From Dromaius novaehollandiae (taxonomy: Eukaryota > Chordata > Aves > Casuariiformes > Dromaiidae): a stretch of DNA of 64,000 bases. The stretch spans positions 44,181,835-44,245,834 of the forward strand of contig NC_088102.1 in assembly GCF_036370855.1 (NCBI RefSeq), written 5' to 3'. The notes below the pieces were generated by a model. It had not been told where the DNA came from. It ran no database searches and was given only the letters and a program-made list of their open reading frames with translations. Each line of letters starts with the position of its first letter. The stretch's first letter is position 1. The position numbers were made by a program, and so were the translations under genes. Shown here one piece after another: positions 1 through 64,000 of the stretch.

Positions 1-1920
1 CCTTCACGCTGCTTTTTCTTGCTTCCTGCCGACCACAGCAGCACTCACCACAGGAGCATGGTGGCAGCCAGGCCGTCGGATGGGGATTGTGCCCCTGTCT
101 GTAGTGCAGATGTGCTGTGCGGCAGCGCCTGTCCCAAGTCACATCACCCCAGTACTTTGGTACTGGCTGGTACCAAAGCCTCCGGGCAACCCCTGCTGCC
201 ACATGGCTGTAGCCTGGGGCCAAGCCGTGAGCAGCACAGCCCACTCGCCCCGCATCCCCCCCAGTACCCCCACAAGACCTCCGTTTTCTGGCACCTGAGT
301 GAGCTGTGCTGTTGGAATCTGAAAGGGGCAGCGGTTCCCATTTCTGCTGCCCACATTGTGTGAGCACTGCATGGTGGGTCCCCAGGGCCTCACAAGCAAA
401 GCGCTGGCAGCGCCTGGGTGACAGCGTGGGGGTGAGCAGGGGTGCAGCTGGTGCAGAGCTCAGTTGGGGCTACGTCTTGCCAGTTTGCGGTCAGTGCCAC
501 CTGGATTTCTCAGGCACTGAGTTACTACCTCAAATGTCCTCGGCAGGTCACAGCTGTCTGTGGTTCAGTCACAGGCCACCATTCAGTCTAGCTTGCTGCA
601 CCCTGCTTTTCTCATCCTGGTGATACAGGACTCCCCCTCACTCCCTGCCAAATATCCTGCTGGCACCCATCAGTGCGTGCCCTGCACCCTGAGGGCCAGC
701 ATCCTGGGGCTGGCTGGGAAGGTGTTGCAGGGTAACAGCTGTGTTAAGGACTCCATCCCTCTTCTTCAGGCAGTTGGAAGCAGGAGCTAACAGCCTTTTG
801 GGGGGAACTGCAGAAGCCCTGAGCCTAAGCAAAATGGCAAAGCCTGAGCCACAAGTAGGCCAGATGGCATGAAGGATTTCTTCAGGTGATTCTTGTGTTT
901 GCATCCTCAGCAAGGCAAGGGCCAAGGGATTCGTTGCTTGCAATCTGCATGTCTAGCCAAGGAGAGCAAGGAGCCCAGGGAGAGAGCAAAGCATGAAACA
1001 GCAGGGCACTGTATCACTGTGGGAAGGAGCAGGGGTAGACACCCTTGCATTCAGGCCTCTGCTGAGGCAGGCTTGCAAACCATGAGCAAAGGCTCTCCTT
1101 CCCACAGTGTGCTGGTTCCCACAGCAGGGAAGGAAGCAGGATGTTGTATATTTTCTCTAGCTGGCCAGCATGTCTGGCAGTGCTTCCCCCTGTATTTCTT
1201 AAAGCCACTGAGGAGTGGCCCTGTCTGTGGTTAGCCAGGAAAGAGTCTTAAACACCTGTTGTCTGGTTACTCCTCAGCCATGGTGGAAATAATTAGCGTG
1301 TTCCTGCTACCGTCTTTGTTGCTGGCTTCCTCCCAGGGCAGATCCTGTTTGCGCTGCCTGCCCTCCAGCTGCTGGGAGAGATTGCCCCAGCAGGGCAGGA
1401 GGTGCTGGCAGCCCTGGGCACACAGGCCGGTGCTGACATCGCCAGCCTTGGGAATAATCCACGGTGGGGAGAAGTGGGCAATGCTCTAGGGCAGCAGAGC
1501 ATGCGAGACAGGGGGGATGCTGCCCCAGGGAAAAGCTAGGGAGTCCCAAGGCTCCCCCATCCCTCCCTTCACAGTGCAGGTGCCTCTGGCCTTACTTTTG
1601 CCTCCCACAGGGCACACAAAAGCAGCCTCTTCAGGGACAGTTAGGCCCCCCTGAACAAGCTGTTCCCTCAAGCAATTGCATCTCCAGTAGCAATTGCCGC
1701 TGGTGTAACAGTGTAGCTTCCCTTCTCCTCTCAGGCTCTTTGCACAGCTGCCGGTGCGAGCCAGGGCACCTGGCCACCTTGCAAGGACAAGGTGGGAGAT
1801 GGGACCTCTCCCTTCCCCTCCCTCACAGAGATGCTGCAGAGCCGGCTGGTGTGACAGACAAATCCCTGGCGCCTGGGCTGTGCCAGATGCCTGGCACATC
1901 AGTGTTGCTAAGCAAGGAGA
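1..1920. other. Intergenic, no gene seen
   Basis: GC-moderate unique DNA. Several open frames of 60-150 codons occur on both strands, but they overlap one another, have no recognisable domain and read like GC-driven chance frames. I see no repeat family, promoter or RNA gene here. From conserved synteny this should lie between CHST1 and SLC35C1, but CHST1 itself is not in the window. Confidence 0.6.
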
Positions 1921-1924
1921 AGTT

Positions 1925-2045
1925 TTAACGCGTTGATTAATGCCCTGACTCTGGGTGAGTAATTAGAATTAATGTGGGATATCAAATCAGGAAATCAGGC
2001 ATTATTAGAAGGAATTAGTGATTTATTTTCATTTTACGCCTGGCT
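1925..2045. promoter_or_regulatory. Candidate conserved non-coding element
   Basis: A sharply AT-rich island in GC-rich surroundings. It is dense in homeodomain-type cores: GATTAATG, GTAATTAG, GAATTAATG, CATTATTAGAA and GGAATTAGTG within 120 bp. Developmental enhancers in vertebrate gene deserts often look like this. The call rests on composition and motif density only; no alignment was possible. Confidence 0.3.
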
Positions 2046-3119
2046 CACCCCAATCCCCCAACACAGACGGGGGATTTGGCAAGAGACAAAGCTCTTTACT
2101 TACTGCAAAAGAAAAAGGAGAAAAAATGGTGATGGGAGAAGGAGAAGGAAAGTGCGGAGTGCAGTGCTGAGCACCACTCCTGTGTGATTAATTGCAAAGT
2201 ATCATCATGCCCTGCAACTGTTCTGAGCAAAGTGCTGCTCAGCTGGTGCTGTGATAGGTCTGACACCTTGACACAGCTCCTCCATGCCAACAGGGAGGGG
2301 AACAGCACTGGGACAGAAACTTGGGATCCTGGCTCACTGCACCTACAGGAATTATAGGAGCCATGCAGCTGCTTGAACAGTGAGGTGCAATCATGGCACA
2401 AATCTCAGCAGTCCCCCTTGGTCTGGTTCGCCTTTGTTCCCAAGGACCATGGGTGGAAGGGACAGGCTGGGCATCGCTGGAGGCAAATTTGTGTCTGTAC
2501 AGCAGGCGGCACCACCCACAGGCAACATCAGGGCAAGGCTGAGGGTGAATCTCACTTGAGTTAATGCTTCAGGGTGTCTAGTGGACTTTGTCAGATGGAT
2601 CTTGCTCTGGCACTGCAACAGGGACCAATGAGTTTTGGGCAACCAGGCTGAACTGTATTTGCACAAACAGCCTACCACCTCATAGATGCTTTCTCCAAAG
2701 GTGCTGTCAGTCAGTACATGATTGTAAACTGGCACATGTCTGACAAATGGCTTGCAGCTTCCCAAGCCTATTGGTCACTGTCGGATGAAGCCAGAGTGGA
2801 AATCCTGAGCCTGGAGCCTGAGTTTACCAGTGTCCTGGGAACAAAAGGGACAGGGGAGTGAAAAGTTACTCACAGCACCTGAGTAACTTGATAGCAGTTG
2901 TTCTGAAAGGGGAGAAGTGAGCCAAAGCAAGGTAGGATGATGGGTAGAGGAGCACATTGAACTCCAAGGCCAACCTGCTTCAGCCCACAGCAAAGCAGCT
3001 GATAGGAAAGCAGAGGCAGTGTTCTAGTATAAGGGCAACTACCATTCAGAGGGGCCCCAAGAGGCATGAACTTGATGCAAGCCCTCCTAACTGGAACTGG
3101 TTCTTCAGTCACACAAATA
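2046..3119. other. Intergenic, nothing seen
   Basis: Unique-looking sequence with short overlapping open frames on both strands and no recognisable protein, RNA or repeat. Confidence 0.55.
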
Positions 3120-3245
3120 AGATGGCGTTTTTCTGCAGCTCATTGATTGTATCTGAGAATTAATTTTAATTATTCTGCCCAGGCTCAATAAATCACAGGG
3201 GCAATTAAAAGCCCTGTTTGCACTGACTAATTGCTCCTGAACTGG
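3120..3245. promoter_or_regulatory. Candidate conserved non-coding element
   Basis: AT-rich block with AATTAATTTTAATTATT, CAATAAATCACA, GCAATTAAAAG and GACTAATTGC, all potential homeodomain/HOX-PBX type sites. It is set between GC-rich flanks, and a short CAAGATGG-free purine/pyrimidine-balanced flank surrounds it. Inference from composition only. Confidence 0.3.
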
Positions 3246-6200
3246 GATTGTGGTAAGAAGTTAAGCTGCTTAGCTGCAGTACAAGGTGGAGATGCAAAGG
3301 AGCAGGGTGAATTTGGGAAGCAGCAGGGAGGAGTGGGGGGAGGGGGGTAAACCCCACCCATTACACTGCTTCCCCAGTCTCCATTCTGCATTCTCAGCTG
3401 AGTACGCAATTTGATGTCTGGTTAGAAAAAAGCCCAAGGAAATTTCCTCAGGTGGCAGGGTCTTCAATGTACTTGGCTCACCTGCACTGCACATGCTAAC
3501 ACTGCGCCCTGGGCCATGTTCTGCCCTCACCTCTCCCTCCACCCCTTGTAGCTCTAACAACCACATTAGTGCTGGGCCTCACTCTCACACTTTCCCCCTG
3601 AATCTGGCTGAAATCACTCCATCCACTGGCCTACTGCAGCTAAGAATTGACGCTGCTAGTCCCTTCCTCTCCCTGTGGCATGAGCCTGCTGTCCTATGGC
3701 TGTCTGGGTCTGGTAAGAGCTGCACCCCTTGGCAAGGGGAATGCTTGCTAGAAGCCAGCGCTCTGGCTGGGTGGCAGAGACGGATGATCCAGGGACTCTG
3801 GGTGAAGGGAATAAAACTAGCTGGCCACATAATGCCAGTAATGCCTGGCTGACCAATGAAGGGACATTATGGAAATGATGGAAAGACTGGTCTAAAATAA
3901 TTAGGCAGATGAGGCTCATTAGCTCCACTTTTTGCAACGTGCCCAGAACGAAGTGGAAGGGAAGCTGGGGCCAAATTCCCACCTGTGCTCTGGCCCACCT
4001 GCCTCACTGCTCTTCCCCTGCACCAGCATCAATGTGGTCTGGACTTGCCTGCCAGCTCCCAGAACAGCAGGTACCCACAGCTGCTGGCATCTGAGCAAGG
4101 AATCTGTCACAGGTGGGCTAAATCATAGGGTTGGCCCAGCTCTGCCAGCACTGGTATGGAGAGGACAGGGCATGGCAGGGGAAGGAGGCTGAACTAGCAG
4201 AAATTTCCTCCTGAGACTCAGCCACTGCATAGGCTGAGATCTGGGGAGAGGGACCAGAGTAGCTGCACCCCCAGGAAGGATGCCAAGACTATCACCTCTG
4301 TGGCAGAGAGGACTGGCCTGAACAACCCTCCTGTGCAGGACTTGGACCATGTGGGTTGGTTATTGACCAAGCCCCTTCCCTTGTGGGGGATGCCATGGAA
4401 GAACTTGCTGTACAGGAGCGGGGGAGATGTGCAGGAGCTTATGGAGGTTCTGGTCAGGTAAGGAGGTAAAATGGCCTTTCCTTTGGTGCGACGGGGAGGT
4501 GGGAGGGATGTAGGGAGCAGGGAAGCATGCATGTTCCTAGATTGCACACAGGACCTGCCTCACAGCTAAGGCATACTGACATAGCCTCCTGGAAGTGAGA
4601 CATGGCCAAGAACTGTGTGGCCAACCTGCCTCTCTGTGAAGCAGCAAAGATGCTATCTCAGATGGCTTCAGCATCTCCAAGTGAGGCTCTTTTTACAAGC
4701 TTGAATGGCCTCAGGGTTTAACTGTGGTTTAACTACTTTGTTTAATTGGGACCCAGCTGCATTGGTCCTATTGCAGTGGGTGAGGTGAAATTGCAAGTTT
4801 GGCATATGGTCCTTCTGCCTAGGAGAGAGCCATGTCCCACAGGTGGGAGGCAAGGCGGGTGTACTGACTCCCTTCTTACACTACTAAGACAAATTTGTGT
4901 AGGAGTCATGTAGATCAACACTGCTGCTAGACCCAGCCAGGGAGCAGGAGGGTCACAGTGTTTTCCACGGATCACTCTCCTTCTAGGTCCCTTCTGCTAC
5001 AGAACAACAACAGCGACAGGTTGAGCCCCAGATGGAGAAGCTGGCACATGGCTGATGATTTAACATCTCCAACATGCAGATAGCATGGTGCAGACAGATG
5101 GAAACTTCCCCAGGTTCCTAGCTGCTGGGCATAGGGAAAAAAACAGGGTGAAAGGAGGAAAAGCCTGCCCCTCTCAAGGTGTAGGGTACAATCCTGACAC
5201 CTTGTTGCCATAATGCAGCTGGTTTGGTTGACCATCCTTTGTTGCGCTTTTGTGTCACGACCCTGGGACTCAGTGCTGGTTTGAGGGAGAGGAAAAGCTC
5301 CAGGGGGTTTGATAACAGCAGCTGTCTCAAATTCTCATCCTATGGATGTGGGCTAAATGCTGACTGCAGTAGCTGGCTAATGTGATGGGAGGAGGAAGGA
5401 GCAGAGGAGCTGAGAGGGGGTATGGTTTGGCTCTGACAGGAGCGTGAGACTCATGGTCACAGGGAGGCCGGGCTCGGGCTGTTGGGGAGGCTCCTGCGCA
5501 CTGTGGGGACAGTGGATGGGAGCAAGGGATTGCCCAGCGAAGAGCAGGCCAGGGCTGGGTGACCCCAAGTAGCAGGTAGCAATGAGATGGTGAGCAAAAA
5601 AAAAATCCAGGGAGGGGTCTAAAGGAGAGAGACCTGATCCAAGTCTTGGTGAGAGCGGGGAGCTGACAGGAGAGCCACGGGCACAGTGTGAGAGGGAAAC
5701 TGAGTGTCGTGCTGGAGCCTGAGGAGAGGGCAGCACTGCCCGGGCTGCCTTCCTCCTGTGAAAGGAGCAGCGGTTCTTCGCTTCCCTGCCTTGCCCCTCT
5801 CTTGTGCTCAAGCCCTGGTACCTGTCCCCTTCCTTGTTCCCATGGCTCTTAATGAAGGAAAACATCCAGCAGCAAAAGTCTGGCGTTGCTATGGCAGCTC
5901 TAAAGTGACTGCAGGGCACAGAGGCGTTGGACCTCCTCTGCCCCAGCTCTCACAGGCTGCGAAGGGGACAGTGGGTGAACCACCTTGCATCTTGTTAAAC
6001 ATGTTTATGTCCTATTTTAATGAGCCCCTTGGACACAGGTTGAGCTCTGGCTTCGTTCCCTGCCCAGCATCAAAAAGATGCCGGGTGCATTTCCAAGCCG
6101 TGTCTGGCTGCTCTGGGCCAGAGCGCATGGGATTGTGTGGCAGCCCCGCTGAATGGCACTGTAGCCATCAGAAGCCTTTTCCACGGCTGCACGCTTCCCT

Positions 6201-6879
6201 CCTGGGCATCTCCTGCTGTGCCTGGAGCACAGCCTGCCTTGGCCATCCCTACACAATATCCACCCTGACCCTATAGAGCTGGCACTTGTAGGCTCCCCCA
6301 GTGAGATCCAGCCTCTGTGGAGACGTGTGGCTGTTTGGCACAGGAAGGGATAGGGGGTGAGCAAGCACGATAAATCCATGGCTACTCTGGTCTTAACATA
6401 GTTTAGTGTGTTTGTTTGTCACATGTGAACATCACTTAGATTATTGTTTGTGGTCAGAAAGGGCATGGACATTTGGGTACAAAGCACGGACAGCCCCAGG
6501 CTACGAGGCAGAAAGGCCACCCTTCTGTGCTCTTAGCACAGCTCAGGGTGTGAGGTGGGTGGCAAGGTCAGTCTGATTCCCAGCAGGAGCGGGTTCAGGC
6601 ACCCCTTGATGGCGTTCGGTTCTTTAGGACATCATCAGGTGCTCTGCTGTCCTGCTGAATCACTGCTGGCCTATCCCAAATCTCAGTCCCACTCCACGCT
6701 CCAGTTTGGAAGGGGCAGACAAGCTAAAATCCAGTCTTCCTCTTCTGCAAGCCCCTGCCCTATAACCATAGTTGCCAATGGGTGTGTGTGTTGGGGGGGG
6801 GGGAGGGGTAGGCTACCAAGCTACTGATGGGTAAAGATGAAGAGGTTCAACTACTCTTCCCCTTTCATTCACACTGCCT
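3246..6879. other. Intergenic, no gene seen
   Basis: GC-rich unique DNA. The longest open frames (180 codons on the minus strand at 5377-5919 and 190 codons on the plus strand at 5704-6276) overlap each other antisense, have no domain, and are rich in Ser/Pro/Leu/Cys as expected from composition. A G11 run sits at 6793-6803, next to a short GT repeat. Confidence 0.55.
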
Positions 6880-6899
6880 AACTTGCCTTTTTCATCATA

Positions 6900-8340
6900 C
6901 GATAGGATCAGGAGTATGCAACTGTTCAGGGTGATCCTTCTCCACCTCATCTGGATTATGGTGCATCCATCTGCCCAAGTCATCCAACACCAGTCAAGAA
7001 AAGACTCCCATGGGAACTTGCATGCTTTCAGAGGTTTCTGCCATGCTGCATGTCTTCTTGGAGGCATGTAGCTTGGAGTGCCCAGCCAGGAGAACTGCAC
7101 TGAGCAACTTTATCCAGGGCCACCAAGGAGTCCGAGGGCAGAGTGCTAACAAAGCATGGCAACCAGCGCCAAAGAGCTCCCCTCCAAATTCTGTTCATAT
7201 TCATTGCCAAATCTGTTTCCTGAGACAGGAATTTTAGCCAGTATTAACACCCGTGTTTCTTAACATGCTTCATGGTGTTCAGAAAGCACTTCCTGCCATG
7301 GCTGACATGTACAGCTGGCTTCTGTGTATGACCCATTCCCACCAGAGCTGCAAACAAGCCACTTCCCCAGGTATTTCCTAGCAAATCGTGACAACACTAA
7401 CCACTATTGACATTGCACAGATCTGTAATGACTTCTGACTGAAGGCCAACCTCATCTACTATCTCTGCTCAGTCAGTCTCTGCCATGTCCTACGTGGCCC
7501 AGAGGACCTGCAGGACTTCCTGTACTGTCAGTACCCTACTGTCAGATGTCTGGAAGCCCATTCATTGTGTTTGGGCTAGTATCACTAATAGAATCATCCA
7601 TAAAAAAATGCAAGTTCCATAAACATGAACAATTTCAGGATAGGGGCTTTTTCTTTCAGATCTTCCAAGATCTTATGGTACATAGGTCTGCACCTCAAGT
7701 TTTGGTGGACACCTTTGCAAAAGCACAAATATCCTTGCACAGCTCTCCATGCCAGGCAGCTTTGTACTTTTTCCTTGTCTGTGGATAAATATATGCTGAT
7801 GGCTTTGACCCTTCTGAGATGTATCTTGAAGTGATGTCTAATTGATGCTTCTCCCAGCTTACCTTATTTCCATTACAATGTATTAACATGTGTTTAGCTT
7901 TAACTCAGCTGCTCTTCTTCTAAAATGCTTGTGTTCTTCCATGCTTTTTTCCTCCAAGATTAAAATGTCATTGGTGTAGTTCATAATACCCCCTGTAGCA
8001 TCTCAGCTATATTATGTTGCCTTTGATATATCTCATGTGCTGAACACAACTCAGATAGCAGTGTGGGGAAACTGTCTCAAGAGCAGTGTTCAGTATGCAC
8101 AAGGCCTGGCTCACAAGAAGTTTATCTTCCTTACAAAAGGTAGAAAAGAATTCTATTTCTAATTATTTGGAGTCTATAAGCAGGCAAAAAATTATTCCTC
8201 TTCTTTCTGTCCATTCACCACAGAAGAGAGGAAATGAAGTAAGCATAACAGATGCAGAGACTAGATGGTGCAGTCAGGCTGTGCAGTGCAAAAAAGCTGG
8301 TGTTGTTTTGGAGTTCCTGGGCATTGCAGATGGAGCCTGA
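6900..8340 (-). mobile_element. Decayed Ty3/gypsy-like pol fragment
   Basis: Read on the minus strand, the pieces lie in the order expected of a gypsy-type reverse transcriptase running into the connection and RNase H region. They are an LC-x-x-NT segment near 8100-8082, SAHEIYQR at about 8043-8020, NYTNDILIL followed by SMEEH at about 7987-7930, an ELKLN-C segment just after, a 60-codon open stretch at 7889-7695, and EDLKEKAPILKLF at about 7668-7627. The active-site aspartate pair is degraded (ND for DD), and several frameshifts and stops separate the blocks, so the element is dead. No LTRs, gag, protease or integrase were found, and the outer limits are estimates. Such elements are scarce in birds, which makes an ancient insertion likely. 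Confidence 0.55.
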
Positions 8341-11300
8341 ATGTTACAGTGTGGCCTCTACCTCATACTTTGCTTTTTGTTCCAGCTGTTTGGCTGAAGA
8401 GGCCATTGATGCCCTGCTCTTGACAAGGCAAAAGCAAGACTGGGCCAATGAGATGCCAAGAGAAACCAGCATCAGACCAGTCCTTGCCCTGGCACATAGT
8501 CCTGTGTGCTGATCTGTTCAGGGATGCAAGGAGGAAGAGCTATGTTTAGCTGGAGGTGAAGACAGTGAGAAAGGGTCCCTCCCATGCAGGATGCCTTGGG
8601 AGATTTCACCATTAAGGTTCACTGAGCATGCAGCAAATACTCTCCAAGGAGGCATAAGAGATTGCAGAGCTGACTGGTAAAACACATCCTGCTGTGAAGC
8701 ATCACACAGATTCACATGTGGATTTTCATTAGAATCAAGATGTATTTGTTTAATTAGCACCACTGTAACACAGACTTGGGTGGAAAAGGTTCACAGGGGA
8801 GTCAAGTGAACACGCAGTTGGACTCCAGGCATCTCAGAAGAGGAGGATGCAGCTGTAGCGAGTGGTATGCTAGGATGGCATGATCACTCACGCACAAGCA
8901 ACCATGAAAGTCTTTCCAATTGGGTATCTATAAGGGCAATCAAGTCTTGGCTTTGACAGAGGTTGCTTTAACCTGAGGAAGCAGACAAAGGTAGGGTCTG
9001 GTACAGCAGTCTGCAGTCTCAGCCCAAGTGCAGCAGAAAAGCAGAAGTTTTTCACCAAAAGCAGCATGTCACTCATTTAAGTTTAATGAGGCTTAAAAAT
9101 AAACAAACCCAAAGAGAGAGAGAAAGAAACAACGTGTCTTAAGAATAGTCTCCTCTTCCAGCTGGCGTCTGGGAAGTTTTATCTCTGCATTATGACACCC
9201 CAATCAAACCAAGAGCGGGAGCGAAGGGGTGACCACACTAGCATGGATGTGCCAGACAGCACTTGCCAGCCAAAACACCAGGGACTATCAGAGCTAAACC
9301 AGGAGCTGCTACAGCTCGCTCTGAAGGTTGTAGTTCTCTAGCTGGGCTGTAACACACTCACAGCCTTTCTGCAGTGGGCACTGACAGCCCTGTTACACAG
9401 TCTCATTAGTCAGCCATATCAACAATGAGCAGACATTGAAAATTGTGCCTGTGCCATAAAAAAAACAGACATCTGCATGCAGCAGTTTACTGTATAAAGT
9501 GTTCTCACTCTTGCAGAAGAACATAGGATGTCTGCTCTGAAATGCTGGCAGAATAGTCCTTGGACCCTAGGTTTGAGCACAAGCTGGTAAGAGACATTGG
9601 TGGGAAGGACCACAGCCAAACGGTGTAAAGAGGGAGGGAGGCAATCCCATATATAGGGGAAAGCTCAGTGCTGGAGGATATGAAAGTGCCGAAGAGACAG
9701 GGAGGAGACTGGACAGGAGGGTGAGAGACTGCAGGAAGGTTAGCGGCAGAGCTGCTGCTTCCAGCTGGCCGTGAGTCTGTGCCTGCATGGCATGTGCCTC
9801 CTAGGTCTGGGACAGGCACCCTGTGCTCTTCTGGATGCGCACACAGAGTAGCCAAGAGGCAGGAATGGGAAATGACTTTCCCTAGCCATCTAGGAATTGA
9901 CCAGCATGAGGATTTGGGAGTATTTGTGTTTCTTAGGCTTTTTTGCTGCTTTGGAAACTGTTAGCCGCTCAGGGCTGGGTACTGCCATAAGGAAAACAAG
10001 TCTCATGTTTGTTCTTTCAGCCCTGCCAGGATACAGAAACCCAAGCGAAAAGATGAACACCAGTCCTGAGAGTCTAACTTCAAAGCCAGAAGTTCCTATG
10101 TCAGAGACAAGCACCAGAATAGGGCCACCTAGCAAAAGCACCTGTATTGTAGGCTTTTTTGCAGGCTCTGCAGGAGAAGGTGTTGGAGGGAGGAGCAGAC
10201 CCACACAGTGCTACCCATGCAGGCACCTGAGCAGTTGTGCAGCCTTAAAGCCAGGCGAGGTGGATTCATGAGGATGGTCTACAGTGACGCAGGAGATGAA
10301 GCCTTGGGGCTTTCTCAACAACTTCACTCCCAGTAAGAAAAGCTCCTTTAGCACAGGGTTAAGGTTGCTCAGTGGTGTCCTGTGGCTTGGCAGCAACTCC
10401 AGGGTAGCGAAATGCCTGAACAGCATGCAGTGCTGAGCAGAGGTACACCCTGCCTTAGGTCTGCCTTCTACAAGGCTGCCTCTGCCCAGACACATAACCT
10501 GCACACATGCCAGGCATTTTCACAGGCGGAAGCATATGAACCAGTGAAGGGGATAGTTTGGAGTGGCTGGCCAAGGCTCCCATGGATACAAGGGAGCTAG
10601 GAGGCCCTGGCCCCTGCGGTGTGTGCAAGACCAATGGAAGCGTCACTCACAAAGCCTGTCCTGAGGAAATCAGGTGCTTTGTTTCCGTGCTGACTCCTGG
10701 AGATGGTAGGAGCAGGGCAAACTGGTCGTCTTGCCCTGAAGATTTTAAGCAATGAGGCAAGATATGGCCTGTGAGCTCAGTGTTGAATAGAAGTGGCATT
10801 AAATGGGACTCTGTGCCTGTCTTTATCTTATCTTTAACCATTACTTAGGGGTTTGAGCCAAGATGCTGAGCAGCTGACGGCTTGAGAGCTGTTCACTTTT
10901 GCCGTCTTTTGGGGAGGGTAGGGGAATAACACCAGCACAAGAGGGGTGGAGGGGCTGAGGGCATTGCAGTCTCCTGTAGCTTTCGGCCTTGTTGCCCATG
11001 CCCTGGATAGCAGGGCTTGAATCCTGTTTGCTCCCCGGTAGTTTGGCAGCTACTAACGGGCAGCCTCAACTGTGCATGGGGCTTCTCTGCTTGCCTCTTA
11101 ATTCACTTTTTCTTGTTTAAACAGTAAGGAATTATTTCTGCCAAAACTGCTGCTCATTAGGCTCATCAGAGTTACCGCGCAAGGTTTCTCCGAGTTCAGG
11201 TGCTACTGAGACCTGGGCTCTGGGCCAAGGATGCTTAGTGATTCTGCACTGATTCTCCAACCCCACCTAAATGTTTTGTGGGAGGAGTAAGGGGAGAAGG

Positions 11301-14300
11301 TGATGGTTGGATAGGGGGTGATACTGTTGCTCCTAGACCCATATTTTTGATTGCCTGATAACTGGAGAGGAGACTTTTCCCTTCTCCAGCACTCCCCAAG
11401 GAAAATACCCATTCGGTTCCCCTTGCTGTCACACGGGTTCATCAGCATCTTAGAAGCCATTAGTACAGATATAATAGCCTCTCTCCTTTCTGTACACTGT
11501 TTGCTCCTGTGGTTACATGTGGCTCAGGGCACGAGTCCCTTGTTGATTGCCAAGGCCTTTGCTAAAGCCAGCGCAAACCCTGTGCTCCCACATCACATGC
11601 CTGCTCGCCCACATTATCTACCCCAGCCACATTCCAGGGCATCCATGCACCACTCTTGGAGGTAGCTCCAAAGGCCCAGCTCCCACCTTCCCTCTCACTC
11701 GCACTTCCTGGCACATGGAAGTGAGTGGTTGTGTTGTGATGCCCTGCTCACCTGGGCACAGAGAGAGGAAAAAAGTCTTCCTGAGCCCAGCATAGCTGCG
11801 GGGGCAGAGAGAGGAGCCCAGATCAGCTTCTGAATGCCAGGAGCTCCCTCCAAACGCTGATACACAGCTGGAAAGGGACAATATGCCTTTACCCCCATCC
11901 TGACATTATTTATGCCATGCTACCCTACCAGTGCCCTGCTCCATCTCTCCCGTTTACCCTCCTGCCTACAACTCCCCATTGCTGCAGCACCAAACCCTTC
12001 GTCCTCATTCTCCCCAAGCCCTTTCTGTCTCATCCCTTTAGCTCCTGCCAGAAGATTTCTTGCCTCAGAACCAGTGCAGAATAGCAAGAGTTCAGATGGA
12101 TGTGTTCCCTAAATTTCAAGAACAGCTCAAACCTCTTCCCAGTGACTCACTTTGCACCTTCCCTTCCCGGATAAGAACTCTTCCTATAGAAGCAGGTCAT
12201 AAAAACAGTCGTACCCCTTTGTCTTGGATTTCTGCCTAAAGTGCAGTCCAGAGATACTCTCATTGGCATCAGATTCATCTCACTGATTTTAGCAACATAA
12301 AAATCGGAAGTCCAGTTTAAAGCAGTGGTGTCAGTGGTATGAAAAAGATGCTTCCATTCAGTTTGTCTCTCTTCTCACCGACTCTGGGGAGTTGGGGGAA
12401 CATAGGGTCTTGGCCTTGCACTGTCCCTCCAGCACTCTCAGGAACAACCCAGCCTTTTGCATGGTGTCACACCATGCAAAGTTGTGTATCGGACAGTCCA
12501 GAGCTATCCAGGAAGATCCAGCAGTAACAACCTCAAGTCCTGTTTTGCTCTCTAACTGACCTATGAATGGGGCAACTTGCTCCCAGAGTCCTTAGACATA
12601 TTTTACCATTGTTAGCACGGTCCTTCAGACTGATTTCTGTCCCTCACAAATGAGGGATGTGAGCAGTGAGTACTCAGGGAAGACTCTTCCCTCAGTGAAG
12701 GCTGGCTGTTATCCTGGACATGCCATGATCTGACTGCCAATAAGAGGCCTAAGTATGGCATGAGTGATTTCGCTATTGGCTCTCTTGCCTCCTCTTTCTC
12801 ACAGTCAGCATCATCCAGGATGGGACAGCATCCAACCTCCAGTGAGATGTCTGCTTCGCTGGACCTCTCACAGGCAAGTTTAGCTCAAGCCCTGGCACAG
12901 TGCTTGGCTTTCCTGGGGATGGCAGATGTCTCTCCACCAGCCTTGGACGGGAGACAAGCCACTGCACTGATCCTACCCGGCCAGCCACAAGTGGGAACCT
13001 TGTAGAAGCAGACAGGCCACACCAATTTGCTCTCCTCCATCGCTTTCCTCACAGGTTCCCATGTTCAGCCCCAGCCCCCTGGGCCTGTGGGCCCACAGCT
13101 GGGCCCATGACAGCTCTGCTCCTGGAAGATCTCCAGGCCTTAAACTCCTGCACAAAGCTGGGCAGCCAGTGGCTCAGCCCAAGGTGAGGGGAGGTGAAGG
13201 GGCTGTGTGAGGCTGGGCAAAACTGAAGGTAGGCTTTGGCACCAGCATCAGCAGGCAGACAGTCAAAGCTGGGCTCCACCATGGCTGATTGATAGGTGTC
13301 TGGCGGAAAATGTCCTGCTGATAGCCTGAGAACAAAACGCAAACAGGGAGAAATGACAGCTGTTCCTGTAGCTTTTCCATCATCTCTGCTGATAGCAGCC
13401 GTGGTGCCTGCAGCTCAACGACTGATGCCTCTCCAGGGACTCTCGGAGTGCGGATGCCACAATCAGGAAGGATAAAAGAATTGCTGCTGGAACTCAGAGG
13501 AGACTTCAGATTCTTATCAGGAACAAAAAGGACATCAATTTGGTGCCAACACAAGCCTGTCAGATGCAACCCGCACACTCAGCAGCCATCCCAGCAAGAC
13601 TGGCAAAGTACATTTACCACTGCAAGGCTCTCATTGCTATCTGGAGTAGCTCTATTTCAGCCACATATCTCTGGGCTGCAACCTTCCCAGGGGAATGCCA
13701 CTGAGCCTGAGTTAGGGCTTGGACAAAAGATGGCCAAGAAAATCCTTAGCAGGCAAGATGTGGAAAATGGAGCAGGAGACATGCCGCTTCTGAATACCTG
13801 CTGACTCTGGTGCACTTGGTACTGTGGCTTCATGCAACTTTACACTTAGCTCAATCTCTGTGCCAAATGAGTCCCAGCTGAGCTCTCCAGCCTGAACTGC
13901 AATGCCTCTTGTTGGTCCCCTGCTATTTGGCCTACTGCAGTCCTGGTACCAAGGATGTATGTGACTGATTTGAACAGCACTGGCCTAAGTTGAGAGCCCT
14001 TGGAGGTGGCTGAAGTTAGCATTTACCATCTAGGTCTAACCTCTGAGCAAGCTGGGGATGGGGCTGTGAGGGACAAGGCATGCAGTACTGCTGGCTGGAA
14101 AGCACCCAGGTCCTTGTGTAAGCTGATCTTTTGGGGCTCCCAGACAAATGTTGCTGAGGGAAGCCCAGTTGCTGCATCTCAGACCCGCACAAGGGGTAGT
14201 AGTCATGAGCCAGCTCTAAATACTGTCTGTGGCTCGGTGGCAGGAGGATGCTAACCAAGGTCACTGGGAAGGGAGGGGAAGGAGGGAATGGGAAGCTCAT

Positions 14301-15420
14301 GAGAACAGCCTTCTCCTTGCCTTCCCTTTACCTATCCACCTCCTGCTACCAGTTGTGAACCACAACAGCCAGGCCCAGACCCCCTGGCCCTGAGAAGCAA
14401 CAACTGCTGAGAAGGCCCTGGATCCCTCTTGTACAGCTGGGCTGCCCTGGGGACTTTGAAGCCACCTGCAGCCTAGCAGAAGGTTGGAGTGCTTTGTCAC
14501 AACAAACACCAGCAGCATCCCTTTGGCTGCCACCACTCAGCAGGTGGCTGGGAGCTCCCCGCACGGGGATACAGTGGGCTGCCATCCAAAAGGATCCAGA
14601 TGCTACCTCTCATGATGTGCCAGATACCGTTGCAAGCTGCCTTGTAGGAATCTCATGGCCTGCTGCTGTGCTGCAGTCTCTTCTGGAGCAGAACATCCTG
14701 GCTGCTTCATAACCCTATTGCTTAAAACACGCAGAGTTTAAGATGGCATCACAGCATGTTCTACCCAGGGGGCACGGCCAGGTCCCAGGGCTGGTGCAAG
14801 TCTCATTATAAGCACCTGTGTTATGGGCAGCCAGACTACTGGGCTGTGGCACATTAGTGCTGACCATGAGGACGGAGGCCGCTTCCGCAGCACCCATACA
14901 TCCTGCAGAGGTCAGTCATCCTCAAAGCCAGGCATGCAGCTTCTCTGCTTCAGACTAGGCCAGAACAGGGCTGAAGGTGGCACAGCTGTTCACAAGGCCT
15001 GGCTGATGCCCAGCAGCTGCAGCTGTGTCCCATCTACAGCTGGTCTCCACCCTGAAGGAAATGCACACCACCAAGCCAATGAAGTCAAGGAAAGTTAGTA
15101 GGTATCACACTTCAAAGAGATATTGCCTACCTGGTGCTATGATAGCTTTCTGTGAAAATATAGCTGTTTCTTGAAGTGTGTCTTCTGCCTGATGTGGTAA
15201 GTAAAACAGCACATCCAGCAGCCAGCTTTTCAGGCTGCTTCTGAGTCAGTAGGCTGGCTCTGGGTCTTGTGAAATGCTGTAGTGAGGGGCACCCTGGAAT
15301 GTGCAGGTACTGTAGATCTCTTATTTAAAGTTTCCTACTTGTGGTGATCAGTAGTAAAATTTTAAGACTTAACCAGCAAAAATGAACTCTGATTTTTAGC
15401 AATAGAAGTGTTTTGTTTGT
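8341..15420. other. Intergenic, no gene seen
   Basis: About 7 kb with no supportable exon, RNA or repeat family. Short simple stretches occur (for example an AGAGAG run near 9112-9126). Open frames up to 134 codons exist but overlap antisense frames and carry no domain. Confidence 0.5.
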
Positions 15421-15424
15421 CTTG

Positions 15425-15461
15425 GTGTGTGCATGCATGTGTGTACATATGCATGCACACA
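15425..15461. repeat. Alternating purine-pyrimidine inverted repeat
   Basis: There are 37 bases of strict purine/pyrimidine alternation. Inside it a perfect 12-bp inverted repeat is seen: GTGTGCATGCAT at 15427-15438 and ATGCATGCACAC at 15449-15460, with a 10-base spacer. Such sequence can form Z-DNA or a cruciform under negative supercoiling. Confidence 0.85.
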
Positions 15462-18330
15462 GCTGTGCTGCATGCAGGTCCAAAGGAGGAAAAGTTCTGA
15501 GTAAGTGTGGTGAGACCTTGCTACTGTATGGAGCAAATACTAATGCATGTAAAGAATTCTAATTTGTTTAGAACTGAAGCCTAGTAACAGTTTTTGACTT
15601 ACATCTTGAGGAAACTGCATTGTAACTATTTAAAACTCCACTGCTGCTGCCCTCTGGAGAAGGCTGATAACATTTGTATATCCCTCCTAAAGTAATGTTT
15701 GCCTCTGTGACTTTGTGTTAATACTTCAGCTGACATAGGGCTGCTGGAAACTTAGCATGTGAGGAAGTATTTTGGAGCAAGGTTTCACCTCCATATAGCA
15801 CTTCTGCAGCAAGCTGGATGGGCTTTGACCATTGCACTAGCATAAAGCATGCCCTGGCTGACCAATGTGTGGGCTGTTGGCACAGTGCAAGCTGCAGTGA
15901 GGAAGATGATAGGAAATGATTGTAGAAAATCTGTGACACGTAGGATTGTGGGCAGGGGCCTCGAGGCTTGCTTGCAGCTAGCTGGAGAAAGCTGCGAAGT
16001 GTGCGTCTGGCCAGAGCTGAGGCCTGGAAAGCAGAGCCATGAGGCTGAAGGTAGTAGGTAAATTTTCTTTCTCCCCCCCCTTCCCCCCCCCCCTTTCTGC
16101 TTTGTGAGAAGATCTGAAAATCCGACCCCTGTGCACCCTAGAAGCTCAGAAGGTAGCAAGTAAATAACGTGTGCTCTGTTCTGGCTTAGAAGTTACATTT
16201 AAGGAAAAAAATTGGCAGTCTCCTAACCCTCTCTGGCCTGATTCAGGGAACTCTCTCTTCTCCCTGTCCCCCCCCACCCAAGCACTGGGCTGCCTCAGGA
16301 GGTTTTGGGGTTGTGGAGCCAGCACAGATTTCCCATTCTGACCAGGCTTGTGTCTGGGAACAAGCCAGAGGGCCCATGTGGGCTTTGTGCCGTGTCCTGA
16401 CAGTGCCATGAGGTGCGTGGCTCACGTGCTTCTGGTGGCTGGAAGTCTCTCGGCTGCCAGCCAAGTGCTCGGGGCCATGTGAGACTCCAGCGCTGCTGGA
16501 CCATCATCTTTCTCCTGGAGAGCTTTACTGAGAGCACAACAGAGCCACGGAAGTTGTGCCTGTGCCAACAGCGTTGCCATGTGGCTTGCTGCAGAACTGG
16601 ACCCCTCTCTGGCTGAGACAGGGCTTGAGAGGATTTGGCTCCTCAGAGCTGTTAGCACAGGGCTGAGGGCAGGCAGGGACCCATAATTGCCTCAGGTGCT
16701 CCCATGGCCACTCAGTGCCTGTCCCAATCCCAGGTGCCCATCCTGGGCACATGGGCATCACTGGCCCCTGGCAGAGAGGGCAACCAGCCTATTTAGGGTC
16801 TGGGCAAGGCTGAATGAAGGTGCCCTCCATGTCTGCTCCCCTCTTCTGTTTGTCAGCTGTAAATACTGGCAGGAGATGCCCATCTGAAAGTGGGCTGTGA
16901 GTCACTGGCAGGTAATTGCTAAAGCAAGCAGGACTACATTAATTGAGATGACTGCAGTCAGTGATGTGCTCTCAGCTACTCTTGGCTTGGCAGTAGGCAG
17001 TGTGGAAGTAAAAATTCCAAAGGGAACAAAATCCACTTTTCTACAGCGCTGTCCCTGTTGCCCCAAGGAGGAGGAAGAGACCTGGTAGGGAGAGAAGGGA
17101 AATCTGCACTTCATTTTGGGTGATCTGAGCATGCAGTGGATGCAAGATACTAGTGTTAGATGCACTCAGCTATGCCTTGTGACTTGACACCATCCTGATG
17201 GGGGGCTATGCCATGTCCAGCACTGGAACTGGCCTTGCTGATACGTGTTCAGGGGTCCCTGCCCTGCAGTCTGTCCTGCCAAAGAAGCGCAAGACCCTGA
17301 TGCAGCTGCATGGTGGGAGGCATGCAGCCATCTGTGATGGGCATGTGGAAGTACAGTGGGGAGAGGGAAAGGAGCCACAGCCCTCCTGACCACCCCTTCT
17401 ACTCCCACCCTTGCTTGAATCATGCCTGGAAGTACCATGAGCTGCAGGTGGGTTTGCAGCATCCTATCCCTGCACATCCCATTGCCAGAAAGGGAAGTTG
17501 TTGCTCAGGCAGCACCGGGGCGGGGGGGCGCGAGGCAGGCCAGAAGCAAGGGGCATCCTTCGAGCTGGGTGGGGAGCCCAGGGCTGCGCAGGCAGGAGCT
17601 TGACCTGCTGGGGTTTGGGGCTGCTGGCAGAGCACCAGGATGGCTGGAAACCTGGGTGAGTGGGCAAAGGGGGTGGGATGGAGGAGCACTAGCACAGCTT
17701 GATGTGGGTCTAGTCTGGGGTTTCTGTCACCCTATAGCTTCCTTGCTGTGATCCCACATCCTGCTTCTGGCTGCACATTGTGCAGCAAAGCTACTAGAGC
17801 AATGATACAGCCACTTGCTACGCTGCTCTGTCAAGCTATTGCTGTTAAGCTCAAACTTGCCAGCTCAGAGAGCAGAGCTTGTTAGGGCAGGGTTCGAAGC
17901 ACAGTCAAAGGCTGTTCAGCTGCTGAGAAGTCAGGAGCTCTGGCCACACCAGCATACTGGCTGCAAGACAAATTAGAAACAGGTTAGTTGCTGTGGCTTG
18001 TCTGGAATGGAAATGAGACTAGCAGGGCTGTTGTAGGGTGATCAGAGCACAGGCAGCAGCCAGTAATGTGCCCTGTGCAAGCCTTCCTGCTGGGTGTTGC
18101 AGCCTGAGGTGCTGTGGACCAGCACTCCTGGAGCAAGCATGTTCCTCCCACCTGTGCCCTTGCTCAGCCTTCCCCCATGAGCCCTTCCAGAGTTAGGCTG
18201 CACCAGAAACAAGGGACCCTACCTTCTGCTGTGTCCAGAAAATGGCTATAGCTGCCCAGTGCTAGGGCACAGCGGAGACGAAAGCCACAGAAATTGCAAA
18301 TACTCCTTTGAGTTCATCCTTGATGCTGCA
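15462..18330. other. Intergenic, no gene seen
   Basis: Unique sequence with C8 and C11 runs at 16073-16080 and 16083-16093 and an isolated CACGTG at 16423-16428. No gene or repeat family is recognised. Confidence 0.5.
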
Positions 18331-19525
18331 CACTGAACTGTAGAGGAATTATTTAATTAAAGTCTTTAGGATAAATGGTGCAGGAAAAATGGTAATATCA
18401 ATATGGGGCTTGAGGGCAAGGTGTTGGGACAGAGCCTCCCTGGTGTATGGGGAAGGGGACTTGTTTCACACCACCTTTAGGCGATAGTAAAGCAAAGCAC
18501 ACTTACTGGGTGTTGTTCTGGTCCCTAGTGAACACAGCAGTAGTCAACTGGGAAGTCAGGAGTGCCAGTAGTGTGGTTAAGTCACTTCCCTCCTCTGGCA
18601 GTAGGTGGGTTTGTCATGCTGAGATGGCCTCTCATCAGTCAGGCATCACTCAAACTGATGCTGGGGCTGGAGTGAGTGGCCTCTGTGGCAAAGCCCTGAC
18701 TTGAACCTGGGCTGGCACTGCAGGCTGGGCTGAGGTCCCTTGCAACAGTGGCTGTGGGACTGAGCGCTACTGAGCGTGCTGGGGCCAAGGCTGGAGGCAC
18801 GGGCAGAGGTGCAGTGGAAGCCCAGTAAGGGCTGGGCAGGCTGGCAAATACTGGCAGAGCTGTTTGTGCTGTGCTCTGCTCTTCTCCCACCATAGGGGGT
18901 GAGCCCAAACACTCTGGTCCATGTATACAGACTGCTGTGTGCTTTAAATCCAGGTCACTCCCTTGCCTGGAGGGAACAAAGCTCAGCCTTTATGTCAGGG
19001 GACCTGTCATATTGCAATGTCCAGGTTGGTTAGGTCTGCACCAGTACACTTCTTGGTGGTTAATCTCTCACAGCACCTAGTCCACCCCAGCTAAGCATGT
19101 GGACTGCTTGCTAACTGGCTCTAGTGGTAGTGCTGGTGGAGCTGGTACTGGCAAACTCCTTCTGTGACATCTGAAGGAAATGGCAGGTAGCTACTGCAGA
19201 GGGCATCTGCAGGGATGCATTGCTTCTGACCAGCCTTTCTCTGCTCTGTTATGTGACACAGACTCACTCACTGGTTATCGTCAGGGTCAGAGCTGGCTCT
19301 CTGCAGTACCAGATATCTCACGGCTCTTGGCTGTTGTGCAAATGGCCTCTTCTGGAGCTTTGGTTTTGCTTCAGTGTGGAAAAAGGGATTGATTTATTCT
19401 CACAGAATAAGAAAGCCATTTTCTGCCTGGTTCCAGTCATTGCACATACCTCCTGGCATCTCCCTGGGCCTGTGCCTTGCTGTGGGGCTCTGCAGGCTGG
19501 CAAAACACTGATACGGCCTGCACAC
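18331..19525. other. Intergenic, nothing seen
   Basis: Mostly GC-rich unique DNA, with a small AT-rich patch (ATTATTTAATTAAAG near 18348-18362) that is too short to call an element. Confidence 0.45.
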
Positions 19526-19558
19526 TTTTTTTTTTTTTTTTTTTTTGGGGGGGGGGGG
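19526..19558. repeat. T21-G12 homopolymer junction
   Basis: Twenty-one T followed directly by twelve G. A matching T11-G12 junction occurs at 26897-26919. It could be a slippage product or a decayed poly(A)-type tail read antisense. It is also a likely place for base-calling error. Confidence 0.9.
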
Positions 19559-22500
19559 AGGGACACCACCTTCCATCAGCAGCACTTACAGGCACAAGAG
19601 GCCTCATATGCCTGTAGGAATCCAGACACCTTTTGTGGCCCTGACTGCAGGGGATTTGGGGGAACCCAAAGATAGACCCCCTGGATAATGGTACTGGAGC
19701 CCTTTGGGGCAGGAAGAGGGCTGTGCTCTGGGGGCATGTTCCTCCCACTGGACCGGTGTTGCACCCTACAGCATCCTGTAGTGGAGCAGGCAGGCTGGGA
19801 GCAGGGAGGAGTTGGATGTGGCTGTTATGGCAACAGAAGCTCTCAAGATGAAGGGAAGGAAAAAGCCACTCTCTAAAGCATGTTTCCATAGCAACAACCA
19901 TTTTCAAAGGCTGTTTTTAAAAAAAGGTGGTGGGGGGAGGTTTCTGTAGAGGGGTTGCTTCAGCAGGTTGAGCTGCTGCAGGTGCTTTGGGAGGTAGACA
20001 AGTGGGCTCAGCTCTCCTGGAGGGCTGCATTCAGTCCTGCTGGGGGGAGTAGGGGCTCCCTGCTGGCGGGGTGGGGGGGAAGGGCAGGAAGCTTTTGCAG
20101 CTTAGGGGGCTGTGTTGCTCCTCCGTTCTCCTCCCAGTTTTTTTGCCAGACAGGTCTCTGCTCCACACCCTGCCCTTGCAGGGCAGCAAAGCATTTGGCC
20201 ATGTTGGGATCCCTGTGGCCTGATGGCTCTCCAGCTATCTTCTGGGAGCCATGACTATTCTTCAGCCGTGGCCAAGGCAATGGCAGGAAAGTGGCAGGGC
20301 AGGAGACACAAGCAGGCAGGTTGGTGGGGGACCCCTGAGCTGGGCCCACATGGGGCTCTGCTGTGCTGCCAAGCTTGTGGCTGGCAGGCTGCTTCCTCTC
20401 CCCCCCACCCAGGTGCTGAGGAGCAGCATTCAACCGCCATGGAAAATGCTTCAATGCTGCTACTGGACTGTAAATTGAACTAGAAAGACATCCAAATCCA
20501 GCAAAGAGCAGGGAACAAGTAATCCAGTGGAAGCCAAGGTGCAAAGAAACTTCTCTACTCTTTTTCTGACTCCATCAGCCTTGCCTTCCCTACCAAGGGG
20601 ATGACAACCCCACAAAATCCCAGTTGGGAGGGCTTGCCAGCTCCTTTGCCTCCCGTTGATGAGAGGCTTTAGGCCACGAGCTCTGGGTCAGTACTGCAGC
20701 CTGGAGCAGGCAGCATGGCTCCTTAAACAGGGATGGGGATAAGGCAGCACAGCAGCAGCTGTGATGGTGATGGGCCGGCCACCATGGGAGCATCAACGAC
20801 AGTCTGTGTCATGCCCTGCCAGGGGATGGGAAGGGATGGAGCTGGGGTGAATGATGCACCAGTTTCATCCTGTGCAATGCAGAGCCTGCCTCTGGCCACA
20901 TCTGCTATGGGACCTAATGCCAGCAGTCCTTCCTGAGCCTGAGATATCTCAGCAAGGAATCCCTTCAGCAGAGAAATATTTTATGTTAACAGAGGAGTAT
21001 TATATGCTAATAAAGGCTGTAGTCAGCACTGGATTTGGCTACAGTGTGTGCTGGGGTAGGCAGGCTTGCAGGCCTGAGTGCTACAGCAAAATGCTCCAAG
21101 TGGAGCTTGAGCCTCCTTTGTTCTGCTTCCCCCTCTCCAGCCAAAACCAGACTTGCCCTGCCTTTCTCTGCTGTGTGATCACAAGCCCTGAGATTGCTTT
21201 CTCCTCCCTCCCTGGTGTTGTGCTCTGCTCTGTGCCTGCTGCTCTTGGCAGGCTCCCTCCTGAGGATGCTCTGGGAGGTGAGAGCATGGGTGTGAGTGTC
21301 CTGCGCTGGCATTGCTGGGCTTACCTTGCACCTCTGAGTTAGTGGAGTAACTGGTACCAGCTGATGGAACAGAAATGCGGTTATAAGCAGAAATGTGTGT
21401 CTGCCTGGAGCTGCCTTCAGAATCATGAGGCCCACAGGTGGATGCTGAGTTGCAGGCCCTTTCTCTACTCTTGTATACTTTCATAACAATTTCCCTCACA
21501 ATCTCATTACCAGGGACTCCAGGCAGCACTCTACCCATTCCTAAAAATGAATCTTCTTGCTTGCTCAGCACATTTTTGTTTCTTGGGGTGTGGGGGGAGC
21601 AGAACTGCCTCAGTGCTGGAGGAGCTGTTGGGACTATGCAAAACCATGGGGGCTCCAAATCTGTAACAGCTGCTCAGTAAAACAGCTGAAAACACTCCTC
21701 CCATATGCCCTATCCATTGTGGATATCTTCAGTGTGGGACGTACTGAATTTTAACTTACATAATGAATTTCATTTGTGTGCTTTATTTCACACAGAAGAA
21801 CTCAATTAAAAGGAGGGATGGTACTGGCTGCTAGATCCCTGGTCCTGTAGTTGTTACCAGCTTTCTATTAGAGTACTGTCTAAGAGGTGGTTGGAGCCAG
21901 GAACTATTGGAGAGTCATTTTACCAGGGTTGCCATACCTTATGGCCTGCTCCCTGGGAGAGCTGGGTACATGGCTGTTCTCCCCTCACCCTGAGCCTTAG
22001 CACAGCCCCTCCTCTGCAGAGAAGTGTATTTCCATTATTTTAAGGCTGTAGCTCAGCTTGATGACTAACAAATTCTACACTCAAATGATTTTGCTGCAGG
22101 CTAATGCATCTAATCCTCCTGGTAGCCCCTTGCGATACTGGAGAACAAACACTTTTCCCATGTGTCTGGGCTCTGCAATCATGTAACTCTATTCTATGAT
22201 GTCTGATACAGTAACTGCATATGCACCAGTGTCCCGTTTTATTGATATATTTAGAGATGTAACTTTATTTGGGCAATCTTTTGAGTGGATTCTTTGTCTA
22301 ATTGTCCGCAATATTTGGCAAATGTTTCAAGAGTTTGGCCTCACATAGCTTGACAGGTTAGAGGTAAATTGCAGAGGACAAGTAATAAAGTAGAAGTGCA
22401 TGAAAAGGCCTAGTTCAAGTGTGTAAGTGAGGAAGAGATTCTCTACAACCAAAACGGTGTAGATTAAAGTATGGTATGAGCTCTCCAGATGCATCAGAGC

Positions 22501-22744
22501 TGCACAATAGAGCATTTCTCCAGATGCTTATGGCTGACACTGTGGGTTGCACAGGTTGGAAGCTGTAGCCCTTTCAAAGGAAAGGGGAAAACTTGAGGAG
22601 CTGAACCTGCCTGCCCGCCACAGCAGGAGCTGGTCAGAGCTCAGGGCTAGACAGCAGCAAGGGAGCGACCCAGAGACAGCACTGACTCCCAGGGAGTTGC
22701 TTGTGCTGTGCCAAGGGCAGGAGGAATTACAGCTGCACTTTAGC
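19559..22744. other. Intergenic, no gene seen
   Basis: GC-rich DNA with several antisense-overlapping open frames of up to 178 codons (minus strand, 20008-20544), none with a recognisable domain. A start codon in strong Kozak context (GCCACCATGG near 20780) opens a short frame with no family resemblance. Confidence 0.5.
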
Positions 22745-22860
22745 TACCATTAACTCCAGTCAACAGCTCCATGTAATAACACCAGGGTAATCCATTGGAT
22801 TCAATTACATTTATCAGGCAATTACTCACAACAGCCCTGTTAGTACAAAACGAGCACTGG
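22745..22860. promoter_or_regulatory. Candidate conserved non-coding element
   Basis: AT-balanced block containing ATGTAATAACA, GGTAATCCATTGG, CAATTACATTTATC and GGCAATTACTC, i.e. a TAAT/ATTA-dense stretch with a paired-type TAATCC core. It differs in composition from both flanks. Inferred from motif density only. Confidence 0.3.
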
Positions 22861-25009
22861 GGACCTGTACGCTGAGGAATGCTGAGCTCAGCTTTCGGGG
22901 AGAAAGCCAGGTACCTGGCTGGTGATGACAGGGTGCATTAGGGTGATGCCAGTTCCCTGTGTACTGGGAAGCCCTGGCAAGGGATGAACTAAGGACAATA
23001 CTCTTGCTTTTCAGGAATATGTAAGTAGGAGAGCAGCCACTTCCTGTCCCTCAGGGAGTAACATGACCTACTGCCTCCAAATGTGTGGAGTTAGCACAGG
23101 CAGAGGCACACAACTGTGATGGAGACTGTTGCCCCTCACCCCAGAGCACAGCACTGTCCCTGGTTTCCTGTACCCAACTGCTGTGAGCCCAGAGACTTGT
23201 TCCCTTTAGCTCCCACCCTGTGTGGTGAGCACATGGGTTTGCCTCATGGATGCGCATCTGTGGGCCTCTCCTCTCCCCCTCCTGGCACTCAACTGCCTGC
23301 AGCTGGACCAGTTACTGGGGGACTCACTGTGCCTGTGAGGATTCTTATTTGGCTTTTGGTGCCTGCTTCTCTCCACCCTGTCTGCCACAGCAGCCAGCTC
23401 CTGAGGGCTCAGAGCAAATGGGGTGGGAGATGCTCAGGGCACAAATTCTGTGATTGGTGTTTGAAAGGTATTTCATTGTATTTAGTGAGTTAGTGGGAAG
23501 GATCTTTATATTGTGTGAAGAATTAATTAGTGGGAGCAAAAAAGGGATTCCTGTTGGGGGGGGGGGGGGGTTCCTACCAGAAAAAAGATATGTATCTTTT
23601 TTAAAAGAGAAACACAAAAAAAAACCCACTTCATTCTGACTGCATGGACCTTGTGCTAACCTGTGTGGAATGAAGAAGCAAGGATGAGACACCCCTAAGA
23701 TGCATCTCTGCCATCAAAATGTAGACTGCTCTGAGCAGCAGTGCAACTCCTGGTTTGTGATAAAGCAGTCAACAGCTCCTCTATGAGGCATAAGTGATCC
23801 CTTCCCCAAGTCAGTGCATGGGATGATTTGCAGACTACAACCTGCCCCATGTGCTGGAGCATAGCCAGCAGCCCTCTCACTGCTCATGTTCTGCATTGCT
23901 TATACCAGAATGAGATCAAAGGGATAGCTTCAATTAGGAGAATTTTAGATTTGACCAAATAATGGGGGAGGGGGGGGGAAGCAGAACAGGGAGAAAAATC
24001 AGTGAGGATGAAAGCTGTGGAACACAGAGGCCTAACTCCCTCTGTTAGCTATGCCTAGGGCTGGTGCAGGCAGCCAGCCTACCCATCCCCTCCCCAGCCT
24101 GTGCCCCCCACAGCTGTGGGAGAAAGGCAGACCCCCAGCAAGCTCAGCACAGTGCCTGGCTATGGCCTGTTCTAGGGGACAGGGTGGAGAGAGAGCTGCC
24201 AAAATTAGCAGGGTGGGCATTAGTAGTCTGGAGACCCAGGTCCTATAGCAGGGTTGCCTCCACTTGCATTTTGTATGGAGCCAGGTTTCAAAAGCTTAGG
24301 GGCATGACACTTCTCGTGCTGTGGCATGAGTTGCTCCCCAGTTCCACATCCAGTCTAAGCCTGCTTCCCAGCCTCGTGCTCCCTTCCCCTCCCCAGCAAT
24401 GGCCTCCCGCTTGTCAGCTCCTCGGCTGTCCTGGACTTGCGGATAGTCACTGAGCATCAGTTCCTGGCTGCAGAAAAACTTCTTGTGCTTGCTCTCTGTT
24501 TGAGTCAAAGGCAACCTGCAGAGCTGCTAAGCAGTTTGGGAGGTCAGAGCTTCTCAGACCCCTTGCCCACTCTCCTTTTGCTTGTTTGTGGGTGCTGGGC
24601 TCCCTTGTTCTGCTGCAATCCCCGTTAATATTCTAGGCATGAGACTGTTCAGCCTGACTCCAACAAGAGTCAGAAGTACAAATATAATTATGGTGGTAAC
24701 ACTCCTGTGCAGCCAGTTGGAATGGCAGGGGCACAATGAGGCTGGAGAGGGTTTTGCAATCAGCCTTCACTCTACCCTGCCTAACTCTGACAAGTTATTT
24801 TGCTTCTGCAGTTGTGGGTAATGCATCCTCAGCACCTAGATCCCAGACCACAGAGAGGCTGACAGCTGCAACTTTCTAGTTGTGGGACATGTGACTCACA
24901 GGCACAGTTTGCCCCCCCCCCCCCGTGCCCCTTGCCAGCTCCTGTCCCCACCCCACTGCTTGCAGATCCTTCAGGTGCAACAGAATGGGGTGTCGTCTTC
25001 AGAACCTCT
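22861..25009. other. Intergenic, no gene seen
   Basis: Unique DNA with a G15 run at 23556-23570 and a C13 run at 24912-24924. No exon, RNA gene or repeat family is recognised. Confidence 0.5.
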
Positions 25010-25700
25010 GACCTTGCATTAGCAATGTGGTTTTCCTGCTAACCATATTCATTTAACAATAGCCAAGACCTTGTGTATTGCCTTGAAAGCTTTACCTAAA
25101 TTTGGCAACAAGGTTCCTCTATTCTGCAGCTTGCACTGCAGCGGATGGGAGCGTCTGCAGCAGCTTTGGGGAAAAAAAACAAGCCTTGAAAGGGAGAAGC
25201 TTGGACTGAATTAGATCTGAATCAAACTGCAGCTATCTCCCCTGTGCTTCTTTAATTGGAAGTTCAAATTCACTTTATTATTCCCAGTTCTGTCATTTAC
25301 AGTTTCCAATGTGCTGCAGGATTCTGTATCACAAATGATTGCAATTGCTGTGCAGAGAAACTTCGACTGCTGTGATTTCTAGAAATTGTGAAAGGTCTGT
25401 GGCGTAGGGTACATGATGTATTATTAGGCTTCAGTTAACACTCAGCTGAGATGAACGGAGGATTCCCACCTCTTTGAGGCATTACTGGGTTCCTCTTTCA
25501 TCACCTGTGAAAGGTATTCTCTAGTCTGTTTTATTTTGTGTCGTTACAGTGATGTTCAGGATAGAGCTTTGGCAAATTCCATTCTTGGGGAACAAGAAAA
25601 TACCCAGGGCATGAGTATGACAAATTAAACAAAACTGCATGAATGTGCCTTTTACCACTTTAACTGCAATTAAGCAGTTAAAGCAGTTAATTTAAGCAAT
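25010..25700. promoter_or_regulatory. Candidate conserved non-coding block
   Basis: A 700-bp AT-richer zone. Sub-blocks near 25020-25140 and 25220-25370 have enhancer-like texture: ATTCATTTAACAATAG, TTTAATTGGAAG and ACAAATGATTGCAATTG, with SOX-, homeodomain- and CEBP-like cores. No open frame above 60 codons crosses it and no repeat is recognised. It could instead be an old unrecognised repeat. Confidence 0.3.
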
Positions 25701-26217
25701 AGTATGCTTAAACCTGAATGTTTGGCCAACTGTTAACTGTTAGCTTCCTAGAAGAACAAGGCTACTCATACATACACAGGCCTAAGTGACTGGCTGTGTC
25801 TAGAAAACATTTCTCTCCTCTGCTGGAAAAGGATGCTCACCAAAGCCTTTGGTTGTGCTGATTTAGGCAAACACCTGCAGCACTTCAGAGATTAATGTGC
25901 AGCAGTTCCAGCCTGACACAGGTAGGGAAAGGTAAATGCTACTTTTCCCTGCAGAGAGACAAGGGGGTACTGTGGCTTCAAGAGTGGGAAGAAGCTGGCC
26001 ATGAGCCAAAACTAGCCAGCCTTCTTGTACTGCCTGAGGCTCCTGGGCAAGCCCTACCTCTGCCACTCCTCCTCAGGAGTCTTGAAAAGACCTCCCATGC
26101 AGTGGCAGTGCGGGGTGTTAACACCAAAGGTTGGAGAGATACAGGTTTTTTGATTCCCTTGGCCTAAACCAAGGTGAAATGACACCAAACAAAAATGACA
26201 CCAAATGATTACCTGCT
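25701..26217. other. Region downstream of the minus-strand promoter
   Basis: No recognisable exon. Read on the minus strand it would be the intron or body of any transcript started by the heat-shock-type promoter to its right. A 67-codon minus-strand frame at 26066-25863 has no recognisable domain. Confidence 0.4.
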
Positions 26218-26367
26218 TTACCCATTAACTTGGAGGCAACCTGAACCTGGAAAGCGTACCTGGTCGGCAATGGCTTCTATTGAAATGATTATGACAAACA
26301 GAGAAAAGCAGTGAAAGAAAAAGGAAGACACAGACACCACCCTTCTATTTTGCTGTGCACCTAACAT
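26218..26367 (-). CDS. Possible small membrane-anchored ORF after heat-shock promoter
   Basis: This is the first ATG met on the minus strand after the predicted start site at about 26396, and it opens a 49-codon frame ending at 26220-26218. The predicted peptide has a pair of arginines at residues 8-9, then a long hydrophobic stretch from about 10 to 34 (core FFFHCFSLFVIIISIEAIA), which resembles a signal peptide or signal anchor. A consensus-like donor, CAG|GTACGC, lies after residue 36 (exon end at 26260), so the frame may instead be a first exon spliced to an unseen second one. I recognise no homologue. Such a short frame can be chance; its position behind a strong promoter is the only support. 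Confidence 0.15.
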   Translation of the reverse strand: MLGAQQNRRVVSVSSFFFHCFSLFVIIISIEAIADQVRFPGSGCLQVNG

Positions 26368-26501
26368 CCCCAAAAAGCCTCCAGCACTGAGCACGTGCGT
26401 GCATTACCGCGTCTGCGGGCTTTTATAGGCTTTTGCCCCCCCCCCCCGGGAGGGCGATTCCTCGGTTCTCATGCAAATTAGCTGTCATGCGCAGTCTGCC
26501 C

Positions 26502-26519
26502 TTCTGGAACCTTCCAGAA
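26502..26519. promoter_or_regulatory. Perfect four-unit heat-shock element
   Basis: TTCTGGAACCTTCCAGAA reads as TTC-nn-GAA-nn-TTC-nn-GAA with every unit perfect, the high-affinity HSF trimer site. It lies 75 bp from the minus-strand TATA box. Confidence 0.8.
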
Positions 26520-26663
26520 ATGGTCTAGGGGGTTCTCGGGGTCTCTGGTGGACTCCGCCCCTGCCGTTGCGATGCCAGGGCCAATCAGAAAGTGGGACTG
26601 GGCGCCCTCCGGCGCACCTCCCCCTGCTCCCGTCCTCTGTTGCCCAACGGCGGTGTGCTGCTG

Positions 26664-26676
26664 TTCCAGAAGCTTC
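26664..26676. promoter_or_regulatory. Second heat-shock element, three units
   Basis: TTCCAGAAGCTTC reads as TTC-nn-GAA-nn-TTC, three perfect units, about 145 bp from the first element. Two clean elements so close together are unlikely by chance. Confidence 0.65.
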
Positions 26677-27735
26677 TCCCGGGTGGGGGCAGCCCTGTGC
26701 CGCGTTGTTTTGCTCGCTACGTTTATGGTTTGCTACTGCCATGCAGAACTTGTTTGCAAAAATTCATCTTGTAACAATGTTTGAGACATTAACAACTTGC
26801 ATGTCCTAAATGGTCTCTTACACAGGGAGATGTGTGTAATGGAGACAGGACAGAACAGACAGGCAGGTATATCAGAGTCATGCTGTGACACCTGAATTTT
26901 TTTTTTTGGGGGGGGGGGGAAGGCAGGCTGTTCTCAGAGTATTGTCTGATCAGAGCTTTGCCCAAGCCCCTGAGCAGATGTGTTGGCACCACCCATCCAT
27001 CCCCTGCAATCTTCCTCAGCAGGCTGTTTGGGAAATGCCTTTTCCCTGATTGAGAGACTGCCTGTGCTCTGCCACCCCCTGCTTCTTAACACCAGCACTT
27101 CCGCTGGGAGCTGCAATTGCACACTGTTGGCTCAAGAAACACAAAACCATCAATCCCCATTAGGCAGCGCTGAGCTCTGTTGCCCAGCAAGTTACACCAG
27201 CGAAATGTTACAGAGCTGAGCCCCACTGTGTGGCAAGCTTCTGGGAACTGCTGTTTCAGGCTGCTCAGATGCCCTGTCAAGCGCTTCTTGCACGTGCTGC
27301 TTGGTGCAAGTGGGTACTGCTGGTGCAGCCTATCACTAAACATGCCTGAGGTTTTATTGGAGAAACTGCTCCTGCTATTTGGTGGGGAAAGGCAGCCTAT
27401 CCCCAAAGGGGGTCCTCTGCTTCCCACATCATTTTGGGCACCACAACAACCCCTTCACCCCTCCTTGCCTGGGGGAGCATGTGCTCTTGCAGGCACAGTG
27501 GGGAGGGACTGACAGCACGTCCTGCAGAGGCACCCTGGCTGGCTCTCCCCAAAATCAAATTGGGGCAAATGGAGCACCTGTGAGACCTGGGGGAAACAGG
27601 CATGGTTTCAGAGCCCCTTTTGGGGTGGCTGCTCTCCCTGCTCGGATGCCAAGGCAGAGGGATGTCAGAACAGCTCTGGGATGTGCTTCTAGTGTGAAAA
27701 GCTGAGTTCAGCCTGACTGTGGAGAATGAAGCCAA
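26677..27735. other. Intergenic, no gene seen
   Basis: Contains the T11-G12 junction at 26897-26919 and an isolated CACGTG at 27291-27296. Overlapping open frames up to 113 codons have no domain. Confidence 0.45.
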
Positions 27736-27980
27736 AGCAAAGAGAAAGCAGAGTCACCCTTTGGTTTCCCCATCTGACCTAGCCTTAAAAACTCAATTTG
27801 AAGGCGGCATTAGGGAAGTAAGATATCATTTATCAGGAACGACAGATCCAATCTATAAATTAACATGCTCAGCCTGGGAGTCAGGAGGCAGAGATATCTA
27901 TCAATTTCTCCCTGGCAGACTGACACAAGTGCACAAATTTGGCCAATTCCCCAGAGAAGCATCCGGTCTCCAGTTGGTCT
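27736..27980. promoter_or_regulatory. Candidate conserved non-coding element
   Basis: A 240-bp block of even composition with AAGATATCATTTATC, CAATCTATAAATTAAC, AGAGATATCTATC and CACAAATTTGGCC. These include GATA-type (AGATATC, TTATCA, TATCA) and homeodomain-like cores. A plus-strand open frame of 87 codons crosses it but has no domain. Composition-based inference. Confidence 0.3.
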
Positions 27981-30900
27981 GAGAATCTAGAAGTGTTTTG
28001 AGGGCAGAGCCAGTTATGGGGAAATTATATGGGAGAGCTCTGGAAAGGAACAGAGTTCCCTAACTCCCCTCTTTCTTCCACCCCACCCTGTCCCTGCTGA
28101 CTTCAAGGGGAATATACCACTGGAGTGAGAGGTCCCTCAACGAAATGGGGCTCACTTATCAAGTCGAAAGGCATAGTATATTTTTAAATGTGCTGTCAAG
28201 GTACTTAATATATGATGCGTTGCAAAACTGCTGCAGTCCATCAGGGAAGAGCTGACTATTTCAAGATGCATCTACATAGTTCCCCCCCATCCCAGGGAAA
28301 GGATTAATCATATGGATAGTATTTGCTGTTTACACGAACAATACAGTTGCCTACAGAAGCATAACTTCACACATATACAAACTGTTATCTCCGTTTTCAG
28401 TAAATCTAGGATTTTAGGGCTGCTCATCTTCCAGCGCTGGGAGATGCCTGGCTAAGTTCTGGTGATATCTGGCATGGGTCTGCTGTAACAAGTAAGCAGA
28501 CAAGGACATGCACAATACTCCCACAAGGTGCTTGTCTCACAAAATCCATTTTCTACATAAAATCACAGAGGCTAGGCCAAACTGTCATATGCACCTACTT
28601 TCTGGTGCCCTGCCCACCATGTACTGCTGTTGCCTCTTGTGCTGGTGTGCCTAGGTACTTCCCCAGCTTCAGCAGAAATTGTGGGGGCTCCAAAGTATCA
28701 GCAAGATGTCTTCCTCTGAGCATCCAAAATAAATTGTGAAGTGACTTTGCCTGGCTCTGTGTGTCTCACTGCCCATCAAGCACAGTTCTCCCTGCTGGGA
28801 GCATGGAAGGAGCTGTGATCATGGGAAGCTCCCTGCTGCTGTGGCCTTCCCCACCCCAGGAAACACCCAGGGAAACAAGGCAGCAAGGGGTCTCTTCGGT
28901 GCCCAGGGCCCCTGACATAGCTTTCCCTTCCTTCCCCACCTGTTCCGCAGCAGCAGATAGCAGATGCTTTCTGCATCAACCACTGCCTGCAAAAAGAAAC
29001 TATAAAGAATAGTGGCCAAGGGGATTATTCCCTTCAAGGGAAACAGAAGTGAAATAATCAGGAGGCTCAGACTGTACAGCCAGGAAGCCCGTTAAAACCC
29101 TCATAAATAAGAGCCCGTGCAGACAGCAGGTACTGCAGGGCTTTATAGGCCTATAAAACACCCTGAGCTGCCACCAAGGCTGGAGGGGATGGGTAGGGAA
29201 TCTAATTTCACAGGATTTAAAGCAGGTGAGAGAGATATAAATGTGTGTTTTTAATAGTAATTAATGCTGCCATTCAGAAGCACTTAAGCACTGGGTTCGG
29301 AGAGTTTCCAAGGGCCTGTCTCATAAATCATCAGCCTGCTACCTGCCTGCTGTGCTCTTGGGGAGCTGAGCCATGGCTGGCGTGCTTGATCCAGGCGCTG
29401 CAGCAGAGTGGCCGCCTCAGCGGGGGCTGCATGGTGCAGCCCACTAGTCCTCGCCCAAGCGGGGCAGCAGCAGCTTGCTTCACCTCTCTTCTCTGTGGTG
29501 GGAATATTAATAAGTCACTGCCAGTCTGGTGTTATTCACAGACAGGTGCTGAGGGTTTTGCAGAAGTTTGGAGACTGAGACAGCAGGGCTGTTTCCTAGC
29601 CTGAGCAGAGAGCACAGCAGTGCTGCAATCAGGCTGCTCTGGAGCTGCTGCAAGTGGGTATTTTCCCAGCAGCTTCCCCTCACCACCCTGGTCTGGCAGA
29701 CCCTGATGCTGCCTGCCCCATGCTGGCCCAGATGAAGGGAGATGGCACAGCCTGCAGAAGTGCGCTTGCCAATTTATTGTGCTGCGATCAACAGTGTGGA
29801 AAACAAGCATTTGAAATGCTCTGAGTCACTGAGCAAACTTGTCAAGTACCACAGGGGGATGTGCGGGCAGCAGGCAGCGGTGCCCTGGCAGCTGGCTGCA
29901 GGTGATGGGGAGCTCATCCTTGGCATGCATCCGCTAGGGAGCAGGGGCTATGTGGCCATGCATGGATGCTGCGGTGCTGTGTTTTGACCAGGTCCTAGCT
30001 CTCTGAGACATGGAATCAGGTAAGGATCTCAGCATGGCTCAGGGGGGAAAAAAGAAAAGTTTTCAAATAAATAGCAGGAAGGGTGGAAGTATCCATTCAT
30101 TTCCAAGGAATCTTCAGGTTTCAGCTTTCTGGCCTTTAAAAGAGCAACAAATGAGCAGCCCCGCTATCCCTCTTTATCCTGGGCCATCCTGGTATGTGCA
30201 GAGATGCACCTTCTTTCAAGGTTATCTCCTGTTCCTGAAAGCCAGGAAGGCTAAATAGCAGCTTCCTCATGGCTAACTTTTTACTTTTCAGCCACTGGCT
30301 ACCAGTTTCCTGCCCTTGTTGAGTCATTTCTGCTGTGCAGATGTTTGGGTCCCGTGCAGCCTGAGTCTCTCCATCTCCATCTCCCAGTTTTAGTGAGGAG
30401 GGAGAGGCTGCTGCTGCCCACAGGGATGAGGTGGATAGCAGAGGGTGCCCCAGGAGCGCATGGTAAACGCTCAGGAACCACAGGGTATACATAAAACCTA
30501 TGTTGCTTTTTTGGTGGTATGATTTCTAAGCTGACACCAGGAATTCTTGGGGTCTGATTTTTACACCATTCTTGGAGAGAAGGTTGAGAAGATGATAGAG
30601 GCCAGGTAATTAGTGGGGAAATACAGAGCTGACCGCTAGAGATGTGCCTCATGTGTTAGCATCCCCACAGCATGCAGGAAAGGAACTGCAGTGCTCGTGG
30701 CCTTCACTGCACGCGTGCACCCACTCTCGCCTCCCACGGCTGGCAGTGGGGAGGCAAAGCAGGACGGCAGGTCTGGGGCTCCTCTCCAGCCCTGCCCAAG
30801 TCCTGCCCAGGGCAGCGCAGTCCAGCTCCAGCCTTGGCCCAGTCTTGTCCATCCCTGTCTGGGAAGGCTTCAACTGTGTGTCTGCCCTGCCCTCTAGTGT

Positions 30901-32500
30901 CACTTTTACCACAACTACACTTTATAAGCCAAGTAACTCTCTCCAAAACCTCTAGTACAAATTGTTCAGTGGTTTAAGATGTTAATGTTTCAGGCAGAGC
31001 TTAACTTTTATACTGGGGGAGCTGGACAGATGAAGGATCTAGACTTAGAGATTTGCCAAATGGTAATGCATTAATGTGAGGGGGGAAGGAACTTTCCTGT
31101 TCCCCCCACCTCCAGTCTCTGTGCAGGGTCAAAGCAGATCACTGCAATTTCATGTAGGCAGGAGTCCTGAGGAGACCAACGTTTGGAGGAGAAGGGGAGA
31201 GACTTCTCCTAGGAATGAACTGGGGTTGTAGCAGTTTGTCACACTGAGGCAGCTCAGCAGGGGCTCCTGTGAAGAGACTGCTCAGCTAACAGCACAGAGA
31301 TCAGGAATTTGCAAAGAACAACAAAGCCAGGGAAACCTTCAGTAACTATTTCTCATGCATTCATCTTCCAGTTATCCAGGCTGGGGATTAACCAAGCCTC
31401 AGATGCAGAAACAGTTGAAATATAGTAGCATCTATTAGCTGAGGGGCACCTGTACTGCTCCAGAACCAGCTCAGGTCTGGAAACCATTAGCTGCCTTAGC
31501 CTGGCACACAGCCCCATGTAGAGGTCCTGCTGGGCCCCACTGCCTCCACACTGGCTCCTCCAGAGCCGAATCAGTGTTCCTGCTCCAGGGTCCTGGCACC
31601 AGAAATAAGGAGGCTGAAGTGCACAGACACTGCAGGAGCTCTTTTACAGATCCAGTTTGGATCCAGTGGGGAATTAGCCCCTTCTGGGCTGAGCCTGAGC
31701 TGACTCTGCAGGAGGTCCCCCCCTGCCCTGGGGTCCAGCCAGGTGTCTGACCTGGGTGTGGCTGGATCCAAGCACTCTTTGGTTGCTGTGACAGAGCTCC
31801 TGGAGCTGGGCAGTGTGGTGCAGGCATGTGTCTTTGCAGCAGCTACTTGGGTCAACAAGGCTAGTACAAAGCTCTAACTAATGAATCCAACTGGACCAAA
31901 TCTGTTTCCCTTTTGTGTTGACATGAGGACATCTCTACATTGGGGTCCCCAGATGATCCATGTTTTTCTGTTGTATGAATACAGAGGGACCTATTATCCT
32001 GCACAATGGAGAGGTGACTGTAGCATTACCTCCCACAACCCATTTCTCCTATCAACCAAGAAGGTTCTGGAAAGACGTTGTATCATAACCGGGAATGTTG
32101 GCATTAGAAACAGGTATTGTTTTAGAAAGATACTATGCGATTTCTATATTCTCTCACCCTGATTCATGTTTACTGCCTCACAGATACCTGATCTGCCTGT
32201 TCTGATCAGATGAAGCAGGCTTGGAGTTTGCATTGGCTTCCTTTTCCTGTACCATCAACAAATGCAAAACAGTTTGATTACTGAGGCCTGTTATTACCAG
32301 GGAATATCTGCTGTTGAAAGATGGAACACTAAGCCTCAAGTTAATTCCAAACTTGCTGCCCCTGCGATGACATACACAGCAATATAGACGAATCACTGGT
32401 AGGTCTAGTAAAGTAATACACCTGTGACTGAGTGAACCCTCCTGGGTTTTTAGTCTCTGCTTGGGTTCCATTACAGGTTCACACTGTACATGTGTATACA
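27981..32500. other. Intergenic, no gene seen
   Basis: Unique DNA. An AT-rich stretch around 29215-29290 (TTTTTAATAGTAATTAATGC) might be a small conserved element. Open frames of up to 119 codons lack domains and overlap antisense frames. Confidence 0.45.
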
Positions 32501-32590
32501 CACATACTCACTCATATGCTATGTACAGACACACATAGACATATATACACATATATGTGTATGTTTATACATATAGATAGATAGATACTT
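32501..32590. repeat. CA/TA-rich microsatellite with palindrome
   Basis: Imperfect alternation of CA, TA and TG steps ending in a short GATA run (ATAGATAGATAGATAC). It contains a perfect 18-bp palindrome, ATACACATATATGTGTAT, at 32545-32562. Confidence 0.8.
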
Positions 32591-33829
32591 TCACTTGTAA
32601 GACCCTTACTCTGCAATCATCTACCAACATACTCCACACTCTGCAATCAGTGCCCAAATATGTGCATCAGGGATGTTTGTAGTAACTGGAAATCAGATAC
32701 CCATATACACAAAGAACAATAAATCCTTAAGCGTTACAGCAGTTACCTCACTGGTGAGCTGGTTTCTTCCCATTTCCCTTACAGAAGCACAGAGGTAGTG
32801 GAATGTGGCCTATTTTTGATCCCAAAGGATTTTCTTCCTGAAGACCCAGAAATGCCTAAGACTCGTGATATTTTCTGCTACTTCGTTTGCTATTCAGCAT
32901 GACTTAAAACCGCCCTATTTCCACATTAACAAGCTGGTTGGCACTTTCAAGATACCTTCTCTCGTGTGGCTAGGAAATGAAGTTTATATGCTGGCTCCCC
33001 ACGGGGTCTGACCACTGCCCAAAAGTGTATTGCTATTTTATCAGCCAGGTATCAGCTGTTTATTGCTGATTTGCTTGCTTTTATGCAGGTCACATAATTT
33101 GGGGGGGAAGGGAAGAGTTCTCCTCAGGGGAATAACACCTGTCATATTTTTAAAGTTTTTTTGTTAACATAGGAAAAGATTAAATGAGTTGTAGGAGTGC
33201 ACATAAAGCTGTGTGCATGCCAGCCCCTGCCTGCTCAGGAGGGAATGCCACAGGCAGGCAGAGCGCAGGTACCTCTCTGGACATGAGAGCAAGGACACTA
33301 CAGGGACAGTCAGATTTCCCAGTATCAAGAACCTGTCAAAGCTGCTCATTTTCCAGTTTGAGACCTACACCAGCGATAACTTCATTTTGCAAACACTGAA
33401 AGAACATGAACCAACTCTCTCCAAGAGCATGAGGAGAAATAATCCTGTGCTGATCCTTTGTTATATTTGTTATTGTGTGAATATACAACCAGATAGCAAG
33501 GCAGAAAAATACCTAGGTCCTTTCCACATGAGGAAGTCAAGTGCTGTTGCTATAGCAAATTAAACATGTTCTATAGGGAAGTTAAATATATTTTAACTTA
33601 TCAAAAACTAGGTTAAAGGGTAACTTGGTATGTCTATAAGTGCTTGCATGTGTCATAAAATTGTAACAAAATCCAGATGTTGAAACCTTGAGCTAGGCAA
33701 CTCTAAACATGAAAAAAGAATGCATGTTATTTAGTGGGAAAGCAATCAGGCACTGGAATGATTTTGCTAATGTCCTACTGAATTCTGTATTCCCTGAAAT
33801 GTTTTTAATCAAGATTGGGGTTTTTTTCA
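32591..33829. other. Intergenic, nothing seen
   Basis: AT-richer unique sequence without a recognisable gene or repeat. A plus-strand open frame of 116 codons at 33213-33563 has no recognisable domain. Confidence 0.45.
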
Positions 33830-33985
33830 CCCTAAAAGATCAGCTTTAAATCAAGCAGGAATTAATTCAGGCAAGTCCAAGGCTGGTGTTTTTCAAGAGG
33901 CCAGGCTACACTGTCGCAAAGGCCCCTGCTAGCCTATTAATTATCACCTTTACTCTGGAATCTCTAATCACCTAAACCTTTAAAG
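33830..33985. promoter_or_regulatory. Candidate conserved non-coding element
   Basis: Contains CAGCTTTAAATCAAG, GGAATTAATTC, CCTATTAATTATCACC, CTCTAATCACC and CCTTTAAAGCACC. This is a dense set of ATTA, TAATC and TCF-like CTTTAAA cores. Motif-based inference only. Confidence 0.3.
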
Positions 33986-36900
33986 CACCTTTACCCCTAA
34001 GTAGAGCATCCATGTGAGGCAGGTAGGGAGGCACAGCTGTGGCAGTTTTTTCACTTAAGCAAGCTTTTATTCAAAGCACTTGTCAAAACCATTGCCATGC
34101 TGTAGACAAACTCTACCTAGGGAGACTGACCAGAGCAACTATCACAGAACTATGTGATTGTCTGAGAATAAATCACTTTTATTTTGGAATACAGTGTCAA
34201 CACTAGGGAGTTATATTGGCAGAGCTGAGATAGCAGTTGTGGTCAATTTTCCTATATAGACGTGCCATACATATATTATAAGTCTGGAGAACACTCTTCC
34301 CAAGAGAAGCAATGAATGCTTTATTGATTGGGATATTTCAAACTTGTTTAGGACAACGCAATCTTTTATTTGCTGAATGAACAGACAAAGGGGAATTCAG
34401 AGGGTTTTTTTTCCCCATTTCCAATTTCTGTGTTTAGTTTAGAAAAGACTTTTTGAACAACACTGGCAAGTGGCAATGAAAAAATATGATCTGCATATGG
34501 CTCTGCTAACATCACAGGGGCTGTCTTGTGACCTTACTGGCAGGAGAGGCAATTTTTTTCAAATTAAAGATGAACCTGTGAGGCTGAAGCCACAGGTGTG
34601 TATAACAAACCACTGGGACCTTTAGACTCTCTCCAGCATCTCACACATAGCCTAATGTTTGTTTTGCTTTCCTTATTCATTTAGTACTATTTACAGAAGA
34701 AGTGTTGGGATCAATTTGAACCTGGAACTGGAAGGTAGTAGACAGCAAGGAACACAGGAGAGGAAGCTTGCGATGAGTAAGTTTTAGCTGCACTTCTAGT
34801 ATGCAGGATCAAAGCATGGCTCAGCTAGAGGGAACACCTGTCAGTAATTTCCAGCACATCAAGGCTTTCCCTGGCCTTGATACCAGCTCCTCAGCAGACT
34901 AATCAACTTTTCTGTTTAGATGGCAGGAGCTGGCAAGCCTGTGTCAACCTGCTCTCGTGCCCCTGTGTGTGCTGGGGTATTCGGGCACCTTCACCAGGCA
35001 AACAGCTTTTGCTATGGCAGCTTATCCAGCAGCTTTTGCAAGCAGACAGAGCTGAGAGGTGGGTAAGGCGAGGAGGCTAAAGTCCCTTGGGATTGCTAGG
35101 GCTCTGATCAGGCTGGAAGGATGGATGTCTGATACGCCGCTGCAATCTGCAGGAGTGATACCTGGCATTCAGCACATACCCAGGGAAATGCTCAAAGGGC
35201 TCCTCTGCGTCACCCTGCGCAGCACTCAGGCAGCTTGGGACAAACCCAGACACCAACTATGTCTGCCTAGTGGGAACTTTATGCCCACCTGTGCCCAGAT
35301 GCTTTTGGCAACAGAAGGTGTACGGGGAGAGACAACATCTTTTATGAGACTGATACAACTGGAAAAAAAAATTCAAGTGCTATTTTAGAGACCTGAGAAG
35401 AGTGTCTTGTGCCTGAAACATTTTCCAGCCTTATCAGCTGGTCTAATGAAACACATTATTTCTCTCCCCACAAAGCTGCCATGCTTCTCTGCCCTTCACA
35501 ACTGCAAGAGGACAGCTGCTATAAGGGCTATTAACGCTGCTGACCTTGCCTGTGAAATCTTGCTAATTGTGCTCTCTGCGAATTGCTAGGCCCCAGGACA
35601 GCAGACAGGATGTTCTGCAGCAGTCTCAGCCGAGGTAAGGAATGGGGATTGTACTGAATGGTGTTTGACACTGAACTCACTGCTGCCTCCCCTGCATATT
35701 GAATTTGGTATTAATTTTAATTTATTATGTTGTATTCAGCAGTTTAAATTTGCAACATACTAGAGAATTTAGTATTGAAAAAGCTTCATTGTATAAAACA
35801 CTTAAGAAAAGGCAGGAGATTTTGGCACATGGTTAGGGGCAGATGGTTTTTATACCTGGAACAGTGATTTGGGGTTGTGGGATAATCACCTTAGCAGGAG
35901 AGACTGTGTGTGCAGCTTACACAGATACCCAGGCTACCTTTAAATTATCTGGTTCCTGTATTGCTTGCACCGTAGCAGGGCGGTACAGAGTTCAGCACAA
36001 ATCAGTAATGGAGCAGTTAATGGTGTTGGCAGTGACATTTTCACGGTCAGATTTTAAAGTTAACGCTCCAGGAAGAGGAACAAGGCAGCTGACACTTCTC
36101 TGTATTATCTTTATGACACAGTTGCAGATGTCACCGTGCCTACTCCATTTAGGTCATATTTACCTCCACAAAAATGAGAACTTTATTTCTGTAAATAAGG
36201 CTTAGACAGCAGAGCACAGATCTGTATTTTGTGGCAGGCTGTGGGCAAAATGCACATTAGAAATCACTGGGTGTACAGGACCCAGATCACATTTGGTCCA
36301 ACCAGTACATAGAGGACATTGATATGAGATAGCAGAGCAGGTATTATTCCTGACAGAGGTGCTGCCATCAATTAGCTTCTTGATGCCAAGACCTGTGTAG
36401 TGGAGAAGGAAGCTGTTCCATGAAAAAGTGATCTCTATCCTGTTATCTCTCCCCATCTTTACTTGTTAATTCAACCCCAAATCCTTTCCATGACAGATTA
36501 CAGTACATTGATGTGAAACACTCAGTTCACCTGAAATATCTTCAGGCCACCTGACATTCAGATTTTGCAGTATCAAATACTTCATTGACAAAGTGAGTCT
36601 CTGGCCTTCGCAAGCACAAGGAACATGGTTCTGTAAAGAGATGCATGCTGTCTTCCTGAATTTGCAGGCAGCCTGAAACACTGCCTCTGTTCTTGTTTGT
36701 TGTGCAGTCAGCCATGACTGCAACTTACAGAAGTGTACCCAAACTGGTTGCATGAGTACTTCAATTGCAGAAGTGTGACACCTAATGCTGGCAAATTATC
36801 TGTATGTTTTGCTGTCTTAAGAGGGAAGCCCCCTTGCAACAGCAATCTCTCAGCTACCACAACTGTATTAGCCTACATAAGGGTAGCTTAGGTTCAGGTG

Positions 36901-37189
36901 CAGATGTTCTTAGCAAGCAGCACCTGTGAGGGAAATCCTGAGGCAAGCTTGCATCCCAGCCTGTGTCCTACAGCTCTCAGCTGCCGTCTCTGGAATCAGA
37001 TTGGTATTGCACTGCCACCTCTATTCAGAGACTTCACAGAAGCTCCAAAAACAGCAGGGGATGCAGCACAGATTTAGAGACATGATCAACCCAACCTTGT
37101 TATATTAGCTGAAAAGGCAACTTCAACAGGTAAGCATGACAATGTATTTGTCAATACTAACTGTCTTGCTTCACTGTAGCAAAAAAAAA
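33986..37189. other. Intergenic, no gene seen
   Basis: AT-moderate unique DNA, including an AT-rich patch near 35695-35765. Plus-strand open frames of 109-120 codons (35059-35388, 35843-36205) have no recognisable domain and no flanking promoter. Confidence 0.45.
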
Positions 37190-37199
37190 TAGAGAAAGA

Positions 37200-40100
37200 A
37201 TTGAAACAGAAGTGGGATAAAATCTAGGAACTACATCAGGAAGAGGAGAGTTAGGATAGGAAGAGAGATGAAGACCTGAGGTCCAGTGGGAGGAGAGCTG
37301 CAAAGTGGCTCCCAAAAGAAGGCATACAGTGCTCGAAGAATTCTCTTCTGCCACTTGATTCATTGAGACCTATGGATGGGGCCTCTGGGCTGATAAGCAG
37401 CCAAAGCCAAATCGGAGGGTTCTGGAACAAGTTAGGGGAAGGGATAGGAGCAGGGCTGGGAAAGAAGTAAAACCTAGAGATCCAGTGCAAATGGCGCTGA
37501 GAAGGGCCTTCACAAGGAAGTACGGGCTGAAAAAAAATTATCGTGTGACAATGTTTGCTGCAATCACTTCCATGAAAGGCCTTCCCTAGGCTCAGCTCAC
37601 ACTAGACTTAGGGTTTCAGTTATAATTAGGGATAGGATTCAGACAGAGACAAAGTGTAGAGATGCAGGTGGACTGCCACTGAAGAGAAGATTCCAACAGA
37701 AGTGAAGCACAGCCAAGACATTTTTCCTGTGATGACAATTTCAAGTGCACCACATATGGGTGCCTTGCCTTAGCTCAGGCCACATGAGGGTTAGGGTTAG
37801 GGTTCAGAGAGAGAGAGAGAGTAGAGCTGCGGCTGGACTGCCCCTGAAAAGGGGCCTCCAAGGGAAGGAAAACCGTGCCAGAACAGCTGTCCTGGGGCAA
37901 CCTTCCAGGGCACCACTGAAGGCTCAAATCAACCTGAGTACGGATTAGGGTTAGTGTTAGGCTTAGGGTTAGGTTTCAGAGCGAGACAGAGCATAGAGCT
38001 GTGGCTGGACTGCCCCTGAAAAGGGGCCTCCAAGGGAAGGAAAACCCTGCCACAACAATCGTCCTGGGACTGCCTTTTCCAGGGCACCACTTAAGGGCAT
38101 CCTTGACTTGGCTCAGCACCAGCAAGGGTTAGGGTTCGGATTCAGAGAGAGACAGAGCACAGAGCTGCGGCTGGAGTGCCACTGAAAACGGTCCTCCAAT
38201 GGAAGGAAAATGCTGCCAGAACAATTGTCCTGCGACCCCCTTTTCCAGGGCACCACATATGGGTGTCCTCAACTTGGCTCAGCACCAGCAAGGGTTAGGG
38301 TTCAAAGAGAGAGAGTGCGTAGAACTGTGGCTGGAGTGCCTCTGAAAAGGGGCCTCCAAGGGAAGGAAAAACCTGCCACAACAATTGTCCAGGGACTACC
38401 TTTTCCAGGGCCCCACTTAAGGGCATCCTCGACTTGTCTGAGGACCAGCCAGGGTTAGGGTTAGGGTTCAGAGCGAGACAGAGCGTAGAGCTGTGGCTGG
38501 ACTGCCCCTGAAAAGGGGCTTCCAAGGGAAGGAAAACCCTCCTGTAACAACTGTCCTGTGACCTTTTCCAAGGGACCGTGTATGGGTGTCCTCGACTTGG
38601 CTGAGTGCCAACGAGGCTTAGGGTTAGGTTTCAGAGCTAGACAGAGCGTAGAGCTGTGGCTGGACTGCCATTGAAAAGGGGCCTCCAAGGGAAGGAAAAC
38701 CGTGCCAGAACAATTGTCCTGAGACAACCTTTTCCAAGGGACCACGTATGGGTGTCCTTGACTTGGCTGAGCGCCAGCGAGGAGTAGGGTTAGGCTTAGC
38801 GTTGAGAGAGAGACAGAGCACAGAGTTGCGGCTGGACTGCCCCTGAAAAGGGGCCTCCAAGGGAAGGAAAACCCTGCCAGAACAGTTGTCCTAGGACTGC
38901 CTTTTCCAGGGCACCACTCATGGCTGTCCTTGACTTGACTCAGCCCACACGAGGGTTAGTGTTAGGCATAGGGTTAGGGTTTAAAAAGAGACAGAGCGTA
39001 GAACTGTGGCTGGAGTGCCTCTGAAAAGGGGCCTCCAAGGGAAGGAAAACGCTGCCAGAACAATTGTCCTGCGATCTCTTTTTCCAGGGCACCACATATG
39101 GGTGTCCTCAACTTGGCTGAGTGCCAATGAGGGTTAGGGTTCAAAGAGAGAGACTGCGTACAGCTGCAGCTGGACTGCCCCTGAAAAGGGGCTTCCAAGG
39201 GAAGGAAAACCCTGCCAAAACAATGCTTCTGCAACAGCCTTTTCCAAGGGACCGTGTATGGGCATCCTCGACTTGGCTGAGTGCCAACAAGGCTTAGGGT
39301 TAGGTTTCAGAGCTAGACAGAGCCTAGAGCTGCAGCTGGAGTGCCACTGAAAAGGGGCCTCCAATGGAAGGAAAACGCTCCCCGAAAAATTGTCCTGGGA
39401 CAGCCTTTTCCAGGGCATCACCTAGGGGCATCCGTGACTTGGCTGAGCGCCAGGGAGGGTTAGGCTTAGGGTTAGGGTTGAGGGAGAGAGAGAGCGCAGA
39501 GCTGTGGCTGGACTGCCACTGAAAAGGGGCCTCCAAGACAAGGAAAACCCTGCCAAAACCATGCTCCTGCAACAACCTTCTCCACTCAGTCACCTAGGCG
39601 CGTCCTTGCCTTGGCTCAATGCCAGTTGCGGGTATGGCTAGGGTTAGGCTTCAGAGAGAGTCAGACTGCAGAGCTGGAGATAGACTGCCAGTGAAAAGGG
39701 GCCTCCAAGACAAGCAAATCCCTGCCAAAACCATGCTCCTGCAACAACCTTCTCCACAAAAACACCTCGGCACCTCCTGGCCTTGACTCAGCCACAATTA
39801 GGGTTAGGGTGTAGGGTTCAGAGAGAGACAGCGCATACAGCTGTGGCTGGACTGCCACTGAAAAGGGGCCTGCAAGACAAGGAAAACCCTGCCAATACCA
39901 TGCTCCTGCAACAACCTTCTCCACTCAGACACTTAGGCGCGTCCTGGCCTTGGCTCAGCCAGAATTAGGGTTAGGGTTCAGAGAGACAGTGCGTAGAGCT
40001 ATGGCTGGACTGCCCCTGAAAAGGGGCCTCCAAGGGAAGTGATAGGCTTCTAATACATTTTTCCTGGGACAGTGTTTGCTGCTCCAACTTGCATACGTGT

Positions 40101-40745
40101 CTGTACCGAGGCTCAGTCCGCACTACACTTAGTCTTTCTTTTAGCTTTGTGGCATGGGTGAATGTTCAGAGACAAAGTAGAGAGCAGTACCTGGACTGCC
40201 ATTGAAAACGGGCCTTTGCAGAGAGTGAAGTGCCCCAAATACAGTTTTCCCCTTACAACATTTTCCATTGTGCCATATATGGGTGTCCGTGTCTATGGAA
40301 CCACCAAATCTGAAGTTTTAAGGTAAGGTTTCACCTTTTGACAGACACAGTCTAGATGTCAAGTGGAAGTGGGGCTGCAAAGGAATTTCCAGAATAAGGT
40401 ATAGCATGCCAAAAGAATTCTCCTCTGATACGTTTTTGCTTTCGGCCCTGGTTGGGGGTCTTGGTCTAATGCTCAGGCAAAGCCAATCTTGAGGATTAAG
40501 GTTACAGTTAGGATTAGGGGTAGGGTTGGGACAGATAGAAAGCCTAAAGGTGCAGTAGAAGTGAGGCTGAGAAGAGGTTTCCAAGGAAAGTCCTGGGCTG
40601 CAGAAAAAAAGGTCCTCTGATCATGTTTTCTGCTTGGACTTGCATGGGTGTCCTTGGCTAAGGAAGAAGCAAAGCTTAAGTTTTGAGATAAGGGTTAGGG
40701 TTGTGACAGAGACAAAGCCTATAGATTGAGTGGGAAGTGACCTAA
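37200..40745 (+). repeat. Tandem satellite with embedded TTAGGG telomere hexamers
   Basis: About 20 head-to-tail units of roughly 160-185 bp (mode about 165). A core unit reads in order: one to four (T)TAGGG or TTAGGC/TTAGTG variant hexamers; a GA/CA-rich stretch; a segment ending GGCTGGACTGCC; TGAAAAGGGGCCTCCAAGG; GGAAAACCCTGCC; ACAATTGTCCTG; CTTTTCCAGGGCACCAC; GGGTGTCCT and GACTTGGCTGAG. Hexamer blocks start near 37788, 37945, 38124, 38291, 38451, 38617, 38787, 38952, 39129, 39293, 39457, 39638, 39797 and 39964. Outer units (37200-37780 and 40060-40745) are recognisably the same repeat but far more diverged, as expected of an array homogenised at its centre. I do not recognise a named satellite family. 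Confidence 0.9.
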
Positions 40746-41579
40746 ATACTAGGGTGAAGAATGGGCATGAGATGTAGATATTTTACCCATCAGAACATGT
40801 AAGCCAGGAAGCCTACAAATGTCACGAGCAAGAATAAATAATATATGTCTGAATAGCCCCAATAATAAGAACATTAGCTGCCCTTGTGTGATTTTAAGAT
40901 TCCCTAAGCAGAATAGAAGTTGACAAAAAAAGCTGAGGAAATTGTCCTCAGAAAGAATATAACAGCTGAGGAAAAAAGGCCATACTGAAGTAAGCAGAAG
41001 CTTTACCAGCCTCACAAAAAGCACTGGAAAGACTAAAAAAGGCAACCATAACAAAGAAACTCAGATGCTGTGAACATTTTGTACTTGAAAAAAAGCAAAA
41101 TCTGCATGGCCATCTGCAGAATACTGTCTTCAGGTTCCTGAGTCTTCTGGGATGTCTGACCAAGAGATTGGTAAGGTCATGGTAACAAGCACCATGTACA
41201 ACTGCTTAGAGTTGCCTGGTCGTGTGTGTTCAGCAATGCTGGCCTGGTAGAGAGTGGACTAGCTTTGTGCCTACTGCTGCCTGCTCCGTTGCCCACTTAT
41301 CACTTGGGAGCAGACTCTTCTGATCACCTCGTCTGGCTTTTGTCACAGCATTTCACCAAATGGTTCCTGTATCAAGCCCATCGCTTCTGGCTACATAAAT
41401 TATTCCAGTGGTAATTGCACTCACTTATTTGCCCATTATTTCCAGTTTCAGCTTCTAGCCATCTGACAGATCTTCACATCCTTTTTTTCTTTTTTTGCTA
41501 GATTTTAAAAAATACACCCATCATCAAATAGATGTTCTTTGCATAGCGCCACGGCTGCTGCTTTGCAGCCAGGCCCAGT
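40746..41579. other. Spacer between satellite and SLC35C1 promoter
   Basis: AT-rich unique DNA followed by a T/C-rich stretch near 41478-41500. A minus-strand hydrophobic open frame (101 codons, 41054-40749) is Phe/Leu-rich because of A-rich plus-strand composition and has no recognisable domain. Confidence 0.5.
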
Positions 41580-42340
41580 TCGCGGTGGGGGGGAGAGGAG
41601 TGCCTGGCCCCAAGGAGCGGCCGCGGCCGGGGCGGGGCGCAGGGTGCGGGCCGGGGGCGGCGGCGCTGCCCGCGGCCCCGGCAGGCCCTGTCCCAAGATG
41701 GCGGCGCAGGCTGACGGGCCGGGGGAGGTGGGCGCTGCCCGCGGGGCGGGAATAAAGGGCGGCGGGCGGAGCCGCGGCGCTCTGGGGAAGCGAGGGGCCG
41801 GCGGCGGCGAGAGGAAGAGGAAGAGGAAGGCGCAGGTGAGCAGGGGGGAGGCGGCGTGCCGCGTCCGCAGGGGCGGCGCGGGGGCCGGCCGGGGGCGGGC
41901 GCGCGCCTGACGGCCTGGCCCGCCATGAACAGGGCGCAGCTGAAGCGGCCGGGGATCCTGCGGATGGCGCTGGGCGGCAGCGCTGCCGACCCGCTGCTGC
42001 CGGCCGAGGGCGGCGGGGGGCGTCCGGCGCCCTTCCTGCTGCGGGCCCTGCGCATCGCCGTCGTGGTCTGCCTCTACTGGTTCATCTCCATCACCATGGT
42101 CTTCCTCAACAAGTACCTGCTGGACAGCCCCTCGCTGCGCCTTGACGCCCCGCTCTTCGTCACCTTCTTTCAGTGTGCCCTCACGGCCGCCCTCTGCCTG
42201 GGCCTCAGCCTGGGGGCAGCCTGCGGGCCCCTTGGCTGCCCTGGCCTGCCCACCCTCCACCTTGACCCCAAGGTGTCCCGCAGCGTCCTGCCCCTCTCCG
42301 CCGTCTTCATCGGCATGATCACCTCCAACAACCTCTGCCT
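41580..42340. promoter_or_regulatory. SLC35C1: SLC35C1 CpG-island promoter
   Basis: GC content and CpG density rise abruptly near 41580 and stay high through the first coding exon. A GC box (GGGGCGGGGC) is at 41629-41638 and a YY1-type site (AAGATGGCGGC) at 41695-41705, the latter typical of sequence just downstream of a TATA-less start site. No TATA box is seen. A consensus donor, CAG|GTGAGC, at 41835/41836 could end an alternative first exon. Human SLC35C1 also has an isoform starting at the internal methionine equivalent to Met14 here. Confidence 0.75.
41695..41705 (+). promoter_or_regulatory. YY1 site with embedded upstream ATG
   Basis: AAGATGGCGGC matches the YY1 element. Its ATG (41698) opens a 70-codon upstream frame that stops at 41908-41910, 14 bases before the SLC35C1 start codon. 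Confidence 0.6.
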
Positions 42341-42471
42341 CAAGTATGTTGGTGTGGCGTTCTACAACGTGGGGCGCTCGCTCACCACCGTCTTCAATGT
42401 GCTGTTCTCCTACCTGCTCCTCAAGCAGACCACCTCGCTCTATGCCCTGCTGGCCTGCAGCATCATTATAG
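41925..42471 (+). CDS. SLC35C1: SLC35C1 coding exon 1 (residues 1-182)
   Basis: Starts at GCCATGA and ends at ATAG|GTGAGT (phase 1). It encodes the cytosolic N terminus and about five membrane helices, including the NVGRSLTT motif. Confidence 0.96.
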
Positions 42472-45108
42472 GTGAGTGGGGCTGGGAGGGTGCCTGGGCC
42501 ATGTGGTGTTGGGACTCCACAGCCCCTGGTGGTCCATGTGTACACATGCGGCACAGACCCACCATGCAGGCAGTCCTGCAACCTTAGAGAGCTGGAGGAG
42601 GGGTTTCTCCTGAGCTTGGGCAGGTAACTGGAGAGGAGCCTGATTAACCCAGCTTTGGGGTCCTGGTGTCTCACTCTGTGGGCTGTAGCGCACTGTTGGA
42701 CTGATTCATCCCATGGGGTGAATGCCTGTTGGAAGGCCCTGTTTGCTCTGCTATTGGCACTGCAGCATCTCAAGTCTCCAGCTGTTCAGTAGTATGTATT
42801 CCTACAAGACAGGGGAATGCTAAACTCCCACAGGCCTAATGAGAGTTTCCTAGCCTTTATTTGCAGATGTTGCTTAGCACCCCTTGGTGGTAGGCAAAGC
42901 CATGATAAGTGGGCTGTAGAAGTGTTAACCACCTTACGTGAGTCGTGATCCCTCAGGACACTCAGGCTTGGTAGTGCTACTCTGGCCTTAAGCTCAGACC
43001 TAGACACTAAGCTGACTCCCCCAAATACTGAGCCAAGCAGAACTGTTCTTCCTCTCTAGTCTCCCTCCACGTGCACAGCTGCTCCCTGATGAGACAGCAT
43101 AACTTTAGGACTCTTTTCCTTGCTCTACCTTGGACAATCTGGTTTGTGTGTCTGGAACATGTAGGTAACAGTCCTTCACAGAAGAAATAACTTTTCTGAC
43201 TGTTGCTTTCTTTTTACCTCCTGCCCCCCCCCCACCCTTGAAGGACTAAGCAACTATGAACTCTCCATTGAAGTTTAACTTAACTTGCTATTATTTTTTC
43301 ACAGAGGCCTTAAAACAACTTGTGGTTTTCTCTTGATTTTCAAATGATGGTTGCATTATTAGCTTTGATAACAATAACAGTATTTAATAACTGTAAGTGC
43401 CACTGGGACCATACAACAGAGCCTGCCAATTTGGACAAGCTGAATGCATATGATGAAGGTTAGCTAATCAGCCAAACTTACTACACAACCAGAGCTTCTG
43501 GTGTTATTTTAAGGAAGTAGGGTAGGGCACTGACTGGCTTAAAGGGCACAGCTTATTAGCCTTCCATTCCAAAGGCATCAGTAATGCTAAAAGCTACCTT
43601 CCACTTCATGGCCATTCAGATGCCAAGGATAGTGAATTTTTTATTTTAGTCCAGTTCCAGGTGGATATGTGTTCACTCCAGTGCTTAGACAAGCAGATGG
43701 ACTTGAATGAAAATGAGTTACAAGACTGTCCTCCCCACAGAAGGGGTGAACAGGAGGGCCTGTCTGACTAATGGCTACTATTTTCCCAAGTGATGCAGTC
43801 AGTTGGCTTCAGTGTTCCTTCAGAGGCTGATCTCTCCTGCTATGGTTTTCTTACAAGCTGGACAAGGGCAAGTCTCCATCGCTCAGCTCTGGAGAGACAG
43901 TCTGTAGTTCCTGTTTCAGAGGTGGTTAAAGAATGTACTGACTCTCAAAGAAGTTCAGCATGGTAAAGACATTGCACTCAGTTTCTGTCTTTTGATCTTT
44001 TTGGTTAAAGCTTCTTAGTATTACACCCGTGTGTTTTACTGTCTCTCCTTCTTCTGATTTCTCATCTTTTCTCTTTCTATAACAGTACAGCCAAGCCTGG
44101 GTGGGTTGTGGGGCCTGATTTCCTCCCCACCCTGTGGTAAGGGAGGAATGGTTATTGCTACCTGTGTGTCCTATTTGCTTCCTTGTCAATAAAAAAAATC
44201 ACATGATCTCCTTCTGAAAATGACCAGTACACAAAGAATGTCTTTAACTTTAGTTCATGGCTTTTTGGAATAATTGTTTCTAAACTCATGCTACCTGCTC
44301 ACTGTAGAAATCAATCCTCTAAGATTGAATGATTGTGCAGTAAAACACCTGCACTGCTAAAAGAAATCTTCCCAGAATGCTAGTCATCACACATTGTGGA
44401 TTAACATACTAGAAAGGGGAAACCCTTAAGCCTATCTCTGTTTATGATTGTGGTTTTTTCAGTACAAGGTAGATGATGAATCACTGGCTGTGTGTGTTTT
44501 AAGTCCTTCACCAGTTGTTTAAATTATTCCTGATTTGTTTGGTTGCAGGTGGCTTCTGGCTGGGTGTTGACCAGGAAGGAGCAGAGGGCACTCTGTCATG
44601 GGCTGGTATATTCTTTGGGATCTTAGCAAGCCTGTGTGTCTCACTCAATGCCATCTACACCAAGAAGGTGCTGCCTGTGGTGGATGGTAGCATCTGGCAC
44701 CTGACCTTCTACAACAACGTGAATGCTTGTGTCCTGTTCCTCCCCCTCATGATGCTGCTGGGCGAGTTCCATACCCTCTACCGCTTTGACAAGCTGGGCA
44801 GCCCCAGCTTTTGGGGCATGATGACCCTTGGTGGAGTGTTTGGCTTTGCCATTGGGTATGTGACCGGACTTCAGATTAAGTTCACTAGCCCACTCACCCA
44901 CAATGTCTCTGGGACAGCCAAGGCCTGTGCACAAACAGTGCTGGCTGTTGTCTATTTTGAGGAGACAAAGAGCTTCCTGTGGTGGATGAGTAACTTGATG
45001 GTTCTGGGAGGCTCCTTTGCCTATACGTGGGTGAAAGGGCTGGAGATGAGGAAGGCACAAGAGGAACCTACTCTCAGAAGCAGTGAAAAAAATGAGACTG
45101 GTGTGTAG
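41925..45108 (+). CDS. SLC35C1: GDP-fucose transporter 1 (complete, two coding exons)
   Basis: Exons 41925-42471 and 44549-45108 join in phase (Gly183 is split) into a 368-residue protein; the human protein has 364. It carries GDP-fucose from cytosol into the Golgi lumen in exchange for GMP, feeding fucosyltransferases that make selectin ligands and fucosylated Notch. About ten membrane helices are visible, roughly at residues 41-62, 77-98, 120-140, 143-165, 171-189, 200-219, 240-254, 271-291, 300-319 and 326-345. The segment [20 protein letters not shown] and the exon 2 stretch from [10 protein letters not shown] through [10 protein letters not shown] are essentially identical to the mammalian transporter. 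Arg151 and Thr312 match human Arg147 and Thr308, the positions mutated in leukocyte adhesion deficiency II. The ATG at 41925 is chosen because MNRA.LKR matches the human N terminus; Met14 is a conserved internal alternative. Confidence 0.97.
42472..44548 (+). other. SLC35C1: SLC35C1 intron (2.1 kb)
   Basis: GT donor GTGAGT and acceptor TTGCAG. It contains an isolated CACGTG (43068-43073) and a C-rich run near 43220-43240. No repeat family is recognised. Confidence 0.95.
44549..45108 (+). CDS. SLC35C1: SLC35C1 coding exon 2 (residues 183-368)
   Basis: Begins after TTGCAG and completes Gly183; stop TAG at 45106-45108. It encodes the last five helices and a charged cytosolic tail ending in Gly-Val, as in human. 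Confidence 0.96.
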
Positions 45109-45818
45109 GCAGCTCCAGCCTCACATTTGTTTCTTTGTGTCTGTGGAGCTAACCTTCAATGTGAAAGGAGCCAGGAGCACAAAAAAAGTTGACCTGCAAA
45201 GTGTATGAGGAGCTGTGTCAGGAACCAGAGCCAAAGGCCTGTCTGGTTTGTGTTTTATCCACTGGATTGGACCCTGTCTGAGTCGGGAAAGCGTGTGTTG
45301 AATAGACTGATAAATTACCATGATCTCTTTTTAAAGTGGATGTTTCTGACCTAATCTGGACAATTTGCTTCTCTGGAGGTTGGAGATACAGTGGAGCAAG
45401 AACAGGATGAGAGCTGTGTATATTTGGTGATACAGAATGACAGCAAACTGAATTAACATAGTCTGAAATGATGATAAAAATCATGAACCTTCATGTAAGG
45501 AAGAAGCAAGTAGCCATACTGTTGAGAATAGTCTCCAGTAAAGTGTCCCCCTCTAGTAGAATTGGCAATAGTAATTCTATTACTCACTTTAAAGCAAGTG
45601 ACTGGAAGCTTCTGCCCTTCTAGTTCAGTACAATTTTAAGCAGAAGCAGTGCCTCTAAATCTCATGTCTGAAGAGCCAGCATCTCTTCCTGTTGAGGTGT
45701 CTCGTGTCTATGTTTCTGTCCATCTGGTTTGTTAGTTTAAGGAACTATCCAAGAGGCATGGACAAAACTTCTCATTCCCTCTGTACTTTTTCTGTGAGAG
45801 AGAGCATGCTGTCTTAAA

Positions 45819-45988
45819 TAGCGTGCCTTTGTTAAAGAGGAGCAAGACCTCTGCCTCTTTCAGGCTCAGAAGGGCAGGGAAAAGTTTCTGAAGCACTTGC
45901 TTCTAGCGTGCCTTTGTTAAAGAGGAGCAAGACCTCTGCCTCTTTCAGGCTCAGAAGGGCAGGGAAAAGTTTCTGAAGCACTTGCTTC
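45819..45988. repeat. Exact 85-bp tandem duplication
   Basis: Copies 45819-45903 and 45904-45988 are identical over all 85 bases, and similarity stops at both outer edges. It is either a very recent duplication or an assembly artefact. Confidence 0.97.
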
Positions 45989-46735
45989 AGTAGGGTGGAG
46001 ATCCCAGGGCAAAATTCACTTTGTCCTCTTTCTCCCCGTGTGTAGGGGAGAGGTTGGGTCTGACAACTGTGTTGTTACTGATTAGGCCAGTTTCGGGGGA
46101 CTTGTGCCATGCCTTCTGTTGATCCCTTCGGTGTTTGTGGTTTGTCTTTTTGCTTGTTCCTTGTAACATTCTCCCTCTTCCCCCCCCCCCCCAAATGTCC
46201 AGTTCAGTCAATCCTTTGCCAAAAAAAATTCCAGTTCTGCCCAGCTGTGTCAAGCCCTTTAACTGGAACTTGCGTTTAGGCTTCTTCTAAATAGTTACAG
46301 TCCTGCAGAACTCTTTGCACGCCCTCTGGTGTCGTGCCAATGCTATCTGAGGCTATTCTAAAGCCATGATTTCTGATCCTTGTAAGCAATGACATCCTGT
46401 AATAAGTTGTCATGCTGTACTGTATACTGTATCAGCTTTCCAAACTCTAGACCCCTCTAATTCCAAGGGTTATTTGAGTAGGGATTTGGGGCAGTTGGTG
46501 CATGCCCTGGTTGACCCTACACAGTGACGTTTGACCACTACTACAGAAACACTGCAACTCTTGTTTCTGTCCTGAGCATGTTTCTTTCTGGTTTCTTGAC
46601 CATGTTTACCACCATGGTGGGTGCTGCCTCTCATTCTTTTTTTGGTGGAGGGTGGACTTTTTGGTCCTCAAATTTTCTATCAGAACAGACTTTTTTAATG
46701 ATGCGAATACTGACTTGTAATTGTCAAATCCATTG

Positions 46736-46741
46736 AATAAA
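46736..46741 (+). terminator. SLC35C1: SLC35C1 poly(A) signal
   Basis: Canonical AATAAA, followed by a GT-rich stretch (GGTATCTTCGTCTGTCT) suited to cleavage about 15-25 bases downstream. Confidence 0.7.
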
Positions 46742-47356
46742 AATGGGGATTGGTATCTTCGTCTGTCTCATTGAAGAGCTGTTCAGCAGCGCAAGGGAAT
46801 AGTGGCTCCTGAAGCAGGAACAAGGAAACTGAACAAGGAAAGGGCAGATGTGGGTGACTTCAGATAGAAAATTTGCTTAAGACGGCGAGAAACAAATACT
46901 GTACTCTTATATTTCTGCCTGTGTGATGAGGCAGGCTTTGTTTTGACTAGGCAGGCTGCTGGTTTGACTTGCTTAGGGCAGCACAGCCCCTACGTGCTCC
47001 TGAGCGTGCGGGTGGGCCCTGCCTGCGCAACGCTCTTGCGACGGGGCTGGGGGGGGCGACCGGCTCCTGCGGCCGCCTCACGCCCCCGGCTCCGCGGGGC
47101 CACCGCGGGGGGAGCGCACTGACAGCGGGCACTGCGGCCCGGCGGGATGAGCAGCCCCGGGGCGCCGACGGGCTGCCGCGCCGCGCCCGCTGGGGGGCGG
47201 CAGAGCGCAGCTCCGGAGGTTGGTGGGGCCACCGGCGCGGGCAGCGCCCCTTTAAGCGCTAGCCTCGCCCTCCGCCGCGATCTTCCCGTGGTGGCGGCGC
47301 TGCCGCGCACGCGGCGTCCCGCGCCGGGCGGCAGCAGCCAGTGAGCGCGGCGGGGG

Positions 47357-47378
47357 CGGCGGCGGCGGCAGCGGCAGC

Positions 47379-47413
<35 letters not shown>

Positions 47414-47418
47414 CAGCG
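47357..47418 (+). repeat. CRY2: CRY2 5' GGC/GCA trinucleotide repeat
   Basis: A GGC run passes into GCA/CAG, with ten uninterrupted CAG units at 47381-47410, then TAG and CAG, ending directly at the start codon. In the CRY2 frame it reads as an alanine run (GCG, GCA) with one valine (GTA) and no stop. Confidence 0.9.
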
Positions 47419-47606
47419 ATGGCGGCTGCGGCCTCGGCGACGCCGCGCGGCCCGTGCCGCTCCGTGCACTGGTTCCGCCGCGGGCTGCGGCTCCACGACA
47501 ACCCGGCGCTGCAGGCGGCGCTGCGGGACGCCGTGGCCCTGCGCTGCATCTACATCCTGGACCCCTGGTTCGCCGCCTCCTCCGCCGTGGGCATCAACCG
47601 CTGGCG
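47419..47606 (+). CDS. CRY2: CRY2 exon 1 coding part (residues 1-62)
   Basis: Ends TGGCG|GTGAGC in phase 2. It encodes the alanine-rich N terminus and the first strand-helix of the photolyase fold. Confidence 0.95.
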
Positions 47607-50600
47607 GTGAGCGGGCCTGTCGCGACAGCGGGGGGTCGGGGCGGGGGGCCGCGCTCCCGCCCCCTCCGGTAACGGGGCAGCGCCCAGCCGCCCCCGTCGC
47701 GCGCCTCCCCCTCCTCTGCGAGGACGGGCGCCGCGCCTGCGGGTTCCGGGCCTTTCTGGAACCCCCGGCGGGATGGCGGAGGAGCCGTGAGCGCCCGGGA
47801 ACCGCCACGGTGGGGGTGCTCGGGCTGCCGCGGCCTGTGCTGCCGCGTACGAAGCAGGCTTTCTCACGGGCAGCAGCAGGCGGGAATGCCCTTCGCGTGC
47901 TGCCGTTGTCGCTAGCCCCGTCCTCATGTAGAAGAGCGAAAACTGTAACTAACTAGCACCCTTAGCTGTTAGGCAAAAATGTGCTGAGTAAATACGTTAT
48001 TTGTATTTATTGGAGGCTCCATTGTTTCCCAGGGGAAGCTTGGCTTCATTTTGCTCTTTTTTTCCCTGCAATTATTGGTTTTCTCAGGTCAGTGCTCTAA
48101 AGGCAAGTGTTTGTGTTTAACTTAACTTCCAGAAATTTATCATGTTGAAAAATTATTTATCACTTAACTGCGCAGCATATGGGTGAGCCAAATAATAGCA
48201 GCCCTTGCCTAACTTCCAGAACACCCTGGAGGGAAAGATGGTGTTGCTATTTAACAGATATATACTGAGCGGGGGGTGGAGGAGTGGTTTGTTCTGATGA
48301 TCCAGACCTGATTCTGGCTCTGCTGTGCTGCTTGGCACGTCTTTCCTTGAAACCTTAGTCCCTTTCTCCTTCAAGATGTGCACAGGGGGCTGCGTCTGTC
48401 ACAAAGCTTGCAATTCACATTATGAGCCATGCAGTTGAACAGAGAGGAAGTACCCAGATTGCAAGACAATAGCTCAGCTTTCCTATTAACTGTGCATGGT
48501 CTTCAGTTGATACTGCAGATACATCTTACAGGTCAGGCTGCAGAGCGGACATATAGGGGAGGAGGAGAGGCTGCAGACTCCATTAGGAAGGGTTCTGGGT
48601 TTGCAAGCACTGCTACATACCCTTGCAGAGATTAAAGTTTAGTTAAGGCTGGCATCATTCACAGTTATGGACAAAACAAAGGAAGCCAAGTTATAATGTA
48701 GATGGGGTTACATTGTGGTATGTCTGTGAAAGCAAAGATGATATGCCTGAAGTTGCACAGCACGATGTGAGATCAATAAGACACACTGTCAATAAAGTGC
48801 TTTTTGACAGCTTTGGGGTGGGAGGGAGTAGATAAATATCTTAGCATGCTCTCATCTGCATGGTGGAAGATAAATTTCAGTTCTGTTTGTAACTGTTCTA
48901 AGTATGGCTGTCATGTGGAGAGAGCAGCTGACAGGGGAGTATCAGCTCGAAGTGAGAACACAGGAAGGGCAGGGATTGCAAGAAGAAAATCCTGGAGAGC
49001 ACTCTCATTTGGCTAAGCAGAACATGCATGTGAATGGCTGGGGACTGGCTGGTGCTGCAAAGTCTTAACAGTTAGTAGACAGACCAGGCATGAATAAGAA
49101 CTCTTATTTTCTACATTTCTAGTCCTTCACCTTTTGTTTGGAGAACTGATCAGTGGTGCAGGTTAATTGGATTTCCATGTAAATCCTCTTCATTTGTCTT
49201 CTAGCTGTACCCAGTCTGACTGACCTGAACTGCTCTTGTTTATTCTCTGCAGATTCCTACTCCAATCCCTGGAAGACCTGGACAACAGTTTAAGGAAACT
49301 CAGCTCCCGCTTGTTTGTGGTACGAGGGCAGCCAACAGATGTCTTCCCAAGACTCTTTAAAGTAAGAGAATAAACTAATTTTCTGGAGCATAGTCAGGCA
49401 AAACTAATGTCCTGCTGTAAATGATATCCTTGTTTTCACTTCCTAATATCTGGTAGTTGTTGGAGATCCCTGGCTTCTCTTTAACTTCGCTACTATCCAT
49501 AGTGGCCAGCTTAGGAGCCAGATACGCTCTTCACTCAGATTTCCACAGAAATTTAGTAGTAGGGAATAACCTAATATCAGAATGCTTGAGCTTTGCTTTT
49601 GGGACAGTGGCCTTCGCCTTTGTTTCTGCAAGTCAGGTTTCACTGGGTTGCACTGTAACCCACTGATTCCCCTGTATTGAGAGTTTCTTTTCTACTGGAA
49701 ATTTTCTGTGTGCTGCTTCTACTCAAGAACACTGCCAGGTCTATACACCTTTACAGACATCTGAGAAAGCGTATTGATCTACACCTGAGCTGCAAATAAG
49801 GCTTTGTGTTATAATGTGAGAATTCAGAAGCTTTTATGTTAATTGTTCTTCCTTTCCTGCTTCCATTCAAGCCCTGCAGGTTTCTTGTTGCTGTTGTTTT
49901 GTTTTATTTTGCTGTTTTTTGGTCGGCTCAGTAGCAGAATGTAGCATGGGTCCAGGTATCTTGAAGATGTGCTGTTTAGGACTGTGGAATATGCCTTGGA
50001 CCTCAGGGCCAAAGATGGATTAGTAGGATACATCTCTGAGGTGATATATCAGTGCTGCAGATTGGGAGAGAGAGGGCTGGCAAGAGGATCTCCTTGAATG
50101 TCAAGATTCCTCAAGCAGTAAAAGTCTCTGACTCATTCCTCTCTGTCCTGTTCTCAGATTATACTCATTGTTGTCTTTGAAGCCTTCTGACAGCTATTTT
50201 GCTAGAGTGACAAAGCTAAATGAAGAGAATATGGTTCACAATACTCTTATGGGTTGGATTTGTTGTGGAGAGTGTCTTACGTTATCTTACCTTATCTTAT
50301 GTTTCATAGAACTGGTGTTCCCAAAGCCTGCTGTAGACCAGCTTCTGAGAGGGAGAGGTATACTTGGATCTATATGCTCCTGCAGTATACAGTCACAATA
50401 CAATTTTCTCTGGAGAGGGGCGGTAAGTGGGAAGGGAATCAGATGATGCAGGTCAGAAGGTGCAACACTATTTATTTTGGCTCCTACGTGTTAACAAAGG
50501 ACACAAATAACCTATTTACTGCTCTTAGCCTTTCTACAATCTGGGTTATTTTTATCTTTTGATCTGTAAATAAGTTCTGGCTATTTGTGGTCCATGCCCT

Positions 50601-53600
50601 TTCCTTATTTCTCTTCAAGGACTAGATATTCACAGGATAATTAAAACTCTGCAAGAGAAAAATACCTTTCTGTTCAAAGAACGGAAAGTAGTTGGCAGAG
50701 TCTGAATTTTGGAGAGATGATCGTGGAGTCAGCCAGACCTGCTTTTCACTGCGGACTGTTTTGCCTAGGCAGGTGTTGATGAATATCTTAGATGTGCTGT
50801 AACAGAGCTGAAGAGCATGTTCCTTATGCTACTACAAGGAGAACGTATGGTTTTCATGGGAATTCAGGCCCCTGCAGAGCTGCCATGCTGAACAGTGGGT
50901 GCTGGACAAATGAAAAATAGAGGGCCCTGTGATTATACTTGGAACTTATTGGGCCTGTTCTTGGACAAGCTTCATACATAGCTGGAGTGGCTGTAATCAC
51001 AGCAAAGGTAAATGCCTATGAAGAACTTTGTAAATAGTGCAGGACAGCAGAACAGGACACCATTCATTTTTTCATTCTGTAATTAGAGTAATAGACAAAA
51101 AAGGCATTTACAAAATAAGAAAAAACTGTTGCCCTGTTCTATGGAAGAAGGTAAATGCCATTTACCTGTGGTTCCACCAAGTAGTGTCCACTGTCTTATA
51201 GCTGAGGAGTTTGGTTTTACTTTCTGCTTAAATCTCTGTAGACAATCACAGAGCTAAAGGCAATGAGTAACATGGATTTGGAAAGGAGAAGAGTTTGAGT
51301 GTAGAGTCTTGTCTGAAATGGCGTGCCTCATGGCTATAATGCACTGCAGGCAGCTCCCACAGAGAGGGCAGCTGTTGGAGCAGTATGCAAACAGCCCTGG
51401 TGCTCACGCTTTGCTGTCCTCTGTTGTGGAGAGTTACGTGATATGTGGTAAAGCAACAATTATGTCCCATCTAATTTCTGCTTGTGCTGCTAGCAGCAGG
51501 GGTATGTTGTTGCAGAGGTATTACTGTTGCAGGGTAGGGTAGTTGTGCTGTGCTTCCTATGTGCTAGTGTAGCGTATACAATGCTGTGCTTTTCAAAACT
51601 GCAGGAAATCTGCAGCAAACTACCTGAATTTGGTATTCTTATCCTGAAAAAGACACTTAGCCTTAAATGTATTTTTTCATTCCATTCTCTCCAAGCAGTA
51701 ATACATGTTCTTCAAGACTAAACCTATCTCTTCCATGCACTCTAGCTGGTACTATTGTTCTTTTAAAGGAAAAGATTAACATGTATCTGTTAAATCACAT
51801 TTTAGTAGGGGAGCAGACGAGGCCCTGCATCATGTTTGTGTAACTCCTGCTCTGACTTAGGGTTCTGTCATGTTTTTGTTTTGGAAAAGGAGTAGAGGAC
51901 ATCTCAGAAATGTACATTCAGTGATACACAACTGTTTTCATTCTCTCTTCTTCCATATAGTAATTGTAATATTGAATCTGAAAGAGTTTAGGAAGTAAAG
52001 GAGGCTTGTACAGTTGTTTTCTGCATCTAAATTCCCTTCCCTGTCTTTGGCATTCTTTTTAAACGGACTGCAATGAACTAGTCATATCTGTTCTTTGTAT
52101 GTTATTTGTGTTTCTGATGCCTCAGGTCTGGTTCTGGGGTGGGTGAGACTGTCCTGTACGTACAGAGGTGACCTACACTGTTTCAGTTGGAGAATATGTT
52201 TCACATCTTAGTTGTGCGAAGGGTTTTTTTTATGTCTAGATTTTTTTGGCTGTGCTTGTCGAAGTGTTTGCTAAACAAACCTGTGGGCTGCAGCTCTGTT
52301 TGACAGATGTCTCAGGAGGGTCTCTGTGGAGACCATTAAACCTCCTCTTACAGGGTTCATTTTCTGAGGAAAACTAGGCCATAGACTTTGAGAGCAAACT
52401 GTGCTCTGGAAAAGCCTGCAAGAGGCTGAGAGCTATTTCATAAGGTCTATTCCATGTAATCTGTAAAAGACCTATTAAAGGTGTCAAGACACAAAATAGG
52501 TTCATAGCTTGACTAGGGTGAAAGAAATTCCTACCTTTGGGAAGTTAATCATTTAAATCAGAACTATAGTATCATCCTCTACTATTCTGAGAAGAAAGGT
52601 CCACTCATCCTTTGAGCCATCCAAGCCATCCTTTGTCCTGCATTTCGCACTGCCACGTTGCTTGCTGTTAGGGTTGGGTATTGATCCTCTATTATGTGTC
52701 AGCCTTAAAGACGCATTTCGGGGGGGAGGGAATTAGAGCTTACTCTTTTTACTTGATGATAGCCTCCACATAAAAACACAGTTTTTGAGCAGAACGTGTG
52801 TTGAAAGATTTCTCTGAAATGCTTTCTCTGCAAATGCTGGAAAAGAATGGGAGGTTTACTTTCAGACAATGTGGGAAACAAAACAGGATGCTTTTAAGGC
52901 TTAGTGACTGAGCTGTAATCTAAGAGGAAGGTTTATGGAGAACTGAAACCTCTTCCTGTGTGTTTTAAACCTGACTTATAGTTTGCATAGCAAATGCAGT
53001 GTTTGCTAGAGCTGCTGAAGTTGTTGATTCGTCAGTTATCTTGATTCCAAGCTGTTGTTCCTCACAGGATCTACAATATGTCTGAGCTCCCAGGACTTAA
53101 TATCGACCAGAAGAATTTTCTGCCTTCCTCTTTAGCAATTGTACCCCTTGGAGAGCATCTTCTGTTTGACAGCTGTGTGTATTGTGTTTCTTGCAGGAAT
53201 GGGGAGTTACTCGTCTCACCTTTGAATATGACTCGGAGCCATTTGGAAAGGAGAGAGATGCAGCTATTGTCAAACTGGCCAAGGAGGCTGGAGTGGAGGT
53301 GGTGATAGAAAACTCTCACACGCTGTACGACCTGGACAGGTACGGGGCGAGCAAGGGCAGAGGTGCTGCCCAGGCTAGGCTGGGATTGTTGTGTCTGGGA
53401 AGATTTCAGCCTCCTCGGTTGAGTCGACAGCTATGTGTTGCTCGCTGTCGTGCCCTGTGAGCCTGGATGGTGTCGACAAGGTTACGCTGTGAACTCACAC
53501 TTTTGATTAGAGCACGTCAAAGTGCTGATAGTGACGTGAATGTAAGGAAAGGTGTTGCCTCAAGCTAATTAAACTCTGTACTTCAGTCATTTAAGTTACT

Positions 53601-56600
53601 CAGCTGTGTCCTATTGATTGCTGTCCTTGAGCTTGTTGTCACTGCATAGACTGCTTTTTTCCACTTCAGTGTAATAAAAATAGTTGAGCTGTTGTCTCAA
53701 ACAGGTTATGAAGGCAGGTTTTTTAATTGATGGATGTGCCAGGACAGCTGTAAGAAACAGAACAAGGTTGACTGGGACAAATTTACCTTATTCTAAAACT
53801 TGAATACCTTGTCTTTGTTGTGTATTTGCTATGCAAGAGCCTTGCCTTTATTTTGAAACTAAAAAAAAAAAAATTCTCTTAAACAGTGGAGACATGTTTT
53901 CAGCCATGACTCTAAGATATGCTTGACTTCAGCCATGTTTCAATACAGCTCTTACAGGTTGCTTCTTTTTTGTTGTTGTTGTTTCTTTTTTTTTTTTTCC
54001 CCCTTTGGCTGATTTGTGCCAGGAATGTTAAAAGTAGCTTTTCTCCTGTAAGTCTGTTGTATCCATAATGTCCTGTGGGAATGAGCTTTGCAGCTTAGCA
54101 CATGCTGTGCGCGAACGTTTGGGGTGAGAGGTGTTCTTCTTGAACCTGTCTCTTGGGTAGACACTGCTCTCTCATTTTTGTATTAGAAGAGACTGTGAAC
54201 GCTTGTTTCTTCTTTACCTCTTCAGTGCCCCTCATCCTTCTTTGTGTCATCTTTGTCTCTTCCAGGCTGGAAAGTCATAGTTTATTTAAGTTTTGCAGGT
54301 GGAATCTGTTGTGTATCTCTTCTAATCTTTGTCACCTTTCTTTATGCTTCTGTCTATTTCTTGAGATGGAAAGTAGAGGTGAAAACTGTAGCTGGCATTC
54401 AAGATGTAGGAACACAACAGATTTATATAGTGCTGTAATGTTTTCTGTCTTCTCCTGTTAGTTACTAGCATTCTGTTGGTTTTTGAGCACTGCTAAACAC
54501 TCAACTGATGTTTCTGGGCTTCCTTCCTGAATGGCCATAGCTAGTTGAGAGCCCATTACTATATAAGTAAATTTAAGATTGCAAAGCAGTGCGTGTGGAG
54601 AAACAACAGTACCAACACAGAAATTTATGTGATATTTTTCTCAGCTGGTCAGATGGTGTATAGGGAAGTTCTTCAACCGCCTTTCATTTTCATCTATCCC
54701 AAGTAGCTTACTATGTAAGTAAACTTCATCACCTTGCCCTTCATTGACCCTTTCCTGATAATTTTGGAATAATTTCAAGCAGCACAGGTCCTAACTCAGC
54801 TCTGTGTGGGATTTCTCCTTCTGTCAGAAAAATGTATTCCTACTCTTTCCTGTCACTCAACAAGAATCTTCTATCTGCAATGACTTTTCCCTTTATCACA
54901 AGTCATTTTGGTTTCTTCAAGAATTTTCAGTTGGCCACCTTGTCAGGTAGCTTTTGAAAATCCAGATCGAGTTTATCAACTGAATTTCCTTTGTCCCTGT
55001 GCCCAAAGATGGCTAAAAGATTTTTTTTTTTTTTTTTTTTTTTGAGGTACCAACTTGCCTTGACCCTCTGGTGTATTGTATCTACCCATACATTCCCTGA
55101 TTCTAGTGTTATTTTTTACCAATTTGCCTAACACAAATACCAGGCTTTCTATTCTGTGGTCCCTCTGATGCTCCTGAAAGGCTTTATAAATCTGGAGTCA
55201 TACTTGCTGTTTTCTAGTAGTATTGGATAGTTTTAAGGAAAGTGTTAAACGCAGCAGTAGTACTTTGGTCATTTCTTGATATCCTTTAAAAGTCCTGGGT
55301 GAATACTCTCTGGTCCTGGCAAGCTCTTACTGTTTTAGCATAGCTTCATTCTGTAGTATAACCTATTGACATCCCAGTCTGTGACATTTCCTGAGGTATT
55401 GCCTTGAAGAGATTTGGGGTGCCGATCTCCCTGAATACCTCCATAGTGAATACAGATGCAGAAAAAAAAAAAAAGCGCTGTTTTTCTGCTGTGATGTTGC
55501 GGTGTTTGCTTTCTTTCTGCCTTTTTCACCTCTTGGCTCTGTAGATATCCTAGAGTGTTTGGAAAGAGACTTTTCACCACTTACGCTTTTTTATTGTTGT
55601 TTGTTTCTCAAACCTTCATTTGGGCTGAGAGGTGCAAGAGGGAAGTGTTTTTTTGTTTTTGTTTTTTTTTGTTTTTACGTTTTTTCACATTTAACCTACC
55701 AAAGTTCCCGCCCCCCCCCCCCCACCGTTTTTGTTTGGCCTTCAGCTTTCTGAATGATTCTGCCTTCTGATGTCCTCACTGATGGTGTTCTTTAACTGCT
55801 TTGACTTTTGTGATTTTTCTAAAATCTTTTTTGATGGTTTACATGCGTTTGTTGATTTCTAATCCCCCCCCCCACACAGAGCATCTTCAAATAATTTCTG
55901 TGCTGGTTGTCTGCATTTTACCCTTTTGACTTCCTCTTCTTGCCTAGCAAGCTTCAGTAGCTATAGGCAAATCCCTTCTTGAAATAAAAGCTGTTATAGT
56001 TTTGTTGCTACTGCAAGGATACTAAATTGACAGAAGCCACAGTCATGGTTAGAGTTAGGCCGGTGATTAAATAACACTTTCAACTAGATGTTGCCTAGTG
56101 CCTAGGACAAAATTATGAATTGCCTCTCCTTCTTTTGGGTTCTTGATTAGTTGCTCCATGGAAATCATTTATGGCATCTAGAAAATTGTTGTTGCCAGGC
56201 CTTGGAGTGTGACATTTACCCAGTCTATGTGGAGGTAGTTGAAGTCTGCAGTTACTATGGTGTTTCCTGGTTCTTGGCCTCTCTGAGCTTTCTCAGTGGG
56301 TGGTAGCATATTTCTAATACTGTATTTCTCCTGAAAGTTTGTCGGACCAAGTATATTGCCCTACAGGCTTACTCTCCAGTCTTTAACTCAAGGCATGTGT
56401 CATCCCTATGCCCAGCCTACTTTTTCCTATATAATTTGTAATCCAGTGTTGGCATCTTACTTCTCATCTTCCTTTAACCAATTTTTCAATGAGACTGTCA
56501 GGCCTAGTTTTAAGCAAATAGTCTGATATTTCACTTCTACCTATGTGATTCCAGTAGTCTATCCCTCTTCCCCAGCAGTGTGTCCCTGCTACCATCAGCT

Positions 56601-59600
56601 GCAGCTCCTTTCCTAACATTTACAAAGAGCCTATTCAGTTAGCTTGTGAATTTGGCCACTTTTATGCCCGGTAGGAGGGTTGCAATGTGTTTCTCTCTGG
56701 CACTGCTGACACAGCTGTGTGATGATCAGAGCTTCTCCCCTCCCTCTGTCCCAAAACAAGGAAAGGGCTGTAGAAAAGACTACATCAGTGTTGGAAAATA
56801 CTCCTAAAAAAATCTAAGAATTCCCAGTCAAGATTAGCGATGTTCAGATTCTAGAAGTCAGACAGAAAAGATAATCTTGAAGGTATCAGCTTAGCCTGCT
56901 CAAAGCCTTTACTTGACAATTATTCTGTCTGACAGCTTCCAGCTGACAACTTGTTTTGTCCCTTCTCTGGATCTGCCTGGTTTCCCTTCCTGAGGATCTA
57001 AATCCTCCGTAGTCTGCTTGCTGGCGGTCGGCATTGTGGTTTCTGTAATCCTGGGCAGCCTGGGTCATTGTGAGCTTGTTTTTGTAATATGCATCAAGAG
57101 ATGTTTTACACTAAACATTCTAGCATATGGTTGAAATTATAATTAAATGCCTTTTAATAGGAGCGTGTACTGACTTAAAGGAACTAAGCACTGGGGAAGT
57201 TTGCACACCCTGGCAGTTCTGTAATGGATAGTTACTCTATACCAAAAACTGTTTTGTTTTCCATCTAAAAAGCTTCTGACCTCTCTGTTGAATCATATTA
57301 CTCCTTTCTGTCTTGCATGGTGATTTAGCATCAGGTGTTTTCTCCTTGCACTGATACTTAGACTGTGATCGAGGAACTACATCTTTCACACACTTGTGTG
57401 TGTGATTCTGTGGCAGTGGAATAGTTCATCCGTTGTCCAGTGTCTGTTGTATGGCGTATCTGTAGGTTATCCTCCATCTCCTCTGTGAATCTGAAGAAAA
57501 GCTGCTTGTCTTAGGGGTGCACAGCCCTACACGAGCTCTCTGGAGAAAGGATTTAGATCAGAACAATTGTATAACCTGACAAAGGCTAACTAAATAGTAT
57601 ATGTGAATTGGTAGTCTGGTACGTCGTGGAACAGCCTGCTTGCCGAGTGTTGGCAGCCAGCTCTTCCGCACAGGAAAAAGCGGGTGGGAGCACATTTGGT
57701 CCTTTGACAGAATGGGGCCCTGTTATTTACAAGCTAGCTGAGATGTTGTGTTTCTGAGGAAAACAGCTTTCTCCAGACTGGTAACCATCCCACTGAGACA
57801 CTGCCATGGAGGCTTGAGTCAGAACCTGATGCTTGTAGGGGTGCGCATTTGAAATACGCAAATACTGTGTCTGTCTTGGATGACTGTAGGATACCGTATA
57901 ACCCTAGTAGTGCCAGAACTGTGTTTGGTCAGGTTTTGGTTGCTCTCCTTCTTGAGGTAAAATGTTATTGTGTGATAACCAAAAACATCTGGGCAGTGTC
58001 AGATAATGTTGGGCTGTATATCACTGTCACACATGTAGTCTGTGAATTGTGCTGGGGAAGATGGGATGAAACAGGAACATTAAATCCTGGGGAAGGTCCT
58101 GTTGTTGCTTTGTGGCCCAGTCTGCCTTGGGGTCAGTCCTGTGAGACTATACTGCCTGGGTTAGAAGGAAGCTAGGAAGAGGGAAAAGACCTGTGCCTAT
58201 GGGGGCTCTGGCAGCTTCTGCAACCCCTTGTACCTAGGGCTGAACAACATCACAATACATGATGGTATTTGATATTTCTTTTCACGACAGTATTGTAAAA
58301 GGTTCAAATTTTGTTGCATGATGCCAGTGTCAAGTGTTGTAAAATGTGCAAGTTGTCCTAGTTCCATCTCTTGGGAAGATTTGTGTCCCAGATCCCATAA
58401 CTGGCTGTTTAAGAGTTTAGGAGATGTAGTAGGTTATTTCACTCACGTTTATATTCTTGAGGATGCCAAATGAGAACACAGGCCTCCACCTGCAAGTCAC
58501 AGCAATTTGGTCCAAATTACTGTCTGTTTGCAAAAACTTTAGCTGTGGATCTCAGACGTGATATAACACTGTGTATCTCAGAGTCCGGTGCAGCATAAGC
58601 AGATCTGTGGAAGAGGACTGAAAAAAGAGGTAGTGTTAAAGAAGCAGCTCCTTGTCCTGTCCCAAGCATCTCAGGGCAAACACTGTGCAGCTCTGTCACG
58701 TTTTAGTCTTGGGATACTGAACTCCTTTGAAAACACACAAGCCTATCTCAGGTCCTTGCTGTAACTGAAAAGGCCTCATTTTCCTCCTGGCAGCAATGAT
58801 GATCTTTCAGCAGTCCTTGTGAACTGATGGTCTTGTTTGAGGTCCCAGTGTTCAGAGCAAGCAGCAGGGAAGTTTTGGTGGGTAGTATTCATGAGAGTTC
58901 ATGGTCTCTTAGCATCCCTGGTATAGTACATAGAGACAGCCAGCCAAAAAACATCTGTGAAAGTGCAGGAGATGCTCTCTGGTTTGAAGAAACAGGACAG
59001 AACATGTTCCCTGTAGGGGTCCCCTCAATACCTTTGCTTGGAAGAGTGGAAGAGGGTGCTGAGCCACACAGTGATCATGTTTAAAGTCTTGCACTAAACT
59101 TACTGTTCTTTGCATACCCTGATGACCCTCCTTACCCTGCTCATTAGTGTCTTTTTCTCCAAATATGTACCGTTTATTACATAGAAAAATGAGAGGAAAC
59201 TACAGGAGGCTTCATTTGAAATCTCTTTAATCTTTGCAACTGTGCTGCCTCTTTTAAAGGTTCCCTTTTTCTCTGCTCATAGTGTGTAGGTGGCCTGGGC
59301 TCCTGGTTCACACATGGCCTACATGGAAGCGGCAGCAGCAGGGACGTGCAGGGCAGGGCACAGCTTCCCACTTTGCTGTTGCTATGTTGAGCAGGGAAGC
59401 TAGGTCACTATAGAGCACACGTGAGGAATGGCTTGAGGAAGGCCGTGGGCCAGCATGTCGCTCCTCCTTTCTACACGTGCAGTTACTGGGGGAAGGGGAG
59501 GCACATGGCTCCTGCTGAAATGCTCCACGTCTGCTGAAACACTTGGCTTTAAGCCCAGCCCCTTGCATAAGCTGTTGACTAATGGGTGGGGAAGGCTGCT

Positions 59601-62600
59601 CTGCTGCAGCTCATGTGTGAGCTGTGAGGTTGGCTGCCTCAACTTTATGTAATGCTGGCGATCCCCATGCTGTCTGCTTTGCTGTTAACTCCTTCCCCTC
59701 CCTGCAGGAGCTCAGGCCAAAACATGGAGAAACCTACCTTGGCCAGGAGGTTTCTCTGAGGCTTCTGTGCTCGGTGTCCCAAGGAAGATAAGACTGTGTG
59801 GTCCTAGTAGGCTGTGGATACTTAGTGACGTAGAGGAGAGGGGAACTGTGACTGTCTTGCTGCCTTTTCCCTGGCGTGATCTGGCAGGTCTGCTCGTGAC
59901 TTTACAGGGTTGGGGAGGAAGGAGGATTTCTCTAAGCACAAGGAGGGAGAGGAATGATGCAAACAAGGATTCGTCTCATCTGAGATTGGTGGAGGAGGGG
60001 TCGGTAATGCAGTGAGACCTCTTGTGTTGGGAGGGAAGAAAGTAAGGACAGAGGCAGGTTAGGATATCTCAAGGGGTGGGGAGGAGCAGATGCAGGTCTG
60101 GGATTTGTCATCCTGGGGAGACAGGGAGCAATCAGATTGAGGTTTCATACAGGGGATTGATATGAAGAGCTCTGGGAGAGACATGATGCTAATCCTGATT
60201 CAGCTGTAGTTGTTTTGTTGTATTTTCCATGGAAATGGATTAGTATGCAGTTGGGATTTTTTTTCTTGTGTGTTCATTTTTTTGGATATCCCTTTGAGGG
60301 GCACATCAGGAGGAACCTAGATCTGTACAGGATATCTGTACCAAAAGTGAAAGGCTGTTCTGAGCTGAGGTAGCAGGGTGCAGTTTAGCTGTTATTCCAT
60401 TGTCTCTTCTGTGGGAGCAAGACTGTGTTGTAAATGTCATCTCGTTTATTTTATCTCCAGAATAATTGAGCTGAATGGCCACAAACCACCCCTCACCTAC
60501 AAGCGCTTTCAGGCCATCATTAGCCGTATGGAGCTCCCAAAGAAGCCAGTGAGCAGCATAATAAGCCAGCAGATGGCAACGTGTAAAGTGGACATACAGG
60601 AGAACCATGACGATGTGTATGGAGTCCCGTCCCTGGAGGAGCTGGGTATGTGTTTAGAGTGAAGGCAAGGGTTAACTGCCAGCAGAAACGGGTTCCACTG
60701 AAACGTGTTTCTGAATGGTTGGCATGCACCCAGGACAGCTCCAGTGTTCTCATCTGACCTGGGTTGCCCCTAGCTGTGGAAGCAGCATTTGATTGTTAGA
60801 GAGTGCTGGAGTTTGTGAAAACAGACTGCTTCCCCTTGTGCCACAGTCATACAGAGGGCAGCATCCCCTTTAGCATTGCTCTGAAATGCTCTGTATCTGT
60901 CCTAGTGTTCTCGCTGCTATTCTGAACATGTAACCACTGTTACCAGTGTCTCATGTCCACACCAGCTGCTTTCTTCCTATTACTGTCTCTGGCAGGTTGT
61001 GTAATAGACCTGAAGAGCTGAGCTAACCATGTGCCAGTTTCAGATCACTTCACTCACTTGCTTCCAAGCAGCACCAATTTGGGAGCTTAATGAGACAGAA
61101 GATACTACTGAAACTACTTTCATCCATCCTGCTATGCCTTTTAGTTCTTGGGAAGTCGGGGTTTGTTTCCTCCTTCCTAGATACTTTTGTATTTTTTTTC
61201 TTGGAGAAGGAGGATGAATAGAGTGGTGCAACGTGAAGAATTTGAGGCCTATATCAAGGGTCTGAATTTAAATACAAGGAAATCAAGGGTTAATGCAAAA
61301 TATTGTCTGTGTGCATGTGATGCTGGAGGCTTGATGCCAGTCTCCTAGGAGTATCACCTTGGCACCTTGAGGCACAATTTAAGCAGTCATGGAAAAGGAG
61401 GGCTTCACAACAGGAGTACCTGAGGGCTGCAGTTCTTGGTAGATCATCTTTCCTTGTCTGACCTAATGCAAGACTGCATGCAACCTTACAGTGCTCTGCT
61501 TGCTGCCAGGGGAGGCTCTGCTATGAGCCTAGAGCAGTGCAGGGAAATTGCACTGTTGCTTCCTGGGTTGCATTGGTTCTGGAAACTAACAAAATGTAGC
61601 TCTTCAGCACTATTCCAGCACCTTTCCCAGCACCATGTGTCGGAAGAACAGGAGCCTCAGCAGGCTCTCTAGTGAGCTGCTGGTAGCTGTGGCAGGGTAT
61701 TTTGTAAGCCAAACCTGTGGGGCAGATGTCCCCTCTGCCAGCTGTTCTGGCCCTTGGAGCAGAGCCCTGTGGGTAATACTAATTCACAAGGGTGCCAGTG
61801 TGTGAGCAATAGGGGAAGTCCTCAAAAGGCTGCCTGAAGCATTGCAGGGACAGGCTCTTGTACTGCAGTGTCATGAACAGGCCTTCCTCATGCTCCAAAT
61901 GATTTGCTTGCTGTAGAAAGAATAGAGCAGCAAGCAAGCCATGTTAGGCAACTCAACTAAATACTACAGTATTCAGCATGTCTTGCTGTTACTCCTGCTT
62001 AATTTCATCTGTTCCTTTTGTCTAGAATTGGCTTCAAATCATACCAAATTCTTTCCCTCAGGATTCCCCACAGATGGCCTTGCCCCTGCAGTTTGGCAAG
62101 GAGGGGAGACAGAAGCCTTGGCACGGCTGGATAAACATTTGGAAAGAAAGGTAACCCGTGTTATTCAAGTGGTTGTTCCTGCAGGCAGTGGCCCTAAGTG
62201 AAAAATGTTAAGCATTGGCCATTGCCCTCTTTTCTTGCTTTTTCTAGCAGCAATTGCACCATTCACCTGCAGCAGGGGAATTTCATACTGATGCTGTACT
62301 CCTGATCTTGGGTTGTATATAGAGCAGGGAACTCCACTTCTGGGCTACACCAAACCCAGAGCAGAGCTGTGTGTTAAGTATGCTGTTGTGAGAAGCACAT
62401 GGGACACCTTTTCCTTGCTATTTCTCCTTCCATTTCCCTTGGAGTGCAAACTTGGAGAATCTGCTGTAAAGTTGCTCAGTCCATGCTGCACGCTGCATGC
62501 CATCTCCTCTTGTCTGTGTGAGGTATTAGTAGGGGTATGCACTCATAAAAGAATGCCTTCCCATTGTACGTCTGTCTTATGCTGTCTCACTAATTGGTAT

Positions 62601-64000
62601 TCCTGTAGCCCCTTGCTGAAATACCCAGATCCCTTCTATGGTCCTCGTGCTTTTCATCATAGTGTGCGTGAGGCAAACTATTAAAGTAATGAAAGGTCTC
62701 CCAGGTGGAGAGGTATGGCTCACCTTTAAGCTGTTTGTGTCTTTTTAATGCAAGATGGCTTGGTGACAGGTGTAGAACTCAAAGTATAAATTCTGGTGCT
62801 GAAGAAAGAATAAATCTTCAACATCAACTTACACAACAAGCAGCTCTGAACTTCCTCCGATTATCTCATTCCACACACTAAACAAGACAGGCATACTTGG
62901 ACATAACTGCATTAGCATGTGTCCCTAAGAGATCTCAGGGTTACTAGCTGAGGCATGCAGTGCAAATTTAGTCCTTTTCTGGGCCAAAATGACTAACTGG
63001 CTCAGATCCTTGTGGAGCAAGTGTTTTGCATTCCTTGAGTTGGGGTGTGGGGATTGGAATTGCCCACTGGAGATCTCCCCCAGCAGTGGTTGGAAGTGAA
63101 TAGAAGAGATGTGAGTGACCTCACCACCTTCAAAGAGGCCTGTTCATAGCAGTGTCTGACAGGTTTGATTTTCTTTGCCTCCTGAATGTGTCTAGGCATG
63201 GGTTGCAAATTATGAAAGACCAAGGATGAATGCCAATTCTTTGCTGGCCAGCCCTACAGGACTGAGTCCCTACCTGCGTTTTGGCTGCTTGTCCTGCCGC
63301 TTATTTTACTATCGTCTCTGGGAGCTGTATAAGAAGGTAAGACAAAAGGAAATCCAGAAGTGTTCATCTGGAGAGCAGGCTGGTGTTGAGCACAGCAGGA
63401 TTTTGGCTCCTGGAGAGTGTACCAGAACAGCTGCAGAAGTTGCTGTTGCCTACTTTGTGTCTGACCCTTGAGCAAAGCTTGTTGCTGCTATGGAAGAGGC
63501 TCTTGGGTGAGAAAAAGTGATTCTCCTGTATGTAGTTGAGCAGAGTGTCATTCTGCTGATCCTATTCTTTAGCCTGGACTCCTGGGTCATCAGCTATGTA
63601 GAGCTTTTTATTGTTAGTTGTTATTGGTGGTTCAGATTGCTTTTGTTGTACTGAATGAACTAAAACTCATGAGCTAACTTTACCAGCTGGGGTTTCTGGT
63701 AAAGTATGAACTGAAATTGAACTCCTTTATGGCAGCTGCCAGTAACTGACTTGATGGGAATCATGCGTACAAATGTATGGATGGCTTACAGCTCAGCTTA
63801 ATGAAGCCAGTCCTCCCCTCTCTGTGAATACCCTTGTTCCCTCCTCCACAGGTGAAACGCAACAGCACGCCCCCCCTCTCTCTGTATGGACAGCTCCTGT
63901 GGCGGGAATTTTTTTACACAGCAGCCACCAACAACCCTAAGTTTGATCGCATGGAGGGGAACCCCATCTGCATCCAGATCCCATGGGACAGGAACCCTGA
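47419..64000 (+). CDS. CRY2: Cryptochrome 2, 5' part (7 exons, cut at right edge)
   Basis: Seven exons join in phase to give residues 1-334 of a protein of about 590 in other vertebrates; the window ends inside the codon for Glu335. CRY2 binds PER proteins and CLOCK:BMAL1 in the nucleus and represses E-box transcription. Visible parts are the photolyase-type N-terminal domain from [17 protein letters not shown] (residue 15 on), the serine loop [14 protein letters not shown] (about 50-63), the linker (148-209) and the start of the FAD-binding helical domain ([38 protein letters not shown]). Later FAD-pocket, PER-binding and C-terminal tail exons lie beyond the window. The linker sequence [24 protein letters not shown] and [18 protein letters not shown] identify CRY2 rather than CRY1 or CRY4. 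The ATG at 47419 is chosen because it is the only ATG in frame; an upstream alanine frame stays open. Confidence 0.97.
47607..49252 (+). other. CRY2: CRY2 intron 1
   Basis: GTGAGC donor, CTGCAG acceptor. The first 300 bp continue the CpG island; the rest is unique DNA with nothing recognised. Confidence 0.93.
49253..49361 (+). CDS. CRY2: CRY2 exon 2 (residues 63-99)
   Basis: CTGCAG|ATTCC to TTTAAA|GTAAGA. It encodes [13 protein letters not shown] through VFPRLFK of the photolyase domain, ending in phase 0. Confidence 0.96.
49362..53196 (+). other. CRY2: CRY2 intron 2
   Basis: 3.8 kb, GTAAGA donor and TTGCAG acceptor. Unique AT-moderate sequence; no repeat or RNA gene is recognised. Confidence 0.93.
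53197..53339 (+). CDS. CRY2: CRY2 exon 3 (residues 100-146)
   Basis: TTGCAG|GAATGG to GACAG|GTACGG, phase 2. It encodes [16 protein letters not shown] through NSHTLYDLD. Confidence 0.96.
54760..56600 (-). mobile_element. Decayed CR1/L3-type LINE, antisense
   Basis: Blocks typical of CR1-clade LINEs occur on the minus strand in the right order. An endonuclease-type segment reading [10 protein letters not shown] is near 56253-56220. A stretch follows at about 55450-55375 that resembles the spacer before the reverse transcriptase (CTGCATCTGTATTCACTATG, then AGATCTC-like and AATGTCACAGACTGGG-type sequence). The part normally around the reverse-transcriptase LDF-QKAFDKVP region is at about 54990-54870. 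Stops and frameshifts are everywhere, so it is an old dead copy. The 3' tail is not recognisable and limits are approximate. Confidence 0.65.
59397..59652. promoter_or_regulatory. CRY2: Clock-motif cluster in CRY2 intron 3
   Basis: Within 256 bp lie AAGCTAGGTCA (59397-59407, a REV-ERB/ROR element with one mismatch in the A/T-rich 5' half), CACGTG (59418-59423), CACGTG (59474-59479) and TTATGTAA (59645-59652, a perfect PAR-bZIP D-box). These are the three classes of element that drive circadian transcription in vertebrates, placed inside a core clock gene. Occupancy is not shown by sequence. Confidence 0.45.
60461..60645 (+). CDS. CRY2: CRY2 exon 4 (residues 147-208)
   Basis: CTCCAG|AATAATT to CTGG|GTATGT. 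It completes Arg147 and ends one base into Gly209. It encodes [16 protein letters not shown] through GVPSLEEL. Confidence 0.96.
60646..62061 (+). other. CRY2: CRY2 intron 4
   Basis: 1.4 kb, GTATGT donor and CCTCAG acceptor. No repeat or gene seen inside. Confidence 0.93.
62062..62150 (+). CDS. CRY2: CRY2 exon 5 (residues 209-238)
   Basis: CCTCAG|GATTCC to GAAAG|GTAACC. It encodes [19 protein letters not shown] through LERK. Confidence 0.96.
62151..63195 (+). other. CRY2: CRY2 intron 5
   Basis: 1.0 kb, GTAACC donor and TCTAG acceptor. Nothing recognised inside. Confidence 0.93.
63196..63336 (+). CDS. CRY2: CRY2 exon 6 (residues 239-285)
   Basis: TCTAG|GCATGG to AAGAAG|GTAAGA, phase 0 at both ends. 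It encodes [19 protein letters not shown] and the start of the FAD-binding domain. Confidence 0.96.
63337..63851 (+). other. CRY2: CRY2 intron 6
   Basis: 515 bp, GTAAGA donor and CCACAG acceptor; nothing else seen. Confidence 0.93.
63852..64000 (+). CDS. CRY2: CRY2 exon 7, partial (residues 286-334)
   Basis: CCACAG|GTGAAACGC onward; the window ends two bases into the next codon. It encodes [16 protein letters not shown] through QIPWDRNP. The final TGA triplet is out of frame and is not a stop. Confidence 0.95.

Follow-up and report, generated by a model that had tools for sequence, protein, structure and literature searches.

How does a satellite array carrying telomere hexamers come to lie deep inside a macrochromosome? 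The window analysed here, a 64,000-nucleotide stretch of emu chromosome 5 (C5:44181835-44245834), contains such an array 44 Mb from one end of the chromosome and 33.7 Mb from the other. A sequence-only reading of the window had described about 20 tandem units of 160-185 bp, and indeed we found 20 head-to-tail units on the + strand, spaced 159-190 bp apart, between positions 37265 and 40717. A profile seeded with one core unit recovered 20 units from 37298 to 40701, with 20/20 on the + strand, and a second profile built from decayed units likewise recovered 20 and widened the array to the limits just given. The period analysis that had been proposed as a check gave the same picture, as TRF returned a 172-bp period over 37626-40039 (14.5 copies, 76% matches, score 2031). 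Judged by eye, the sequence ahead of SLC35C1 turns GC-rich near 41.57 kb, which makes the earlier estimate that the array stops ~0.85 kb short of a CpG island at that gene about right.

The hexamers belong to the array rather than to the region. Between 37200 and 40745, TTAGGG occurs 23 times on the + strand and not once on the - strand, compared to a mean of 1.6 and a maximum of 5 in 500 dinucleotide shuffles. Across the whole 64-kb window, 46 occurrences stand against a mean of 36, and 6 of 100 shuffles reach 46; this is barely above chance, and the hexamer excess is therefore that of the array. When TTAGGG, TTAGGC and TTAGGT were tallied in the 3' part of each unit, all ten core units carried one to four of them, just as had been claimed for hexamers and close variants, while the edge units had few or none, and two units of the right edge (39980 and 40168) had none of the three in that part. 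The longest run in the window is two adjacent perfect hexamers, and the hexamers recur with each ~165-bp core unit, so the array does not have the structure of a short interstitial telomeric sequence (s-ITS). The sequence-only reading had likewise held that this was not a plain interstitial telomere tract, and our data agree that the hexamers are components of a longer satellite unit. The units are arranged head to tail, homogenised and found at several loci, as in a satellite DNA family, and the core units may be likened in kind to satellites with embedded telomere motifs such as PaB6. The array is CpG-poor (observed/expected 0.24). A motif scan of the array found no four-run G-quadruplex motif, and a G-quadruplex array was rejected on this basis; an RNA gene was dropped because no Rfam family reached the gathering threshold in 36-42 kb. 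The window array is also related to subtelomeric DNA.

Alignment of 486 unit sequences, some of them from overlapping loci, indicated that the window array is a mosaic of decayed old edges, a core whose lineage today occupies sites near chromosome ends, and three units of the lineage that makes up a giant array farther along chromosome 5. Scores in the core-unit profile grade along the array, from 17, 45 and 107 bits through 112 to 160 bits and then down to 98, 68, 37 and 47 bits. At the left edge (37265-37642, + strand), two decayed old-type units score 17 and 45 bits in this profile and, with the decayed-unit profile, 35 and 120 bits; the sequences behind that profile include the second of these units (37469; mean identity 0.55 to the other window units) and the last three units of the right edge. 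A transitional, partly decayed unit follows (37643-37806, + strand; 107 bits), its best identity (0.72) being to a unit on contig C29. The ten core units (37807-39483, + strand) are 0.80-0.91 identical to the subtelomeric majority sequence and are intermixed in the tree with units from subtelomeres and microchromosome contigs. The three units of the giant-array lineage (39484-39979, + strand) fall in a clade with support of 0.95: unit 39484 is like the A unit of the giant array (best identity 0.975), unit 39654 is like the B unit (0.988), and unit 39821 reaches 0.911 and branches off at the base of the 55 giant units (A, B and third type) included in the tree. Two decayed units from the edge of the giant array fall outside the clade formed by 39821 and these 55. 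The right edge (39980-40717, + strand) comprises an intermediate unit at 39980 (98 bits) and three old-type units (68, 37 and 47 bits) that score 137-159 bits in the decayed-unit profile built from them. The outermost edge units show a mean identity of no more than 0.53-0.58 to each group; unit 40532 finds its nearest kin (0.70) in a decayed unit that borders the giant array on the left.

Searching the 1.47-Gb genome (271 contigs), as the sequence-only reading had recommended, showed the family to be multi-locus and the window copy not to be private. An 18-base word from the core unit has 54 exact sites and none for the reversed control: 6 in the window, 3 near the right end of C5, 5 on C6, 7 on C8, 5 on C9, 6 on C10, 8 on C29, 6 on C182, 6 on C207 and 2 on C234, with no exact site on any further contig. 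A second word, common to the unit and the giant array, has at least 1000 forward sites and 31 reverse sites (control 0). The five macrochromosomal loci outside the window (C5 end, C6, C8, C9 and C10) are separated from a contig end by 0.54, 2.02, 1.29, 1.14 and 1.08 Mb, and in 5/5 the G-rich TTAGGG strand runs toward that end. Five random positions would all fall within 2.03 Mb of an end with a probability of ~6e-6 if they were independent; the five loci are copies of one duplicated block and thus represent fewer events. The orientation on C182 carries no information, as this is a short, unplaced contig. At the level of the family, then, this is a subtelomeric telomere-like repeat, and the window copy itself is interior. 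Telomere repeat is present at the start of contigs C6 and C8, and none was seen in the last bases of C5, C9 and C10. The right ends of C9 and C10 (L069, L070) consist of the same overlapping sequence instead of telomere and are probably incomplete in the assembly, and C5:1-250 (L071) reads N. The first 1,200 bases of C6 (L058) open with 895 bp of (GTTAAA)n before a normal (TAACCC)n telomere, which is perhaps a base-calling artefact of telomere reads or a variant repeat.

Near chromosome ends, the units are part of a larger module. In the fetched near-end loci, a 31-bp minisatellite (1.3-1.5 kb) is followed, toward the chromosome end, by the telomere-hexamer units, and the modules on C5, C6, C8, C9 and C10 all lie 0.5-2.0 Mb from the contig end. 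The number of units varies from 13 at the C5 end and 17-18 on C9, C10 and C182 to 28 on C6 and ~34 on C8. Among the matches listed for these 10-kb loci, the array and ~2-3 kb on either side are common to the near-end modules at 90-98%; most of the 10 kb being shared in this way, the modules resemble duplicons, and a mobile element with an internal array was rejected. In the modules that were fetched from subtelomeres and microchromosomes, full-length units score 122-168 bits, the 14 matches under 120 bits are all partial units or cut by the end of a locus, and the decayed-unit profile found no additional units in the module flanks. Of the 18 sites of a 16-base word from the 31-bp minisatellite, 16 fall at six loci (C5 end, C6, C8, C9, C10 and C182), and the remaining two are at C8:8.1 Mb and where C33 begins; the window has none. 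Telomeric RNA promoters are CpG islands, and the 31-bp minisatellite differs from them in being CpG-poor (observed/expected 0.16-0.30 in the four stretches measured); a TERRA-type promoter was rejected on this ground.

Related modules occur on C29, C182, C207 and C234, and those fetched from C29, C207 and C234 carry an extra degenerate hexamer tract of ~300 bp. On these last three contigs, the modules (L033-L040) lie ~48 kb or twice that apart in both orientations, which suggests a macro-repeat of ~48 kb. On C207 (L038:4785-10000), a single family unit gives way directly to a long tandem array whose 65-bp repeat shows a higher-order period of 194 bp. On the telomere side of the modules on C6 (L024:2-1771) and C8 (L026:6-596), we also observed a second minisatellite of 31-bp period that is CpG-rich, with observed/expected ratios over 500 bp of up to 1.8 and 1.5, respectively, in a module that is otherwise CpG-poor.

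To the right of the window array, at a distance of 0.47 Mb, the giant array begins at about C5:44,690,433; it is built of 350-357-bp dimers of A and B units together with a third unit type. It was present at 13/13 places sampled between 44.690 and 45.050 Mb and absent from samples at 44.660 Mb, 45.053-45.059 Mb and 45.06-45.09 Mb. A decayed unit at C5:45,051,500 marks its right edge (alignment score 74, compared to a maximum of 31 in 30 shuffles), and at its left edge the outermost sampled units are full-length but weak (63 and 98 bits). The array would thus span ~360 kb, with continuity between samples assumed. TTAGGG density is 12.5 per kb in one 9.9-kb stretch, and extrapolation from that stretch would give a total of some 4,500 hexamers. 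Only the ~360-kb size, the dimer structure and the apparent chromosome specificity fit a centromeric satellite; it is a tentative and rather doubtful idea that this array could be the working, telomere-derived centromere of chromosome 5, with the window keeping its founding A-B pair beside its ancestors and subtelomeric cousins. If true, a telomere-repeat-derived satellite would have become a centromere while its founders were kept 0.47 Mb away.

Both chromosome 5 arrays are bordered by genes in one order, all on the + strand: an SLC35C1-like gene, CRY2, a midkine-like exon, the giant array and prothrombin. The SLC35C1-like gene (41931-45108, the limits of two exon-bearing open frames) matches the Pfam family TPT at 37 and 36 bits, has no PDB match for its frames, and is presumably SLC35C1, as judged from its sequence. 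The first coding exon of CRY2 (47422-47610, start approximate) matches cryptochrome-2 chains at E 3.1e-24 and cryptochrome-1 at 8.1e-22. The midkine-like exon (C5:44,654,045) has midkines as its best PDB matches, with pleiotrophin slightly weaker, and the prothrombin Gla exon (C5:45,278,229) matches prothrombins best and factor X next. Human 11p11.2 has SLC35C1, CRY2, midkine and prothrombin in the same order and on the same strand. ATG13, sought as an extra synteny marker, gave no match, and likewise none in the controls, so that this negative carries no weight. Given this gene order, both arrays appear to have been inserted, or to have expanded, between conserved neighbours. Among the matches listed, the flanks of the window array had no match in 20 fetched 10-kb loci other than a GC-rich triplet run. 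A perfect two-copy tandem duplication of 85 bp lies between the SLC35C1-like gene and CRY2 (45819-45988), and CRY2 opens with a run of GCN triplets (47347-47417) that would read as poly-alanine or poly-serine depending on frame.

To ask which locus stands nearest to the source, we turned to a tree of 115 units, in which the window is the locus that holds all lineages. In five resampled midpoint-rooted trees, parsimony made the window the cheapest root state in 5/5, at 11-12 changes compared to 13-14 for the alternatives and ~37 for shuffled labels; the lead over the next state is 1-2 changes, midpoint rooting favours long decayed branches as root, microchromosome units were pooled with subtelomeric ones, and all units come from one genome. 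Overall, we lean, without strong confidence, toward chromosome 5 as the older home of the family and the window trio as founder-like.

With modest confidence, we favour reading the window array as a reservoir or relic: an old interstitial satellite with the same ancestry as the subtelomeric and giant arrays. It would be a long-resident interstitial copy of a single family whose ~165-bp unit carries telomere hexamers. Its middle may have grown and homogenised by unequal exchange and gene conversion, leaving decayed units at both edges, and two lineages still present in it would have amplified elsewhere. One would have given rise to the unit arrays of the subtelomeric module on several chromosomes, having probably moved and then been held in telomere orientation by recombination between hexamers and exchange between ends; the other, an A-B unit pair, may have become the repeat of the giant array. 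A block transfer that preserved unit order was rejected: the window core shares no unit order with the modules, and no register stands out in nine comparisons (best register z 1.2-2.2, compared to 2.7-5.1 among the modules themselves), so that no transferred block can be identified.

The strongest competitor concerns the trio alone. The three giant-type units (39484-39979) may have been copied back from the giant array by conversion or insertion rather than being its founders, a possibility that we take seriously and consider less probable than a founding role. In its favour, unit A is 97.5% and unit B 98.8% identical to giant units, and the best match of every other window unit is <=0.91. The basal position of unit 39821 speaks against this, as does unit B, which departs from the majority sequence of giant-array B units at two sites and has the outgroup base at both. 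The signal of unit A is mixed: at the 11 columns where it differs from the giant array, the subtelomeric outgroup is matched by the window at 3 and by the giant array at 4. That of unit 39821 tends in the opposite direction: at the 21 columns separating it from the third giant type, the outgroup is matched by the window at 7 and by the giant array at 10.

A second alternative reverses the direction of spread. The family may have been born at chromosome ends, with a piece captured at the interior site, for instance during break repair, that later seeded the giant array. The sequence-only reading had raised a subtelomeric insertion, and it is possible: telomere hexamers are built into the unit, the window core falls in the subtelomeric lineage, all five macrochromosomal modules are at most 2.03 Mb away from a contig end and have the G-strand facing outward, and two of the module-bearing ends (C6 and C8) show telomere repeat. 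Against it, the oldest-looking, decayed units are on chromosome 5, and the fetched modules hold no decayed full-length units, which means that transfer may have run from chromosome 5 outward; in addition, the module units of the tree exclude the giant-array lineage, and the minisatellite word found with the near-end modules is absent from the window. Subtelomeres are hot spots of gene conversion, which could have wiped old units from the modules, so their lack of decayed units is not decisive. We regard an origin at chromosome ends as rather unlikely, and infer that chromosome 5 is nearer to the source.

Whether the array does anything for its host is a separate matter. YTAGGGTTR, which we take to be a TRF-type site, occurs 12 times in this 3.5-kb array compared to a shuffle mean of 0.07 and a maximum of 1. 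The array might be a selected TRF1/TRF2 platform or a chromatin boundary upstream of SLC35C1, and some interstitial tracts are described as bound by TRF1/TRF2 in human cells (PMC6410037). Such a role is improbable: edge units have few or no hexamers, no tract is longer than the hexamer pair described above, and nothing shows constraint. At this locus, the array most likely has no selected role other than providing a dozen or so potential TRF-type sites. Least probable is the scar of a fusion or inversion, an ancestral chromosome end trapped inside chromosome 5 as the earlier suggestion of an old fusion would have it, which would suit telomere-type repeats so deep in a macrochromosome and a second, larger array nearby but was rejected because the four flanking genes keep one order and strand across both arrays, as in human 11p11.2, and 20/20 units run in one direction rather than head to head; moreover, among the matches listed, no subtelomeric flank sequence adjoins the array.

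Accounts of how satellites travel among chromosome ends, arms and perhaps centromeres usually have just the end products to go on. The emu genome still contains an intermediate: within the 3.5-kb window array, decayed ancestors lie alongside the subtelomeric lineage and a pair of units that look like founders of a giant, chromosome-specific array. The preferred reading of the window array as an old interstitial reservoir or relic may show how chromosome-end repeats and giant satellites beget one another.

Human TAR1 is a telomere-associated repeat of a kind comparable to the subtelomeric module. Among the titles and opening lines of abstracts listed in our searches, none describes a vertebrate satellite of this make-up, nor did these searches turn up a vertebrate family with subtelomeric, relic-interstitial and giant-array forms plus intermediates. 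A search of papers, exclusive of supplements and preprints, for four short words (two from the unit and two from the 31-bp repeat) found, among the matches listed, one word once, in a grape paper, which leaves uncontradicted the suggestion that the family is undescribed. Subtelomeric and heterochromatic telomere-like blocks are well known, and subtelomeric ITS have like modules: degenerate TTAGGG beside short minisatellites, in duplicated near-end DNA with the G-strand outward (PMC6410037). Unlike subtelomeric ITS and TAR1, the emu family has its hexamers inside a ~165-bp satellite unit, in modules 0.5-2 Mb from the end. Emu satellites have been described as GC-rich, with a shortest unit of 31 bp and with DnoSat05 hybridising to the telomeric regions of all chromosomes (PMC11036779); the likeness of these satellites to our family is one of description only, and a lead. 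Among other birds, published work reports one 191-bp repeat on 38/40 chromosomes of the great bustard (PMC10354230), a non-repetitive centromere on chicken chromosome 5 (PMC3925796), and chromosome-specific tandem repeats with layered expansion at the centromeres of sub/metacentric chicken macrochromosomes, some with (TTAGGG)n in their cores (PMC9974502). The giant array, known here from its sequence, shares tandem repeats and apparent chromosome specificity with these chicken centromere repeats (PMC9974502), and layered expansion and TTAGGG content are further points of likeness. Satellites with built-in telomere motifs are already known: PaB6 of Prospero autumnale has a 249-bp unit with several intact vertebrate-type telomere repeats and is differentially amplified (PMC4273535). 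PaB6 is a plant repeat and pericentromeric, and it is by that description, rather than by sequence, that the emu family can be likened to it (PMC4273535).
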